Source: Mesorhizobium australicum
GTDB lineage: Bacteria; Pseudomonadota; Alphaproteobacteria; Rhizobiales; Rhizobiaceae
Direction: 5' to 3'
NCBI RefSeq assembly: GCF_900177325.1
Contig: NZ_FXBL01000004.1
Coordinates: 4,841,501-4,905,500, forward strand
Length of the DNA stretch: 64,000 nt
Shown: one piece after another, positions 1 to 64,000 of the stretch
Numbering within the stretch: position 1 is the stretch's first letter
Layout: each line of letters opens with the position of its first letter
Made by a program: the position numbers and the translations under genes
The notes under the pieces: generated by a model
What the model saw: only the letters and a program-made list of their open reading frames with translations
Told to the model about the DNA's origin: nothing
Databases searched by the model: none

Positions 1-801
<801 letters not shown>

Positions 802-988
802 GTTGCCTTCCTAGGATGCGCACGCCTGACGCGGCGTTTTTCGTGGCTTCTATAGCGGCAAGTGTCCGCGCGCGCGACCCTTCTTTGCCGCAATCCGGCG
901 AAACTTGTCGAGGTGGGCGCAGCATCTGAGGGCGGGTGGATCATTGCCATTCGGATCGATCGCGGATAGGCGGGGCCCGGAAACACCG

Positions 989-1879
989 ATGCAGCACGCC
1001 GCCTATATCCTCCTGACACTCACCACGCTTTTCTGGGGCGGCAACGCCATCGCCGGAAAGGTCGCGGTCGGCCATATCTCGCCGATGCTGCTCACCGGCC
1101 TCAGATGGACATTCGCCTTCGCGCTGCTGCTGCCCTTCGCCTGGCCGCAGCTCAAGCGCGACTGGACGAAGGCGCGGTCGTCGATGCTGACCCTGTTCCT
1201 TCTCGGCGCCGTGGGATTCACGGCCTACAATCTGGCCTTCTACAGCGCGCTGCTCTACACGACCGCCGTCAACGTCTCGATCGAACACGCGGCGATCCCG
1301 ATGGTGATCTTCATCGCCAACTTCCTGCTGTTCGGCACCCGCGTCACCTGGCTGCAGGTGGCGGGTTTCATCCTGTCTGTGGTCGGCGTGATCGTTGTCG
1401 CAAGCCATGGAGATCCACACCGCCTCCTGTCGCTCGACCTCAACCAGGGCGATGCCCTGATGCTGCTCGCGATCCTGTTCTACGGCGGTTACACCGTGAT
1501 GCTGCGCTTCAAGCCGGACATACACTGGCAGACGATGATGCTGGCGCTGACCGGGTCTGCGGCCATCGCCTCGGTGCCCTTCGTCATCGTCGAGTTCGCA
1601 ACTGGTGCCGGGATCTGGCCGGACGCGGCGGGCTGGGCGGTGGGAGCCTATACGGTGATCTTCCCGTCGCTGCTGGCGCAGGCCTTCTACATGCGCGGCG
1701 TCGAGCTGATCGGCCCGAACCGCGCAGGGCTTTTCATCAACCTCGTGCCGATCTTCGGAACCCTGCTGGCGATCGCCCTGCTCGGCGAGGCTTTCGAAGC
1801 CTATCATGCGGTGGCGATCGTCCTGGTGATGGGCGGCATCGGTATTGCCGAATGGAGTGGGCGTCGAGCGCACGGATAG
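989..1879 (+). CDS. EamA/DMT-superfamily transporter
   Basis: A 296-residue inner-membrane protein made of about ten hydrophobic segments in two similar halves, the layout of the drug/metabolite transporter (EamA, formerly DUF6) family. The first half carries the typical LTTLFWGGNAIAGK start followed by RWTFAFALLLP. The second half has LLAILFYGGYTVMLR and ends with LGEAFEAYHAVAIVLVMGGI. The ATG at 989 is chosen because the protein then begins directly with the first membrane segment; the reading frame extends 28 codons upstream without hydrophobic character. These proteins export amino acids or other small metabolites, but the substrate cannot be read from sequence. Confidence 0.9.
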   Translation: MQHAAYILLTLTTLFWGGNAIAGKVAVGHISPMLLTGLRWTFAFALLLPFAWPQLKRDWTKARSSMLTLFLLGAVGFTAYNLAFYSALLYTTAVNVSIEHAAIPMVIFIANFLLFGTRVTWLQVAGFILSVVGVIVVASHGDPHRLLSLDLNQGDALMLLAILFYGGYTVMLRFKPDIHWQTMMLALTGSAAIASVPFVIVEFATGAGIWPDAAGWAVGAYTVIFPSLLAQAFYMRGVELIGPNRAGLFINLVPIFGTLLAIALLGEAFEAYHAVAIVLVMGGIGIAEWSGRRAHG

Positions 1880-1895
1880 ACGGGCAGGCCGAGTG

Positions 1896-1913
1896 GTGAT
1901 ATCATGATATCAC
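1896..1913. promoter_or_regulatory. Perfect 18-bp palindrome, probable antitoxin operator
   Basis: GTGATATCATGATATCAC is a perfect palindrome, 15 bases before the TTG start of the ribbon-helix-helix antitoxin. FitAB-type modules are autoregulated by antitoxin binding to inverted repeats in exactly this position. The sequence is strikingly AT-rich for its surroundings. Operator function is inferred from position and symmetry. Confidence 0.65.
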
Positions 1914-1928
1914 AGTCGGAGAAGACCG

Positions 1929-2180
1929 TTGGCACAACTCCTGATCCGCCGCCTCGACGAAGACGTGAAGGAAAACCTGCGCAGGCGCGCCAAACGGCAC
2001 GGCGTCAGCATGGAAGAGGAAGCGCGCACCATCTTGCGTGCCGAACTGCTGCGCGTCGAGCCAAAACAGCCCGGACTTGGAACGCAGATCGCGAACCTGT
2101 TCAAGGATGTTCCGGACAATGACGAACCTCTGCCGGAGTTTCCGGATGAACCCATCCGCTACGCCAAGTTCGACGAATGA
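1929..2180 (+). CDS. FitA-like ribbon-helix-helix antitoxin
   Basis: An 83-residue protein beginning MAQLLIRRLDEDVKENLRRR, followed by a short helix containing HGVSMEEEARTILR. This is the FitA-type ribbon-helix-helix DNA-binding domain (FitA-like, Arc superfamily). It would neutralise the downstream PIN-domain toxin through its acidic C-terminal tail and repress its own promoter at the palindrome just upstream. The start is TTG at 1929, preceded by GGAG at a 7-base spacing; no in-frame ATG fits the domain start. Its stop overlaps the toxin start (ATGA), implying translational coupling. Confidence 0.88.
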   Translation: MAQLLIRRLDEDVKENLRRRAKRHGVSMEEEARTILRAELLRVEPKQPGLGTQIANLFKDVPDNDEPLPEFPDEPIRYAKFDE

Positions 2181-2596
2181 TCGTTCTCGATACGAATGTT
2201 CTCTCAGCATTGATGGCGCCGGATCTGAACCGCGCCGTCGTCATCTGGCTCGACCAGCAGCCGAATACATCAATCTGGACCACCGCCGTGAACATCTTCG
2301 AGTCGCGGTCCGGTATAAATCTACTGCCGGAAGGAAAGAGGAAGCGCGACCTGCACACACGGCTGGACACTCTTGCCGCGAAGATATTCCCCGATCGGAT
2401 ATTACCTTTTGACCGGGAAGCAGCGGAGCGAGCGGCTCATGTCGCGGGAATGCGGATTCGCGACGGCCTCAACATCGGGTCGCGAGATACGCAGATTGCG
2501 GGCATTAGTCTCGCGCGTGGCGCAACCCTGGCGACGCGGAACATCAAGGATTTCGAGGGCCTTGGCATTACGCTGATGAACCCGTGGCAGGTCTGA
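2177..2596 (+). CDS. FitB/VapC-like PIN-domain toxin
   Basis: A 139-residue PIN-domain ribonuclease, the toxin partner of the preceding antitoxin. It starts MIVLDTNVLSALM, giving the first metal-binding aspartate (D5). It has the conserved acidic residue E42 in NIFESRSG, D104 in the SRDTQIAG segment, and a final RNIKDF motif (D125), so the catalytic set looks intact. FitB-type toxins are metal-dependent RNases that stop growth when the antitoxin is lost. The ATG overlaps the antitoxin stop by four bases. The target RNA cannot be predicted. Confidence 0.9.
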   Translation: MIVLDTNVLSALMAPDLNRAVVIWLDQQPNTSIWTTAVNIFESRSGINLLPEGKRKRDLHTRLDTLAAKIFPDRILPFDREAAERAAHVAGMRIRDGLNIGSRDTQIAGISLARGATLATRNIKDFEGLGITLMNPWQV

Positions 2597-2652
2597 TCGC
2601 ATAGCGATCCGGTTGGCTGGGCGATCCTGGCTGAATCCCGCAAAGCCAGAGA

Positions 2653-2672
2653 GGCGCGGCCATCGCCGCGCC
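2653..2672. terminator. Hairpin between convergent toxin and serA genes
   Basis: A 7-bp GC stem (GGCGCGG / CCGCGCC) with a 6-base loop lies between the 3' end of the toxin gene and the 3' end of serA. The flanking T-runs are weak on both strands, so it is a possible bidirectional terminator rather than a clear one. Confidence 0.45.
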
Positions 2673-2697
2673 TTCAAAAACGGAAGCTAGGTGTCCG

Positions 2698-4296
2698 TCA
2701 GGCCGCCGCGACGTCGAACTTGAGCGGCTTGGCCGAGGCGATCTTGGGGTTGGCCCTGAGCTCCGCCAGCACCTTCTCGGGGAACGGGGCATCGAGATAA
2801 AGCAGCGCGATCGCGTCGCCGCCGGGCTTGTTGCGGCCGAGCTGGAAGTTGGCGATGTTGACGCCGTTCTGGCCGCAGATCGTGCCGAGCAGGCCGATGA
2901 TGCCGGGCGCATCCGGATTGGTCGTGTAGAGCATGTGCTGCCCGACCTCGGCGTCCAGATTGATGCCCTTGATCTGGATGAAGCGCGGCTTGCCGTCCGA
3001 GAAGACGGTGCCCGCGATGGAGCGCGTCTGCTTCTCCGTCGTCACCGTCAGCTTGATGTAGCCGTCGAAGACCCCCGACTTGTCGCGCTTGACCTCGGAG
3101 AGCACGATGCCGCGTTCCTTCACCATGATCGGCGCAGAGACCATGTTGACATCGGACACCTGCGGCCGGATGAGGCCGGCGAGCGCGGCGGAGATCAGCG
3201 CACGGGTGTTCATCGAGGCGGTGACGCCGTCGAACAGGATCTCGACCTCCTTGATCGGCTCCTCGGTCACCTGGCCGACGAAGGCGCCGAGCACTTCCGC
3301 CAGCTTGACGAACGGCTTCAGCTTCGGCGCTTCCTCGGCCGTGATCGACGGCATGTTGATGGCGTTGGAGACCGCGCCCTTGATCAGGTAGTCCGACATC
3401 TGCTCGGCGACCTGCAGCGCGACGTTCTCCTGCGCCTCGCTGGTGGACGCGCCAAGATGCGGCGTAGCGATGACGTTCTCCAGGCCGAAGAACGGGCTCT
3501 CGGTGGCCGGCTCGACCTCGAACACGTCGAGCGCGGCACCCGCGACCTTGCCGCTCTTCAGGCCTTCGAGCAGGTCCTGCTCCACGATCAGGCCGCCGCG
3601 GGCGCAGTTGATGATGCGCACGCCCTTCTTCATCTTGGCGATCGCGTCCGCGTTGATCATGCCCCTGGTCTTGTCGGTCATGGGTGTGTGCAGCGTGATG
3701 AAATCGGCCCGGGCGAGCAGTTCGTCGAGCTCCACCTTCTCGACGCCGAGTTCCTGGGCGCGGCTGTCGGAAAGGAACGGGTCGAAGGCGATGACATGCA
3801 TCTTGAGGCCGACGCCGCGCGTGGCTACGATCGAGCCGATGTTGCCGCAGCCGACGACGCCCAGCGTCTTGCCGGTGATCTCGACGCCCATGAAGCGGTT
3901 CTTCTCCCACTTGCCGGCCTTGGTCGAGGCGCTGGCCTCGGGCAGCTCGCGGGCAAGCGCGAACATCATCGCGATCGCATGCTCGGCGGTCGTGATCGAA
4001 TTGCCGAAGGGCGTGTTCATCACGATGATGCCCTTGCGGCTGGCGGCCGGGATGTCGACATTGTCGACGCCGATGCCGGCGCGGCCGATGACCTTGAGAT
4101 TGGTCGCGGCATTGATCAGCTTCTCGGTGACCTTGGTGGCCGAGCGGATGGCCAGCCCGTCATACTGGCCGATCACTTCGAGCAGCTTGTCCTTGTCCTT
4201 GCCGAGATCCGGCAGGTAGTCGACCTCGACGCCGCGATCCTTGAAGATCTGCACGGCCGTGGGGGAAAGTTTGTCGGAAACGAGAACGCGGGGCAT
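2698..4296 (-). CDS. serA: D-3-phosphoglycerate dehydrogenase
   Basis: SerA oxidises 3-phosphoglycerate to 3-phosphohydroxypyruvate with NAD, the first step of serine synthesis. The 532-residue protein is the long form. An N-terminal catalytic domain contains IGRAGIGVDNVD and the NAD-binding Rossmann segment GVVGCGNIGSIVA. Then come the catalytic-site region ATPHLGAST, an intervening domain, and a C-terminal ACT domain containing NAPGIIGLLGTICG-like residues (DAPGIIGLLGT) that usually binds serine for feedback control. It lies 72 bases downstream of serC on the same strand, forming the serC-serA operon whose leader is described upstream of serC. Confidence 0.97.
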   Translation of the reverse strand: MPRVLVSDKLSPTAVQIFKDRGVEVDYLPDLGKDKDKLLEVIGQYDGLAIRSATKVTEKLINAATNLKVIGRAGIGVDNVDIPAASRKGIIVMNTPFGNSITTAEHAIAMMFALARELPEASASTKAGKWEKNRFMGVEITGKTLGVVGCGNIGSIVATRGVGLKMHVIAFDPFLSDSRAQELGVEKVELDELLARADFITLHTPMTDKTRGMINADAIAKMKKGVRIINCARGGLIVEQDLLEGLKSGKVAGAALDVFEVEPATESPFFGLENVIATPHLGASTSEAQENVALQVAEQMSDYLIKGAVSNAINMPSITAEEAPKLKPFVKLAEVLGAFVGQVTEEPIKEVEILFDGVTASMNTRALISAALAGLIRPQVSDVNMVSAPIMVKERGIVLSEVKRDKSGVFDGYIKLTVTTEKQTRSIAGTVFSDGKPRFIQIKGINLDAEVGQHMLYTTNPDAPGIIGLLGTICGQNGVNIANFQLGRNKPGGDAIALLYLDAPFPEKVLAELRANPKIASAKPLKFDVAAA

Positions 4297-4368
4297 GGGT
4301 TGCCTCCTTCAGAAAGAGTCGATCAAGTTTGAGATGAGGGGCGCAGGCGAACTGCGCCGCCGAATGGA

Positions 4369-5547
4369 TCAGGCAGCGGCCTTGAGCGCCGCCTTCTGCT
4401 GCGCGAACGCCCAGTCGAGCCAGGGCATCAGCGCTTCGAGATCGGAGGTCTCGACGGTCGCGCCGCACCAGATGCGGAAGCCGACCGGCGCGTCTCGATA
4501 GTGGCCGATGTCGTAGGCAACACCCGACTTGTCGAGCGCAGACACGATCGCCTTGGCGAAGGCTTCCTGTGCCTTCACGTCGAGCGCGGTGACCTCGGGA
4601 TCAACGATCGTGAGGCACACCGAGGTGTTCGAGCGGCTCGCGGCATCCGTAGCCAGGTGGCCGAGCCATGGCGATGCCTGGACGAAGCGGTCGATGACGG
4701 CCGCGTTGGCGTCGGCACGCGCAACCAGCGCGTCGAGACCGCCGATGCCCTTGGCCCACTGGAGTGCGTCGAGATAGTCCTCGACGCAGAGCATGGACGG
4801 CGTGTTGATCGTCTCGCCCTTGAAGACGCCCTCGATCAGCTTGCCGCCGGAGGTGAGGCGGAAGATTTTCGGCAGCGGCCAGGCGGGCTTGTAGGTCTCC
4901 AGCCGTTCAACGGCGCGCGGGCTGAGGATCAGCATGCCGTGTGCGCCCTCGCCGCCCAGCACTTTCTGCCAGGAGAAGGTCACGACATCGAGCTTGGCGA
5001 AATCGAGGCGCTGCGCGAAAGCAGCCGAGGTCGCGTCGCAGATGGTGAGGCCCTGCCGATCGGCCGGGATGAAGTCGCCGTTCGGCACGCGCACGCCCGA
5101 GGTCGTGCCGTTCCAGGTGAAGACCACGTCGCGGTCGAAATCGATCTGCGCGAGGTCGGGCAGCTTGCCGTAGCCGGCTTCGATCATGCGCACATCGGCG
5201 AGCTTGAGCTGCTTGACCACGTCGGTCACCCAGCCAGAGCCGAAGCTCTCCCAGGCGACCATGTCGACGCCGCGCTGGCCGAGCAGCGACCAGAGCGCCA
5301 TCTCGACCGCGCCGGTGTCGGAAGCGGGAACAATGCCGATGCGGTAGTCGGCGGGAACCTGCAGGACCTCGCGGGTGAGCTCGATCGCGAGCGCCAGCTT
5401 GTCCTTGCCGATCTTGGCGCGGTGGGAACGGCCGAGCGCGGCGTTCACAAGCGCTTCAAGCGACCAGCCGGGTCGCTTCGCACAGGGTCCGGAGGAGAAA
5501 TTGGGATTGGCCGGGCGCACTGCCGGCGTGGGGACGGTCGTCGTCAT
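4369..5547 (-). CDS. serC: Phosphoserine aminotransferase
   Basis: SerC transfers an amino group from glutamate to 3-phosphohydroxypyruvate to give phosphoserine, using PLP. The 392-residue protein shows [13 protein letters not shown] at the N-terminus, the form typical of alphaproteobacterial SerC. It also has the [21 protein letters not shown] binding region ([11 protein letters not shown]) and the PLP lysine in [13 protein letters not shown]. The ATG at 5547 has a GGAAGGA ribosome-binding site nine bases upstream, which sits inside a small hairpin (see leader). It is first gene of serC-serA. Confidence 0.97.
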
Positions 5548-5655
5548 CGTGGTCTATCCTTCCAGATAGTAAGCCCGCTCGTTGGGGAGGGGTGGCCCAC
5601 GCGTGGCGATATTGGGATCGCCTTGCGTCGTCAAGACGAAAATATCGCCCTGCCG
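5548..5655 (-). promoter_or_regulatory. serC leader RNA (serC motif, cis-regulatory)
   Basis: The transcribed leader of serC folds into two elements. A perfect 9-bp stem GGCGATATT / AATATCGCC (bases 5641-5649 and 5605-5613) encloses a small hairpin with TCGTC / GACGA arms. Close to the start codon, a 5-bp hairpin CTATC / GATAG (5565-5569 and 5554-5558) contains the GGAAGGA ribosome-binding site. This matches the described alphaproteobacterial serC motif, whose last stem overlaps the serC ribosome-binding site and is thought to control translation. The match is from memory of that family, not a covariance-model search. The ligand, if any, is unknown. Confidence 0.7.
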
Positions 5656-5705
5656 ACTTTTCCTGTCCTCGTTGCGCCACTGCGACACACGAGGCGCAAA
5701 CGCAA

Positions 5706-5727
5706 AGGGCGGGCCGAAGCCCGCCCT
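5706..5727 (-). terminator. Terminator after the first outer-membrane gene
   Basis: A perfect 9-bp stem AGGGCGGGC / GCCCGCCCT with a CGAA/TTCG-type tetraloop lies just past the stop of the barrel gene ending at 5752. It is followed in that direction by a short T-run. It separates that gene from the serC leader. Confidence 0.75.
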
Positions 5728-5751
5728 GTTTCGTGACAGCTCCGCCGCCGC

Positions 5752-6459
5752 CTACCAGAGGTCGTAGCGCAGGCCGAGCTTGATCTGGTGATAGTCGATG
5801 CCCTTGTCCATCGAGAAGGTGTCGGCGTTCAGGTATTCGGCCGACGGCGAGGAGAAATACTGATAGCCGAGATCGACAGAGATATTGTCGCTGACCCTGT
5901 AGGCCACGCCGGCCATCAGCGCATAGGCGAATGCGTATTGGTCGTCGGCCGAGGTGTAGACGCCATCCGGCGGGCCCGGATCTATGTTGACGCTATGCTT
6001 GGAATAGACCATTCCGGCGCCGGCGCCCACATATGGCGTCACGCCGACATAGGTGCCGAGATCCACATAGGCATTGACCAGCCCGCTCCACACCTGCTGC
6101 TTGGCCGAGCCCGCATCAAAGCCGTCATCATAGTCGTAGCGTCTTCCACCAACATAGTTCAGCGTCACGTCGCTGCGCAGCCAATCGGTAAACTGATAGC
6201 CGACGCCCAGGCCACCGCCGAACCGATCGATTTTCGCCGTCTGTCCGAACAGCGTAAAATTGTATGATGGGTCGTTGAGGGTGTAGGTAACGTCGCCGCG
6301 CAAGTACCACCCATTGCCCACTTCGACCGGCACATATTCCTCCGGCGTGTCGATCACCATCGGCGGGTCGTAGTCCGCCGCGAGTGCGGCGGGGAACGGG
6401 GCCAATCCGACGAGCACGATCGGCAGGGCGGCGCGCAAGGACAGTCGCATGGGGTCCAA
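5752..6459 (-). CDS. Outer-membrane beta-barrel protein (Omp25/Omp31 type)
   Basis: A 235-residue exported protein. Its N-terminal signal peptide (MRLSLRAALPIVLVGL, with cleavage after ALAA) precedes alternating amphipathic strands such as WYLRGDVTYTLND, VGYQFTDWLRSDVTLNYVG and GVTPYVGAGAGMVYS. It ends in the strand IKLGLRYDLW, with a C-terminal aromatic residue as outer-membrane barrels require. This is the porin-like small barrel family of rhizobia and Brucella. A CtrA-type box lies about 70 bases before the start. The start at 6459 may be used from a second Met two codons in (MRLS). It is a paralogue of the next gene. Confidence 0.88.
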   Translation of the reverse strand: MDPMRLSLRAALPIVLVGLAPFPAALAADYDPPMVIDTPEEYVPVEVGNGWYLRGDVTYTLNDPSYNFTLFGQTAKIDRFGGGLGVGYQFTDWLRSDVTLNYVGGRRYDYDDGFDAGSAKQQVWSGLVNAYVDLGTYVGVTPYVGAGAGMVYSKHSVNIDPGPPDGVYTSADDQYAFAYALMAGVAYRVSDNISVDLGYQYFSSPSAEYLNADTFSMDKGIDYHQIKLGLRYDLW

Positions 6460-6521
6460 CTCCGGGATTCAGGCCGATCGGGTCACGGCCTTCTGTGTTG
6501 GCCCACTGTTAACCATCTTGG

Positions 6522-6536
6522 TTAAATGCCGGTTAA
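6522..6536. promoter_or_regulatory. CtrA-type box upstream of an outer-membrane gene
   Basis: TTAA-ATGCCGG-TTAA matches the CtrA consensus TTAA-N7-TTAA exactly. A third TTAA lies at 6510-6513, making a small cluster. It is 63 bases upstream of the barrel gene starting at 6459. Binding is inferred; CtrA boxes upstream of outer-membrane genes are well known in this class. Confidence 0.6.
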
Positions 6537-6582
6537 CCATGGACATAAACCTTTCAGACGATGTCGCCGGCACAAAAAAGAA

Positions 6583-6604
6583 CCGCCCGGAGTGACCCGG
6601 GCGG
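6583..6604 (-). terminator. Terminator after the second outer-membrane gene
   Basis: A perfect 8-bp stem (CCGCCCGG / CCGGGCGG) with a 6-base loop lies 24 bases past the stop of the barrel gene ending at 6628. It is followed on the minus strand by TTCTTTTTT, a good intrinsic terminator. Confidence 0.85.
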
Positions 6605-6627
6605 CGCAAGAACAAAGTGGAGGAGGC

Positions 6628-7479
6628 TTACTTGTAGACCGGCGGTTCCACCGGCGGCTCGTAGGCGACCGGCTCGGGCTCGTAGCAGGAGCTGCGGCCA
6701 CCGAACTGGTAGCGCAAGCCGACGCGGCCCTCGTGGATATGGAAGCCCTTGTCGAAGCCGGGAGCAACGCCGCTGGCATATTCGAACATGCGGCCGCCGC
6801 CGATATTGGCGTAGCGATAGCCGACATCGAGCTTGAGGTCGTTGGTCAGGCAGTAGGACGCACCGGCCATGAGCGCCCAGGCGAAACGCCAGTTGGCCGA
6901 ACCCTCGTGGTCGGTGGTGATGCCACCGGCCGTGTTGCGCAGCGTATCCCACTTTACATATGCGCCACCGATACCGGCGCCGACATAGGGCGTGATGCCG
7001 TGCCAGGTGCCGAATTCGGCGTAGGCATTGGCCAGCAGCAGGAGTGCGCTGTAGGACGAGGTGTCGACCGACGTGCAGGGCACGCCTCCGCAGAAGCCGG
7101 ATGTCGAGCCGTTGAAGTCGGCCTTGCCCATCCAGTCGAGGGTGAGATCGGTGCGCAGATATCTGCTGACCTGGTAGCCGACGCCGCCGCCGACGGACCA
7201 GGAGGAGTCGATGTCGCCCGAGTCGAAGGCGCCGGTGCCCGGAGGCGGGCCGTAGGTGATGTAGTTGCCGCCACGGAACTTCGTGGCGTGGTAGTCGAGG
7301 TCGCCGCGGATATACCAGCCACCGTAGTCGACCGGCTCGGGCTCGGGCTGCGTATAGACCGGCTCCGGCGCATAGACCGGAGGCTCATAGATATCGGCTG
7401 CCAATGCCGGCACGACGCCAGCCGCCATGACCGCGGCGCCGAACAGCGTCTTCTTCACCTGTGTGAGCATAACCTTCAC
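6628..7479 (-). CDS. Outer-membrane beta-barrel protein with proline-rich tail
   Basis: A 283-residue exported protein with a signal peptide (KKTLFGAAVMAAGVVPALA) followed by a proline/tyrosine-rich stretch (YEPPVYAPEPVYTQPEPEP) and then a barrel with strands like GWYIRGDLDYHATKF and GGVGYQVSRYLRTDLTLDW. It carries a short C-terminal tail of YEPPVEPPVYK type after the last strand, so the barrel does not end at the C-terminus. It has the same fold as the barrel gene ending at 5752 and is probably an old duplicate. The tail might extend into the periplasm. A CtrA-type box lies 68 bases upstream of the start. Confidence 0.85.
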   Translation of the reverse strand: MKVMLTQVKKTLFGAAVMAAGVVPALAADIYEPPVYAPEPVYTQPEPEPVDYGGWYIRGDLDYHATKFRGGNYITYGPPPGTGAFDSGDIDSSWSVGGGVGYQVSRYLRTDLTLDWMGKADFNGSTSGFCGGVPCTSVDTSSYSALLLLANAYAEFGTWHGITPYVGAGIGGAYVKWDTLRNTAGGITTDHEGSANWRFAWALMAGASYCLTNDLKLDVGYRYANIGGGRMFEYASGVAPGFDKGFHIHEGRVGLRYQFGGRSSCYEPEPVAYEPPVEPPVYK

Positions 7480-7547
7480 CCTCTCGATCCAAGGCGCGAC
7501 GCCAGCGGATAGACCTAGTCCCGGGTTTGGATAATGAAGTGGAAAGG

Positions 7548-7562
7548 TTAAGGGCGGATTAA
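7548..7562. promoter_or_regulatory. CtrA-type box upstream of second outer-membrane gene
   Basis: TTAA-GGGCGGA-TTAA is an exact TTAA-N7-TTAA match, 68 bases upstream of the barrel gene that starts at 7479. A further TTAACC half-site follows at 7573. The same arrangement before both barrel genes supports real regulation, but binding is inferred. Confidence 0.58.
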
Positions 7563-7617
7563 CCCTGCGGCTTAACCATGATTCCGGACGCGATCATTGC
7601 GAAATCCACAAAGCAAA

Positions 7618-7642
7618 ACGCCCGCGCAGGGGGCGCGGGCGT
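7618..7642 (-). terminator. Terminator after glmM
   Basis: A perfect 10-bp stem ACGCCCGCGC / GCGCGGGCGT with a 5-base loop lies 26 bases past the glmM stop. It is followed in the minus direction by TTTTGC, a strong intrinsic terminator. Confidence 0.88.
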
Positions 7643-7668
7643 CCGGAAACTTCGACGTCGAAAGAGAA

Positions 7669-9021
7669 TCAGGCGGCGGTGCGGATCGACGAGATCGCCC
7701 CGACGATGTCGTTGACCACCGTCTCGACGAGGCCGCGGTCGTCGGCTTCCGCCATGACGCGGATCAGCGGCTCGGTGCCGGACGGACGGATCACGAGGCG
7801 GCCGGACTTGCCGAGGCGCACGCGCGCGTCCTCGATCATTGCCTTGACCGGGTCGCTCTCGAGCGGCTTGCCGCCGTTGAAGCGGACATTCTTGAGCACC
7901 TGCGGGACCGGCTCGAACTTGCGGCAGACTTCGCTGGCGGGTTTGCCCGCGCGCTTGATGCAGGCGAGCACCTGGAGCGCGGAGACGAGACCGTCGCCAG
8001 TGGTGGCGAAGTCGGACAGGACGATATGGCCCGACTGCTCGCCGCCGACATTGAAGCCGTGCGCGCGCATGTGCTCGACCACGTAGCGGTCGCCGACCTT
8101 GGTGCGATGGAGCGAAAGACCGAGGTCGCCGAGATAGCGCTCCAGCCCGAGATTGGACATGACGGTGGCGACCACGCCGCCGCCGGCAAGCCGGCCGCTC
8201 TGGTGCCAGGCTTCGGCGATCAGCGCCATGATCTGGTCGCCGTCGATCAGCGTGCCGTTCTCGTCGACGATGACCATACGGTCGGCGTCGCCGTCGAGCG
8301 CAATGCCGATGTCGGCGCGCACCTCGTGTACCTTCTTCGACAGGCCCATCGGATGCGTCGAGCCGCATTCGTGGTTGATGTTCATGCCGTTCGGCTCGGC
8401 ATTGATGGTCACGACTTCCGCGCCGAGCTCCCACAGAGCAGCGGGCGCGACCTTGTAGGCGGCGCCATTGGCGCAGTCGATCACCACGCGCATGCCGGCC
8501 AGCGACATGGAACGCGGCAGGGTGCGCTTGGCGAACTCGATATAGCGGTCGTGCACGCCGTCGATGCGCTTGGCGCGGCCGATCGTGTCGGAATCGGCGA
8601 GCGAGGCGGTGAGGTCCGTCTCGATGAGGGATTCGATGCGAAGCTCGATCTCGTCCGACAGCTTGTAGCCGTCCGGGCCGAACAGCTTGATGCCGTTGTC
8701 GTGGTAGGCGTTGTGCGAGGCCGAGATCATGACGCCGAGATCGGCGCGCAGCGAGCGCGACAGCATGGCGACGGCCGGTGTCGGCACCGGCCCAAGCAGG
8801 AAGACGTCCATGCCGGCGGCGCAGAAGCCGGCGACCATCGCGTTCTCGAGCATATAGCCGGAGAGGCGCGTGTCCTTGCCGATCACGACGCGATGGCGAT
8901 GCGAGCCGCGCTGGAACGACGTGCCCGCCGCCATCCCGACCTTCATGGCGACTTCCGCCGTCATCGGAAAACTGTTGGCCCGTCCCCGGATCCCGTCCGT
9001 GCCGAAATAACGCCTGGTCAT
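7669..9021 (-). CDS. glmM: Phosphoglucosamine mutase
   Basis: GlmM converts glucosamine-6-phosphate to glucosamine-1-phosphate on the way to UDP-GlcNAc for peptidoglycan and lipid A. The 450-residue protein starts [13 protein letters not shown] and has the phosphoserine loop ISASHN (catalytic Ser102), the Mg-binding loop DGDADR and the substrate-phosphate loop [12 protein letters not shown]. The family length is usual. In most relatives glmM directly follows ftsH; here ftsH is 51 kb away on the other strand. The upstream gap (9022-9163) holds no gene, so glmM must have its own promoter. Confidence 0.97.
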
Positions 9022-9163
9022 GCTCGTCGACTACCCCGCCGCGATTCCCGCTTTTGACATCGTTGTGCCATACATGGGTCTGTCCCTGGCATCACATTGT
9101 GTGAGCCCGTGTTACGCTCCCATGACATGGCCAGCGCAACCCCGGGAGCCTAGCAGCCAGGGG

Positions 9164-10204
9164 TTAACGCATTTCTTCGATCCATTTGCGCAAGAGCGCG
9201 ACCGCTTCCGGATCCGTTTGCGTGCGTCCGAGTTCCGGCATCATCACGCCCGGCTCCGTGCTCTCGACCCGGTAGAGGAGGATCGAATTGTCCGGATGCC
9301 CAGGATCGATGTCGAAGGCGCGATCGCCGCTGCCGCGCCCGGCCGCAACCGGCCGCTTGCCGACGCCCATCGCCACGCGGTCCGTCTCGCCCCAGGTCAG
9401 ATAGAGGCCGGAATTGGACGCCGGCCCCTCGCGACGGTGGCAGTGGGCGCAATTGGTGTCGAGCCAGGCGCGGGCGCGGGCCTCGGTCGGAGCGACCGCA
9501 TCTCCCCAGACGGGAACCGACGGCGCATCGGCAGGCGCAGGCGCGCCCGACAGGATGCCGGCGGACGCCCAGTGCGCGAGCTGGTTTTCGGCGCCGGACG
9601 CATAGGGATGCTCGACGTTGAGGTTGCGCGCCTTGGGCCCGAGCGGCACGACCTCGCCGTCGAGCGCATGACAGCCCTTGCACTGGTTCTTGTTGGGCAC
9701 GGCATAGTTGAAGGAGAGCGGCGCGCCGTCCCTGCCCGTCACGGCAATGTCTACTTTAGCTCCGGCGATCTTGAGCTCGGCCTCGGTCTGCTCGGCGTTC
9801 CAGACATAGGCCCAGGCCTGCCAGCCGGCCTGCTGCCTGACCAGCACACGCGTCTCGATCAGCCGCACGTCCTTGTCGGGCGCGCGCAGGTCCGCGGGGA
9901 AGGCGAAGGTCTTGATCAGCGCCGTGCCGACCGGAAACTCGAACGCCTCGTTCGGATCGTAGGTCGCCGACTGGCCCGCCGGCACATGGACGAAGCGATA
10001 TTTCTCGGCGAAGTCGGAAAAGAGCGGCGTGGCGAGGTGATAGGGGATCACGCCCTCCGCAGGCGCCTGTTTCGCGCCGTCGGCGAAGAAGGCGAATTCG
10101 GAGAGGAGTTTGGGCGGCTTCGCGGCGAGGATCGCGTCGGGGGAGACGGCATGGGCCGGCGCTGAAGTCAAAGCGAAAGCGGCTGCAATCACGGCCGCAA
10201 CCAT
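9164..10204 (-). CDS. SO2930-family diheme c-type cytochrome
   Basis: A secreted c-type cytochrome of the SO2930 / HNE_0200 family. Starting at ATG 10204 gives a clean signal peptide (MVAAVIAAAFALTSAPAHA) and a 346-residue precursor. Two heme-attachment sites are visible: CKGCHAL mid-protein and CAHCHRR near residue 260, the second followed by a methionine-rich C-terminus (VMMPELGR) that can supply the axial ligand. An in-frame extension upstream of 10204 runs through a palindromic repeat and is probably not translated. The family is typically paired with a beta-helix gene, found here immediately upstream. The electron partner is unknown. Confidence 0.85.
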   Translation of the reverse strand: MVAAVIAAAFALTSAPAHAVSPDAILAAKPPKLLSEFAFFADGAKQAPAEGVIPYHLATPLFSDFAEKYRFVHVPAGQSATYDPNEAFEFPVGTALIKTFAFPADLRAPDKDVRLIETRVLVRQQAGWQAWAYVWNAEQTEAELKIAGAKVDIAVTGRDGAPLSFNYAVPNKNQCKGCHALDGEVVPLGPKARNLNVEHPYASGAENQLAHWASAGILSGAPAPADAPSVPVWGDAVAPTEARARAWLDTNCAHCHRREGPASNSGLYLTWGETDRVAMGVGKRPVAAGRGSGDRAFDIDPGHPDNSILLYRVESTEPGVMMPELGRTQTDPEAVALLRKWIEEMR

Positions 10205-10212
10205 CCGTCGCG

Positions 10213-10269
10213 CGCCCCTCTGGCCTGCCGGCCATCTGGGGGAGATGGCCGGCAGGGCAGAGGGGGGCG
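10213..10269. repeat. Rhizobial intergenic palindrome between beta-helix and cytochrome genes
   Basis: A long imperfect palindrome with arms of about 25 bases (left arm 10213-10237, right arm 10243-10269, loop GGGGG). The core is CCTGCCGGCCATCT and its complement, flanked by CCCCTCT / AGAGGGG. I recognise this as the type of dispersed palindromic unit found many times in Mesorhizobium and Rhizobium genomes. It fills most of the space between the two co-directional genes and would form a strong hairpin in their shared transcript. Confidence 0.75.
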
Positions 10270-10302
10270 TGACAGAGCGCAAGCCCATAAGCCCCGGGAC
10301 CC

Positions 10303-11532
10303 TTACGACCCGCTGTCCTGCGGCAGCTTTACCGGCGCAGGCTCGGGGAGCGAGCCCTTGTAGCCGGCGATGTCGGTGTCGGGCGAGGTGGTCCATGGCA
10401 GCAGCATCTGCGAGATCATCTTGAGGTTGGCGAAGGTCGTGCCTTCGGCCTCGTCGATATAGATCTGGTCCTCCGCGTTCACCCAGGAGAAATATTCCGG
10501 AATGCGGGTCACGCCGTCCCAGATGATGTCCGGCACCAGCGTGCCGGAGACGTCGGTGATGATCTTGCCGACCTCGCCGTCCGGGGCGAAGCCGCCCTCG
10601 CCATAGGTGTTGCCGTGGATGAAGACGCCGCGCGGCACGAACATGTAATTGTCGTCGTCATAGTCGTTCGGATAGGCGGCGATCAGCACATGCGTCGTGC
10701 CGTTCTTGTCGAAGCGGTTGCCGAAGACATGCACGTTGCGGTTGGCCATGACCATGACGCCCATGCCCTTTGGCACGATGCCGACGATGTTGCCCTTGGG
10801 CGCGAAGTTCGGCGTGTCGTTCTCCACCACGTCATTGTCGAACACCCGCACGTCCTGCCCGCCCTGCACGGGAAGGTTCGGCAGGTCGAAGACGAGAATG
10901 CCGCCGGTGTTGTGGGTGACGGTGTTCTTGAACACGTCGGCGCGCTTGGAGTTCTCGATCTCGATGCCGGCGACATTGTATTCGGCGCGGCTGTTGCGGA
11001 CGATGATGTCCTCGCTCTGTCCGACATAGATGCCGGCATCGGACGCGCCGGACACAAACACGCCGTCGATCAGCACGTTCTTCGACGAGACCGGGTAGAC
11101 GCCGTAGGCGCCGTTCTCGGCCTTCGGCCCGCCGGTCCAGACGACGGAGATATTGCGGAAGGTGATCTGGTCGGAGCCCTTGGACTTCACGCCGTCGCCC
11201 TTGGTGTCTTCGACGGCGAAGTCTTCCAGCACCACGCGGTCGGAGGTGACGAGCAGGCCCTCACCGGCGCCGGTCTGGCCCTTGAAGGACAGCACCGTCT
11301 GTCCGGCCCCGGCGCCCTGCACCTTCACGTCGTCCACGTCGAGCGAGAGCCCCTCCATCAGCTCGAACATGCCGGGCCCGATCTTCACCACGTCGCCCGG
11401 CTGGGCCGAGATCAGCGCCTCGATCAGGCGCTCGTTGGCTCCTTCACCGGCTTCGACGACGATGTCGGCGGCGATCGCCGTCGAGGCGGAAAGCGCGAGG
11501 GCAAAAGAGGCAAATGTAAGAAGGCGTTGCAT
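10303..11532 (-). CDS. Parallel beta-helix repeat protein (partner of diheme cytochrome)
   Basis: A 409-residue secreted protein. The ATG at 11532 follows a GGGAG ribosome-binding site and gives a signal peptide (MQRLLTFASFALALSASTAIA). The body is a series of about 22-residue turns such as VKIGPGMFELMEGLSLDVDD, VLIDGVFVSGASDAGIYVG and IIVRNSRAEYNVAGIEIENS, the right-handed parallel beta-helix pattern of pectate-lyase-like and NosD-like proteins. It matches the family seen next to SO2930-type diheme cytochromes. Beta-helices often bind or cleave polysaccharides, but no catalytic site is recognised. Likely co-transcribed with the downstream cytochrome. Confidence 0.85.
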   Translation of the reverse strand: MQRLLTFASFALALSASTAIAADIVVEAGEGANERLIEALISAQPGDVVKIGPGMFELMEGLSLDVDDVKVQGAGAGQTVLSFKGQTGAGEGLLVTSDRVVLEDFAVEDTKGDGVKSKGSDQITFRNISVVWTGGPKAENGAYGVYPVSSKNVLIDGVFVSGASDAGIYVGQSEDIIVRNSRAEYNVAGIEIENSKRADVFKNTVTHNTGGILVFDLPNLPVQGGQDVRVFDNDVVENDTPNFAPKGNIVGIVPKGMGVMVMANRNVHVFGNRFDKNGTTHVLIAAYPNDYDDDNYMFVPRGVFIHGNTYGEGGFAPDGEVGKIITDVSGTLVPDIIWDGVTRIPEYFSWVNAEDQIYIDEAEGTTFANLKMISQMLLPWTTSPDTDIAGYKGSLPEPAPVKLPQDSGS

Positions 11533-11623
11533 GACGATCACTCCCGGCAATGCGGGAACGATGCGTCAGAGCTGCACCGGGTGTCAATCGATGGACGAAA
11601 GCCCGAAAACCCCGCCGCTTGCC

Positions 11624-11652
11624 TTGACTCACGTGGTACCTTCGGGTAACCG
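11624..11652 (+). promoter_or_regulatory. Probable promoter of rplU-rpmA
   Basis: TTGACT, a 17-base spacer, then TAACCG, about 120 bases before rplU. The leader that follows contains a GC-rich hairpin (CCCCCGC / GCGTGGGGG type arms near 11652-11672). The -35 is good and the -10 weak; the assignment rests on position before a highly expressed operon. Confidence 0.45.
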
Positions 11653-11772
11653 ACCCCCGCATCCGGCGTGGGGGCTTCCCGCGCCGGTTGGCTTTTGGAC
11701 CCCGCAGACTGACAAAAAGACGGACCGGGCGTTAACGCTCGAGAGCCGACCGAACAAGCGAAAGGCATCAAA

Positions 11773-12372
11773 ATGTTCGCAGTCATCAAAACGGGCGGCA
11801 AGCAGTATCGCGTCGCCGCCAATGATGTGTTGAAGATCGAGAAGGTCGCCGGCGAAGTCGGCGACATCGTTGAAATCGGCTTCGTGCTGGCGCACGGTGA
11901 AGGTGAAAACGTGACGATCGGCGCTCCCTTCGTGGACGGCGCGGTCGTGGCGGCCGAGGTCCTGGAGCAGGGCCATGCCAAGACCGTCATCGCCTTCAAG
12001 AAGCGCCGCCGCCAGAACTCGCGCCGCAAGCGCGGCCATCGCCAGCTGCTGACCACGGTCAAGATCACCGAGATCCTGACGGGTGGCGCGAAGCCGGCGA
12101 AGAAGGCCGCAGCGAAGGCCGAGGCCAAGGCGGAAGCCGCTGCTCCGGTCGCGACCCTGTTCACCGCGCCGAAGGGCAAGGCGGACGACCTGACTGTGAT
12201 CAAGGGCATCGGCCCGGTGGCTGCCGGCCAGCTCAACGAGCAGGGCATCACGACCTTCAAGCAGATCGCGAAGCTGAGCGACGCCGACATCGAGACGATC
12301 GATGCGAACATGCCGTTCTCGGCCGACCAGATCCGCGATTGGCGCGATCAGGCGAAGGAACTGGCGAAGTAA
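11773..12372 (+). CDS. rplU: 50S ribosomal protein L21 with helix-hairpin-helix extension
   Basis: L21 binds 23S rRNA in the large subunit. The first 100 or so residues are canonical: [14 protein letters not shown] at the start and [17 protein letters not shown] near residue 75-90. After an alanine/lysine linker, residues from about 140 to 199 form an extra domain with [17 protein letters not shown], a helix-hairpin-helix signature. The extended form is usual in Rhizobiales, whereas standard L21 is about 103 residues. It heads an operon with rpmA. Confidence 0.97.
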
Positions 12373-12450
12373 GCCAAATCAATGTATGAGGGGCGCAACG
12401 AAGCGCCTCCAAGGGTTTGAGACGTCCTTCGGGACGCTAAGGAGACTAAG

Positions 12451-12720
12451 ATGGCACACAAGAAAGCTGGCGGTTCGTCGCGCAACGGTCGCGACTCCGA
12501 ATCGAAGCGTCTGGGCGTGAAGAAGTTCGGCGGCGAGGCAGTTCTCGCCGGCAACATCATCGTTCGTCAGCGCGGCACCAAGATGCACCCCGGCGTCAAC
12601 GTCGGCATGGGCACGGACCATACCCTGTTTGCTACGCAAGCCGGCGCCGTCGCCTTCCAGAAAAAAGCCAATGGCCGAACCTACGTGTCGGTAAACCCGA
12701 TTCAGGACGCAGCGGAGTAG
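12451..12720 (+). CDS. rpmA: 50S ribosomal protein L27
   Basis: L27 lies near the peptidyl-transferase centre. The 89-residue protein begins [19 protein letters not shown], the invariant N-terminal tail that reaches the P-site, and contains [10 protein letters not shown]. An AAGGAGACTAAG-type ribosome-binding site precedes the ATG. It lies 78 bases after rplU, the standard rplU-rpmA pair, and is followed by a strong terminator. Confidence 0.98.
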
Positions 12721-12791
12721 CCGGTTCCGCGACACACCACACCGGCGACCCCTCCCGGGGACCGGTGTCTGGATAGTCCAGAAGCGAGAAC

Positions 12792-12821
12792 AGGGGAGAT
12801 GGGTCGCCATCTCCCCTTTTT
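12792..12821 (+). terminator. Terminator after rpmA
   Basis: A perfect 11-bp stem AGGGGAGATGG / CCATCTCCCCT with a GTCG loop, followed by TTTTTCTTT. It ends the rplU-rpmA operon, 20 bases before the first acetyltransferase start. Confidence 0.93.
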
Positions 12822-12840
12822 CTTTGCCTGGAGATCCATC

Positions 12841-13383
12841 ATGCACATCCTCGTCACCAAGCGCCTGACGCTTCGCAAGCCGACCATGCTCGACGCCGAG
12901 CAGATCGCCGCCGGCCTGTCGAACTGGAACGTGGCCCGCATGCTGACCCAGGTGCCCTACCCTTACTTCGTCAAAGACGCGGAAGAATGGATCGAGCACG
13001 TCTCGGCCGATGCCGACAGTCATGTCTACACGATCCACCGCGAGCAACTCGTCGGCGTCGTCGCGATCGAGGGCGGTGGGCCGCAGCCGCGCCTGGGCTA
13101 CTGGCTCGCCGAGCACGTACACGGCCACGGCTACATGACCGAGGCCGCGGGCGCGCTGATCGCGCACGCCTTCGACACGACGCCGATCTGGGCGATCGAG
13201 TCGGCGGCGCTGACCGACAACCCCGCCTCGCTGCGCGTGCAGGAGAAGCTCGGCTTCGCCATCACCGGCCTGAGGGACGTCTATTCGCGTTCCAGGGGCG
13301 ACGGCGCCCAGGTCGTGACCACGCGCCTGTCGGCCGCCTCATGGCGCGCCGGTCTCGGCCGGGTCGAGAAGAGCGCGGCCTGA
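12841..13383 (+). CDS. GNAT-family N-acetyltransferase (RimJ/RimL-like)
   Basis: A 180-residue acetyltransferase. The start ATG at 12841 leads into MHILVTKRLTLRKPTMLDAE, the usual first strand of RimJ/RimL-type GNAT proteins. The acetyl-CoA binding region is GYWLAEHVHGHGYMTEAAGALI (motif A, Q/R-x-x-G-x-G/A degenerate), followed by SAALTDNPASLRVQEKLGF. Ribosomal-protein N-terminal acetylation is typical for the family, but the substrate is not determinable here. It forms a tandem pair with the next gene, perhaps by duplication. Confidence 0.88.
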   Translation: MHILVTKRLTLRKPTMLDAEQIAAGLSNWNVARMLTQVPYPYFVKDAEEWIEHVSADADSHVYTIHREQLVGVVAIEGGGPQPRLGYWLAEHVHGHGYMTEAAGALIAHAFDTTPIWAIESAALTDNPASLRVQEKLGFAITGLRDVYSRSRGDGAQVVTTRLSAASWRAGLGRVEKSAA

Positions 13384-13408
13384 GCCGGCATCGGATGGAG
13401 AGGGAACG

Positions 13409-14014
13409 ATGGTCATGGAACTCATCGGGGAAGAACCTGAAACGCCGATAGATTGTCCGGTGCTCGTCACGGACCGGCTGGTCATGCGCCCGCCGCACGT
13501 CGACGACCTGCCGGACCTGGCGGGCCTCGCCAACAACCGCAGGGTCGCGGAGATGCTCGCCCGCATGCCGCACCCCTATGGCGAGGCGGAGGCCCGCGCC
13601 TTCATCGCCGCCGCAGCCGAACGCCGCTTCGGCTGCGTCCACGCGCTGACGCTCGCCGACAATGGCGCCTTCATCGGCTGCGCCGGGCTCAACCCCACCG
13701 ACCGAGGGCTGGAGCTCGGCTACTGGATCGGCGAGCCGTTCTGGGGGCACGGCTACGCAACCGAGGCGGCGCAGGCGCTGGTAGACGTCGCCTTCCGGAC
13801 GACGGTCATCGACGCGCTCAACGTCTCCTGCCGTGTCATCAATCCGGCCTCGCGCCGGGTGATCCACAAATGCGGTTTCCAGTATGCAGGACAGGGCATG
13901 CTGAACTCGATCGTCGCCGGCCAGGTGCCGGTGGAGCGCTACCGGCTCGACCGGCGCACATGGATCGGGCTGAGGGCCTGGAGCCCGGGAATGACGCGCC
14001 TGATGAGCGCCTGA
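13409..14014 (+). CDS. GNAT-family N-acetyltransferase (RimJ/RimL-like), second copy
   Basis: A 201-residue paralogue of the preceding gene with the same layout: VTDRLVMRPPHVDDLPDLAGL at the first strand, GYWIGEPFWGHGYATEAA in the acetyl-CoA loop, and NPASRRVIHKCGF in the later conserved segment. A GGAGAGGGA ribosome-binding site precedes the ATG at 13409. In many rhizobia GNAT genes sit between rpmA and obgE, so the position is normal. The substrate is unknown. Confidence 0.88.
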   Translation: MVMELIGEEPETPIDCPVLVTDRLVMRPPHVDDLPDLAGLANNRRVAEMLARMPHPYGEAEARAFIAAAAERRFGCVHALTLADNGAFIGCAGLNPTDRGLELGYWIGEPFWGHGYATEAAQALVDVAFRTTVIDALNVSCRVINPASRRVIHKCGFQYAGQGMLNSIVAGQVPVERYRLDRRTWIGLRAWSPGMTRLMSA

Positions 14015-14087
14015 GGGAGCCGCATGGTTCCCTTTGGCGACGAAACCAACTAGGAGAGGCGCAACCGCGCCTTTCCCGACAGATTGA

Positions 14088-15128
<1,041 letters not shown>

Positions 15129-15171
15129 CCGCTCCGCGCTTCCGATATCGCTTCATCTTCCGGCCTCTTCC

Positions 15172-16311
15172 ATGATCAGCTCCCTCGCCTCGCACCGCCG
15201 CATCACCGTCAAGATCGGCTCCGCGCTGCTTGTCGACCGCTCGAAGGGCCTGAAGGCCGAGTGGCTGGCTTCGCTGGTCGCCGACATTGCCGGGCTGTGG
15301 GCGCAGGGAACTGAGGTGCTGGTCGTCTCGTCCGGCGCCATAGCGCTCGGCCGCACCATCCTCGGGCTCGGCAAGCGCGTCCTGAAGCTGGAGGAGAGCC
15401 AGGCGGCGGCGGCCGTCGGCCAGATCGCGCTGGCGCGGGCCTGGTCCGAGGAGCTGGCGCGGCACGGGCTGAAATCCGGCCAGGTTCTGGTGACGCTCGG
15501 CGACACGGAGGAGCGCCGGCGCTATCTCAACGCCCGCGCGACGATCGGCACGCTGCTGAAGCTCAAGGCGGTGCCGGTGATCAACGAGAACGACACGGTC
15601 GCGACGAGCGAGATCCGCTACGGCGACAACGACCGGCTGGCCGCGCGCGTCGCCACAATGATGGGCGGCGACCTGCTGGTCCTGCTCTCCGACATAGACG
15701 GCCTCTACACCGCCCCGCCCGCCTTCAATCCGGATGCGAAGCACATCCCGCTCGTGGAGCGGATCACGCCGGAGATCGACGCGATGGCCGGGGGCGCAGC
15801 CTCGGAACTCTCGCGCGGAGGCATGCGCACCAAAATCGATGCCGGCAAGATCGCAACCGCCGCCGGCACCGCGATGATCATCACGCAAGGCGACCGGATG
15901 AACCCGCTTTCGGCAATCGACCGCGGCGAGACATGCACCTGGTTCGCCCCGGCGCACAACCCTGTGCGCGGCTACAAGAGCTGGATCGCGGGACAGCTCG
16001 AACCGGCTGGACGGCTGACCGTCGACGCCGGTGCAATCACCGCACTTCTGTCGGGCAAGTCGCTGCTGCCGGCGGGCGTCAAGCTCGTCTCGGGCGACTT
16101 TGCCCGCGGCGACACGGTGGCGATCCTGGACCCCGAGGGCCGCGAGGTCGCGCGCGGCCTTGTTGCCTATGACGCGGCGGATGCCGTAAGGATCGCCGGG
16201 CTGAAGACGACGGAGATCGCCGACGCGCTCGGCTACGAGCCGCGCTCGGCGATGGTGCATCGCGACGACCTGGTGGTCTCCCGCACGGTCGCCCAGCGGA
16301 TGGAGGGCTGA
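15172..16311 (+). CDS. proB: Glutamate 5-kinase
   Basis: ProB phosphorylates glutamate, the first step of proline synthesis. The ATG at 15172 starts [20 protein letters not shown]; the frame continues upstream into the obgE 3' end but has no family similarity there. The 379-residue protein has the amino-acid kinase domain ([62 protein letters not shown]) and a C-terminal PUA domain ([15 protein letters not shown] onward). Its TGA is directly followed by the proA ATG, so the two are translated in tandem. Confidence 0.96.
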
Positions 16312-17598
16312 ATGCTGACGAAAGCAGAGACGTCCGGACAGGACATCGCCCGGCTCATGGCGCAGATCGGCCGCGACGCCCGCGCCGCCGCGCGGCCGCT
16401 GGCGATCGCCAGCACCGAGCGAAAGAACGCAGCACTCCGCGCCATGGCCGATGCGATCGTGGCGAACGAGAAGACGATCCTCGAAGCCAACGCGATCGAC
16501 CTGGCGAACGGCGTGGAATCGAAGCTGTCGCCCGCGATGATGGACCGGCTCAAGCTCGATCCGGCGCGCATCGCCGCGATCATCACGGGCATCCGCGAGA
16601 TCGCCGACCTGAAGGACCCTGTCGGCGAGGTGATCGCGGCCTGGGATCGGCCGAACGGGCTGAAGATCGAGCGCGTGCGCACGCCGCTCGGCGTCGTCGG
16701 TGTCATCTTCGAGAGCCGGCCGAACGTGACGGCTGACGCCGGCGCGCTGTGCTTCAAGGCCGGCAATCCGGTGATCCTGCGCGCCGGCTCGGATTCGGCC
16801 AACTCGTCCGCCGCGATCCACGCCTGCCTGGTCGAAGGGCTGAAGGCCGAAGGCCTGCCCGAGGCCGCGATCCAGCTCGTGCCGGTGACGGACCGCGCCG
16901 CGGTGGGCGAGATGCTGAAGGGTCTCGACGGCAATCTCGACGTGATCGTGCCGCGTGGGGGCAAGAGCCTCGTCGCGCGCGTGCAGAACGAGGCGCGCGT
17001 GCCGGTCTTCGCGCATCTCGAAGGTATCTGCCATCTCTACATCGACAAGTCGGCCGATCTCGACATGGCGGTGAAGATCGCCGTCAACGCCAAGATGCGC
17101 CGCACCGGCATCTGCGGCTCGGCCGAGACGCTGCTCGTCGACCGCGCCGTGGCGAACACGCATCTCGTGCCGATCCTGAACGCCCTTGCCAAAGCCGGCT
17201 GCGCCATCCGCGCCAGCGCCGAGGTATTGACGCTCTATCCGCAGGCGGAGGCGGCGACCGACGCCGACTGGACGACGGAATATCTCGACGCGATCATCTC
17301 CGTGACGCTGGTGGACGGCGTCGGCGGCGCGATCGACCATATCGAGACCTATTCCTCGCACCACACCGAGGCGATCGTCGCGGAGGACCCGGCGGCGGTG
17401 CAGCGCTTCTTCAACGAGATCGATTCCGCCATCCTGCTGCACAACGCCTCGACCCAGTTCGCCGATGGCGGCGAGTTCGGCATGGGCGCGGAGATCGGCA
17501 TCGCCACCGGCAAGATGCATGCGCGCGGCCCGGTCGGCGTCGAGCAGCTCACCTCGTTCAAATACCGCGTCCGCGGCTCGGGCCAGGTGCGGGCGTGA
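16312..17598 (+). CDS. proA: Glutamate-5-semialdehyde dehydrogenase
   Basis: ProA reduces glutamyl-5-phosphate to the semialdehyde with NADPH, the second step of proline synthesis. The 428-residue protein carries the family features [26 protein letters not shown], and the catalytic cysteine in [13 protein letters not shown]. It starts at the base after the proB stop. Its own TGA overlaps the GTG proposed for nadD. Confidence 0.97.
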
Positions 17599-18224
17599 CA
17601 TCGGACTGGGCCGTCCCAGCCCGCTACCTTCGCATGCCGCATGTCGAGAAGGGCATGGCGGTCGGCCTGTTCGGCGGGTCGTTCAACCCGCCGCATGCCG
17701 GGCACGTTCTGGTCGCCGAGATCGCCATGCGGCGGCTGGAGCTGGACCAGCTCTGGTGGATCGTGACCCCCGGCAATCCGCTGAAAATCGGGCGCGAGCT
17801 GAAGCCGCTGGAAGAGCGCATCCGGCTTTCCGAGAAGATCACCGACGATCCGAAGATCAAGGTCACCGCCTTCGAGGCGAGCTATCACGTCCGCTACACG
17901 GCCGACACGCTGGCGCTGGTCAAGGCGCGCAATCCCGGCGTGAACTTCGTCTGGATCATGGGCGCGGATTCGCTGCGCGACTTCCACCGCTGGCAGCGCT
18001 GGCAGGCGATCGCGATGACCTTCCCGATCGCGGTCATCGACCGTCCGGGCGCCACGCTGGCCTTCCTGTCGTCGAAGATGGCGAAGACCTTCGACTACGC
18101 CCGCCGCGACGAGGACGACGCGCCGCTGCTCGCCCGCACACCGGCGCCGGCCTGGACCTTCATCCACGGCCCGCGCTCGACGCTCTCCTCCACGGCCATC
18201 CGCGACGGTCTGGTGAAGGCTTGA
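17595..18224 (+). CDS. nadD: Nicotinate-nucleotide adenylyltransferase
   Basis: NadD adenylates nicotinate mononucleotide to make deamido-NAD. The core shows [14 protein letters not shown] with the nucleotidyltransferase HxGH motif, [11 protein letters not shown], and a C-terminal [10 protein letters not shown] (the ISSTxIR motif). The start is ambiguous. A GTG at 17595 overlaps the proA stop (GTGA) and yields the [11 protein letters not shown] leader seen in other rhizobial NadD proteins; an internal ATG lies at 17634. I favour the GTG. The gene sits in the usual obgE-proB-proA-nadD order. Confidence 0.93.
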
Positions 18225-18318
18225 ACCAGGACGGAACTTCCGCCGGTCCAGCCGCGCGCCACCGGGCGATGTCGTTTTTGGCGCGGCGGGGCGGCTCTCC
18301 GGCCGCCACACTCACCCC

Positions 18319-19569
18319 ATGACAGCAGCATCCGCCCCTGCCCGCGGCGACGCGGAAACACCGGTCGCCGGGGTCGCCGGCGTGATCCTTGCCATGGCGC
18401 TCGCCGCCATCGGCAACGGGCTGATGTTCGCCTATATCCCGGTCCGGCTCGGCGCGGAGGGATATGCCCCGACATGGGCCGGCCTGATCCTCACCGCCCT
18501 CTCGGCCGGCGGCATCGCCGGCTGCCTGCTCACGGCCTGGCTGGTGAGGCGGGTCGGCCATGCGCGCGCCTACATGGTGTTCTCGGCGCTGATCGTGCTC
18601 TCCAACGCGCTGGTCGGCATGGCGGTCGACCCGGTTGTCTGGATCGTCGCCCGCGCGCTCTACGGCTTCGCCATCTGCGGCATGTTCGTGGTGGCGCAAA
18701 GCTGGCTCAACGATGCGGTCGGCAACACGATCCGCGGCCGCGTGATGGCGATCTTCTATGTCAGCTACATCGTCGGCCTCGGCGTCGGCTCTTACCTGAT
18801 GGGATTCCTCGATATCTCGACGCCAATGGCGCCGATCGCTGGTGTCGCCTTCACCGCCGCATCGATCCTGCCGGTCGGCCTGACGCAGTTGCGCCAGCCG
18901 CCACCGCCGCAAGGCGCGGCGGTGGCGGTTCGGGAGGCGTGGCGCATCTCGCCGGTCGGCGTCGCCGGCATGCTGGCCGTCGGCGGCCTGTCGATGATGA
19001 TCGCTGGCTTCGCGCCGATCCACGCCACGGCCAGCGGCTACTCGCAGCGGGAAGTGGCGGCGCTGATGTTCGCCATGCCGCTCGGCACGCTCGTCTTTCA
19101 GATCCCGTTCGGCTGGATCTCAGACCGCACCGACAGGCGCTACGTGCTGATCGTCGCCGCCGCACTCGTCGTCGTCGCTGGCCTGGCGGCAAGCCGCTTC
19201 GACGGCGGGTCTCTCGGCCTGATGATCGCGATCTATCTGGTCTGGAGCGGCGCCAGCGAGTCGATCTATTCGCTCTCCTCGGCCCATGCCAACGACCGCG
19301 CCTCGAAGGAGGAACTGGTCCGGCTGTCGGGCACGATGCTGTTCCTCTGGTCGGTGTCGGGTTTCATCGTGCCCGGCCTCGGCACGGCGCTGACGGCGGC
19401 GTTCGGCACGGCCTCGTTCATGATCGTCGCGATCGTCATCGCCGCGCTCTTCTGCGCCTTCACGATATGGCGGGTCATCCGCTCCCCGCGCGTTCCGGCC
19501 GACGAGACCGGCGCATTCACGCCGCTGTCGGCGCAGACCCCGCTTCCCGTTCCTCCGGCGGAGCAGTAG
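18319..19569 (+). CDS. MFS transporter (YcaD-like)
   Basis: A 416-residue inner-membrane protein with about twelve hydrophobic segments in two halves. The loop between segments 2 and 3 (AWLVRRVGHARAYM) and the matching loop in the second half (GWISDRTDRRYVLI) are the major-facilitator signature. The WSGASESIYSLSSAHANDRA and LVRLSGTMLFLWSVSG segments resemble YcaD-like predicted transporters. The substrate is unknown. It sits between nadD and rsfS, which are adjacent in many relatives, and rsfS has its own promoter-like sequence after it. Confidence 0.85.
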   Translation: MTAASAPARGDAETPVAGVAGVILAMALAAIGNGLMFAYIPVRLGAEGYAPTWAGLILTALSAGGIAGCLLTAWLVRRVGHARAYMVFSALIVLSNALVGMAVDPVVWIVARALYGFAICGMFVVAQSWLNDAVGNTIRGRVMAIFYVSYIVGLGVGSYLMGFLDISTPMAPIAGVAFTAASILPVGLTQLRQPPPPQGAAVAVREAWRISPVGVAGMLAVGGLSMMIAGFAPIHATASGYSQREVAALMFAMPLGTLVFQIPFGWISDRTDRRYVLIVAAALVVVAGLAASRFDGGSLGLMIAIYLVWSGASESIYSLSSAHANDRASKEELVRLSGTMLFLWSVSGFIVPGLGTALTAAFGTASFMIVAIVIAALFCAFTIWRVIRSPRVPADETGAFTPLSAQTPLPVPPAEQ

Positions 19570-19598
19570 CCGGCGCGACAAACCTGACGCGGCGCGTC

Positions 19599-19628
19599 TT
19601 GAAACTGTCAAGGGACTCTGCCTATCTT
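19599..19628 (+). promoter_or_regulatory. Probable promoter for rsfS-rlmH
   Basis: TTGAAA and TATCTT separated by 18 bases, 91 bases before rsfS. The expected transcript starts with a 7-bp hairpin (GTGTTCG / CGAACAC, 19633-19653). It would let rsfS-rlmH be expressed independently of the MFS gene upstream. Confidence 0.5.
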
Positions 19629-19718
19629 CAGTGTGTTCGCGCGGGACGAACACTGATTTGCAATCCCGTCGGGAAAGGAACGAACCTGAGAACGGAACTG
19701 CGGAAGAAGGCTGAAACC

Positions 19719-20093
19719 ATGCCTTCGACGGTCGGGAACAGCGACAACAGCGCCTCCCCGGCCTTGCGGACAGTCCTTGACAGTCTCGATGACTCCAAGG
19801 CCGAAAACATCATCTCCATCGACATTCAGGGCAAGTCCAGTCTGGGCGACCACATGGTGATCGCGTCCGGCCGGTCGAACCGTCATGTCGCGGCCGTCGC
19901 CGACCACCTTCTTAAAGCGTTGAAGGATGGCGGTTTCGGCACTGCGAAGGTCGAGGGACTTCCGGGCGCCGACTGGGTGCTGATCGATGCGGGCGACATC
20001 ATCGTCCACGTCTTCAGGCCCGAGGTGCGCGAGTTCTACAACCTCGAGAAGATGTGGATGGCGCCGGACCTGGAGGAAGAGACGGTTCACTGA
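19719..20093 (+). CDS. rsfS: Ribosome silencing factor (RsfS/RsfA/Iojap)
   Basis: RsfS binds L14 on the large subunit and blocks subunit joining in starvation. The 124-residue protein contains the Iojap-family core: SIDIQGKSSLGDHMVIASGRSN, DWVLIDAGDIIVHVF, and the terminal REFYNLEKMW. The ATG at 19719 follows a purine-rich stretch (GGAAGAAGG). The frame remains open upstream, inside the MFS gene, but carries no family similarity. It pairs with rlmH, 19 bases downstream. Confidence 0.95.
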   Translation: MPSTVGNSDNSASPALRTVLDSLDDSKAENIISIDIQGKSSLGDHMVIASGRSNRHVAAVADHLLKALKDGGFGTAKVEGLPGADWVLIDAGDIIVHVFRPEVREFYNLEKMWMAPDLEEETVH

Positions 20094-20112
20094 ACCGTAG
20101 CTTCGACTGTCG

Positions 20113-20592
20113 ATGCGGATTGGAGTTCATGCCGTCGGCCGCATGAAAGCGGGCCCGGAGCGGGATCTCGCCGCCCGTTATTTCGACCGCTTCGCCAAGG
20201 CAGGACCGGCCATCGGGCTCGAATGGGCCGGTGTCGCCGAGATTGCCGAAAGCCGCGCCCAGACCGCGGCGCTGCGCAAGCAGGAAGAAGGCCGCGCGCT
20301 CGGCGCGGCATCCCAGGGCTCCGCCCTGATTCTCCTCGACGAAACCGGAAAATCCATCGGCTCCGAAGCCTTCGCCGCCCGCATCGGCGAGTTGCGCGAC
20401 GGCGGTGCGCGCTCGCTCCTGTTCGCGATCGGCGGGGCGGACGGGCATGACCCGGATCTCAGGAAGACCGCTTCCCTCGTCCTCTCCTTCGGCGCGATGA
20501 CCTGGCCGCACCAGATCGTGCGCGTCATGCTCGCCGAACAGCTCTATCGCGCGGCGACCATCCTGTCGGGGCATCCCTACCACCGCGCCTGA
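20113..20592 (+). CDS. rlmH: 23S rRNA pseudouridine-1915 N3-methyltransferase
   Basis: RlmH methylates the pseudouridine at 1915 of 23S rRNA using SAM. The 159-residue SPOUT-family protein begins MRIGVHAVGRMK and has the cofactor knot with LLFAIGGADGHDP and the C-terminal MTWPHQIVRVMLAEQLYRA followed by GHPYHRA, which is invariant in RlmH. It follows rsfS as in most bacteria. Its 3' end is only 7 bases from the convergent rsmB end, a breakpoint relative to relatives in which envC follows rlmH. Confidence 0.96.
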   Translation: MRIGVHAVGRMKAGPERDLAARYFDRFAKAGPAIGLEWAGVAEIAESRAQTAALRKQEEGRALGAASQGSALILLDETGKSIGSEAFAARIGELRDGGARSLLFAIGGADGHDPDLRKTASLVLSFGAMTWPHQIVRVMLAEQLYRAATILSGHPYHRA

Positions 20593-20599
20593 GCGCGGA

Positions 20600-21982
20600 T
20601 CAGAGCTTCCTCAGGCGCGCGGCGAAGAAGCCGTCGAGGCCGGAAAGTTGGGCGGTCTCCATCGGCAGTCCGGCCGGCGTGGTACGCAGGAAGCCATCGG
20701 GCGTTACGAATCCGGCAATGCCAGCGATCTCGTCGGGTCGGATCGGGTCGAGCGACAGATCAGGCGTTTCGGCGAGGAATGCGCGGACGAGATTTTCGCC
20801 CTCCAGCGGATCGAGCGAGCAGTTGGAGAAGACCAGCGTCCCGCCGGTCTTGACGAGACGCGCGGCATGCCCGAGCAGGGCGCGCTGCACTTCGGCGAGC
20901 TTGGCGATGTCCGCTTCCGTCTTGGTCCACAGCACGTCCGGATGACGCCTGACCGTGCCGGTCGAGGAGCACGGCGCATCGAGCAGGACTGCCTCGAATT
21001 GTTCCGCCGGCTCAAACGTCGTGAGGTCGGCCGACACCAGCTCGGCTTCGAGCCCCAGGCGGGCAAGATTCGTTGCCAGGCGCTTCAGCCGGTTGGCTGA
21101 AATCTCCACAGCCGTGACCTTCGCACCGGCTACCGCGAGCTGCGCCGTCTTGCCGCCGGGCGCGGCGCACAGGTCGGCGACGCGCTTGCCGGCCACATCC
21201 CCCATCAGCTTCGCCGGCAGGGCCGCGGCGGCGTCCTGCACCCACCAGGAGCCTTCGGCATAGCCCGGCAGGTCCGACACGGCGCGGTCGAGCCCGGCGA
21301 GGCGGACCGAGCCCGTGGGTAGGACGATGCCGCCAAACTTCTCTGCCCAGCCGGCGGCGTCATTCTTCACCGTGAAGTCGATCGGCGGCTCGAGCCGGTG
21401 CGCGGCGAGGATCGCGTCGGTCTGGGCGGCACCATAGGCCGCTTCCATCCGCCGCACGAACCAGTCGGGCGCGTCGCGCGTGGCGGACAGAAGGCGCGGC
21501 AGCGCCTGTTCCTTGTCGCGCCCGATCCCGCGCAGGACCGCGTTGACCAGCGAGGCGAAGCGCTGCGTGCGCGGATCGGCCTTGGCCTGCTCTACCGCGA
21601 GATCGACCGCCGCGCTGTCGGGCACGTCAAGGAAGAGCATCTGCGCCAGCGCCACGTGCAGGATATGCGACAGCGTGTGTGCATTGGCAGGCAGCGGCCG
21701 GTCCAGACGTTCGGCAATCATCGCCTCGATCGTCTTGCGGTGACGCAGCGCCGAGACGAGGATCGCCCGTACCAGTCCACGGTCGCGCTCGTCGAGCGCG
21801 CGGTATTGCGGATGGCCGTGCTGGCCATCCGTCATGCCGTCGAGCGGCGTCCTGGCCTCAACGACCGCCGCCAGAAGCCGCGTCGCCGCAAGGCGAGCAG
21901 CAAGGCCGGGCGCGGATGCCGCCGGCACTGCCCTGCCAGTTTTCGAAGGGGCCTTCCGCTTCGCCCGCGCGGGCGACGTCAC
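20600..21982 (-). CDS. rsmB: 16S rRNA (cytosine-967-C5)-methyltransferase
   Basis: RsmB methylates C967 of 16S rRNA. The 460-residue protein has an N-terminal NusB-like RNA-binding domain ([38 protein letters not shown]) and a C-terminal Rossmann methyltransferase domain. That domain has [16 protein letters not shown] (SAM binding) and the two cysteine motifs [15 protein letters not shown] and [13 protein letters not shown]. The start is a GTG at 21982 overlapping the htpX stop (GTGA). The open frame reaching further upstream lies antisense to nothing but within htpX and is not part of the protein. Confidence 0.93.
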
Positions 21983-23058
21983 GACCACGGGCCCTTGCGC
22001 GGTCCGGTCGGATTGCGGCCCCAGGGATTCGACTTCGGCGCCTCTGGCGGCGTCTGCGCCTCGGGCTCCTTCGGCTCCTGCGAGGGCGCTCCCCACGGGC
22101 CGGAGGTGGGGCGGGCAGCCTTCGGCTCCTCGGCCCTCGGCGGATCGGCAGGCGCCTGGCTGGTCCGCGCGGGCCGCCCAGCGCGCGCCTGAGGCTGCGG
22201 CGCCGGCTGGGCCTCGAACTCGGCCGCCATCTTCCGGAGTGCCGCGATACGGTTCTCCGTGTTCGGGTGGGTGGAGAAGAGATTGTCCATCCGCTCGCCC
22301 GACAGCGGATTGATGATGAACATGTGGGCGGTCGCGGGCGCGCGCTCGGCATCCGGGTTGTGGATGCGCTGCGCGGCACCCGCGATCTTGCCGAGCGCCG
22401 AGGCGAGCCACAGCGGATGCTCGCAGATTTCCGCGCCGCGCCGGTCGGCCGAATATTCACGCGTGCGGCTGATCGCCATCTGCACGACGGCCGCAGCCAG
22501 CGGCGCCACAATCATCGCGATCAGCACGCCGATGCCGCCGAGCGGATTGTTGTTGTCGCGGTTGCCGCCGAAGAAGAAGGCGAAATTGCCGAGCATCGAG
22601 ATCGCGCCGGCGAGCGTCGCGGTGATGGTCATCGTCAGCGTGTCGCGATTCTGGATATGCGCCAGCTCGTGCGCCATCACGCCCGCCACCTCCTCGTAGG
22701 AGAGGCGCTCCAGCAGGCCGGTGGTGGCCGCCACCGCCGCGTTCTGCGGATTGCGTCCCGTCGCAAACGCGTTGGGCTGGTCGTTCTGGATGAGATAAAC
22801 CTTCGGCATCGGCAGGCCGGCATTCTGCGACAGGCCACGCACGATCTCGAACAATTCCGGCGCGTTGCGCTCGTCGATCTCGACGGCGTGGTGCATCCTC
22901 AGCACCATCTTGTCCGAGTTCCAGTAGCTGAAGATGTTCATGCCGGCTGCGATCAGGAAGGCAATCATCATGCCGCCCGAGCCGCCAATCGCATAGCCGA
23001 CGGCCATGAACAGCGCCGTCATGACGGCGAGCAGCATCGCAGTGCGGATCAGGTTCAT
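21979..23058 (-). CDS. htpX: Membrane-bound zinc metalloprotease HtpX
   Basis: HtpX degrades misfolded inner-membrane proteins alongside FtsH. The 359-residue protein starts with two hydrophobic segments ([20 protein letters not shown] and [17 protein letters not shown]). It has [14 protein letters not shown] and the zinc site HELAH within [14 protein letters not shown], a second membrane pair, and [12 protein letters not shown] supplying the third ligand. About 70 residues of proline-rich tail follow the protease domain, longer than the E. coli enzyme (about 290). It overlaps rsmB by four bases. Confidence 0.96.
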
Positions 23059-23156
23059 CGAGGTCTCCGGTTGCCGGCGACGACACTGTCTCCGGCGCTG
23101 ATAACGCTATATATGATGGTGGAGGCGCTGAGCCACTTCAATATCGGGAGCAGACG

Positions 23157-23357
23157 ATGGCCGACGAAGCCGAGACACCGCCGCCCGCGCCGCGCGAGCT
23201 TTCGCCCGCGGCCCAGCGCGCGCTGGCCGAGGCCGAGGCGCGCAGAAAAGCCGCCCGCCGCAAGCCGGCGCCGCCGAAGGAAATCGGTGGGCGCGGCGGC
23301 GAGGAGCCGGTGCGCTACGGGGACTGGGAAGTGAAAGGCATCGCCACCGACTTCTGA
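23157..23357 (+). CDS. DUF1674 protein, SdhAF4-like succinate dehydrogenase assembly factor
   Basis: A 66-residue protein with an alanine/proline- and charge-rich N-terminus and the diagnostic C-terminus GGEEPVRYGDWEVKGIATDF. That conserved block defines DUF1674, whose mitochondrial relative SdhAF4 (Sdh8) binds flavinylated SdhA before assembly into complex II. A GGGAG ribosome-binding site precedes the ATG. It is divergent from htpX. The sdh genes are not in this window. Confidence 0.88.
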   Translation: MADEAETPPPAPRELSPAAQRALAEAEARRKAARRKPAPPKEIGGRGGEEPVRYGDWEVKGIATDF

Positions 23358-23430
23358 GCCGGGCGCTGGAACCGATTCCAGGATTGGGCGTTGAGATGCA
23401 ACCAGTTCCTTCTAGACATCGGTGCCACCA

Positions 23431-24306
23431 ATGCTCATTCGTCTCGGCTACGAACTAGCCCTCGATCTGCCGCAGGACACGCCTGTCGTGACGGCCCTGG
23501 AAATTCACTCGGACCGCAGACAGGACATCCGCTGGGAGGCCGGCTTCCTGCCAACGCCGATGGTCAATACGCAGACCTATGTCGACGCCTACGGCAATCG
23601 CTGTCGCAGGTTCGTCGCGCCCGCGGGCAGGTTCACCATGCGATATGACGCGGTGGTCGAGGACAGCGGCCTTCTGGATCCCGTGGCGCCGGACGCGCAG
23701 GAAACGCCGGTGGCCGAGCTTCCCACCGAATGCATTGGCTACCTGCTTGGCAGCCGCTACTGCGAGACCGACCATCTCTCTACGCTCGCCTGGAACCTGT
23801 TCGGCCAGACCAGGCCCGGCTGGGAGCGCGTCCAGGCAATCGTGGACTATGTGCACGACCGGCTGTCCTTCGGCTACGGCTACGCTCGCTCGACCCGCAC
23901 GGCCGCGCAGGCGCATGAGGAGCGCGTGGGCGTGTGCCGCGATTTCGCCCATCTCGCGATCGCCTTCTGCCGCGCGATGAACATCCCCGCCCGCTACGTC
24001 AACGGCTATCTCGGCGACATCAACGTGCCGGCAGACCCCGCCCCGATGGACTTCAGCGCCTGGGTCGAGGCCTATGTCGGCGGCAGGTGGTATACGTTCG
24101 ACCCTCGCCACAACAAGCCGCGCACGGGCCGGGTCGTGGTCGCCCGCGGTCGCGATGCGACCGACGTGCCGCTGGTCCACACCTTCGGCGCGCATGTCCT
24201 CAGCAAGTTCGAGGTCTGGACCTATGAGGAAACGTCCCAGCCCGCCGCCGGCCGAAAGGCCGACGAAGACGAAGGGAACGACTTTCGCATAAGCGCCGCC
24301 GCCTGA
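23431..24306 (+). CDS. Transglutaminase-like cysteine protease family protein
   Basis: A 291-residue protein starting MLIRLGYELALDLPQDTPV, a beta-rich N-terminal domain typical of bacterial transglutaminase-like proteins. The core domain follows (about residues 150-250). The nucleophile cysteine is in RVGVCRDFAHLAIAFCR. The second triad position lies in DFSAWVEAYVGGRWY, where canonical members have His before AW but this protein has Ser. The aspartate region is FDPRHNKPR. These proteins are probably peptidases or cross-linkers of unknown substrate. ATG 23431 is preferred to a GTG three codons earlier. No partner is obvious nearby. Confidence 0.85.
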   Translation: MLIRLGYELALDLPQDTPVVTALEIHSDRRQDIRWEAGFLPTPMVNTQTYVDAYGNRCRRFVAPAGRFTMRYDAVVEDSGLLDPVAPDAQETPVAELPTECIGYLLGSRYCETDHLSTLAWNLFGQTRPGWERVQAIVDYVHDRLSFGYGYARSTRTAAQAHEERVGVCRDFAHLAIAFCRAMNIPARYVNGYLGDINVPADPAPMDFSAWVEAYVGGRWYTFDPRHNKPRTGRVVVARGRDATDVPLVHTFGAHVLSKFEVWTYEETSQPAAGRKADEDEGNDFRISAAA

Positions 24307-24331
24307 ACTGGATCCACATAAAGCAAAAAGA

Positions 24332-24357
24332 AAAGGCCTCCCGCGAGGGAGGCCTTT
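24332..24357. terminator. Bidirectional terminator, stronger on minus strand
   Basis: A perfect 11-bp stem AAAGGCCTCCC / GGGAGGCCTTT with a 4-base loop. On the minus strand it is followed by TTTTCTTTTTGC, so it mainly ends the short minus-strand transcript carrying the 22-codon ORF. On the plus strand it can end the transglutaminase-like gene. Confidence 0.92.
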
Positions 24358-24423
24358 CCGTGTTTCGTCCGCGGGCGCGACCCTGGCGGTGACACCGTCA
24401 CCGGCCGCGCATCATGCGCCAGT

Positions 24424-24492
24424 TCAGGAAGGCTGCTTCCCGAAAGGGCAATCCGCCGAGGCCACGCGCTTGGAAACGACAACACTCGACAT
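24424..24492 (-). CDS. Possible 22-residue small protein with near-ideal ribosome-binding site
   Basis: ATG at 24492 starts a 22-codon ORF, MSSVVVSKRVASADCPFGKQ followed by PS and TGA. It is preceded, two bases from the ATG, by GGAAGGAGGTGATCC, which includes a run matching the 3' end of 16S rRNA almost completely. A strong terminator lies 67 bases after the stop and no other gene follows on that strand. I do not recognise the peptide. It could be a small protein, a leader-type ORF, or a noncoding RNA containing an SD-like sequence. The spacing between SD core and ATG is about 6-7 bases. Confidence 0.5.
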   Translation of the reverse strand: MSSVVVSKRVASADCPFGKQPS

Positions 24493-24572
24493 CGGATCAC
24501 CTCCTTCCAGTTCGTTGAACACACCGCCAATGTGGGGCGATCGCATTCGTCATGCAAGCAAAAATCACCCGC

Positions 24573-25091
24573 CTATCTGGCCAGGTGCCGGAACGCCGAA
24601 ACAACCTGTTCGTAGATCGCTCGCTTGAACGGGACGATCAGGTCGGGAAGCTCCTCCATCGGCTTCCATTCCCAGCGGTCGAACTCAGCCGTGTGGCCGC
24701 CCGGCGGCGGATCGATCTCGATCTCGCTTTCGTCGCCCTCAAAGCGGAAGGCGAACCATTTCTGCGTCTGGCCGCGATATTTGCCCTTGAGCGCGATGCC
24801 GAGGACCTCGCGCGGCAGGTCGTAGTTGAACCAGCCCGGCGCCTCGCCCAGCAGCGAGACCGACTTCATGCCGGTCTCCTCGTAAAGCTCGCGGTAGGCA
24901 GCCGGCAGCGGGTCCTCGCCCTTGTCGATGCCGCCCTGCGGCATCTGCCAGAGCTTGACCGCGCCCGACATCTCGCTGTCCGGCTCCGCGATGCGCCGCC
25001 CGGCCCAGACCAGCCCCTCCCGATTCAGCACCATGATGCCGACGCAGGGCCGGTACGGCAGCGTTTCCGGATCGATCTTCTTCTTCGCCAT
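24573..25091 (-). CDS. rppH: RNA pyrophosphohydrolase (Nudix)
   Basis: RppH removes pyrophosphate from 5' triphosphorylated RNAs, starting 5'-end-dependent decay. The 172-residue protein begins [20 protein letters not shown]. It has the Nudix box [20 protein letters not shown] (G-x5-E-x7-R-E-x2-E-E intact) and the RppH-typical FNYDLPREV and [11 protein letters not shown]. The start ATG 25091 lies one base after the stop of the upstream deacetylase gene (TGATATG), so it is the last gene of the envC-ctpA-deacetylase-rppH block. A GTG twelve bases earlier is possible. Confidence 0.95.
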
Positions 25092-25092
25092 A

Positions 25093-26292
25093 TCAGCGTC
25101 CACCTTCCGGATCGTTCGCCAGGGCCGAGACCGGGACGATCTCGATGCCCCGTTTCTTCGCCTCGGCCACCCAGATCGTGACCGCCTCGACCGTCACGTC
25201 GAAGGCTGAGCCGATGCCGATCGCCGAGCCCTTCGCGCGCGCCGTCGCCTCGAGCTGGTCGAGCTTCTTCAGGATGTCGCCGCGCGCGCGCACGCCGTCG
25301 ATCGTCGCATCGCCGGCCGCGAACGGCACGCCGCTGCCTAGCGCAAGCTCGGGCGCGACGCTGCGGGCGCTGGAGCCGTCGTCGAGATACATCAGCCCGC
25401 GCTTGCCGAGTTCCTGCATGACAGGCGTCATCGCCTCGCGCTCGGTGACGAAACGTCCGCCCATGTAGTTCATGATACCGGTGTAGTTGGTGGTTCGCGA
25501 CAGGGCCCGGTGGAGGTGATCGATGTTCTCCTGCGGATCGGCGTCGACAGTGAGCGGATCGCGCCCGGGATCGACCGACGGATAGTCGAACGGTTCCATC
25601 GGCACCTGCATGACGATCTCGTGGCCGCGCTGCCGCGCCGTCTGCATCCAGCGCGACAGGCTGTTGCCAGCCGAGGCGAAGCCGAGCGTCACCTCGGGCG
25701 GCAGCGCATTGATCGCAGCCTGCGTTCCCGTCTGCGACAGACCCATGCCGCCGATGACGATCGCCACCTTGGCGCCGCGCGATCCGGACCAGGCCCCGGC
25801 ATAGACGTCGAAAGGCCGCCGTCCGTCGATCGCGCGAACCGGCAGCGGGCCGGTCGGGCTGTCCTCGATCAGGTCACGATCGGGCAGGTGCGCTGTGCGC
25901 GGATTGCGCTCAAGCGCGGCGGGATCGCGGATGACGATCGTCCCGCTCGAGGGGGCCGCCTCCGGCTGGACCTTGATGATCGCCGGACCGTCCGTCCTGG
26001 GCTTCGGCGGAGGGGTCGTCTTCACCGGCGCCGGCTCGACGGGCGCCGCGGCAACCTCCGGCACGGATATCGTCTCGTGCACGGGCATCCTGAGCCCGCT
26101 TCCCTGCATCGCGATGAAGGTCGAGGCGGCGAGCGCTCCGACGCCGAGCGTCAGCACGCCGAGCGGCACGCGGCGCGCACCGAATCCACCCTTGCGGGCC
26201 GGACCAGTCTGGCCAAGCGGCTGCTCGATGCTGCTGTTCAGGGGACGCTCCAGCGGATGTCTCGATGATATGCCGAGAAACGCCGGCGACAC
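25093..26292 (-). CDS. Divergent polysaccharide deacetylase family protein
   Basis: A 399-residue membrane-anchored protein. Residues 1-43 are cytoplasmic, 44-62 form one hydrophobic segment ([17 protein letters not shown]), and a proline-rich stretch leads to a C-terminal domain with [45 protein letters not shown] and [13 protein letters not shown]. This is the divergent polysaccharide deacetylase family (YibQ-like, DUF610), a NodB relative often linked to EnvC and CtpA genes and presumably acting in peptidoglycan or glycan trimming in the periplasm. Its position between ctpA and rppH is typical of rhizobia. Confidence 0.9.
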
Positions 26293-26337
26293 GCAGGGAG
26301 AGGCCGGCCGGCGGATCGCTCCGCCGGCCGGGCCGTA

Positions 26338-27666
26338 TTACTGGTTCATCACCGCCTTGGCGGGATTGGCCGGGAAGGCCGCGTCGGTCTTGGTGCCGTG
26401 GATCAGGTCCAGCGCGTAGTTGAGCTGGATGTCGTCCTTCGGATCCGGCGGGACATAGGCGGCGGAGCCCGAACCTTCCTCGCCCTCCTGGTTGCCCTTG
26501 ATGTGGCCCGGAAGGTCCGATTCGCCGCGGGACAGATCCTTGCCCTGCAGTTCCTCCGGCAGAGGCTGCTCGACCTTCACGTCGGGCGTGATGCCCTTGC
26601 CCTGGATCGAGGAGCCGGACGGCGTGTAGTAGAGCGCCGTCGTGAGCTTCAGCGCACCGTTCTCGGGCAGGGGGATCACGCTTTGCACGGAGCCCTTGCC
26701 GAAGGTCTGGGTGCCAAGGATGGTCGCGCGGCGATGATCCTGCAGCGCGCCAGCGACGATCTCGGAGGCCGAGGCCGATCCGCCGTTCACCAGCACGATG
26801 AGCGGCTTGCCGTCGATCAGGTCGCCCGGCCGGCTGTCGTAGCGCTCGGTCTTTTCCGGGTCGCGGCCGCGCGTCGAGACGATCTCGCCCTTGTCGAGGA
26901 AGGCGTCCGACACGCTGATCGCCTGGTCGAGCAGGCCGCCCGGGTTGAGGCGCAGGTCGAGCACGTAGCCCTTCACGCCTGCGGCCGGGGCCTTGTCGCG
27001 AATCGACTGGATCGCGGCCTGAAGGTCGCCGAAGGTCTTCTCGGTGAAGGAGTTGATCTTGATGTAGCCGACATCGTTCTCGACACGGTAGCGCACCGCG
27101 CGGACCTTGATCGTCTCGCGGATGATCGTGACCTTGATCGGCTCGGTAGCGCCCTCGCGCACGATCGTCAGGTCGATCGGCGTGTTGACCTGGCCGCGCA
27201 TCTTGTCGACCGCCTCCTCAAGCGTCAGGCCGCGGACTTCCTGGCCGTCGATCTGCGAGATCAGATCGCCCGACAGCACGCCCGCACGGGCGGCCGGCGT
27301 GTCCTCGATCGGCGAGATGACCTTCACCAGCTCGTTCTCCATCGTGACCTCGATGCCGAGGCCGCCGAACTCGCCGCGGGTCTGGACGCGCATGTCCTTG
27401 GCGGCGTCCGGATTGAGATAGGACGAATGCGGATCGAGCGAGGAGAGCATGCCGTTGATGGCGCTCTCGACCAGCTTCTTCTCCTCGGGCGGCGTCACAT
27501 ACTGCGCGCGCACCCGCTCGAAGATGTCGCCGAAGATGGCAAGCTGGCGATAGGTCTCGGACGAACCGGCGGCATTCGCGCTGGAGCCGGGTGCGCCATA
27601 GACCAGGCTCATGGCGGAAGCGCCCATCAGCGCACCCGCGAACAGAAGCGACACCTTACGAATCAT
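26338..27666 (-). CDS. ctpA: S41-family carboxyl-terminal processing protease
   Basis: A 442-residue periplasmic protease. The ATG at 27666 gives MIRKVSLLFAGALMGASAMS as signal segment. The PDZ domain is at about residues 90-170 (ARAGVLSGDLISQIDGQEV). The S41 catalytic region has VNGGSASASEIVAGAL with the nucleophile serine, and TFGKGSVQ with the general-base lysine. It ends with a low-complexity acidic tail. CtpA-type proteases trim periplasmic proteins and control cell-wall hydrolases; the neighbouring EnvC-like gene fits that. The frame extends 33 codons upstream without signal-peptide character. Confidence 0.95.
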   Translation of the reverse strand: MIRKVSLLFAGALMGASAMSLVYGAPGSSANAAGSSETYRQLAIFGDIFERVRAQYVTPPEEKKLVESAINGMLSSLDPHSSYLNPDAAKDMRVQTRGEFGGLGIEVTMENELVKVISPIEDTPAARAGVLSGDLISQIDGQEVRGLTLEEAVDKMRGQVNTPIDLTIVREGATEPIKVTIIRETIKVRAVRYRVENDVGYIKINSFTEKTFGDLQAAIQSIRDKAPAAGVKGYVLDLRLNPGGLLDQAISVSDAFLDKGEIVSTRGRDPEKTERYDSRPGDLIDGKPLIVLVNGGSASASEIVAGALQDHRRATILGTQTFGKGSVQSVIPLPENGALKLTTALYYTPSGSSIQGKGITPDVKVEQPLPEELQGKDLSRGESDLPGHIKGNQEGEEGSGSAAYVPPDPKDDIQLNYALDLIHGTKTDAAFPANPAKAVMNQ

Positions 27667-27682
27667 TGCCTGCCCTTCCAGA

Positions 27683-28966
27683 TCATCTGCGAGCCTGCCA
27701 CCACGGGGCGGGATCGACGGGTTTTTGGTCCTTGCGGAACTCAATATAGAGTTCCGGCTGCGCATTCACACTGCCTTCCGCGGACATGCTTGCGACCCGC
27801 GTCTCGCCCATTGCGCCCACAGGCTCTCCCGCCAGTACCGGTTGACCCTGCGAAACGCTGATTCTGCCCAGCCCCGCCAGAACGACATGATAGCCGCCGC
27901 CGGCATCGAGGATCAAGAGTTGGCCATAGGAACGAAACGGACCGGCATACAAAACCGTGGCGTCTGACGGCGCTGTGACGATTGCGCCCGATTGTGTCCT
28001 TACCGTGTCGCCGAACGCGGTCACTCCGGCCTCGTCGACATGCCCGAAGGCTCGGATCTTCTTGCCGGCGACCGGCAGGGCGAGGGTGCCCTGCAAGGCG
28101 GGGAAGGGTGCCGCCTCCACCAGGCGATTCCGCTCGGGAACGCGGCGTTCGGCGTCTCTGGCCTCTTTCCGCGCCCTCTCCTCCTCGGCCAGTCTCGCCT
28201 CTTCCTCGGCCTTGCGGGCGGCTTCGATGCCTGCTTCCAGCGAGGCGATCAGGTCCTTCAGGTTGCCGGCCTTGGCCGCGAGATCGGCGGCGCGAAGCTG
28301 TTCGTTTCGAAGCGTCTGCTCCGAGCCCTCCTGCAGCTTCCGCTTCTCTTCAAGCAAAAGTGACAGCCGCGTGCGGCTCTCGGCCTGCTCCGCGATGGTC
28401 GAGACGAGCCGTTCGCGCTCGGTGGCGACGGTCTCGCCGAGCCGCGCCAGCTCGGTGAGGTCGGCGAGAAGCACCGTCGTCTGCTCGCGCAGTTCCGGCA
28501 CCACCGCGCCGAGAAGGATCGAACTGCGCACAGAGGCCAGCGCGTCCTCCGGCCGGACGAGAATGGCGGGCGGCGGGTTCAAGCCCATCCGCTGCAGGGC
28601 GCCCAGCACCTCGGCCAGGACCTCGCGGCGCTCGGACAGCGAGGCGCGGATCGCGGCCTGCTGGTCCTTCAGTTCGGCGAGCCTGTCTTCCATCGCCGCC
28701 ACGTCTTCGGAGAGCTTCTTTTCCGTCTTGGCGGCCTGGATCAGGGCGGAGGTGATCGAGGCGTTGTCTTTCCGCAGCCGCGCGATCTCGTCCGACAGCG
28801 TCTTCTGCCGGCTGTCGGAAAGGCTGAGTTCGCTGGTGATGCGCTCGTATTCGCCGCGCGTCTGCGCCTGCCGCACCTCCAGCTCCGCCGGCGCCTCGGC
28901 CTGCGCCACAAGCGGGCCGGCGGTCGACAGCGCAGCAAGAACGGCAATGAGGATCGGGCGTTTCAC
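27683..28966 (-). CDS. EnvC-like murein hydrolase activator (degenerate LytM domain)
   Basis: A 427-residue periplasmic protein with a signal peptide (KRPILIAVLAALSTAGPLVAQA), long coiled coils from about residue 30 to 250 (SLSDSRQKTLSDEIARLRKD and many similar heptads) and a C-terminal M23/LytM domain. The zinc ligands are missing: the HxxxD region reads GDTVRTQSGAI and the final HxH reads PELYIEF. EnvC-type proteins with dead LytM domains activate amidases at the septum, so an activator role fits. GTG 28966 is chosen for the signal peptide; an ATG at 29038 is an alternative. It heads the ctpA block. Confidence 0.88.
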   Translation of the reverse strand: MKRPILIAVLAALSTAGPLVAQAEAPAELEVRQAQTRGEYERITSELSLSDSRQKTLSDEIARLRKDNASITSALIQAAKTEKKLSEDVAAMEDRLAELKDQQAAIRASLSERREVLAEVLGALQRMGLNPPPAILVRPEDALASVRSSILLGAVVPELREQTTVLLADLTELARLGETVATERERLVSTIAEQAESRTRLSLLLEEKRKLQEGSEQTLRNEQLRAADLAAKAGNLKDLIASLEAGIEAARKAEEEARLAEEERARKEARDAERRVPERNRLVEAAPFPALQGTLALPVAGKKIRAFGHVDEAGVTAFGDTVRTQSGAIVTAPSDATVLYAGPFRSYGQLLILDAGGGYHVVLAGLGRISVSQGQPVLAGEPVGAMGETRVASMSAEGSVNAQPELYIEFRKDQKPVDPAPWWQARR

Positions 28967-29180
28967 ACTATGCTCGCACCGGTGAACCAACAGGAGAAGG
29001 CAGCCTATCGCCTTGATCCTTAAGGAACCATCAACCATAAGGCCCCGCCGCCAGCCGTGCTGGCGCGACGCAACTTCTGCCCCCCGGCCGGGTTGTCCAT
29101 CGCTTTTTGAACGTTACGGCTCGCACAAAGTATTGAATCAGGTATTTTCGCCCGTTGGGGCGGTGAGGAAGGCATACATA

Positions 29181-30893
29181 TTGGCGCTCGAAAGGGGACA
29201 GAGTCCGGCCCTTTGGGCTTACGTCGCCCGTGCGTACTGGCGACGATTCGGCCGGCGGCTCGCCGCGGGGCCGGCCTATCGCTGGCGTTTTTCCGGCCGC
29301 ACGCCGGAGCGCATCCTCGTCGCGCCACCGGACCTGCGCCTTCCCGACCCACAGATCGCCGACGACATCTATCACGGCCGCTACCCGCTTGCCGGGCAGA
29401 TGATCGAGACCGGAGGCGCCTCTCCCTTCCAGGTGGTCGGCGCGTCGCGTGAATGGCAGCGATCGCTGCACAGCTTCCGCTGGCTGCGCCACATGCGCGA
29501 GGCGGGCACCGAGCTAGCCTCCGCGAATGCGCGCGCGCTCGCCACCGACTGGATCGCCATGTATGGCGGCCGCATCACCGAACCGGCCTGGGACCCGGCG
29601 GTGACGGCCCGGCGAATCATCTCGTGGCTGCAGCACTCGACGGTCGTGCTGGAAGGGGCGGAGTTCGCCTTCTACCGCTCCTATCTCAAATCGCTCGCCG
29701 TGCAGGTGCGCTATCTGAAGTTCGTCGCCCGCTACATGGCCGACGGAGAGGAGCTGCTGCGCGCGCGCATCGCGCTCACCTTCGCCGCCCTGTCGCTGCC
29801 GGTTCCGGGCTCCGTGCTGCGCAGCGCGACCCGCCACCTGGCAGAAGAACTCGACCGGCAGATCCTGCCGGACGGCGGGCATATCTCGCGCAATCCGATG
29901 GCGCTGCTCGAACTGCTGGCCGACCTTCTGCCGCTGCGCCAGACCTATGCAAACCAAGCCGAGGCCCCGCCGGCGGCGCTGATGGGCGCGATCGACCGGA
30001 TGCTGCCGGCGCTGCGTTTCTTCAGACACAGCGACGGCGGGCTGGCCCGTTTCAACGGCATGGGACCGACCATCGCCGACAGGCTGGCCGCGATCCTGCG
30101 CCACGACGACACGGCGGGCGCGCCGCTGCTGCATGCGCCCTATTCCGGCTACGAGCGGCTTGCGATGGGTGGCACGACCGTCATCGCTGACACCGGCATC
30201 GCGCCTCCCTTCGAGGTCTCGCACCAGGCGCATGCAGGCTGCCTGTCGTTCGAACTGTCGTCGGCGCGGCAGCAATACATCGTCAATTCGGGCGTCGACG
30301 CCTACGGCCCCGACGACTACCGGCCGTTGGCGCGCGCGACGGCGGCACACTCGACCGCCACCATCAACGATACGTCCTCGGCGCGTTTCAGCTTCCCGCC
30401 GGAGGTCCATCGCCAGATCGGCACGCCGCTCATCGGCGGGCCGACCAAGGTGCCGTGCGAGCGCCGTGACACGGCCGACTCCCAAAGCTTCGTCGCCAGC
30501 CATAACGGCTACGTCGCCCGCTTCGGCATCTTCCACGAACGCGAATTGACGCTGTCGCGCAGCGGCTCCGTCCTCGACGGCGCGGACCGTTTCTTCCGCC
30601 AGGGCGGCACGCCTGTCCGCGGCGACCGCGACACGGTGGCAATCCGCTTCCACATCCACCCTGACACCGAACTCTACCGCGACTCGGCCGACCGCTTCGT
30701 GCTGGGCGGGGAAAGATCGGACTTCTGGGTCTTCTCCTGCGAGGAGGTCGTGCCGAAGATCGAGGAATCGCTGTTCTTCGCCGGCATCGCCGGACCGCGC
30801 CGCGCACGCCAGATCGTGCTGACCTTCAAACCGTCGGAGTTCGGGCTCGTCCGATGGCGGTTCACCCGCACCCAGCTCGCCAACAACGCTTGA
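29181..30893 (+). CDS. Heparinase II/III family protein
   Basis: A 570-residue protein of the heparinase II/III-like polysaccharide lyase family. An alpha-helical N-terminal half (SFRWLRHMREAGTELAS, WIAMYGGRITEPAWDP) leads to a beta-sandwich second half beginning near PYSGYERLAMGGTTVIADTG, with HAGCLSFELS and HSTATINDTSSARF typical of the family. No signal peptide is evident. The start is a TTG at 29181 preceded by GAGGAAGG; the frame is open to 29013, but that stretch overlaps the envC start region. In rhizobia it normally follows rsmB, here 8 kb away. Confidence 0.88.
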   Translation: MALERGQSPALWAYVARAYWRRFGRRLAAGPAYRWRFSGRTPERILVAPPDLRLPDPQIADDIYHGRYPLAGQMIETGGASPFQVVGASREWQRSLHSFRWLRHMREAGTELASANARALATDWIAMYGGRITEPAWDPAVTARRIISWLQHSTVVLEGAEFAFYRSYLKSLAVQVRYLKFVARYMADGEELLRARIALTFAALSLPVPGSVLRSATRHLAEELDRQILPDGGHISRNPMALLELLADLLPLRQTYANQAEAPPAALMGAIDRMLPALRFFRHSDGGLARFNGMGPTIADRLAAILRHDDTAGAPLLHAPYSGYERLAMGGTTVIADTGIAPPFEVSHQAHAGCLSFELSSARQQYIVNSGVDAYGPDDYRPLARATAAHSTATINDTSSARFSFPPEVHRQIGTPLIGGPTKVPCERRDTADSQSFVASHNGYVARFGIFHERELTLSRSGSVLDGADRFFRQGGTPVRGDRDTVAIRFHIHPDTELYRDSADRFVLGGERSDFWVFSCEEVVPKIEESLFFAGIAGPRRARQIVLTFKPSEFGLVRWRFTRTQLANNA

Positions 30894-31925
30894 TCAACGT
30901 TCCGTCAGCTTCAGCTCGATGCGCCGGTTACGGTCGCGCGCTTCCTGGGTATCGGCGGCGTCGAGCGGCTGGAACTCGCCGAAACCGGCCGCGACGAGCC
31001 GGTTCGCCGGCACGCCGTTGGCGATCAGGAACTTGACGACGGAGGTTGCGCGCGCACTGGACAGTTCCCAGTTGTCGCGGAAGCGGCCGGTGCCGGAGAG
31101 CTGGACATTGTCGGTATGCCCGTCGACCCTGAGCACCCAGTTGATCTCGGGCGGGATCTCGCGCTGCAGCTCGATGATCGCATCGGCGAGCTTCTTCATC
31201 TCGTCCTGCCCCGCCGGATTGATCACGTCGGAACCCGACGGAAAGAGCACTTCCGACTGGAAGACGAAGCGGTCGCCGACGATGCGGATGTTCTCGCGGT
31301 CGGACAAGATCTCGCGCAGCCGCCCGAAGAAATCGGAGCGATACCGGTTGAGCTCCTGCACGCGCTGGGCGAGCGCCACGTTGAGGCGGCGGCCGAGGTC
31401 GGCGATCTTGGTGTTGGATTCGCGGTCGCGCTGCTCCGAGACCTCGAGCGCGGCCTCGAGCGCCCCGATCTGCTTGCGCAGCGCCGCGATCTGCTGGTTG
31501 AGCAACTCAACCTGCGACAGCGCCCGCTGGCTGATCTGCTTCTCGCTTTCCAGCTGCCCCGACAGTTCGCCGATCTTCTGGTCGGCCACCGCGCCCGCTC
31601 CGGCACCACGGTCGAGCAGCTGCTGCAGCCGGTCGCGCTCGCTCTGTATGCTTTCGAGCGAGGCGCGCAGCCCTGCGAGCGAATCTTCCGCGTCCTGCGT
31701 GTTGGAGCGTTCGAGCGCCAGGAGCTGGGTCAGCTCGTTGATCTGCGAATTGAGCCGGTCGAGCACCTCGTCCTTGCCACTGATCTCGCGGCTGAGCAGG
31801 AACTGCGCCAGCACGAAGACCGACAGCAGGAACATGATCGCGAGCAGCAGCGTCGACAACGCATCGACGAAGCCCGGCCAGTAGTCGATCGTCCGCCGCT
31901 CGCGGCGGCCGCGCGCCAGCGCCAT
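30894..31925 (-). CDS. MotB-like OmpA-domain peptidoglycan-binding protein with coiled coil
   Basis: A 343-residue inner-membrane protein. One N-terminal membrane segment (FVDALSTLLLAIMFLLSVFVLAQF) holds an aspartate in the position of the MotB proton-binding residue. Residues about 55-200 form a long coiled coil (ELTQLLALERSNTQDAEDSL and onward). The C-terminal OmpA domain has FVFQSEVLFPSGSDVINPAG and VDGHTDNVQLSG, which bind peptidoglycan. It starts at 31925 two bases after the stop of the MotA-like gene. The coiled coil is not found in flagellar MotB, so this is a separate proton-driven complex of unknown function. Confidence 0.9.
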   Translation of the reverse strand: MALARGRRERRTIDYWPGFVDALSTLLLAIMFLLSVFVLAQFLLSREISGKDEVLDRLNSQINELTQLLALERSNTQDAEDSLAGLRASLESIQSERDRLQQLLDRGAGAGAVADQKIGELSGQLESEKQISQRALSQVELLNQQIAALRKQIGALEAALEVSEQRDRESNTKIADLGRRLNVALAQRVQELNRYRSDFFGRLREILSDRENIRIVGDRFVFQSEVLFPSGSDVINPAGQDEMKKLADAIIELQREIPPEINWVLRVDGHTDNVQLSGTGRFRDNWELSSARATSVVKFLIANGVPANRLVAAGFGEFQPLDAADTQEARDRNRRIELKLTER

Positions 31926-31926
31926 C

Positions 31927-32940
31927 TCAGTTGGCTTTCCGCTTGTCGAGGCCGGCGGCAACACGCTCCAGCGTCTCGCGCAGGCGCTTCTGCTCGTCGG
32001 ACTGGGCTTCGATCCAGTCGCGCATCATCTGCTGCTCGTTGCGCATGTTCTTGACGAGGCCGGAGATGCCCTCGGCGAGGCTCGCCATCGCGGTCGCCAC
32101 GCGCTGGTTCGAACCGCCGGATTCCTGGATCATCCGCAGACGCTCGGACAGCGCGCGGATCTCGTCGGACGTGCCGGCCTTCGACGGATCGATGGCGAAG
32201 TCCGAGCCGAGGTCGGTCACCGTGGAGAGCCAGTTCTCGAGCTCGGTGTAGAAGCGCGTCTGCGCGCGGCCGGCCTGCAGGTCGAGGAAGCCGAGGATGA
32301 GCGAACCGGCGAGACCGAACAGCGAGGATGAAAACGCGGTGCCCATGCCAGACAGCGGCGCCGACAGGCCCGCCTTCAGCGAATTGAGCACATCGTTCGC
32401 ATCGCCCGAGCCAGGGTCGAGCGACTGGATCGTCTGGCCGATCGAGCCGATTGTGCCGAGCAGGCCCCAGAACGTGCCGAGCAGGCCGAGGAACACCAGC
32501 AGGCCGATCAGGTAACGCGAAATGTCGCGGCTCTCGTCCAGCCGGGTCGCGATGGAATCAAGGATCGACCGCATCGAGTTGGTGGTGAGCGTCATCGCGG
32601 ACGAGCGGCTCAACAGCGCTTTCATCGGCGCGAGCAGAACAGGCTCGGTGGTCTCGCTGCCGGCGCGGAACGAATTCACCCACTTCACTTCGCGAAACAG
32701 CCGGCCGACCTGCACGAAGGCGAGCAGTATGCCGACGGTGAGCACGCCTAGGATGAGGCCGTTCAGGCCGGGATTGGTGACGAATGCGGCCGAGATCTGC
32801 CGGTAAAGGATCGCGGCGACGAAGCCAGCGATCGCCAGGAACACCAGCATCGACAGGAGGAAGACCTGGGGAGAGGAGAGTTTCTGGGGATCGTATGCAC
32901 TGCCCAAACCGTCAATATCGGCAGATTTGAACAATGCCAT
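31927..32940 (-). CDS. MotA/TolQ/ExbB-like proton channel family protein
   Basis: A 337-residue membrane protein with hydrophobic segments near residues 25-48, 62-80, 142-168 and 195-220. The third and fourth (LIGLLVFLGLLGTFWGLLGT and SSLFGLAGSLILGFLDLQA) match the conserved pair of MotA/TolQ/ExbB channels, including the GTFWGLLGT and AFSSSLFGLAGS threonine/serine positions. A C-terminal coiled-coil tail (MRDWIEAQSDEQKRLRETLE) follows. It is followed immediately by the MotB-like gene. Together they probably form a stator-like complex. No flagellar genes are in the window. Confidence 0.9.
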   Translation of the reverse strand: MALFKSADIDGLGSAYDPQKLSSPQVFLLSMLVFLAIAGFVAAILYRQISAAFVTNPGLNGLILGVLTVGILLAFVQVGRLFREVKWVNSFRAGSETTEPVLLAPMKALLSRSSAMTLTTNSMRSILDSIATRLDESRDISRYLIGLLVFLGLLGTFWGLLGTIGSIGQTIQSLDPGSGDANDVLNSLKAGLSAPLSGMGTAFSSSLFGLAGSLILGFLDLQAGRAQTRFYTELENWLSTVTDLGSDFAIDPSKAGTSDEIRALSERLRMIQESGGSNQRVATAMASLAEGISGLVKNMRNEQQMMRDWIEAQSDEQKRLRETLERVAAGLDKRKAN

Positions 32941-33033
32941 CGCCGCGCCTCTGCGTTTTCCTGGGTCCGATCTTGATCACGAATCTAACCGGAATTGTGA
33001 CATAATTGAAAGGCGGGGAATGTCCTCCCGCCT

Positions 33034-33720
33034 TCAGAACCGCGTCACCACCATGAAATCGGTCATCGCGGCCAGATGCAGCGTGGCTCCAGTGACCACA
33101 AAAGCGTGCCAGACAGCGCTTTGGAAACGCAGGTTGCGCCAGACGAAGAAGATGACGCCGCAGGAATAGGCGGCCCCGCCGGCGGCGATCAGCCAGATCG
33201 TGGTCGTCGGCAGTATATCGGCCAGCGAGCGCAGCATGATCGCGCCGCTCCAGCCGATGGCGAGGTAGAAGACGATCGCAAGGCCGTCGAATCGCCCCGG
33301 CAGGAAGAGCTTGACCGCCATGCCGATCGCGGCCCCTCCCCAGACAATTCCCATCATCGTGCCCGACACGAGCGGATCGGAGACGTTCATGAGGAAGGGC
33401 GTGTAGGTTCCGGCGATCAGGAGGTAAATCCCAGCATGGTCCGCGCGCCGCAGCACCCACTTCACCGGCGAATGCGGCCAGAGATTGTAGGCGCAGGAGA
33501 CGCCGAGCACGGTGAGCAGCGAAGCGAGATAGAAGATCAGCGAGACGTATTCGCCCGTTCCGGTGCGGCCGGCGGAGAGCGCGAGCAGGGCCGCCCCGAC
33601 GGCGATCGCAATCAGGATGCCGACGGCATGGACGACGCCGTCGGCGATCAGTTCGGCCTTCGAAGGAACCCTGAAATTCATGAAATGCGGGCGCGCGAGA
33701 TCACTCATGCGGCCGAGCAT
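33034..33720 (-). CDS. Hemolysin III / PAQR-family membrane protein
   Basis: A 228-residue protein with seven predicted membrane segments and the conserved PAQR motifs: ELIADGVVHAVGILIA at the first segment, LRRADHAGIYLLIAGTYTPF in the second, and VWHAFVVTGATLHLAAM at the end, giving the His/Asp/Ser metal-binding set. This is the YqfA/TrhA (hemolysin III) family, linked to membrane-fluidity homeostasis. ATG 33720 or ATG 33708 could be used. It is a single gene between the motor-like pair and suhB. Confidence 0.9.
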   Translation of the reverse strand: MLGRMSDLARPHFMNFRVPSKAELIADGVVHAVGILIAIAVGAALLALSAGRTGTGEYVSLIFYLASLLTVLGVSCAYNLWPHSPVKWVLRRADHAGIYLLIAGTYTPFLMNVSDPLVSGTMMGIVWGGAAIGMAVKLFLPGRFDGLAIVFYLAIGWSGAIMLRSLADILPTTTIWLIAAGGAAYSCGVIFFVWRNLRFQSAVWHAFVVTGATLHLAAMTDFMVVTRF

Positions 33721-33778
33721 GGCATGCCAACATGACGGATTGGTTGCAGGATCGGCCGGTGCGCCGATGTGAAGCAGG

Positions 33779-34582
33779 TCAGGTCGTGCGCGGCAGCGGC
33801 TTGCGGATGGTCTGCAGCAGCGTCTTCTGGATGATCTCGTTGCCGGCGACGATCGAACCCTTCTCCAGCATGTCGGTGCCGCCGTCGCCGTCGGAGACGA
33901 AGCCGCCGGCCTCGCGGATCATCAGGATGCCGGCCGCCATGTCCCAGGGCTGCAGGCCCGTTTCCCAGAAACCGTCGAGCCGGCCGGCCGCCACATAGGC
34001 AAGGTCGAGCGCCGCGGCACCCATCCGCCGCACGCCGGCGACCTCGCCCATCACGTGGCGCATCTCGATCAGAAAATTGCCGTGATGGCCGCGGCCGAGA
34101 TGCGGGATGCCTGTACCGATGACGCTGTCGGCAAGCTTGCGCCGTGCGCCGACGCGCAGGCGCCGGTCGTTCAGGAACGCGCCGCCGCCGCGCTCGGCGG
34201 TGTAAAGCTCGTCCATCGCCGGATTGTAGATCACACCGGCAACGATCTGCCCCTGCCGTTCAAGCCCGATCGACACGGCGAAGATCGGGATGCCGTGCAG
34301 GAAGTTGGTTGTGCCGTCGAGCGGATCGATGATGAAGCGATGCTGGCTGTCGGAGCCGACCACCTCGCCGCTCTCCTCCATCAGGAACGAATAGTCAGGC
34401 CGCGAGCGCGACAGCTCGGTGTGGATGATCTCTTCGGCGCGCTTGTCGGCCTGGCTGACGAAGTCGCCGGGTCCCTTCAGCGAGACCTGCAGGTTCTGCA
34501 CCTCGCCGAAATCGCGTGAAAGCGAGCGGCCGGCCTTGGTGGCGGCCTGAACCATGACGTTGATGATCGCCGAACGCGGCAT
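33779..34582 (-). CDS. suhB: Inositol monophosphatase family protein (SuhB)
   Basis: A 267-residue Mg-dependent phosphatase. The metal-binding motifs of the family are intact: EES within FLMEESGEVV, DPLDGTTNFLHG, and WDMAAGILMIREAGG. In bacteria SuhB both dephosphorylates inositol phosphates and acts as an rRNA antitermination factor. It is 50 bases downstream of efp on the same strand and probably co-transcribed, as is common in Rhizobiales. Confidence 0.95.
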   Translation of the reverse strand: MPRSAIINVMVQAATKAGRSLSRDFGEVQNLQVSLKGPGDFVSQADKRAEEIIHTELSRSRPDYSFLMEESGEVVGSDSQHRFIIDPLDGTTNFLHGIPIFAVSIGLERQGQIVAGVIYNPAMDELYTAERGGGAFLNDRRLRVGARRKLADSVIGTGIPHLGRGHHGNFLIEMRHVMGEVAGVRRMGAAALDLAYVAAGRLDGFWETGLQPWDMAAGILMIREAGGFVSDGDGGTDMLEKGSIVAGNEIIQKTLLQTIRKPLPRTT

Positions 34583-34632
34583 AATCTGCTCCGTTGTCCG
34601 CCCTCCGCGCGAGGCGGGAGGGCTGGCCGATC

Positions 34633-35199
34633 CTAGTCGGCCCTGCGCATGTAGCTGATTTCGTTGGTGTCGACGAGGATACGCTCGCCGGCCTCGATGA
34701 AGGGCGGAACAAGCACGCGGATGCCGTTCTCCAAAACCGCGGGCTTGTAGGACGAGGCGGCCGTCTGGCCCCGCACCACCGGATCGGCTTCGGTGACCGT
34801 CAGCGTCACGTGGTCGGGCAGCGCGATGCCGATCGGCCTTTCCTCGTAAAGCTGCACCGTCACCATCATCCCGTCCTGCAGGAAGGCGGCGCGGTCGCCG
34901 ACGAAATCCTTGGCGAGTTCGAGCTGCTCGTAGGACTCGGTATCCATGAACACCAGCGCGTCGCCCTCCTCGTAGAGGAAGGAGAAGTCCTTCAGCTCGA
35001 GCTGCACCTGTTCCACGGTCTCGGCCGAGCGGAAGCGCTCGTTGAGCTTGGTGCCGTTGATGAGGTTCTTGAGCTCGACCTGGTTGTAGGCGCCGCCCTT
35101 GCCGGGCTTGACGGTGTTGGTCTTCACCGCGGCCCAGAGCCCGCCGTCATGCTCGATCACCGTGCCTGGACGGATTTCGCTGCCGCTGATCTTGGCCAT
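34633..35199 (-). CDS. efp: Elongation factor P
   Basis: EF-P relieves ribosome stalling at polyproline. The 188-residue protein starts [20 protein letters not shown] and has the domain I tip loop [11 protein letters not shown], where a lysine or arginine is modified in many species. It also has [14 protein letters not shown] and, at the end, the domain III segment [23 protein letters not shown] 35199 is used; the frame's upstream extension has no EF-P character. No epmA- or earP-like gene is nearby. Confidence 0.97.
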
Positions 35200-35280
35200 A
35201 AAACGTGTTCCGGATGTTCGGGAAGAGCGGGAGCCGCCTGTTTCGGCGCCCCAAGACCACAAATCGGCACGACAGGCAAG

Positions 35281-36387
35281 CTATCTGAGGCGGTTCGCCC
35301 GCTCGATCGCCTTCTTCTGCTCTTCGTCGGTCAGCCCGTTCATCACGTCGTCCATGTAGTAGTCGGAGAGGCCGGCGCGGCGGGCGCGGATATACCAGGC
35401 GGTTCCTTCGATGATGTCCGGCTCGACTCCGAGCCCCTCGACATAGAGCTTGGCGAGCCGGTTCTGCGCCGCGACATTGCCGCCCTGCGCCGCGCGGTGC
35501 ATCCAGCCGAAGCCGGCCTTCATGTCGCGCGCGCCGCCCTTGCCCTCGACCAGCCACGTCGCGAGGTCCACCTGCGCTGTGTCGAAGCCCTGCCGCGCGG
35601 CAAGTATCAGCCACTTGCGCGCCTCTGGCAGGTCCTGCGTGATGCCGCCAGCACCGTTGGCGTAGATCTGCGCGACGGCATATTGCGCGTCGGCCAGCCC
35701 TGCCTCGGCGGCCTTCATGTAGTATTCAACCGCCTTGAGCTGGCCCGCCGGGCCGGGCTCGCGGTCGATGATGATCTGCGCCAGGTTGAACTGCGCCAGC
35801 CGGTTGCCTTCGTCGGCCGCCGCCTGCATCAGTTCCCGCGCCCGCGGCACGTCGCGCTTGACCAGCCGCCCGTCGAGCAGGATCAGCGCATATTGGAACT
35901 TCGCCTCGGACACGCCCGCGTGCGCCGCCTTCTCATACCACTCAACCGCCTTCTTCTCGTCCTTCGGCACGCCGAGCCCGCGCGCAAAGATCTCGGCGAC
36001 CAGCGTCATGGCCGCCGGATCACCGGCCTGCGCGCGCGGCAGCGCCAGGTTGAAGGCCGTGATGTATTCGCCGCGCTGGAACGCTCCGAACACATTGTCC
36101 GGCAGCCGCTCGCCGAAGCGGTTCGGATCGATGCCCGGCCGCGCAGCTTCCGTCGGCGCGGCGGGGCTCGGCGGCGGTGACGCCTGGGGCGACGACTCGG
36201 TCGGCGCGGGCGGCGTGACCGGTGTCACCGGCGCGACGGCGTTCGCGGCCGGCGCCGGCTCGTCAGGCTTGGCGGGCGCAGCGATCGCGTCGGTGGGTTC
36301 CTGCGACGGCTTCGGCTCCTGCGCGGCAGCCGACAGAGGCGACGCGATCAGCGCGGCAAGAAGCAGGGCGGGCGTCGTTCGTCTCAT
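35281..36387 (-). CDS. Secreted Sel1-repeat (tetratricopeptide-like) protein
   Basis: A 368-residue exported protein. Signal peptide MRRTTPALLLAALIASPLSA, then about 90 residues rich in proline and alanine, then at least six Sel1 repeats of about 36 residues, for example AMTLVAEIFARGLGVPKDEK, KFQYALILLDGRLVKRDVPR and RLAKLYVEGLGVEPDIIEG. Sel1 repeats are protein-binding scaffolds; relatives act in exopolysaccharide and cell-envelope regulation, but no specific role is shown here. ATG 36387 overlaps the stop of the upstream ThiE-like gene (ATGA), so the two are coupled. Confidence 0.88.
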   Translation of the reverse strand: MRRTTPALLLAALIASPLSAAAQEPKPSQEPTDAIAAPAKPDEPAPAANAVAPVTPVTPPAPTESSPQASPPPSPAAPTEAARPGIDPNRFGERLPDNVFGAFQRGEYITAFNLALPRAQAGDPAAMTLVAEIFARGLGVPKDEKKAVEWYEKAAHAGVSEAKFQYALILLDGRLVKRDVPRARELMQAAADEGNRLAQFNLAQIIIDREPGPAGQLKAVEYYMKAAEAGLADAQYAVAQIYANGAGGITQDLPEARKWLILAARQGFDTAQVDLATWLVEGKGGARDMKAGFGWMHRAAQGGNVAAQNRLAKLYVEGLGVEPDIIEGTAWYIRARRAGLSDYYMDDVMNGLTDEEQKKAIERANRLR

Positions 36388-37043
36388 TCTTCCTCGAACC
36401 TCGGAGCGGTGCGGTCGAGCAGTTCGTTCACCGCCGCGACCGCCTCGGAGGGCTTCATCGTCCCGTTGAAGATCGCGGACGACAGGGCGACGAACTCCGC
36501 CCCGGTCGCGGCCACGGCCTCGGCGGAGGCGATCTCCGATCCGCCCTGCGCGATGCACGGCACGTTGACGATCTCCGCCCACCACCGCGACAGGTCGAGG
36601 TTGCGCGGATGCGGCGCGGGATCGGCGTCGAAGCCGAAACGGCCGAAGAAGATGTAATCCGGCTGCGCCTCGCCGAGCTCGAGCGCGTCGTGGCGCGTCT
36701 TGGCCCCACCCGCGCCGACGATCAGCCGTCCGTCATGCTTGCGCACCGCCGCGTCGATCTCCGCCTTGCCAGTCTCCAGGTGGATACCGTCGGCACCGAC
36801 GCGGCCGACGATGCGGCTGTCGCCGGAAATCAGCACGGCCACCCCCCTCGCCTGCGCGTCGGGAACGATCGCCTCGCAGTATTTCTGGAACTCCGCATCC
36901 TCGACGGCGCCTCCGACAAGGATCAGCGAGGCGACGTCGCCGCCGGACAGCGCGTCGAGGACGCGCGGTGCCTCCATCCCGCCGCCCTTCTTCGGGTCGG
37001 CAATGAGAACGAGGCGGCAGCGGTTCGGCAGTTCGTCGGTCAT
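36384..37043 (-). CDS. Thiamine phosphate synthase-like protein
   Basis: A 219-residue TIM-barrel protein resembling ThiE: CRLVLIADPKK at the first strand, GDSRIVGRVGADGIHLETGK (the motif around the diphosphate site), VGAGGAKTRHDALELGEAQPDYIFFG, and FVALSSAIFNG near the end. Canonical ThiE has the same GADGVHLG pattern but the final glycine-rich phosphate loop GVG here reads QGGSEIASAEA. It may have lost or changed thiamine chemistry. Start ATG 37043. No other thi genes are nearby, and it is coupled to the Sel1-repeat gene. Confidence 0.75.
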   Translation of the reverse strand: MTDELPNRCRLVLIADPKKGGGMEAPRVLDALSGGDVASLILVGGAVEDAEFQKYCEAIVPDAQARGVAVLISGDSRIVGRVGADGIHLETGKAEIDAAVRKHDGRLIVGAGGAKTRHDALELGEAQPDYIFFGRFGFDADPAPHPRNLDLSRWWAEIVNVPCIAQGGSEIASAEAVAATGAEFVALSSAIFNGTMKPSEAVAAVNELLDRTAPRFEEE

Positions 37044-37182
37044 GCGGGCTCCGGATGTGCGCCCGCTATGGGCGGCGATCATGTTTGGATTTTGGCATAG
37101 ACGAGACGGCGTCCGATAGACAGCATCTCTCGCCAAAGGCGGCGGCCATGGTTATTGCGGACCTCTGGCCCCGGACCGCGCG

Positions 37183-37956
37183 ATGATTCCCCTGATCTCC
37201 GACCCGATCTTCTACGCCGTCGCCGTCCCGGCGGTCATCCTCGTCGGGCTGTCCAAGGGCGGGCTGGGCGGCGCCGCCGGCTTCATCGGCGTGCCGATGA
37301 TGGCGCTGGCGACATCGCCGGTCCAGGCGGCGGCGATCCTGCTGCCGATCCTCCTCCTGATGGATGCGGTGTCGCTCTGGACCTGGCGCGGCGGCTACGA
37401 CCGGACGATTCTCGCCCAGACCATCCCCGGCTCGCTGGTCGGCATCGGGCTTGGCTGGCTCACTGCCGCGATCGTCTCCGCCGGCATGGTGCGCCTCATG
37501 CTCGGCGTCGTCGCGATCGTCTTCGTCGGCCGCTGGCTCTACACGCTGGCGCGCCGCACCGGGCACATCCGCCAGCAGCCGAACGCGGCAAAGGGCGCGT
37601 TCTGGGGCGTCGTCTCCGGCTATACGAGCTTCGTGGCGCATGCCGGCGGGCCGCCCTTCCAGGTCTACACGTTGCCGCTGCGGCTCGACCCGCGCGTGTT
37701 CACCAGTACCGGCGTCTACTTCTTCGCCTTCATGAATGTGGTGAAGCTCGTGCCCTATTTCGCCCTCGGCCAGTTCGACCGGACCAATCTCGCGACCTCG
37801 CTGCTCTTGATGCCGCTGGCGCCGCTCGCGACGCTGGCGGGAGCCTGGGTCGTGCGCAGGATGCGGCCGGACGTGTTCTATCCCTTCACCTACGGTGTGA
37901 TGGCGCTGATCGCAGCCAAGCTCGTATGGGACGGCGTATCGGCAATTCTACCATGA
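37183..37956 (+). CDS. TauE/SafE (TSUP) family anion exporter
   Basis: A 257-residue inner-membrane protein with about eight hydrophobic segments. VGLSKGGLGGAAGFIGVPMM at the N-terminus and GYTSFVAHAGGPPFQVYTLP mid-protein are the two half-repeat motifs of the TSUP (TauE/SafE) family, which move sulfite, sulfoacetate or other organosulfur compounds. Divergent from the ThiE-like gene. A second, different TSUP gene lies near 41.2 kb. Its substrate is not determinable. Confidence 0.9.
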   Translation: MIPLISDPIFYAVAVPAVILVGLSKGGLGGAAGFIGVPMMALATSPVQAAAILLPILLLMDAVSLWTWRGGYDRTILAQTIPGSLVGIGLGWLTAAIVSAGMVRLMLGVVAIVFVGRWLYTLARRTGHIRQQPNAAKGAFWGVVSGYTSFVAHAGGPPFQVYTLPLRLDPRVFTSTGVYFFAFMNVVKLVPYFALGQFDRTNLATSLLLMPLAPLATLAGAWVVRRMRPDVFYPFTYGVMALIAAKLVWDGVSAILP

Positions 37957-38010
37957 TGACGGCCGGCGGACTTTGTGCTTTAGCCTGAGGAAGGACTGCG
38001 GGAGGACAAC

Positions 38011-39651
38011 ATGAAGAACCCTTACGAGCAGGGTCTCGATCGCAACCAGGCGAACCACCAGCCGCTGACGCCGCTGACCTATCTGGAGCGAGCGGCGCGG
38101 ACCTATCCAGATCACGTCGCGATCATCCACGGCAGCTCGCGCACCAGCTACCGCGACTTCTGGCGCCGCTCGCTGAAGCTGGCGGACGCGCTGTCGAAAC
38201 GGGGCATCGGCAAGGGCGACACCGTGACAGTGATGCTGTCCAACACGCCGCCGATGCTCGAATGCCATTTCGGCGTGCCGATGGTGAAGGCGGTGCTTCA
38301 TTCGCTCAACACCCGCCTCGACGCGGCGATCGTCGCTTTCCAGCTCGACCACGCCGAGACGAAAATCCTGATTGTCGACCGCGAATTCTCGGCCATTGTC
38401 GCCGACGCGCTGAAGCTCGCCAAGGTGAAGCCGCTGGTCATCGACTATGACGATCCGGAATACGCCGCGGATGCTCCTTATCCGAAGGGCGACCGGATTG
38501 GTTCGATCGACTACGAAGCCTTCGTCGCTGAAGGCAGCGAGGAGTTCGCGTGGTCGATGCCCGACGACGAATGGGACTCGATTGCGCTCAACTATACGTC
38601 GGGCACCACCGGCAACCCGAAGGGCGTGGTCTACCATCATCGTGGCGCGGCGTTGATGGCTTATGCGAACACCATCCACGCCGCTATGGCCAGGCACTGC
38701 GTCTATCTCTGGACGCTGCCGATGTTCCACTGCAACGGCTGGTGCTTTCCCTGGACGCTGGCGGTGACCGCGGGCACCCATGTCTGCCTGCGCTGGGTGC
38801 GCGCCAAGGCGATGTACGACGCCATCGCCGACCATGGCGTGACGCATCTGTGCGGCGCCCCGATCGTCATGTCGACGCTGATCAACGCGCCGGATGAGCA
38901 GAAGCGCGACTTCCCGCAGACGGTGACCTTCAACACCGCCGCAGCACCGCCGCCCGAGGCCGTGCTGGCGGGCATGGCCGACGCCGGCTTCGCGGTGACG
39001 CATCTCTACGGCCTGACCGAGACCTACGGCCCGGCGGTGGTGAACGAATGGCATTCCGAATGGGACGCGCTGGACAAGAACGGCCGCGCGGCGAAGAAGG
39101 CGCGCCAGGGCGTGCGCTATGCCGCTCTCGAAGGGCTGACCGTGCTCGACCCGGAGACCATGCAGCCGACGCCCGCCGACGGCGAGACGATCGGCGAGGT
39201 CATGTTCCGCGGCAACATCGTCATGAAGGGCTACCTGAAGAACAAGGCGGCCACCGACGAGGCCTTCGAAGGCGGCTGGTTCCATTCCGGCGACCTGGGC
39301 GTGATGCATCCGGACGGCTACATCCAGCTCAAGGACCGCTCCAAGGACATCATCATCTCCGGCGGCGAGAACATCTCCTCGATCGAGGTCGAGGACGCGC
39401 TCTACAAGCACCCGGCCGTCGCCTCCTGCGGCGTCGTGGCCCGCCATGACGACAAGTGGGGCGAGGTTCCGGTGGCCTATGTCGAGCTGAAGCCGGGCAG
39501 GACGGCCACCGAAGCCGAGATCCTCGATCATTGCCGCGGCCTGCTCGCCCGGTTCAAGGTGCCGAAGGCGGTGATCTTCTCGGAGATCCCCAAGACCTCG
39601 ACCGGCAAGATCCAGAAGTTCCGGCTGCGCGATATGGCGAAAGCGGGCTGA
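38011..39651 (+). CDS. AMP-forming acyl-CoA synthetase
   Basis: A 546-residue adenylate-forming ligase that activates a carboxylic acid to an acyl-CoA. The core motifs are intact: YTSGTTGNPKGVVYHHRGAA (P-loop-like A3), YGLTETYGPAV (A5), GWFHSGDLGVMHPDGYI (A7), KDRSKDIIISGGENISS (A8) and PKTSTGKIQKFRLRD (A10, with the catalytic lysine). It looks most like medium-chain or DmdB-type enzymes (MCPA-CoA ligase-like). No dmd or beta-oxidation genes are adjacent, so the substrate is open. Confidence 0.92.
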   Translation: MKNPYEQGLDRNQANHQPLTPLTYLERAARTYPDHVAIIHGSSRTSYRDFWRRSLKLADALSKRGIGKGDTVTVMLSNTPPMLECHFGVPMVKAVLHSLNTRLDAAIVAFQLDHAETKILIVDREFSAIVADALKLAKVKPLVIDYDDPEYAADAPYPKGDRIGSIDYEAFVAEGSEEFAWSMPDDEWDSIALNYTSGTTGNPKGVVYHHRGAALMAYANTIHAAMARHCVYLWTLPMFHCNGWCFPWTLAVTAGTHVCLRWVRAKAMYDAIADHGVTHLCGAPIVMSTLINAPDEQKRDFPQTVTFNTAAAPPPEAVLAGMADAGFAVTHLYGLTETYGPAVVNEWHSEWDALDKNGRAAKKARQGVRYAALEGLTVLDPETMQPTPADGETIGEVMFRGNIVMKGYLKNKAATDEAFEGGWFHSGDLGVMHPDGYIQLKDRSKDIIISGGENISSIEVEDALYKHPAVASCGVVARHDDKWGEVPVAYVELKPGRTATEAEILDHCRGLLARFKVPKAVIFSEIPKTSTGKIQKFRLRDMAKAG

Positions 39652-39685
39652 CGCCGGCCCGCACGGGCCGGCGCCGGACGCTCGG

Positions 39686-40237
39686 TCAGGCTTCCGACGG
39701 CGCCGTCTCGCCCCAAGGGGCGAAGGCCACCGCCGCTCCGGCCAGCAGCACGACCGCCATGGCCGTGAGCAGGACCGTGTCGCCGAAGGTCGGCTTCAAC
39801 ACCATGTCGGCGACCACCACGATCATGACCGCATAGTCGAACCGCGCGACCCTGAGCATTGCCTTGCCGTCGGCCAGCGCGGCAGGGGTGATGCCGTCGC
39901 GCTCGACCATCGCCGCCACGCGCTCCGATGTCGGCTTGAAATAGAACAGCCCGATCAGGAAGGTCGCAGCGTAGCCGCCAAGACCGATGACGATCCACAG
40001 GTCGGTGAAGCCGACCCAGAACCAGCACAGGACCAGGCCGAAGAGGAGAGTCAGCATCGAGGCCGGAACCATCAGCCTTCCGCCGAGGTCCGACGACAGG
40101 CGGATCGCGCGCATGGTGCCCTCCGCATCCCCTGCCCTGACGGCGAACACGCCGTTGAGCATCATCGCAAAGCCGCCGCCGACCCAGATGAGCGCGCAGA
40201 TCACATGTCCGAATTTGACGATCGAATACCAGTCCAT
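39686..40237 (-). CDS. DUF2269 integral membrane protein
   Basis: A 183-residue protein with about five membrane segments (KFGHVICALIWVGGGFAMML, PASMLTLLFGLVLCWFWVGF, LWIVIGLGGYAATFLIGLFY, YAVMIVVVADMVL, LLTAMAVVLLAGAAVAFA). This matches the DUF2269 predicted membrane family, distantly like CopD. The first-segment His of the pattern is a plausible heme or metal ligand. Start ATG 40237; function unknown. It is isolated, with a 464-base gap upstream that holds an sRNA candidate. Confidence 0.75.
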   Translation of the reverse strand: MDWYSIVKFGHVICALIWVGGGFAMMLNGVFAVRAGDAEGTMRAIRLSSDLGGRLMVPASMLTLLFGLVLCWFWVGFTDLWIVIGLGGYAATFLIGLFYFKPTSERVAAMVERDGITPAALADGKAMLRVARFDYAVMIVVVADMVLKPTFGDTVLLTAMAVVLLAGAAVAFAPWGETAPSEA

Positions 40238-40412
40238 CTCAGCACCTTGAAAAACGTTGCATGGTCCGTCGCCGGTCATTGCCGACGCTCCGGAGCGGCG
40301 GCGACCTACCACCGGGCAGGTATCGGCCGCTTGTCGGCGCGGCGTGGGACATGGTTACGCGGGTGATACTTCGGGATGCAGCCGCAAACGTTTCGCGCAG
40401 AAACGCCGGGCG

Positions 40413-40427
40413 TTAACCGTCCATTAG
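40413..40427 (+). promoter_or_regulatory. Near-perfect CtrA box of the sRNA candidate
   Basis: TTAA-CCGTCCA-TTAG, seven of eight positions of TTAA-N7-TTAA. A TACTAT -10 lies at 40442-40447, so the box is centred about 34 bases before the predicted start (near 40453). CtrA-activated promoters place the box there. Function is inferred. Confidence 0.55.
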
Positions 40428-40452
40428 GCTTTACGGATGTTTACTATGTTCA

Positions 40453-40548
40453 TCCAGTGATCTGGATTCTTGCCGGGTGGTTGGAGCCACCCTGTTTGAC
40501 GCCTCCCTGTTAACTCCTGAGAGCCGCTTTACCGCGGCTCTTTTTTTG
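40453..40548 (+). ncRNA. Probable trans-acting small RNA with three hairpins
   Basis: Between DUF2269 and rcdA there is no ORF, but an about 95-base transcript unit is visible. Hairpin 1 is ATCCAG-TGAT-CTGGAT (40452-40467). Hairpin 2 is GGGTGG-TTGGAG-CCACCC (40475-40492). A single-stranded stretch contains CCTCCC and CTCCT, complementary to ribosome-binding sites. A strong terminator AGAGCCGC / GCGGCTCT (40520-40541) is followed by seven Ts. Size and architecture resemble rhizobial anti-SD sRNAs such as EcpR1 of Sinorhizobium, but I cannot confirm homology from memory. A CtrA-type box sits in the promoter position. Confidence 0.65.
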
Positions 40549-40563
40549 CCGCCCGAACGCGCG

Positions 40564-40578
40564 TTAACCGTTTGTTAA
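40564..40578. promoter_or_regulatory. Perfect CtrA box upstream of rcdA
   Basis: TTAA-CCGTTTG-TTAA is an exact CtrA consensus, 124 bases upstream of the rcdA ATG and just after the sRNA terminator. Only a few such exact matches are expected by chance in GC-rich DNA. It suggests rcdA is controlled by the regulator whose degradation it promotes. Confidence 0.6.
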
Positions 40579-40701
40579 ACATGCGCTTGCGTTCGCGACG
40601 CGGCCGGAGCATCCTCCGCCCGCGGTGCCGTATAGGGGTGGGTACGCGGATCCTGACGCTGAGTCGGAGGGTCCCGTCAGGGTGTGCAGGGGTTCGTAAC
40701 G

Positions 40702-41232
40702 ATGAATGACGCTGGCGCGGAGGGGGCCAAGACCATAAGGCTCGCAGAGCGCAGGATTTTCTCGCCGTCCTTCAAGCCGCTCTACAATGAAGGCATGGGG
40801 TTGGTCGAACAGGCGGCCGAATATCTCGACGGCCAGGGCCGGGTCGAGGCGAAGCGCCTGTCGCGCATCGCCGCGACGCTCTATGCCGCCGAATCGATGC
40901 GGCTCACCACCCGCCTGATGCAGATCGCCTCCTGGCTGCTGCTGCAGCGCGCGGCCAATTCCGGCGAGATGACGCGCGATCAGGTCGCCTCGGAGAAATC
41001 CAAGGTGCGGCTGGACACGGCCTCTGCCCAGGACAATGCGCCGGGCTGGCCCGAGCTTCCGGGCGATTTCGTCGCGCTCGTCCATCGCTCGCTGAAGCTC
41101 CAGTCGCTCATCCGCCGCATGGACGAGGAGATCTACGGCGCACCCGCGGCCGTGATCGCACAGCCGCCGCGCACATCGAATCCGGTCTCCGACCAGATCA
41201 TGCTCCTGAACACGGCTTTCGCACGCGGCTGA
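40702..41232 (+). CDS. rcdA: DUF1465 protein, RcdA (regulator of CtrA degradation)
   Basis: A 176-residue cytosolic protein. The family core is RIFSPSFKPLYNEGMGLVEQAAEYLDGQ-type sequence (FKPLYNEGMGLVEQAAEYL), then LSRIAATLYAAESMRLTTRL, LLLQRAANSGEMTRDQVA and SLKLQSLIRRMDEEIYG. In Caulobacter, RcdA is an adaptor that helps ClpXP degrade the cell-cycle regulator CtrA and others. ATG 40702 is used; a GTG-like extension of six codons upstream is possible. A perfect CtrA box lies upstream. Single gene; the next gene is convergent. Confidence 0.9.
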   Translation: MNDAGAEGAKTIRLAERRIFSPSFKPLYNEGMGLVEQAAEYLDGQGRVEAKRLSRIAATLYAAESMRLTTRLMQIASWLLLQRAANSGEMTRDQVASEKSKVRLDTASAQDNAPGWPELPGDFVALVHRSLKLQSLIRRMDEEIYGAPAAVIAQPPRTSNPVSDQIMLLNTAFARG

Positions 41233-41236
41233 ACGG

Positions 41237-41998
41237 TCAAAGCCCGGCAGCGGACGCGATGTCCGACCACGGCAGCGCCAGGAACGCAGACAGAACCACC
41301 AGCGACAGCGTAATCTGCCTGTAGTGCGCATCACTCGTACGGCCGTGCGCGGCCCAGCCGGCAAGCAGCCCGGCAAAATAGACCGGCGTAGCGCCCAATG
41401 CGATGGCGACGACGGGAGCCTCGAACAGGCCGGACGTCCACGCGGTCGCGAAGGACATCAGTTCCGAAATGAAGAATAGCGACAGAAGGTTGGAGCGAAT
41501 GATCGCCGACGGCAAAGGCGACGCCAGCCAGTAGACCAGCACTGGCGGACCCGGAATCTGGGCGATCCCGGACAGCACGCCGGCCATCGCGCCGACGCCG
41601 AAAGACTTTGGCGGGGTGCGCTCGCCCCGATATCGCCAGCCGCGCCACAAGGCCACGGCGCACAGAAGGATTGCGATGCAGATGAACCATCGCAGGACAA
41701 CCGGGTCGGCGATGGTCAGGATGAAGACCCCCGCCGGGATGAACAGCATCAGCCCCGCGACTGCCGGCAGCACGTCGCGCCAGACGGCTATCCGCAGGGC
41801 TGGGATCGTGACCGGGATCGTCGGCAGGGAATCGATGATGACGAGAATCACGAATGCGGCTTTTGGTCCGTAGAGAGCTCCCGCGACCGGCGCGACGATG
41901 AGGCCGGTGCCGAAGCCTGACAGACCGCGGGCGAAGCCGGCGACGAGCACCGTCACGGCGAGGATCAGAAACAGGCCGTCGAACGATGGCAATTGCAT
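41237..41998 (-). CDS. TauE/SafE (TSUP) family anion exporter, second copy
   Basis: A 253-residue inner-membrane protein with about eight hydrophobic segments. The TSUP half-motifs are GFARGLSGFGTGLIVAPVAG near the N-terminus and GVLSGIAQIPGPPVLVYWLA mid-protein. The first ATG that begins the family (MQLPSFDGLFLILA) is at 41998. It is not closely similar to the TSUP gene at 37.2 kb, so the two are not a recent duplication. Substrate unknown. Confidence 0.88.
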   Translation of the reverse strand: MQLPSFDGLFLILAVTVLVAGFARGLSGFGTGLIVAPVAGALYGPKAAFVILVIIDSLPTIPVTIPALRIAVWRDVLPAVAGLMLFIPAGVFILTIADPVVLRWFICIAILLCAVALWRGWRYRGERTPPKSFGVGAMAGVLSGIAQIPGPPVLVYWLASPLPSAIIRSNLLSLFFISELMSFATAWTSGLFEAPVVAIALGATPVYFAGLLAGWAAHGRTSDAHYRQITLSLVVLSAFLALPWSDIASAAGL

Positions 41999-42144
41999 GG
42001 GCACCTCTCGCTGCACGCAACCTGTAGACGGCCCGCGCGCAAGACGCACGCGCCACCTCGCCGAAGTCCTTTGACACAGACAGATGTTTCCCGTTTGTTC
42101 ACTTTCCGCTGGCATGACGTCCCCACAGCGGTAAGGATGGATGC

Positions 42145-42654
42145 ATGGCAGAGGCGATTCGTATCATCGGGCTTGACCCCGGGCTTCGACGCACCGGATG
42201 GGGCGTCGTCGAGAGCCAGGGAAATGCGCTGCGTTTCGTCGCCTCCGGCACCGTCACGTCCGACGACAGGGAAGACCTGGCTGCCCGGCTGTGCCAGCTC
42301 CATGACGGCATCTACGCGATCATCGGCCAGTATGCGCCCGAGGAAGCCGCGGTCGAGCAGACCTTCGTCAACGCCAATCCCGCTTCGACGCTGAAGCTCG
42401 GCCAGGCGCGGGGCATCGCCATGCTGGTGCCGGCGCGCGCCGGGCTGCGAGTGGCCGAATACGCGCCCAACGCGGTCAAGAAATCGGTGATCGGCGTCGG
42501 ACATGGCGACAAGGCGCAGATCCGCATGATGGTGCGCGTGCTGCTGCCCAAGGCGACGTTCGAGAGCGACGACGCCGCCGACGCGTTGGCGATCGCGATC
42601 TGCCACGCGCATCACCGCCAGAGCGCCGCCTATCGCATCGCAGCCTTGACCTGA
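42145..42654 (+). CDS. ruvC: Holliday-junction resolvase RuvC
   Basis: RuvC cleaves Holliday junctions after RuvAB branch migration. The 169-residue protein starts [20 protein letters not shown] (first catalytic aspartate). It has [22 protein letters not shown] (catalytic glutamate) and ends with [18 protein letters not shown], the final aspartates. It is complete. In relatives ruvC-ruvA-ruvB are adjacent; here a symporter gene on the opposite strand separates ruvC from ruvA. Confidence 0.96.
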
Positions 42655-42661
42655 GGTGACG

Positions 42662-43549
42662 TCAGTCCGGCGACCGCTTGGCCGCAACCGCCTGACGCCG
42701 GTTCACCACCCAGACCAGCACGCCACTGGTGATGTAAGCAAGCAGCCCGTAGGCGGCGGGCGGTATGGCCATCTCGGGATTGTTGAGCATCTGCTCCGAG
42801 AGGGCGATCGCGATCACCAGCGCGGCATTGTGCACGCCGATCGACATGGCCAGGGCGATTGCCTGGCGATACTCGATCCGGAACAGCCGCGGGACGAGAT
42901 AGCCGACTGCCAGGCTCATCAGGTTGAAAGGCAGGACCACGGTGAGGATCGTGACGCCCCAGGTCACGACGAGCCCCCACTGGCTGACCAGCGCGAAGAT
43001 GACGATGGCTGCGAGGAACAGCGTCGCAAGCAACTTGACCGGGCGATCGAGGCGCCGTGCGAGGACCGGGTAGCGGCTCTGGACAAGCACGCCGATCATG
43101 GCTGGAACCACCGCGATGACGAAGATCTGCGCCACCAGGCTCAGTTCCAGATATACCGCCGACGCTTCGCCATAGAACCGGGCGAGCGCGAAGTTGGCAA
43201 TGAACGGCACCATGACGATGGACAGGACGGACGTCAGGGCGGTCAAGGTGATGCTGAGCGCCACGTCGCCTCGCGCGAGATGCGTGTAGAGCGTCGCGGA
43301 CGTGCCGCCGGGACTGGCGGCCAGCAGCATCATTCCCACCGCGATCGCCGGCGGAAGTCCGGATGCGTAGGTCAGGCCGTAGCAGATGATCGGCAGGATG
43401 ATGATCTGGCAGAACAGTCCGATCAGCACCGCCTGCGGCTGCTGCAGGACGCGGCGAAAATCGTCGAGCTTGAGCGACAGCCCCAAGCCCAGCATGACGA
43501 TGCACAGGACCACCGGCAACCCGATGCTCAATGCCGCGCTTGATTGCAT
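42662..43549 (-). CDS. Bile acid:sodium symporter family protein
   Basis: A 295-residue inner-membrane protein with about ten hydrophobic segments. [21 protein letters not shown], close to the NCPGGxxSN motif, together with [20 protein letters not shown] and VPAMIGVLV marks the BASS (SBF/Mrp-type) family. Members move bile acids in animals and pantoate, pyruvate or other organic acids in bacteria. ATG 43549 has GAGGA with about seven bases of spacing; the ATG six bases earlier would have no spacing. It lies between ruvC and ruvA on the opposite strand. Confidence 0.9.
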
Positions 43550-43719
43550 GTTCATTCCTCGAGAATCCGCAACACAGTAGCACCCACTTGTTGAGAAACC
43601 CTCTCTCGAGCAAGCGGTCTCCGATGACCGCGTTCTTGACTTGTTCCAGGCCTCGTGCAAGGCGATGGGGGACCCCGCCGGTGGCGGAATCGTCCATGCG
43701 AGAATCAGGAGCACCTGAC

Positions 43720-44340
43720 GTGATCGGCAAGCTCAAGGGCGTGGTGGACGAGATCGGCGAGGACCACTGCATCGTCGACGTGCACGGCGTCGGCTACGTC
43801 GCCTACTGCTCGACCCGCACGCTGGCCGCGCTCCCCTCTCCAGGGGAGGCGGTCATCCTGCACATCGAGACCTATGTACGCGAGGACATGATCCGGCTCT
43901 ACGGGTTCGGTTCGGCATTGGAACGCGAATGGTTCCTGCTGCTGCTCAGCAACGTGCAGGGCGTCGGCGCCAAGGTGGCGCTGGCGATCCTGTCGACGCT
44001 GTCGCCCTCCGACCTCGCCAATGCGATCGCGCTGAAGGACATCGCGATGGTCTCGCGCGCGCCGGGCGTCGGCAAGAAGGTCGCCGAGCGCATCGTCATC
44101 GAACTGAAGAACAAGGCGCCCGCCTTCTCCGGCGCGCCGAGCGGCACGATCGGCCTGATGCAGGAGCTCGGCGAAGGGGTTGCAGCGGCACCGGTCGCTG
44201 ACGCCGTCTCGGCGCTGGTCAACCTCGGCTACTCGCGCGACGTGGCCGCGACGGCCGTGGCGAACGCGGTCAAGTCCGCCGGCGAGGGAGCGGATTCGGC
44301 CAAGCTGATCCGGCTCGGGCTGAAGGAATTGGCGCGATAG
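43720..44340 (+). CDS. ruvA: Holliday-junction branch-migration protein RuvA
   Basis: RuvA binds four-way junctions and loads RuvB. The GTG start at 43720 has AGGAG nine bases upstream and gives [26 protein letters not shown]; a fusion to the upstream open frame is not supported. The 206-residue protein has the tetramer core ([20 protein letters not shown]), the two HhH motifs ([22 protein letters not shown]) and the C-terminal RuvB-binding domain ([16 protein letters not shown]). It is separated from ruvC by the symporter gene and from ruvB by a toxin-antitoxin pair. Confidence 0.96.
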
Positions 44341-44357
44341 GATTGTTATGGATCGTG

Positions 44358-44385
44358 CTCCTTACTACTCTACACGAGTAAGGAG
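44358..44385. promoter_or_regulatory. Inverted repeat, probable operator of the AbrB-type antitoxin
   Basis: CTCCTTACT and AGTAAGGAG form a perfect 9-bp inverted repeat with a 10-base spacer, in the 64-base gap between ruvA and the antitoxin start. SpoVT/AbrB-type antitoxins repress their own genes at such sites. If real, it is a second control point inside the ruv operon. Confidence 0.6.
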
Positions 44386-44404
44386 AATTGGTTGGAGTCG
44401 GACC

Positions 44405-44698
44405 ATGGGATTTATTGCTACCATGTCCTCGAAAGGACAGCTCACGATCCCGAAGGACGTTCGCGACGAGCTGAAGCTCGCGACGGGCACGCAGCTCTAT
44501 ATCTCGGTTCGAGATGGCGAACTGGTCGCGCGGCCGAAGAACAGGAACATCGCCGATCTCGCCGGCATATTGGGCACGCCGACCGTCGGCGCGGGCGCCG
44601 CGATCGAGGACTTAGATGAGGCGATCGGGGAAGCTCTGGCCGAGGATGACAAACGGATCGTTCGGGAGTGGAACGATCTCCACGGGAAGAAGACGTGA
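44405..44698 (+). CDS. AbrB/MazE/SpoVT-type antitoxin
   Basis: A 97-residue protein with the swapped-hairpin AbrB domain in the first 45 residues (ATMSSKGQLTIPKDVRDELK, TQLYISVRDGELVARPK), followed by an acidic helical C-terminus that wraps the toxin (DLDEAIGEALAEDDKRIVRE). This is the antitoxin type most often paired with VapC toxins. ATG 44405 is used. Its TGA overlaps the toxin GTG (GTGA). It lies between ruvA and ruvB on the same strand. Confidence 0.9.
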   Translation: MGFIATMSSKGQLTIPKDVRDELKLATGTQLYISVRDGELVARPKNRNIADLAGILGTPTVGAGAAIEDLDEAIGEALAEDDKRIVREWNDLHGKKT

Positions 44699-45087
44699 AG
44701 GCGCTGGACACCAACATACTCCTTCGCTTCGTCATGCGCGACGACGAGAACCAGTTTGCAAAGGCGAGCGGCTTCCTCGGCTCACGAACCCCGGAGGATC
44801 CCGCCTTCATCAGCCTGATCGTCCTGGTGGAATTCGTGTGGACGCTGCGCCAGCGCTACGGCCGCAGCCGAAGCGAAATTCTCTCGCTCGTGACGACGCT
44901 GCTCGAGACGAGGGAGCTGGCGTTCGAGGATGAAGACGAGCTGTCGACGATAATTGCCGATGCGGATCGCGGCGAGCTTGCCGATCATCTGATCTCCTAT
45001 TGCGCCCGACGCGCCGGCTGCTCTGCGACGGTCACCTTCGACACACGTGCCGCAAAGGCGGTCCCCGCCATGGAACTCCTCGCATGA
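44695..45087 (+). CDS. VapC-type PIN-domain toxin
   Basis: A 130-residue PIN-domain ribonuclease. Starting at GTG 44695 the protein reads [16 protein letters not shown], with acidic residues D5, E46 (VLVEFVW), D97 (LADHLISY) and D116 (TFDTRAA) in the catalytic positions, so it looks active. Its start overlaps the antitoxin stop. Its own stop overlaps the ruvB start (ATGA), so ruvB translation may be coupled to it. The RNA target is unknown. Confidence 0.9.
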
Positions 45088-46118
45088 CCCTCTCCCCCCG
45101 CCTCGTCTCGGGCGACAAACGCGGTGAGGACGCGGACGGGACGCTGCGGCCGCAGACGCTCGACGAGTTCGTCGGCCAAGCGGCGGCGCGCGCCAATCTC
45201 AAGGTGTTCGTGGAGGCCGCCAAGGGGCGCGGCGAGGCGCTGGACCATGTGCTCTTCGTCGGGCCGCCGGGGCTCGGCAAGACGACGCTGGCGCAGATCA
45301 TGGCGCGCGAGATGGGCGTCAACTTCCGCTCGACATCCGGCCCCGTGATCGCCAAGGCGGGCGACCTCGCGGCGCTGCTGACCAATCTGGAGGACCGCGA
45401 CGTCCTGTTCATCGACGAGATCCACCGGCTGAACCCGGCGGTGGAGGAGATCCTCTATCCGGCGATGGAGGACTACCAGCTCGACCTGATCATCGGCGAG
45501 GGCCCGGCGGCGCGCTCGGTGAAGATCGACCTGGCGAAGTTCACGCTGGTCGCGGCGACGACGCGCCTCGGCCTGATCACCAATCCGCTGCGCGACCGGT
45601 TCGGCATCCCGGTCCGGCTCAACTTCTATACGGTCGAGGAGCTGGAGCTGATCGTGCGGCGTGGGGCGCGCATCCTCGGCCTGCCGATGAGCGACGACGG
45701 CGCGCTGGAGATCGCCAGACGCGCCCGCGGCACGCCGCGCATCGCAGGCCGGCTCTTGAGGCGCGTCCGAGATTTCGCCACGGTGGCCGGCTCCGGCGAG
45801 GTGACGCGGCGGATCGCCGACGAGGCGCTGACGCGGCTCGAAGTGGACAGCCTCGGCCTCGACGCGCTCGACCGGCGCTATCTCTCGATGATCGCCCGCA
45901 ATTTCGGCGGCGGGCCGGTGGGCGTCGAGACGATCGCCGCGGGGCTGTCCGAGCCGCGCGATGCGATCGAGGACATCATCGAGCCCTATCTGATCCAGCA
46001 GGGCTTCCTCCAGCGCACCCCGCGCGGACGGGTGCTGACCGCGATCGCCTGGCGGCATCTGGGACTGGAGGCGCCGCGGGAGACGTTTGTCCAGTCGACG
46101 CTGTTCGAGGACGAGTGA
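45084..46118 (+). CDS. ruvB: Holliday-junction branch-migration ATPase RuvB
   Basis: RuvB is the AAA+ motor that drives branch migration. The 344-residue protein has Walker [13 protein letters not shown], Walker [10 protein letters not shown], sensor/arginine-finger region and the C-terminal winged-helix domain ([29 protein letters not shown]). ATG 45084 overlaps the toxin stop (ATGA), a translational-coupling layout. Earlier in-frame extension lies inside the toxin gene and lacks RuvB similarity. The next gene starts in the overlap of the ruvB stop. Confidence 0.96.
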
Positions 46119-46528
46119 TGGGGTTTCGACGGATCCTGTTGCTGAGCGCAACCGGACTTGCGATCGCCGTCCTATCAGCAGTTATCTGGATGACCGCCCG
46201 TCCGGAGCTTCTCGCAAACTCTCTCACTCAGCGGATAATGTCTCAGTCGACCGTCTGGGGAACGCCAGTGCCGTTGACGCCCGAGCCGCTTCAGAACCAC
46301 GCCGATCGACAGAGCGTCGAACGTTCGATTTTGAAGGCCGGATTCGAGCGGGCGACCGAGACGACTGCCTGGCGCTACCGCAGCGAGATCGAGCTCGGAA
46401 AGGACGTCTACGTTCGCGAAGCCGACCGCTTTCCCTGCCAGATCAAGCACTACGTCGTCGTAGCGTTCGACTCCGCTGATAGCTTGGCGGAAGCAACCGG
46501 CTTCGAGCACGAGCACGGCTGCCTGTAG
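46118..46528 (+). CDS. Hypothetical membrane-anchored protein after ruvB
   Basis: A 136-residue protein of unknown function. It has one N-terminal hydrophobic segment (RRILLLSATGLAIAVLSAVIW), consistent with a signal anchor, followed by about 105 soluble residues including WRYRSEIELGKDVYVREADRF and a C-terminal single cysteine. The ATG overlaps the ruvB stop (TGATG), so it is probably co-transcribed. A GTG start three bases earlier is possible. I recognise no domain. The base composition is slightly more AT-rich than ruvB. Confidence 0.65.
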   Translation: MGFRRILLLSATGLAIAVLSAVIWMTARPELLANSLTQRIMSQSTVWGTPVPLTPEPLQNHADRQSVERSILKAGFERATETTAWRYRSEIELGKDVYVREADRFPCQIKHYVVVAFDSADSLAEATGFEHEHGCL

Positions 46529-46581
46529 CGCTATTAGCCCTCCTCGCCGCCAGACAAACTTGGACCCGGAAAAGACCGTTC

Positions 46582-47841
46582 TCAGCCGCCACGTCCGAGC
46601 CCGCGGATCATGTCCATCACGTCCGGCTCGGCCTTGCGGCCGTCGAATTCCTCGACGACGCCGAAGGCGCCGCCGTAGCCCCACATCGACCAGGCGTAGC
46701 CGCGCTTTTCGGCCAGCGAGATCATGTCGTGCAGGTAGGCCGCCCGGTAGCGCGCCGGCACGACGGTCCGGGTGCCGTATTCCTGGCGGATCATGCCGAA
46801 CTCGCCGAGGATGATCTGGGCGGGCGGCACGCCGTTCTTTTCGGCCCATCGCTCGACGAGCTCGAAGGGTTGCGCCAGCGCCGCCGCGAGCTTGTCCGGC
46901 GTGTCGAGGGCAGCGAGCTGCTCGTCGAGATAGGCGAGCATGCCCGACCGCCGCGCCCAGGGCGCGTCGCGGCGGATGGTGGCGCGGATGGTCTCGACCG
47001 CCGCGTCGAGATCGGCCTTCGGCAGGGCGTCGAGCGGATAGGGAAGCCCGGTGACGTGGGGGATGAAATCGCCCGCCCAGGTCGCGCCCTGATGCGTCAG
47101 CAGGAACGGCGCGTAGGAGTGGAAGCTCCAGATGACGTTGGCGTCGGGCACGATCTTCGGGTCGAGCGCCGCAAGGCCCTCCGCCGTGCCCCAGCAGCTT
47201 CCGGACAGGACCAGCGTCAGCCGGGTGGCCGACGCCCGCGCGGCGGCGAAGATGCGCGTCAGCCGGTCCTCCCAGTCCCGTTGCTCAGCGCCCTGGCAGG
47301 CAAGCGTCGGCTCGTTCATCAGCTCGAAGGCGAGGCGCGAGGGGTCTTCCTTCGCCAGCGTGCGGCCCATCCGGCGGACCAGCTCGACATAGCGGTCGAA
47401 CAGGGCCGGGTCCTGCATCACCTGGCCCATGCCGATGGACCGGTTGGAGCCGGCGGGCATCAGGTGCAGGTCGACGATCACCTTGAGGCCGGCGGCATTG
47501 GCCATGCGGGCCGACTCGAGCACCGAGGCGAACAGGTCGTCGCGCAGCCCGTCCGTTTCCGAGGACAGGAACGGCGAGGGATCGACCGGCATGCGCACGA
47601 AATCGAGGCCCGCCGCCTTCAGCGCCGCGAGGTCGGCCTCGGTGACGGACTTGCGCCATTCCGGAAAGGGCAGGATCGCGTCGCGTTCGCTCCAGCGGCT
47701 TTCGTCGGGCCAGGTCGTCCAGATGTCGAGGTTGATGCCGCGATGTGCCTCGAAGGTGGCGGCGGCGGCGGGCGCGGCGAATGCCAGCGCCACGGCCGCC
47801 GCCGTCAGCGCCCGCTTGATCGTCCGCACGAGAAATGGCAT
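46582..47841 (-). CDS. Secreted glycoside hydrolase family 5 (cellulase-like)
   Basis: A 419-residue secreted enzyme with a signal peptide (RALTAAAVALAFAAPAAA) and a GH5-type TIM barrel. The conserved residues are visible: VDLHLMPAGSN, the acid/base in FELMNEPT (Glu of NEP), the HSYAPFLLTHQG segment, and the nucleophile in ILGEFGMIRQEYG. WSMWGYGG follows at the last strand. Members cleave beta-1,4-glucans or mannans. It lies between ruvB and ybgC on the opposite strand, a position not occupied in typical relatives. Confidence 0.9.
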   Translation of the reverse strand: MPFLVRTIKRALTAAAVALAFAAPAAAATFEAHRGINLDIWTTWPDESRWSERDAILPFPEWRKSVTEADLAALKAAGLDFVRMPVDPSPFLSSETDGLRDDLFASVLESARMANAAGLKVIVDLHLMPAGSNRSIGMGQVMQDPALFDRYVELVRRMGRTLAKEDPSRLAFELMNEPTLACQGAEQRDWEDRLTRIFAAARASATRLTLVLSGSCWGTAEGLAALDPKIVPDANVIWSFHSYAPFLLTHQGATWAGDFIPHVTGLPYPLDALPKADLDAAVETIRATIRRDAPWARRSGMLAYLDEQLAALDTPDKLAAALAQPFELVERWAEKNGVPPAQIILGEFGMIRQEYGTRTVVPARYRAAYLHDMISLAEKRGYAWSMWGYGGAFGVVEEFDGRKAEPDVMDMIRGLGRGG

Positions 47842-47899
47842 CCGGTCCGCCTCCGGTTCGCTCCGTCTTTGTCAGGCGGCGCAGGGAAAGGAAAGTCGA

Positions 47900-48370
47900 A
47901 TGGCCGATCATGGTGAATCGGGCGCGCCCGACGCAATCCCCCTCGCGGGCGTGCTGACGGCCACGGGCCACCGCCACGTGGTGCGGGTCTACTACGCCGA
48001 CACGGATTTCTCCGGCGTGGTCTACCATGCGCGCTATCTCGAATTCTTCGAGCGCGGCCGCTCCGACTTCCTGCGGCTGGCGGGCGTGCACCACACCGAG
48101 CTCGCCGACGGCAAGCACGGCGAGAAGCTGGTCTGGGTGGTGCGCCGCATGGAGATCGACTTCAAGGGCTCGGCCAAGATCGACGACGTGCTGACGATCG
48201 ACACGATCACCGAAAACGTCTCCGGCGCGCGCATCTTCATGGCGCAGAAACTGTCGCGCGACGGCCAGGTGCTGGTCGAAGCCAAGATCGAGGCGGCGAT
48301 CGTCTCCGAAAACGGCCGGCCGCGGCGGTTTCCGAAGGAATGGGTCGAGGCGTTCATGCCTCAGGGCTGA
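47900..48370 (+). CDS. ybgC: Tol-Pal-associated acyl-CoA thioesterase YbgC
   Basis: YbgC is a hotdog-fold thioesterase that hydrolyses acyl-CoA and is encoded with tol-pal in most proteobacteria. The 156-residue protein has RVYYADTDFSGVVYHARYLEFF (catalytic Asp), ERGRSDFLRLAGV and FKGSAKIDDVLTIDT. ATG 47900 follows a GGAAAGGAAAG purine tract. It normally leads into tolQ within a few bases; here 4.7 kb separate the two. Confidence 0.95.
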   Translation: MADHGESGAPDAIPLAGVLTATGHRHVVRVYYADTDFSGVVYHARYLEFFERGRSDFLRLAGVHHTELADGKHGEKLVWVVRRMEIDFKGSAKIDDVLTIDTITENVSGARIFMAQKLSRDGQVLVEAKIEAAIVSENGRPRRFPKEWVEAFMPQG

Positions 48371-48421
48371 GCGGCGCGGCGGCTTCCACGGAGACGCGGC
48401 GTCCACGAGGCACGCGCTTTC

Positions 48422-48599
48422 GTCATCCTCGGGCCTGTCCTTCGGGCGTTCGATTGGCTTTGCAAGGTCCACTGGACCTTGCAATTCGCCCGATGGGCGA
48501 ACCGCCACCTCACCCCGAGGATCTGCGGCGCATGAGCGCTTCAACAGTGATGGAAACTCGCCAGCGACAGCAGATCCTCGGGACAAGCCCGAGGATGAC
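48422..48599. repeat. Inverted-repeat element after ybgC (GTCATCCTCGGGC type)
   Basis: The arms at about 48422-48440 (GTCATCCTCGGGCCTGTCC) and 48581-48599 match as inverted repeats with one mismatch in 19 bases. In between is a palindrome around AGGTCCACTGGACCT. Sequences like CATCCTCGGGCTTGTCCCGAGGA are dispersed in rhizobial genomes. The 48371-48706 stretch holds no gene; this element is its main content. Confidence 0.7.
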
Positions 48600-48706
48600 G
48601 CCGCGCGGGGGCCAGGGCCAAGGATAGTTCACCTTTGTCCGCGCGAAGGCGTCGCCCGTGCAGGCTTTGCGCGGGCGGAAGCGGGACAGACTGCGTCTGA
48701 AGGCGC

Positions 48707-49111
48707 TCAGGACGTGTCGGGGGGTTCGACCGGCACGGCGGCGGCGATTGCAAGTCTTTCGATGAACGCGCCCAGGCCATGGATCGCCCCGCCCTCGTTG
48801 CCGGCCTCGTCGGAGGCCTGCCCACGGTGCAGGAACGACAGGCGGCACAGGTATGCCGCGATGGCCTGCATGTAGAGCCCGAATGCCCTGAGCGAATCTG
48901 CAAGGTCCTCCGCATCGAAGGGATTGCTGCCGAAGCCTGCCGGCATCATGACCGGCGTCCAGGGTCTGCGTGCGAAGCTGCGGAGCGTGCCAGCGACGTA
49001 GGCGCTCAGCAGCGCATTCGCCTGCCAGGCGGCCCACAGCACGCACCAGCGGACCCAGAACGAGCGGCCGGCGGCCTGTTCGGCCATGTCGGCGATCGAG
49101 AACAGGCGCAT
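48707..49111 (-). CDS. Hypothetical protein in the ybgC-tolQ island
   Basis: A 134-residue protein starting MRLFSIADMAEQAAGRSFWV, helical, with one long semi-hydrophobic stretch (WCVLWAAWQANALLSAYVAG) and a second (FGLYMQAIAAYLCRLSFLH). I do not recognise the family. ATG 49111 is chosen from its position; 18 further codons are open upstream. It is convergent with ybgC. It may be a real small membrane-associated protein, or spurious; the codon use looks protein-like. Confidence 0.55.
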   Translation of the reverse strand: MRLFSIADMAEQAAGRSFWVRWCVLWAAWQANALLSAYVAGTLRSFARRPWTPVMMPAGFGSNPFDAEDLADSLRAFGLYMQAIAAYLCRLSFLHRGQASDEAGNEGGAIHGLGAFIERLAIAAAVPVEPPDTS

Positions 49112-49557
49112 GACGATCCTCGCCTTGTGCGCCTGTTGCCTCCCCGCCTTTGCCCTCCAGCCCATCTCCGGCTCCCGTTTGACCGGATGTAGTTTCGGGC
49201 ATGCTGGCAGGGTGGGGATGGAAAAATTTCGGGCGCTAACGGGAACAAGGGGTTAGCGGGAAACGGGCGGAAATCGATGCACGGTGCCGCTTGCGGGGGA
49301 GGTAGACGCTGGACGAGGGGATGGGTGGGAACCGCCTGACCGCTGGTGGACTGGAGAGCTGCGATAGGGGTCGTTTCACGTGGGTGCCGCCTCCGACGGG
49401 AAGGCGGCCCCACATCGGCTGTCCTCGGCTTCCCAGCGCGACCCCAGTTCCTACCATTTATCGATATGGTTGATCACACCTGACCATCCACAGCCTTTAT
49501 GCACATTGCAGACTGGCCGTTACGTTGTTCAACATTATCTTTCCGAAACTCCATTTT
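49112..49557. other. Noncoding stretch between island genes
   Basis: No gene is supported. A hairpin with CGCTAAC / GTTAGCG arms lies near 49233-49257, and a GGAAGGCGGCCCC-type GC stretch near 49410. The DNA becomes AT-richer from about 49450 as it approaches the ATPase gene end, which fits a composition change at the island. Confidence 0.6.
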
Positions 49558-51192
49558 CTAGGCTAGCGCAGCTACAAGTCCGCCAAAGTGTCCGATCAGG
49601 GTTGCCCTGATTGACTCGTTATCACTAGCCAATTTACGAACAGCGGCTTCGTACTGGCCCCGGCTCTTGAACTGAAGAGCGTTCACAACGGCGGCTAGCG
49701 CCATCGTCTCGCGAATTGGATAGCGCCCCACGATCTTCTCAACATCTTTCGCGGCAATCCAGGACTGTAATTGTGCTTTTTCGGCTTGGTACATCGCCTG
49801 TGCGTCGACAGTGATATTGACGTTCTGGCCGCGTTGGATTGTCTTCCAGTCAGGCATTTGCATGCTAATCTTATCTTTGACAGCCTGCTCCGTCATCCGC
49901 GCGGCTAGCCGGTCAACCTCGGAGGCAATCGCAGCAACGAGATTCGCGCTGGCGGTTTGCATCACGTGCGCTGGGTCCTCCCCGACCACGTCACATTGCC
50001 GCTGGGCGACGGCGGCGATGATCGTGGGGCTGTAGTAGAGGGACTCGACTGAGTATACGGAGAGTGGGTAAATCCCCTTTGCGATAAGAGAAGAGCGCTG
50101 AGCCGGCGAAATCTGATCTTGATCGACTATACCGAATGCCTGCACCCAAGTGACCGCCTCAGCGTCGCGCACGCTGACAACGGCGTGCTCAACATCTCGG
50201 CAGCTCTGACGCGGGAAGATAGATACGCCGGGGAACAGCAATTCATAGAGCGGTTTGTCGAGGCTGGTAGAAGTGCCTTCGATGAAGAGCATCTTTCGAC
50301 GCGAACCGATGATAGCCTCCTTGGTGGCATCATCGACCTCAATGCCTGGTTCAAGCACATCTAGGTCCCATGCAGTGACATCATTGCCTTCCGCCTTGGA
50401 ATCGCGAACCAAAACGGTTTTCGCGGTCGGCATGCCAACTGGCAAACTGAGTTCATGGGTAGAAACAACGAAAGTGCAGTCTGGACGCTTACCGAAAAGC
50501 TGCAAAAGCAGTGGCGTCACGATCGAAGCGTGGAGGTGGCGCTCCGGTTCATCGACAAGTATTAGAGCACCCTTTTTTGCGGTCAGAATCGTTCCCGCAA
50601 TCAGCAATGCGGCTCGCTCGCCATCTGACAGCAGCGCTATGCTGTAAGGCGTTCCTCCATTTTTGCTAGCAATGATAGTGCTGTTCTCTCCAATTTCCAG
50701 TTTGATAGAAATGCCCGACCCTGCAAATAACTCAGTGATTTCGGCAAGTGGCTGGGGTTCCGCTGCGAGCTTGACAGCCTCCACCTCGTTGCCTGATCGG
50801 TATGCGTCTGCGAGTTGGCGTGAGAGCTTATTGTCCGACTCAATTAGGTCGGCAATCACCAACCCTGATCGAACACCGGAATTCCACTCTTTCCAACGTG
50901 CATCGGGCTGACTATCTTGACCCCTAGTGTGTTGTTCATTTCTAATCTTGTCCTGTGGTGAGAATGGAACCGCATTGCTTTCCATCCACGTTTGACGGTG
51001 AGCGGAAATACGAACGGCATCGGCGTGATTGAGGCGGAATAGCGTAGATATAAGGCCGGATTTGCCAGCACCATTTGGCCCGACCACGAACAACGGAGCA
51101 GACGAAGATACGGGCAGTTGTAAAGCCGACCCATCAATCAGGCGCACCGTCGTGTTGAAGGTGGAGGGTACAATCGTTGAAGTTTTTGTCAC
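49558..51192 (-). CDS. Fused ABC-type ATPase / TOPRIM (DUF4435) protein, PARIS-like
   Basis: A 544-residue single-chain protein. Residues 30-250 are an ABC-type ATPase: Walker A GPNGAGKS (38-45), signature LSDGE (188-192), Walker B ILVDEPERHLH (211-221) and switch His246 in VVSTHELSLP. Residues 298-545 look like a TOPRIM/DUF4435 nuclease domain: MLFIEGTSTSLDKPLYELLF with Glu305, GIVDQDQ with Asp357 and Asp359, and SVESLYYS. This is the AriA plus AriB pairing of the PARIS anti-phage system on one polypeptide. It is AT-richer than its neighbours and sits in the ybgC-tolQ island. Domain calls are firm; the defence role is inferred. Confidence 0.8.
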   Translation of the reverse strand: MTKTSTIVPSTFNTTVRLIDGSALQLPVSSSAPLFVVGPNGAGKSGLISTLFRLNHADAVRISAHRQTWMESNAVPFSPQDKIRNEQHTRGQDSQPDARWKEWNSGVRSGLVIADLIESDNKLSRQLADAYRSGNEVEAVKLAAEPQPLAEITELFAGSGISIKLEIGENSTIIASKNGGTPYSIALLSDGERAALLIAGTILTAKKGALILVDEPERHLHASIVTPLLLQLFGKRPDCTFVVSTHELSLPVGMPTAKTVLVRDSKAEGNDVTAWDLDVLEPGIEVDDATKEAIIGSRRKMLFIEGTSTSLDKPLYELLFPGVSIFPRQSCRDVEHAVVSVRDAEAVTWVQAFGIVDQDQISPAQRSSLIAKGIYPLSVYSVESLYYSPTIIAAVAQRQCDVVGEDPAHVMQTASANLVAAIASEVDRLAARMTEQAVKDKISMQMPDWKTIQRGQNVNITVDAQAMYQAEKAQLQSWIAAKDVEKIVGRYPIRETMALAAVVNALQFKSRGQYEAAVRKLASDNESIRATLIGHFGGLVAALA

Positions 51193-52036
51193 GTCCTTAT
51201 CTCTTGCAGGAACGAACTGTTGTACGGATTTCTAGCAAATTTGCTCAAGCTTGGAATAGGCTTCCAAACTGCGGATTTGCACTGCCGGGCTAGCGCTCAA
51301 GCGCGATACGTCCGGAGGCTAGATTCACCATGCTCGTCGCGATCCCGAAAACGGACTGACTGCTAACGGCCACGTTCAAGCCGAAATTCAGACGTCTTTC
51401 GAATGCCAAGCCTAGATTGGCGGCGGCAGTCCGAACGACCGCGATGGGTCGTTTTCTGTCTGAGACTTTCATGTAGTAACGGACCTGCTTCAGGCGGACT
51501 GTCCACTGCTTCGCCGGTGCCGGCCCTTGGCTCTGCGGTTGCCGCATTCCTCCGCCAATGGGTCGCGCCCGCCTGCCCTGTCGTTCATTATGGCCGGGCG
51601 TTCGACCACTATGAAAGGTCCACCTGACCTTTCATGTCGCGTTTGGGGAGACGCCGCGCCCTGAAACGACGGGGCAGGTGGAATGAGGCCCGCCCCCCCG
51701 GCACGCCCAGCCCATGGTCTCGTGCCGGGCACGCGCCCCCTCCACCACGCTTCGCGTGGTCCTTGGGGGGCGAGCCACTTGTCTAGCCCGTCCTACGGCC
51801 CCCCCGCTTCGCAGGGGAGGATATGCCGGCCGCGCGGTCGCGCCTGATCCTCCCCCGTTCACGGGGGAGGGGGACCATGCGCAGCATGGTGGAGGGGGCG
51901 CGGGTATGGAGAGGGGACCGCCGCAGGCGGTGGTGGGACGGAGGACAAGTGGGCCCGTCTGTGCGACCTCGCCCGGCAGCCGAAAACAGAATCTTAACGC
52001 CCGGCAGACATTAGTAGCGACACACGTATACGTTGA
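51193..52036. other. Noncoding region upstream of the ATPase gene
   Basis: About 840 bases with no confident gene. It contains the ATPase gene promoter region (AT-rich, 51193-51300), a weak 85-codon frame at 51290-51547 that I do not accept, and a dispersed inverted repeat (51734-51900). Base composition moves from AT-rich to GC-rich near 51500. Confidence 0.6.
51734..51900. repeat. Inverted-repeat element (CGCCCCCTCCACCA type)
   Basis: CGCCCCCTCCACCA (51734-51747) and its perfect complement (51887-51900) bracket about 140 bases containing two hairpins, CCACG-CTTCG-CGTGG and CTCCCCCG-TTCA-CGGGGGAG. This resembles the dispersed rhizobial palindromic elements seen elsewhere in the window, here beside the ATPase gene. 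Confidence 0.7.
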
Positions 52037-52561
52037 ATGGAGTGTCATGTGCTCTCGATCAACACAGTTTCCAGCACACGCACCGCTCTCGTATTGCTTG
52101 CCGGGCGAGCAGAAACGCGTCACGTATTCGCGTCGAAGACAGCCGCCGGAGTCGGCCCGAGTCCGGGTGGAAACGTAACGCCGCTCGTCGGCGACGCACT
52201 CCTGCAGATCGCCGACCTGACCGCTCGACTGGGCGCAGACAGCGCGTCTGTCCGCCCCCAAGCTCAACTTGAGGGGGTGAATTTCGAGGACAAGGTGATG
52301 AGTTGGCTGTCACGAATCTACGAAGACGATGAAGGTTTCCAGCAAGCAGTCGCCAACGGCACGCTGAATGTTCAGCGCGCCGTGGACGTCGAGGCACTCG
52401 GGTTCCGTTCCTACATCGTCGACGTGCAAAAGAACGGCAATCACCTGGGATCGGCAGGAGCCGTCACGGTCAACAAGCAGTATCTGAGCGACCTCAGAGC
52501 ATCCGGCGGAAATCACATCGTCGGGACAGCGGAAGGACAAGATTACTACGTCACATGGTGA
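52037..52561 (+). CDS. Hypothetical protein in the ybgC-tolQ island
   Basis: A 174-residue ORF with no recognised domain. The C-terminal half (GFQQAVANGTLNVQRAVDVE, SYIVDVQKNGNHLGSAGAVT) reads like real protein; the N-terminal 60 residues are low-complexity and less convincing. The start is uncertain; ATG 52037 is the first in frame. It resembles an orphan C-terminal domain rather than a complete enzyme. Confidence 0.42.
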   Translation: MECHVLSINTVSSTRTALVLLAGRAETRHVFASKTAAGVGPSPGGNVTPLVGDALLQIADLTARLGADSASVRPQAQLEGVNFEDKVMSWLSRIYEDDEGFQQAVANGTLNVQRAVDVEALGFRSYIVDVQKNGNHLGSAGAVTVNKQYLSDLRASGGNHIVGTAEGQDYYVTW

Positions 52562-52689
52562 CGGACGCATTTCTGGACATGAGCCCGCCTTCTCAAGGGG
52601 GAATGAAGCTCCCAATGGGTGGGCCCGATGCTCCGCTACCTCGGATGTCCATTCTTTTCCAGTGCAGCGACGGTCCAAGGTGGTCGTCT

Positions 52690-52844
52690 TTCCGGGGCTG
52701 CGCAGCGGAACCCGGAAGCCAGAGGGCAGACGCCGCCGCGTGAAACGCCGCGCATCCGGCCTTCTCCAGCTTCGTCACGAGCGACAGCGTGCGACTTGCC
52801 GAGGTGGCGACCTGGATTCCGGGTTCCGCTGCGCGGCCCCGGAA
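52690..52844. repeat. Inverted-repeat element upstream of tolQ (TTCCGGGTTCCGCTGCGC type)
   Basis: Arms at 52690-52717 and 52816-52843 are inverted repeats with one mismatch in 28 bases, separated by about 100 bases. This is a common Mesorhizobium genome repeat of the GATTCCGGGTTCCGCTGCGC kind. The 52562-53112 stretch has no gene; the tolQ promoter probably lies downstream of this element. Confidence 0.75.
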
Positions 52845-53112
52845 TGACGCAGGGGATGTGCCTCGCTCATCCGCGCGACGCCCCATCCTAACCTCTCCTT
52901 AACCATAACGGTCCATTAAGAACCAAAGGGAAATCGGAGCGAATTCGCTGCGCCTTCCTTTGACCAAAATTGCTCACGAAAAGGCGCCATCTGGCGCATT
53001 CGGGGCATTTCCGGCGGTCGGGGGCGGAAACCCTGCGGTCGGGACAGGACGATTTGGGACGGTGCGCGTGGGCTAGCCGCTGCAAGGCCCGTCTTTCTGG
53101 GACAGTCACTTC

Positions 53113-53826
53113 ATGGAAACTTTGCCTCTCGCAACCTCTGGCGGCGAACTCTCGATCTGGGAACTCTTCTGGCAGGCCGGCTGGGTCGTCAAACTGGTGA
53201 TGATCGGCCTGATCGCCGCCTCGGTGTGGACCTGGGCGATCATCATCGACAAGATCATCGCCTACGGCCGCATGCGCTCGGCGCTGAACCGCTTCGAACA
53301 GGTGTTCTGGTCGGGCCAGTCGCTGGAAGAACTCTACCGCACCCTGTCGGAGCGCAAGACGACGGGCATGAGCGCGATCTTCGTCGCCGCCATGCGCGAG
53401 TGGAAGAAGAGCTTCGAGAAGGGCGCGCGCACGCCGATGGGCCTGCAGATGCGCATCGACAAGGCGATGGATCTGGCGCTGTCGCGCGAGATGGAGCGGC
53501 TGGAGAGCCGCCTCGGCTTCCTCGCCTCGGTCGGCTCGGCGGGCCCGTTCATCGGCCTGTTCGGCACCGTCGTCGGCATCATGACCTCGTTCCAGGCGAT
53601 CGCCGGCTCGAAGTCGACCTCGCTCGCGGTCGTGGCACCCGGCATCGCCGAGGCGCTGCTGGCCACCGCCATCGGCCTGCTCGCCGCCATTCCCGCCGTC
53701 ATCGCCTACAACAAGCTGACGGCCGACGCCGGCAAGATCGGCGCGCGCATGGAAGGGTTCGCGGACGAGTTCTCCGCCATACTCTCGCGACAGATCGATG
53801 AGAAGGTCGGCCAGAAGGCGGCCTGA
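53113..53826 (+). CDS. tolQ: Tol-Pal system channel protein TolQ
   Basis: TolQ with TolR forms the proton-driven motor of the Tol-Pal complex, needed for outer-membrane constriction at division. The 237-residue protein has three membrane segments: [20 protein letters not shown], then [25 protein letters not shown] and [21 protein letters not shown], with the conserved channel threonines. It begins the tolQ-tolR-tolA-tolB-pal run. ATG 53113. Confidence 0.97.
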
Positions 53827-53850
53827 CGCAACGGCTGACAGGAGACGATC

Positions 53851-54303
53851 ATGGGAATGTCAGCTGGGGCCGCGAACGGCGGTGGCGGTAGACGCGGGGG
53901 GCGCAGGCGCGGCGCGCGCGCGCCGATGTCGGAAATCAACGTCACGCCGATGGTCGACGTCATGCTGGTGCTACTGATCATCTTCATGGTCGCCGCGCCG
54001 ATGATGACCGTCGGCGTGCCGATCGACCTGCCGGAAACGCAGGCCAAGCCGCTGAACGCGGAGACGCAGCCGATCACCGTCTCGGTCAACGACAAGGGGC
54101 AGATCTACCTGCAGGAGACGGAGATCCCGATCGAGGAGGTCGTGCCGAAGCTCGAGGCGATCTCGAAGACCGGCTACGAGGAGCGCATCTACGTGCGCGC
54201 CGACAAGGCCTCGCAATACGGCACCGTGATGCAGGTGATGGCCCGCATCTCCGCCGCCGGGTTCAAGAACCTCGGCCTGATCACGCTCCAGGAACAGGAA
54301 TAG
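53851..54303 (+). CDS. tolR: Tol-Pal system protein TolR
   Basis: TolR is the ExbD-family partner of TolQ. The 150-residue protein has a glycine/arginine-rich N-terminus and then SEINVTPMVDVMLVLLIIFM, with the membrane aspartate of the proton path. The periplasmic part contains VGVPIDLPETQAKPL and QVMARISAAGFKNLGLITLQ. ATG 53851 is preceded by AGGAGACGATC. It is 24 bases after tolQ. Confidence 0.96.
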   Translation: MGMSAGAANGGGGRRGGRRRGARAPMSEINVTPMVDVMLVLLIIFMVAAPMMTVGVPIDLPETQAKPLNAETQPITVSVNDKGQIYLQETEIPIEEVVPKLEAISKTGYEERIYVRADKASQYGTVMQVMARISAAGFKNLGLITLQEQE

Positions 54304-54312
54304 TCCCCACCG

Positions 54313-55365
54313 ATGAAGGCAGGGCTGTCCACATCGCTGGTCTTGCATGCGGCACTGATCGCCTTCGGCCTCGTCACGCTGAAGGCGCCGGCGGCGCATG
54401 ACGTGGGCGACGTGCAGGCCATACCGATCGACATGGTGTCGATCGAGGAACTGACGCAGTTGCAGCAGGGCGACAAGAAGGCGCCCAAGGCCGAAAAGCC
54501 GGCCCCGAAACAGACGGAGCGTCCGCACACCGTGCCGGATGCCAAGACGATCGGCAACAACGACATCGACCTGGACGACGTGCCGAAGCCCGAGGCCTCG
54601 CCGCGCAAGATCGACACGGCGTCGGCGCCGAAGCCGGAACCGGCTCCCAAGCCCGAGCCGAAACCGGAACCAAAGCCCGTCGAGGCGAAGCCGGAGCCCA
54701 AGCCCGCGCCGCAGCCGGAAAAGGTGGCGGAGGCGCCGCAGCCGAAGCCCGAGCCGGTTCCCACCCCCGACCCGGTGCCGGAGACGGTCGCGTCGACCGA
54801 GACCGCGCCGGCGATGGAGTTCCCCGACCAGCTGCCGAAGCCCGAGTCGCGGCCGCAGCCGCCGAAGCGCGAGGTCGCCAAGGCGGAAGAGAAGAAGCCG
54901 ACCAAGCCGACCGAGGACAAGACCGCCTCGACCGACCAGGACCTGGAATCGATCCTCGACCAGGCGAAGGCGCTGGTGACCAAGGAAAAGCCGGCCGGCG
55001 GCGGCGCCAAGCGGTCGGAACAGACCGCATCGCTCGGCACCGACCGGCCGAGCAGCGCGCAGAAGCTGTCGGCGAGCGAAATGGACGCGCTGCGCCAGCG
55101 CCTCGCCAGCTGCTGGAGCATCCCGGCCGGCGTCGACGACGCCGAGCTCCTGAAGGTGTCGGTGCGCTTCCGCCTCGACCGCTCGGGCGAGCTCGAGGCG
55201 CGCCCGGAGGTCATCCGCGGCGGCGCCTCCTCGGGTCCGGGCCGGACCGCCGCCGAATCCGCCGTGCGCGCCGTCTCCAAATGCGCGCCGTTCAACCTTC
55301 CCGCCGACAAATACGAGACGTGGGCCGAAGTCGTCGTGAACTTCGATCCCAGCGACATGTTCTGA
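54313..55365 (+). CDS. tolA: Tol-Pal system protein TolA (proline/lysine-rich stalk)
   Basis: TolA is the periplasm-spanning link between TolQR and Pal/TolB. The 350-residue protein has one N-terminal membrane segment ([17 protein letters not shown], with the SHLS-like motif), then about 200 residues of repeated [12 protein letters not shown] sequence forming an extended stalk, and a C-terminal globular domain from [20 protein letters not shown] to [19 protein letters not shown]. Proline/glutamate repeats replace the alanine-rich helix of the E. coli protein, as is common in Rhizobiales. Confidence 0.94.
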
Positions 55366-55385
55366 TCGGACAGCAGAAGCGAGAG

Positions 55386-56708
55386 ATGATGAAATCTATC
55401 CTCAAGCCACTGATCGTTGCGATGGCGCTTGCCGGCGCCACCCTTCCCGCCATGGTGACAAGCGCCAGCGCGCAACTCGAGATCGACGTCAACAAGGGCA
55501 CGATCGAGCCGCTGCCGATCGCCGTGACCGACTTCCTGTCGGGCAATGCGCTCGGCGCCGAGATCTCGGGCATCATCGCCGCCGACCTGCAGCGCTCCGG
55601 CCTGTTCGCGCCGATCGACAAGGCCGCCTTCATCGAGAAGATCTCCAATCCAGACGCCGCCCCCCGCTTCGAAGACTGGAAGGTGATCAACGCCCAGGCG
55701 CTGGTGACCGGCCGCGTCACCGAGGAGGCGGACGGGCGCCTGCGCGCCGAGTTCCGGCTGTGGGACACGTTCGGCGGCCAGCAGCTCGCCGGCGAGCAGT
55801 TCTTCGCCACCAAGAGCAATTCGCGCCGCGTGGCGCACATCATCGCCGACGCCATCTACGAGCGGCTGACCGGCGAGAAGGGCTATTTCGACACCCGCGT
55901 GGTGTTCGTCGACGAATCCGGCCCGCGCAATGCGCGCAAGAAGCGGCTGGCGATCATGGACCAGGACGGCGCCAACCTGCGCTACCTGTCCGACGGACGC
56001 GAGATCGAGCTGACGCCGCGCTTCTCGCCGATCCGGCAGGAAATCACCTACATGTCCTATCCGAACTCGGGCGCGCAGCCGAGCGTCTACCTGCTGCAGA
56101 TCGAGACGGGGCAGCGCGAGGCGCTGGGCGGCTCGAACGCGATGAGCTTCTCGCCTCGCTTCTCGCCCGACGGCCAGCGCGTGATCCTGAGCCTCGAGAT
56201 GAACGGCGTGTCGAACCTGTTCACCATGGACCTGCGCAACCGGCAGATGACGCGGCTGACGACCTCGAACGCCATCGACACCTCGCCATCCTATTCGCCC
56301 GACGGGTCGCAGATCGTCTTCACCTCCGACCGCGCCGGCTCCGAACAGCTCTATGTGATGGGCTCGGACGGCTCGAACCCGAACCGCATCTCCTTCGGCG
56401 GCGGCAAGTATTCGACCCCCGTCTGGTCGCCGCGCGGCGACCTGATCGCCTTCACCAAGCAGACCGGCGGCGAGTTCCAGATCGGCGTGATGCGCCCGGA
56501 CGGCTCGGGCGAGCGGATTCTCTCGACCGGCAACCTGCAGGAAGGCCCGACCTGGGCGCCCAACGGCCGCGTCGTGATGTTCTTCCGCCAGGCGGCGGGC
56601 TCGGGCGGGCCGAAGCTGTTCTCGGTCGACCTGACCGGCCGCAACGAGCAGCAGATCCCGACGCCGAACTTCGCCTCGGATCCTGCCTGGTCGCCACTGC
56701 GCGAGTAG
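55386..56708 (+). CDS. tolB: Tol-Pal system beta-propeller protein TolB
   Basis: TolB is the periplasmic propeller that binds Pal. The 440-residue precursor has a signal peptide ([21 protein letters not shown], cleavage near SASAQ), an N-terminal alpha/beta domain ([19 protein letters not shown] region) and six propeller blades containing repeats such as [14 protein letters not shown] and [15 protein letters not shown]. Start ATG 55386 (tandem ATGATG; 55389 is possible). It is 20 bases after tolA. Confidence 0.96.
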
Positions 56709-56898
56709 CGGAAAGGCTGAAAAGCCGCGGTTTCGCCGCATTGCGGCCACCGCGGCGCGCCAATCTCGTCATACCAGCATCGAACCGATCGAGGGGCCGG
56801 GTGACGTTTCATTAACCATGTTCGTTGAACGCCGGTTAACCCAGATGTGGTTACTCAGGGATCAACGAAAACAGTAAATTTGCGAAGGAGCCGCGCGG

Positions 56899-57405
56899 AT
56901 GCGCCGTATCGCAGCACTCACCACGAACCCCGTCGCCATCGCGCTGATCGCAGCCCTTGCGGTCACCGGCTGCGCCTCGAAGAAGGCGCCGAACTCGGCC
57001 GCCGACCTCGGCCTCAACGCCGGCAACAACGCAGCTCCGGGCTCCTCGCAGGACTTCACGCTGAACGTCGGCGACCGCATCTTCTTCGACACCGATTCCT
57101 CGGTGATCCGCGCCGACGCGCAGCAGACGCTGGCCAAGCAGGCGCAGTGGCTGAACCGCTACTCCAACTACAAGATCACTGTCGAAGGCCATGCCGACGA
57201 ACGCGGCACGCGCGAATACAACATCGCGCTCGGCGCCCGCCGCGCCGCCGCCACCCGCGACTACCTCGCCTCGCAGGGCGTCCAGGCCAGCCGCATGCGC
57301 ACCATCTCCTACGGCAAGGAAAAGCCGGTGGCGCTGTGCGACGACGCCTCGTGCCAGACGCAGAACCGCCGCGCTGTCACCGTTCTGGGCGGCCAGGGAA
57401 GCTGA
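56899..57405 (+). CDS. pal: Peptidoglycan-associated lipoprotein Pal
   Basis: Pal is an outer-membrane lipoprotein that binds peptidoglycan and TolB. The 168-residue precursor has the lipobox LAVTGC within the signal sequence (IALIAALAVTGCASKK). The OmpA domain has RIFFDTDSSVIRADAQQTL, VEGHADERGTREYNIALG and RMRTISYGKEKPVA. It is 190 bases after tolB, with a promoter likely in between (TTAACC sequences near 56812 and 56836 but no exact CtrA box). It is followed by a terminator. Confidence 0.97.
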   Translation: MRRIAALTTNPVAIALIAALAVTGCASKKAPNSAADLGLNAGNNAAPGSSQDFTLNVGDRIFFDTDSSVIRADAQQTLAKQAQWLNRYSNYKITVEGHADERGTREYNIALGARRAAATRDYLASQGVQASRMRTISYGKEKPVALCDDASCQTQNRRAVTVLGGQGS

Positions 57406-57457
57406 GACAGCCTCCAAAGCTGACTTCCGCGCAACACCGGCGGAAATTTCCCGACTA

Positions 57458-57478
57458 GCGGCCCTCGTGGCCGCTTTT
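57458..57478 (+). terminator. Terminator after pal
   Basis: A 6-bp GC stem GCGGCC / GGCCGC with a CTCGT loop, followed by TTTT, 53 bases past the pal stop. It can end the tolQ-pal transcript or attenuate cpoB. Confidence 0.75.
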
Positions 57479-57602
57479 CGCATTCGAGCGGGCGCTGTAA
57501 ACAAAATTTGGCCGAACTCTACCGGCCATTTATCCGCCGAACGAAGGGGAGCGCTCGCGTTTTCTCCTTCACAAGTCCAGACACGCCCAGGTCAGACCGC
57601 CT

Positions 57603-58610
57603 ATGAGATTGCTTTCCCTTGTCCTTGGCGCGCTTGCGCTGCCGCTCGCGGCCATGACGCCAGCCGATGCGGCCGACGACGACGCAGCCGCCACCGAGAT
57701 CGTCGACGATTCGCCCTTCGACGTGTTCCCGGCTGCCGTCAGCGGCTTCCTGCCGCTGCGCTCCAGCGAGACGCCTGCCGAGCCGGTCTACCAGCTCGCC
57801 CAGGCAAGCGACCCGCGCGTGGTCGGCCTCGAGGAGCAGATCCGCCAGCTCAACGGCCGGGTCGAGGAGATGAACTTCCAGATTCTCCAGATGCAGGAGC
57901 AGATGCGCAAGATGCAGGAGGACGTTGACTTCCGCCTGCAGGAGCTGGAGCAGAAGAAGTCCGACGCCGGCAGCACCGCCCCGTCGACCGAGCCGCGCCG
58001 GAACGTGGCGGAGGTGACCGAGGGCGCCCTGCCGCCGCCGTCGGCGCCGTCGCCCTCGATCGCTCAGGCGCCCGCTGCCGGCCCCGGCGCGCCGGAGAAG
58101 CCGCTCGGCTCGATTGTCTTCGACAAGGACGGCAACGTGGTCGGCGGCACGCTCGACCCGGACGCCGTGAACGAGGCGCAGGCCGACACGGACGGCGCCA
58201 CCGTCGCCGCCGTCTCGCCCTCCTCCAGCGACCCGCAGGAGCTGTACCGCAACTCCTACGAGGCGATCCTGTCCGGCGACTACGGCACGGCGGAAGCGGG
58301 CTTCCGCCAGCACATCGAAAAATTCCCCTCCGACGCGCAGACCGCCGACGCCCGCTACTGGCTGGGCGAATCGCTGCTCGGCCAGCAGCGCTACCGCGAC
58401 GCGGCCGAGGTGTTCGTCGACGCCAACCGCTCCTATCCCAACGCCCGCAAGTCGCCCGACATGCTTCTGAAGCTCGGCGTGTCGCTTTCCGCGCTCAACC
58501 AGCGCGACGTCGCCTGCGCCACCTTCACCAAGATCAACCAGCGCTATCCGAACAGCTCGAGCTCCTTCAAGGAGCGGGTGAAGCAGGAACGCGCGCTCGC
58601 CGGGTGCTGA
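57603..58610 (+). CDS. cpoB: Tol-Pal system coordinator CpoB (YbgF)
   Basis: CpoB couples PBP1B-driven wall synthesis to Tol-Pal constriction. The 335-residue precursor has a signal peptide (LLSLVLGALALPLAAMTPADA) and an N-terminal coiled coil (LEEQIRQLNGRVEEMNFQIL, MQEQMRKMQEDVDFRLQELE). It then has a variable linker and a C-terminal TPR domain of about 120 residues (ELYRNSYEAILSGDYGTAEA, YWLGESLLGQQRYRDAAEVF, FTKINQRYPNSSSSFKERVK). The stop overlaps the tilS start. Confidence 0.95.
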   Translation: MRLLSLVLGALALPLAAMTPADAADDDAAATEIVDDSPFDVFPAAVSGFLPLRSSETPAEPVYQLAQASDPRVVGLEEQIRQLNGRVEEMNFQILQMQEQMRKMQEDVDFRLQELEQKKSDAGSTAPSTEPRRNVAEVTEGALPPPSAPSPSIAQAPAAGPGAPEKPLGSIVFDKDGNVVGGTLDPDAVNEAQADTDGATVAAVSPSSSDPQELYRNSYEAILSGDYGTAEAGFRQHIEKFPSDAQTADARYWLGESLLGQQRYRDAAEVFVDANRSYPNARKSPDMLLKLGVSLSALNQRDVACATFTKINQRYPNSSSSFKERVKQERALAGC

Positions 58611-60163
58611 CCGCCGCCTCCGGACCCGATCCGGCCGGCCTCGCCCCGGACCGCCTGTTTTCAGGCATCGACTTCACCACATCGCCGGCCGTTTTGGTCG
58701 CCGTCTCCGGCGGCGGCGACTCGATCGCGTTATTGCATCTGCTCGCGCGGCACATTGCGCGCGCACGGATCGTCGCGGTCACCGTCGACCACGCCCTGCG
58801 GTCGGATTCGAAGCGCGAGGCCGAGGAGGTCGGCGCATTCTGCGCCGCGCTCGGCGTCCGTCACCTGATCCGCACCTGGCATGGCGACAAGCCCATCACC
58901 GGCCTGTCGGCGGCGGCCAGGGACGCGCGCTACCGCCTGCTGGCGGAGGCGGCGGACGATGTCGGCGCGACGCTGCTTGTCACCGGCCACACCGAGGACG
59001 ACCAAGCCGAGACGGTGGCGATGCGCGCGACGCGCGGCGAAGGCCGCGGGCTCGCCGGCATGGCGCCCGCGACTCTGCTGGACGGCTGGCTGTGGCTGGT
59101 GCGGCCGCTGCTGACGACGCGCAGGGCAGCACTCAGGGACTATCTGCGGGCCGAGGGCATCCGCTGGGTCGACGACCCGACCAACGAGGACGCAGCTTAT
59201 GAGCGCGTGCGCGTGCGGCGCAGGCTGGCCGACCCGACCGCGTTCGCGCAGGCGATCGAGACGGCGCGGCAGGGCGCGCGGGAGCGCGAGCGGCTGGGCG
59301 AGGCGGCCGCGGCGCTGATCGCGGCCTGCGCCCTCCCCGCCCCTGGCCTGATCCGCCTCGCCGTGGGCACGTTCCTCTCCGCGCCGCGCGACACCGCGAC
59401 CTATGCGCTGAGGCTGCTGCTGGCGACGGCCGGCGGCGGCGAGCACCTGCCTGACGAGCCGAGGACGGCCACCCTGCTCGACCGCTTCGCCGAGCCGGCC
59501 TTCCGCGCCTCACTGGCGCGCGCGACCGTCGAGCGGCGCGGCGAGGCGGTCTTCATTTATCGCGAGCCGCGCGGCCTGCCGGAACCGGGCCCCGCGCTGG
59601 ACGGGCAGATCTGGGACGGGCGGTTCCGGCTCGGCAATGTCGAGGGCGAGACGATCGGCCCGGCGGGACGCTCAGGCCGGCGCGAGGACGTGGTGGATGG
59701 CGTACCGCCGGCGCTGGCCCGCGCGGCAGCTGCCGCCCGCCCGGCAATGTTCCGCGGCGAGGAATGCCTCGGTCTGCTCGACGGGCAGAGGAATATGGAT
59801 CTACCCCCACCCCTTACCCCTCCCCGCAAGGGGGAGGGGGATTCTGAGACTCCGGCACTGGTCCCCAACCGTGCCAGGGGGAACGCAACGCCGGCGCCCC
59901 CCTCCCCCTTGCGGGGAGGGGTCCGAAGGACGGGTGGGGGTGCCCCCTCCGCAGAGATTTCAGAGCGCTCACTTAGTTTTGACCCAGCCGCGCCCGGCAT
60001 ATCCCCTTCGCTCGGCCGGCCTTTCGCCGTGCCTCTCGTGGCGCCCTTCGCGCGGATCATGCCCGCGTTCGACCTTGCGCCCGCGCGGGCGCTGATGAAG
60101 CTTGTCGGCGGCGAATTGCCGCCCCCGCCGCCTTATGCCGGCCACACTGCACCGGAAGCTTAA
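58604..60163 (+). CDS. tilS: tRNA(Ile)-lysidine synthetase with repeat-derived insert
   Basis: TilS converts C34 of tRNA-Ile(CAU) to lysidine so it reads AUA. The 519-residue protein has the N-type ATP-pyrophosphatase loop SGGGDS (35-40), LVTGHTEDDQAETV and the family core RLLAEAADDVGA. Alphaproteobacterial TilS is usually about 430-450 residues. Here a proline/arginine-rich segment of about 55 residues (398-455) is encoded by a palindromic repeat inserted in frame (see 59801-59942). GTG 58604 overlaps the cpoB stop. The insert probably forms a loop; the core motifs remain intact. Confidence 0.92.
   Translation: MLTAASGPDPAGLAPDRLFSGIDFTTSPAVLVAVSGGGDSIALLHLLARHIARARIVAVTVDHALRSDSKREAEEVGAFCAALGVRHLIRTWHGDKPITGLSAAARDARYRLLAEAADDVGATLLVTGHTEDDQAETVAMRATRGEGRGLAGMAPATLLDGWLWLVRPLLTTRRAALRDYLRAEGIRWVDDPTNEDAAYERVRVRRRLADPTAFAQAIETARQGARERERLGEAAAALIAACALPAPGLIRLAVGTFLSAPRDTATYALRLLLATAGGGEHLPDEPRTATLLDRFAEPAFRASLARATVERRGEAVFIYREPRGLPEPGPALDGQIWDGRFRLGNVEGETIGPAGRSGRREDVVDGVPPALARAAAAARPAMFRGEECLGLLDGQRNMDLPPPLTPPRKGEGDSETPALVPNRARGNATPAPPSPLRGGVRRTGGGAPSAEISERSLSFDPAAPGISPSLGRPFAVPLVAPFARIMPAFDLAPARALMKLVGGELPPPPPYAGHTAPEA
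59801..59942. repeat. Palindromic repeat inserted in frame in tilS
   Basis: Two hairpins, CCCCTCCCC-GCAAG-GGGGAGGGG near 59817-59840 and CCCCTCCCCC-TTG-CGGGGAGGGG near 59897-59920, sit within a larger inverted repeat whose arms also share a CCCCACCC / GGGTGGGG edge. This is a common rhizobial dispersed palindrome of the CCCCTCCCCGCAAGGGGGAG type. The whole element keeps the tilS frame open. Confidence 0.78.
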
Positions 60164-60271
60164 CCCAATGGTAGCAGCGTGCTTGGCAAGGTGTGCGGGC
60201 CTACCTATGTTAGGCATCAACAATACCCACTCTGACGGGCGTCAGGTTCTGCGACGCCAGCGGGACACGAG

Positions 60272-62212
60272 ATGAATCCGAATTATCGCAACCTCGCGCT
60301 CTGGGCGATCATCGCCGTGCTGCTGATCGCGCTGTTCAACCTGTTCCAGCAGAACCCGCAGCAGCGCGGCGTTTCGCGCGAGGTGGCCTATTCCGAATTC
60401 CTCCAGGACGTCGATTCGGGCCGCGTGAAATCGGTGACGATCGCGGGCGACCGCATCAGCGGCACCTATTCCGACAGCTCCAGCGGCTTCCAGACCTATT
60501 CGCCGGGCGACACCACGCTGGTCTCGCGCCTCGAAGGCAAGAACGTCACCATCAATGCACGGCCCGAGAACGACGGCTCCGGCTCGATCTTCTCGATGCT
60601 GATCGGCTGGCTGCCAATGCTTCTGATCCTGGGCGTCTGGATCTTCTTCATGCGCCAGATGCAGTCCGGCTCCGGCCGCGCCATGGGCTTCGGCAAGTCC
60701 AAGGCCAAGCTGCTGACCGAGGCGCACGGCCGCGTCACCTTCCAGGACGTTGCCGGCGTCGACGAGGCCAAGCAGGACCTGGAGGAGATCGTCGAGTTCC
60801 TGCGCGATCCGCAGAAGTTCCAGCGCCTCGGCGGCAAGATCCCGCGCGGCGTGCTGCTCGTCGGCCCTCCCGGCACGGGTAAGACCCTCATCGCCCGCGC
60901 CGTCGCCGGCGAGGCGAACGTGCCCTTCTTCACCATTTCGGGCTCCGACTTCGTCGAGATGTTCGTCGGCGTGGGTGCTTCCCGCGTCCGCGACATGTTC
61001 GAGCAGGCGAAGAAGAACGCGCCCTGCATCATCTTCATCGACGAGATCGACGCGGTCGGCCGCCATCGCGGCGCCGGCCTTGGCGGCGGCAATGACGAGC
61101 GCGAGCAGACGCTGAACCAGCTGCTTGTCGAGATGGACGGCTTCGAGGCCAATGAGGGCATCATCCTGATCGCCGCGACCAACCGTCCCGACGTGCTGGA
61201 CCCCGCGCTGCTGCGCCCGGGCCGCTTCGACCGCCAGGTGGTGGTGCCGAACCCGGACATCATCGGCCGCGAGAAGATCCTCAAGGTGCATGTGCGCAAC
61301 GTGCCGCTGGCGCCGAACGTCGACCTCAAGGTGCTCGCCCGCGGCACGCCCGGCTTCTCCGGCGCCGACCTGATGAACCTCGTCAACGAGGCTGCGCTGA
61401 TGGCGGCGCGCCGCAACAAGCGGCTGGTCACCATGGCCGAGTTCGAGGACGCCAAGGACAAGATCATGATGGGTGCGGAGCGTCGCTCCAACGCCATGAC
61501 GCAGGCCGAGAAGGAGCTGACCGCCTATCACGAGGCCGGCCACGCCATCACCGCGCTGCACGTGCCGTCCGCCGATCCGCTGCACAAGGCGACCATCATC
61601 CCGCGCGGCCGTGCGCTCGGCATGGTCATGCAGCTGCCCGAGGGCGACCGCTACTCGATGAGCTACAAGTGGATGATCTCGCGGCTTGTCATCATGATGG
61701 GCGGCCGCGTTGCCGAGGAGATCAAGTTCGGCAAGGAAAACATCACGAGCGGCGCCGCCTCCGACATCGAGCAGGCGACGAAGCTGGCCCGCGCCATGGT
61801 CACCCGCTGGGGCTTCTCCGACAAGCTCGGCCATGTCGCCTATGGCGACAACCAGGAGGAGGTCTTCCTCGGCCATTCGGTGGCGCGCACCCAGAACGTC
61901 TCGGAAGAGACGGCGCAGATCATCGACGCCGAGGTGCGCCGCATGATCGACGACGCCTATGTCGAGGCCAAGCGCATCCTGACCAAGCACAAGAAGGAAT
62001 GGACTGCGATCGCCGAGGGGCTGCTGGAATACGAGACGCTGTCGGGCGACGAGATCCGCCAGTTGATCAAGGGCGAGAAGCCGGCGCGCGACCTCGGCGA
62101 CGACACTCCGCCCTCGCGCGGCTCTGCGGTACCCAAGGCCGGCGCCACCGGCGGCGGCCGCCGCAAGAAGGGCCCCGAGCCCGAAGGCGGCATGGAGCCG
62201 CAGCCGCAGTAA
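60272..62212 (+). CDS. ftsH: ATP-dependent zinc metalloprotease FtsH
   Basis: FtsH degrades misfolded membrane proteins and regulators such as LpxC or sigma factors. The 646-residue protein has two N-terminal membrane segments ([18 protein letters not shown] and [20 protein letters not shown]) around a periplasmic domain. The AAA+ domain has Walker [10 protein letters not shown] (about residue 198) and [17 protein letters not shown]. The zinc site is HEAGH (about 420) and the SRH region [12 protein letters not shown]. In relatives glmM follows directly; here ftsH is followed by a terminator and tRNA-Ser. ATG 60272. Confidence 0.97.
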
Positions 62213-62242
62213 AGGCTGCGCTGCGATGCATCGATTGAGGAA

Positions 62243-62265
62243 GGGCGCCGGGAGGCGCCCTTTTT
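62243..62265 (+). terminator. Terminator after ftsH
   Basis: A perfect 7-bp stem GGGCGCC / GGCGCCC with a GGGA loop, followed by TTTTT. A strong intrinsic terminator 30 bases past the ftsH stop, so no read-through into a glmM-like gene is needed. Confidence 0.92.
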
Positions 62266-62397
62266 GCATGTCGGCGCCTTCTTCTCGCATCGTGCTCGAC
62301 AAGTGCCGCAGCGATGAAAATGCGCGATTTGCGTCTTGTTTCGGCGGCGTTGCTTAGCTATGTGTCTGCCGCGCCTTCTGGCGCGACCACGCGATCC

Positions 62398-62487
62398 GGA
62401 GAGGTGGCAGAGTGGTCGAATGCACCGCACTCGAAATGCGGCATGGGTGTAAGCTCATCGGGGGTTCGAATCCCTCCCTCTCCGCCA
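62398..62487 (+). tRNA. tRNA-Ser (CGA anticodon), CCA encoded
   Basis: A 90-base class II tRNA. The acceptor stem GGAGAGG / CCTCTCC, discriminator G and encoded CCA (62485-62487) are visible. The anticodon loop is CTCGAAA with anticodon CGA (reads UCG), and a long variable arm (CATGGGTGTAAGCTCATC) follows, as in tRNA-Ser. GGTTCGAATCC forms the T arm. A promoter-like CTTGTT-16/17-CTATGT lies 34 bases upstream (62335-62364). The accessory AraC/reductase genes follow it, so the 3' end could be an integration site; no direct repeat was found. Confidence 0.95.
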
Positions 62488-62612
62488 TTCGCCGGATACA
62501 TTGACAGGGTATCGCCCTAGTCATCGTTCAGATAGATGGTTGCTAGGCGGTCGGTCTAAGGGACAGGCTTTCGCACGCCCTACCAGGCAGAATAACCCGG
62601 TAATACGCGAAA

Positions 62613-63590
62613 CTACCCTACGTTTCTCTCAACGAAGGGGGGCATGTGGTTTCGGTATGCCCTGGGTGAATGGCCAGTCACGCGCTTGAAGGCATTGCTG
62701 AAAGCGCTCTCGGAAGCATAGCCGAGCGATTGGCCGATAGCCGCCACTGGAGCGGCCTTGTCCCGCAAGGCGCGCTCGGCAAGGCGCATACGCCATTCGG
62801 TAAGATAGGTTAGCGGTGCAACACCCGCGACCATCTTGAAATAGGAAGCGAACGTCGTTCGTGACATCGCGCACGCTCGGGCGAGTTCCTCCAGATGCCA
62901 AGCACGGCCCGGATCGCCATGCATCAGCCGGAGGGCTGGGGTAATGCGCGAATCGCCCAGTGCGCGCAGCCAGCTTGCCGATATGGGAGCTGCGGTCTTC
63001 AGATGCGCCCGCAAAATCTGAATGAACAGAAGTTGGGCGAGATGCGCCGAGGCGAGTTGCGTGCCGGGGAATTCCGCCTCCCGTTCCTCGACAAGCTGGT
63101 CGAGAAGGTACCGAAAAGCCGTCGCTTGCGGCGAGGTAGCTGGTACGTGAATCCAGGCTGGCAGAACGTTCGCCAGCAGCCGTCCGCTCACTGGATCGAG
63201 CAGTACATGGCCACCGATATGCGCGAAGTCCTGGCCATCACCAAGCTGCGTCGTCGACTTGCCGGTGCCGGAAAACAGAGGCATCGCGTCAACCGGGGCA
63301 ATGCTCGGATCGCTAGATAGAACGAAAGACCGTCTCGCCGTCAGAAGGCCCACGTCTCCGGTTTCAAACCGGGCCGGTTTCGTCTCGCCGTCGATGCTGA
63401 CCCAGCAGTGGCCTTTCACGATGGCGAAGAACTTGATCTTGTCGGGCGCCGGAAAACGGATCGCCCACGGACCTCCCGCTGTGAAACCTCCCGTTACGAG
63501 GGACGCCACATTCGTGAGTTTGAGGATGTCGGAAAAGGGGTCGGCCTGCATTTTCGTACTTTCACGCAAGTAGTGCGGACGATTAAGCAT
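62613..63590 (-). CDS. AraC-family regulator with cupin-type N-terminus
   Basis: A 325-residue transcription factor. The N-terminal 190 residues form a cupin-like ligand-binding domain (KFFAIVKGHCWVSIDGETKP, FETGDVGLLTARRSFVLS) of the AraC cupin_6 type. The C-terminal 100 hold two helix-turn-helix motifs (LEELARACAMSRTTFASYFK and VAAIGQSLGYASESAFSNAF) and the usual FKRVTGHSPRAYR. It is divergent from the reductase gene with 74 bases between starts, an arrangement in which the regulator commonly controls the neighbour. The effector is unknown. Confidence 0.9.
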   Translation of the reverse strand: MLNRPHYLRESTKMQADPFSDILKLTNVASLVTGGFTAGGPWAIRFPAPDKIKFFAIVKGHCWVSIDGETKPARFETGDVGLLTARRSFVLSSDPSIAPVDAMPLFSGTGKSTTQLGDGQDFAHIGGHVLLDPVSGRLLANVLPAWIHVPATSPQATAFRYLLDQLVEEREAEFPGTQLASAHLAQLLFIQILRAHLKTAAPISASWLRALGDSRITPALRLMHGDPGRAWHLEELARACAMSRTTFASYFKMVAGVAPLTYLTEWRMRLAERALRDKAAPVAAIGQSLGYASESAFSNAFKRVTGHSPRAYRNHMPPFVERNVG

Positions 63591-63664
63591 TCATGATCCG
63601 CCTTTCTGGCCCTAACTCATCAAATCATTGTCATTTCGATGGTCAAGTGACCCAGGAGATCTGC

Positions 63665-64000
63665 GTGCGTGAAGAACTGGTACTGGTAACGGGCGGAACC
63701 GGGTTCATAGCCCAATACTGCATCCTGGCGCTGCTGGACGCCGGCTATCGTGTGCGAACGACTGTCCGTTCGCTATCGCGGGAAGCGGAAGTGCGCGCCC
63801 ACCTCAAGGTGGGCGGCGCGGAACCGGGCGATCGCCTGTCGTTTGTGACCGCCGATCTCTCCGCCGACGCTGGTTGGGCGGAGGCGACCGCCGGATGCAC
63901 TTATGTGATGCACGGGGCTTCTCCAACACCGACGGGCAATCAAACGAGCGAAGAGGAGTGGATCAAGCCTGCGGTCGATGGCAATTTGCGAGTGCTGCGC
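63665..64000 (+). CDS. NAD(P)-dependent epimerase/reductase, N-terminal part (cut by window edge)
   Basis: The first 112 codons of an extended short-chain dehydrogenase. GTG 63665 has AGGAG six to seven bases upstream and yields REELVLVTGGTGFIAQYCIL, the TGGTGFI nucleotide-binding motif. YRVRTTVRS and VTADLSADAGWAEAT follow, with VMHGASPTPT as the conserved Ala-Ser region. This fits the dihydroflavonol-4-reductase/aldehyde-reductase group. The catalytic Tyr-Lys lies beyond the window. The neighbouring AraC gene probably regulates it. Confidence 0.9.
   Translation, partial: MREELVLVTGGTGFIAQYCILALLDAGYRVRTTVRSLSREAEVRAHLKVGGAEPGDRLSFVTADLSADAGWAEATAGCTYVMHGASPTPTGNQTSEEEWIKPAVDGNLRVLR

Follow-up and report, generated by a model that had tools for sequence, protein, structure and literature searches.

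A single-gene PARIS (AriAB) fusion in a variable ybgC-tolQ interval of Mesorhizobium australicum

What does a lone low-GC gene between ybgC and tolQ of Mesorhizobium australicum encode, and does its product represent a compact, fused form of the PARIS (AriAB) defence system? The gene lies on the reverse strand at 49558..51192 of the 64,000-nucleotide stretch of contig NZ_FXBL01000004.1 that was analyzed (the window) and encodes a 544-aa protein from a GTG start. This start is common to relatives of equal length, including two with 84% and 77% identity, both of 544 aa. The G+C content of the gene is 54.1%, compared with 65.8% for the window, and its third-position G+C content is 0.576, compared with 0.92 for tolQ and 0.891 for ybgC. 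The genome contains one AriAB copy, with a full-length reading frame without a stop codon; two further matches are partial and fall within ATPase regions of other ORFs, with E values of 3.9e-8 and 4.5e-5.

The earlier note, made from the sequence alone, had described a single-chain ABC-ATPase/TOPRIM protein resembling a fused PARIS system and proposed profile searches and a structural comparison as checks; both sustain the description. The 544-aa protein matched the Pfam families AAA_21 (57.4 bits; cutoff, 27), ABC_tran (31.7 bits; cutoff, 25), and DUF4435 (29.1 bits; cutoff, 27). The PADLOC profile of fused AriAB (PDLC02982) matched nearly full-length, with an E value of 1.2e-56 and 190.5 bits, and the two-gene profiles AriA and AriB gave E values of 8.5e-17 and 4.1e-6, respectively. 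We take this fused profile to be the one to which the annotation name PARIS_II_merge maps, a name that occurs in the literature. The next PADLOC matches, among the best 25 of 68 families, were Mads, NsnB, PtuA, HEC-01A, AbiLi, and GajA ATPases at 22 to 37 bits, with GajA at 25.7 and PtuA at most at 34.1 bits. PHROG 25246 covered residues 34 to 399 (E value of 7.5e-49), and the NCBIfam matches (best 25 of 55) were only weak ABC matches far under their cutoffs. Published detection of two-gene PARIS requires 32 bits for AAA_15 and 27 bits each for AAA_21 and DUF4435, and fusions are detected there by separate home-made AAA_15+DUF4435 and AAA_21+DUF4435 profiles; ariAB, in its two-gene or its fused single-gene form, is reported in 5.2% of genomes (PMC9122126). 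The window protein passes both the AAA_21 and the DUF4435 threshold (at least 27 bits each) of the two-gene rule, and the PADLOC AriAB profile was used in place of the PARIS authors' own fusion profile. The product of 49558..51192 is thus a single-gene PARIS fusion, belonging to a divergent branch of the known system.

The N-terminal part (residues 1 to 284; 50341..51192, reverse strand) is an OLD-type ABC ATPase resembling the AriA sensor, and the C-terminal part (residues 285 to 544; 49558..50340, reverse strand) is a DUF4435 TOPRIM nuclease resembling the AriB effector, with a DUF4435 score of 31.7 bits for the domain alone. A profile sequence search of the C-terminal part against the PDB returned chance matches only, so a structure comparison was needed. 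In the structure model of the protein, predicted as a single chain with a pTM of 0.59, the C-terminal half was closest to AriB (8ux9_A and 8v46_D), which surpassed every other listed structure. An OLD-type TOPRIM C terminus was not the best structural match, which separates the protein from class 1 OLD nucleases. A non-TOPRIM or OLD-like C-terminal half, named beforehand as a finding that would speak against PARIS, was therefore not what emerged. The ATPase half alone did not separate AriA from PtuA.

All of the motifs previously read from the sequence were recovered at the same positions. The ATPase half contains the Walker A motif GPNGAGKS (residues 38 to 45; 51058..51081), the ABC signature LSDGE (residues 188 to 192; 50617..50631), and the Walker B motif ILVDEP (residues 211 to 216; 50545..50562), and the TOPRIM half contains the catalytic glutamate Glu305 (50278..50280), the DxD motif Asp357-x-Asp359 (50116..50124), and the conserved acidic residue Glu383 of the DUF4435 domain (50044..50046), all on the reverse strand. 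Conservation was assessed in an alignment of 110 sequences, own protein included, drawn from 85 of the 120 listed relatives (fragments left out) and 25 loci. Residues G38, N40, G41, G43, K44, S45, L188, S189, G191, E192, D214, E215, and H246 of the ATPase half and E305, D312, D357, D359, and E383 of the TOPRIM half were invariant. The same five TOPRIM-half residues were invariant in 79 aligned C-terminal domains, which comprised that of the window and those of 78 of the 80 named-genome loci (the remaining two, L024 and L045, were excluded by choice and by a coverage filter, respectively); DUF4435 was detected in all 79 domains and PADLOC AriB in 78. Across 25 rows of a more divergent set, with identities down to 22%, E305, D357, D359, E383, D214, E215, and H246 were present throughout, the spacing from Walker A to the signature was 133 to 153 residues, and substitutions comprised S45 to T in nine rows, L188 to M in eight, E192 to Q in one (L163), and both D190 to E and D312 to E in another (L166). 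The protein therefore has the OLD-type ABC ATPase of PARIS, with Walker A, signature, Walker B, and the H-loop histidine H246, as well as the TOPRIM catalytic glutamate and DxD. Residue E26 has been mutated in Escherichia coli AriB (PMC12409363), and E305 of the window protein probably corresponds to it.

The one expectation about the protein that did not hold concerned its size, since 544 aa had been judged short for a fused AriAB. The 120 best relatives have a median length of 543 aa, with 90 of them at 530 to 560 aa, and the order-level AriAB proteins in the wider alignment measure 527 to 600 aa (starts assigned mechanically). Proteins of this compact size are the norm in the fused AriAB class.

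Relatives of the protein are numerous and scattered. In total, 1,557 of 7,997 scored candidates matched at E values of ≤0.001, and 146 loci were confirmed in named genomes, of which 80 were kept; their hosts include Alphaproteobacteria, Bacteroidota, Cyanobacteria, Chloroflexota, and a Clostridium. Within the genus, AriAB was absent from all six other genomes (one of which, G001, is only 81% complete), three of which gave only partial matches (residues 134 to 259; E values of 7e-9 to 9e-8) to other ATPases. The gene is accessory, and the alternative that it is core in all relatives, which the earlier note had raised against its reading, does not apply. Among 61 sampled genomes (own included), clear relatives of similar length were found only in G043, G032, and the own genome. 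The AriAB model matched at E values of ≤1e-30 in 12 of 297 genomes of the order (own included; up to four candidates scored per genome among the matches listed) and in none of 14 control genomes. The window protein scored 190 bits, compared with up to 529 bits for other members of the order, and shared 22% to 38% identity with the order-level matches aligned.

The relatives also occur on plasmids, with 49 plasmid records matching at E values of ≤1e-10 (at least 80% of the query covered in 29), including 16 of Escherichia and 5 of Salmonella, and several of these plasmids are only 5.3 to 6.5 kb long. On two E. coli plasmids that were inspected (L153 and L154), a relative with about 33% identity is the largest annotated gene. 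The 5.3-kb plasmid also encodes Rop and has two hypothetical ORFs and a replication gene whose annotation indicates a frameshift. In the incomplete gene table of the 6.4-kb plasmid, the relative is listed together with genes for replication, for a toxin of the ToxN/AbiQ family, and for a hypothetical protein. Only two phage records matched, both of the same Oenococcus phage and partially. Neighbors were surveyed at 36 of the 80 loci, picked for their long flanks, as 136 of 181 ORFs (up to four per locus, 140 to 899 aa, within 3.2 kb). A conserved partner gene was sought there and rejected, the most frequent Pfam family being phage integrase with five members (best 25 of 156 families) and the most frequent PADLOC family being type I methyltransferase with two (best 25 of 176 families). 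Mobile-DNA genes among these 136 neighbors comprised five integrase and two resolvase genes. Two Thoeris-TIR matches, one Gabija gene, and one type I restriction gene also occurred; these are raw occurrences, from which no enrichment near defence genes is claimed.

The interval that harbors the gene is bordered on the left by a 156-aa gene that we take to be ybgC (47900..48370, forward strand; located by tblastn) and on the right by what is presumably tolQ (53113..53826, forward strand), which was matched in 100 of 101 genomes of the family at E values of ≤1e-60. The gap between them is 4,746 bp in the window, 3,730 to 4,409 bp in three other genomes of the genus (G005, G006, and G004), and 308 bp in G001; the fetched contigs of G002 and G003 end short of ybgC. 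In other genera of the family, sampled as one genome per genus (40 of the 98 that matched tolQ, chosen mainly for high tolQ similarity), the gap is 197 to 477 bp in 36 of 40 genomes, and the remaining four have gaps of 1,038 bp (L129) and of 3,806 and 4,192 bp (two genomes) or no ybgC found (L138). The picture of an AT-richer island between otherwise adjacent ybgC and tolQ is thus confirmed, and the large and varying gaps in the genus, together with the short ones in most other genera, indicate a genus-level variable spot. Outside the genus, relatives of the protein were sought at the same locus with a negative result: none of the 80 named-genome loci, many of which are short, had a tolQ or ybgC match.

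The content of the interval differs in each genus genome examined. Beside tolQ, G002 carries consecutive genes for a CD-NTase (PADLOC Cyclase, 8e-118), a 2TM effector (2e-65), OGG (1e-75), and TGT (2e-114) at L109 2655-5787, a set that we take to be a type-IV-like CBASS. G005 carries a reverse transcriptase (L107 4874-6178; RT, 8e-40; DRT UG17, 4e-30) and a 323-aa protein without a Pfam or PADLOC match (L107 7033-8004). G006 carries a lone 645-aa GHKL ATPase (L108 5314-7251; HATPase_c_3, 3.7e-15) with weak type II restriction matches (best, 3.6e-8), which is a candidate defence protein. G004 carries a 592-aa protein (L110 2862-4640) with an N-terminal TIR_2 match under the cutoff (21.9 versus 28), together with a 263-aa protein (L110 2006-2797) that reached no family cutoff. 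The G003 interval holds a TauD-family protein, which is not defence-like. In the four genomes measured (G005, G006, G004, and G002), the cargo has a G+C content of 48% to 58%, compared with 66% to 69% in the flanks. The assignment of the cargo to defence is firm for the window and G002, likely for G005, and weak for G006 and G004. A family-wide defence site was considered and rejected, with the large-gap regions L141 and L152 carrying TonB-receptor-like and haemophore-like genes and LigD- and Ku-like genes, respectively (named from sequence by inspection). A literature search combining ybgC, tolQ, hotspot, and defense systems returned nothing. In this genus, the ybgC-tolQ interval is worth searching for additional defence genes.

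Compared with the nearest relative, G005, which has other genes there, the window-specific low-GC insert extends over 49329..51443 (54.3% GC); homology to G005 ends at 49328, returns for 77 bp at 51444-51520, and returns again at 52895. At the left edge of the insert lies a dispersed 578-bp element with a 152-aa ORF (48707..49284, reverse strand), which is present in six of seven genus genomes, with 23 matches of the ORF in the own genome, 14 to 21 in five other members, and none in G001. The ORF had no Pfam or NCBIfam match at cutoff, and its 40 relatives in the protein database, where named, belong to Mesorhizobium or are unplaced. In 78 pairs of 13 full-length copies, differences at the three codon positions numbered 863, 648, and 2,047; this excess at third positions indicates a protein-coding family. 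The idea that the ORF is a general defence-island marker found no support, as the mean G+C content was flat at 65% to 68% over 21 regions (the window and 20 fetched of the 22 other places of the ORF in the own genome), with the reservation that L172, L174, L177, L181, and L183 have 500-bp bins of 44% to 54% GC within 6 kb. In four genus genomes (G000:C4:3806801-3808156 [L169], G005, G006, and G004), a copy also lies about 500 to 800 bp away from a match to an OLD-like ATPase, an arrangement that is probably old and shared, since the G+C content at L169 in G000 is normal. To the right of the insert is a dispersed GC-rich short-repeat cluster (51613..51900) with 73 own-genome matches, itself included, most of them partial. 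A comparison of both ends of the insert for direct or inverted repeats gave chance-level matches only (best E value, 1.7). Recombination between dispersed repeats could swap the cargo. A second window-specific stretch (51521-52894) contains a 174-aa ORF (52037-52561, forward strand), which was considered as a possible AriAB partner and is left as an orphan; it had no Pfam or NCBIfam match at curated cutoffs, no match in 46 ybgC-tolQ regions of relatives, and one relative, of 92% identity, in the protein database.

In two-gene PARIS, an AriA hexamer is reported to hold three AriB, triggers such as Ocr, Ptr1, or Ptr2 bind AriA, and AriB, once released, dimerizes and cleaves tRNA-Lys between positions 40 and 41 (PMC12409363, PMC11455837). 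The best-supported reading of the window protein is that it would follow the same sensor-effector logic in cis. In this reading, which is very probable, the AriA half would restrain the AriB half until a phage trigger arrives, after which tethered TOPRIM domains would pair, tRNA would be cleaved, and infection would be aborted. The basis of this reading is the domain identity, the intact ATPase and nuclease motifs, the AriB-like fold, the sporadic distribution, and the variable interval with defence genes in some relatives. In such a scheme, the OLD-type ABC ATPase would dimerize or oligomerize with ATP, and this assembly would hold the DUF4435 TOPRIM nuclease inactive, with the TOPRIM domains apart. 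The ATPase half may be engaged by a phage protein (in known PARIS, this part is played by anti-restriction proteins, Ocr for example), upon which the complex would rearrange and two TOPRIM domains would meet while still tethered, so that activation would proceed without release. The paired domains would then cut host tRNA, which is tRNA-Lys in known PARIS, and translation would stop and the infection abort. We tentatively propose, as a possibility of somewhat less than even weight, that sensing, silencing, and killing all occur in cis in this compact PARIS, which lacks about 180 of the residues of E. coli AriA and would not release AriB, and that the trigger makes ATP-bound OLD domains open or re-pair, swinging two tethered TOPRIMs together as an active tRNase dimer. 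Release would then be dispensable, and allosteric activation would be the core step of all PARIS systems. Split PARIS sets its nuclease free, an option closed to a naturally occurring single chain; such a protein therefore allows the activation of AriB to be tested cleanly and discriminates directly between the two models. A literature search of limited reach found no functional test of a fused AriAB, which does not establish that none exists.

One rival reading is a one-gene OLD- or Gabija-like defence nuclease, whose TOPRIM domain would cut DNA instead of tRNA and be gated by ATP or nucleotide loss. This is unlikely given the AriAB score (190.5 bits versus 25.7 for GajA), the DUF4435 identity of the C-terminal domain in all 79 sequences, the AriB-like predicted structure of this domain in the window protein, and the lack of any other ORF of >230 aa wholly between ybgC and tolQ; a Pfam scan of nine other ORFs of the interval found no family over cutoff, including no HNH and no integrase family. 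The plasmid-borne relatives, several on replicons of only 5.3 to 6.5 kb, and the integrase and resolvase genes among the neighbors would fit a PARIS relative whose main role lies outside phage defence, such as the addictive stabilization of the mobile DNA that carries it. The CBASS-like set and the reverse transcriptase at the locus in relatives argue against this, and with toxin and sensor in one chain the decay of a separate antitoxin could not operate, which makes such a role very improbable.

That the gene is decayed or silent, the remnant of a past island, is hardly credible: it is full-length without a stop, all of its motif residues are intact, and its start is the same as in the 84% and 77% identical relatives. 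In favor of silence, the only promoter-like site found with the sigma-70 consensus lies inside the gene, and none lies upstream; one site was found and 1.3 were expected by chance in this search, which covered the sigma-70 consensus only. A single-gene PARIS fusion remains the preferred reading.

The protein can thus be placed among known systems. Like OLD nucleases and Gabija GajA, it joins an OLD-family ABC ATPase and a C-terminal TOPRIM domain in one chain; however, its TOPRIM is of the DUF4435/AriB kind, and no GajB-sized ORF adjoins it, so that the pairing of GajA with an adjacent GajB helicase that defines Gabija is lacking. In Septu and retron systems, PtuA pairs with the HNH protein PtuB, and PtuB of retron-Eco7 has an HNH domain (PMC12409363), whereas the effector of the window protein is a fused TOPRIM domain; the low PtuA score and the absence of an HNH domain from the nine scanned ORFs likewise set it apart from Septu, defined by PtuA with an adjacent PtuB. 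It differs from two-gene E. coli PARIS (8ux9, 8v45-8v49) in being one chain that AriB cannot leave, and residues 10 to 268 of its model span AriA residues 3 to 444, a difference of 183 residues, which indicates that about 180 residues of E. coli AriA have no counterpart in the window protein. With the single-gene PARIS fusion it shares the domain order, the near-full-length profile match, the catalytic acids, the stand-alone gene, and the length (544 aa versus 570 model positions), and it differs in representing a divergent branch, with 190 bits compared with up to 529 bits in the order.
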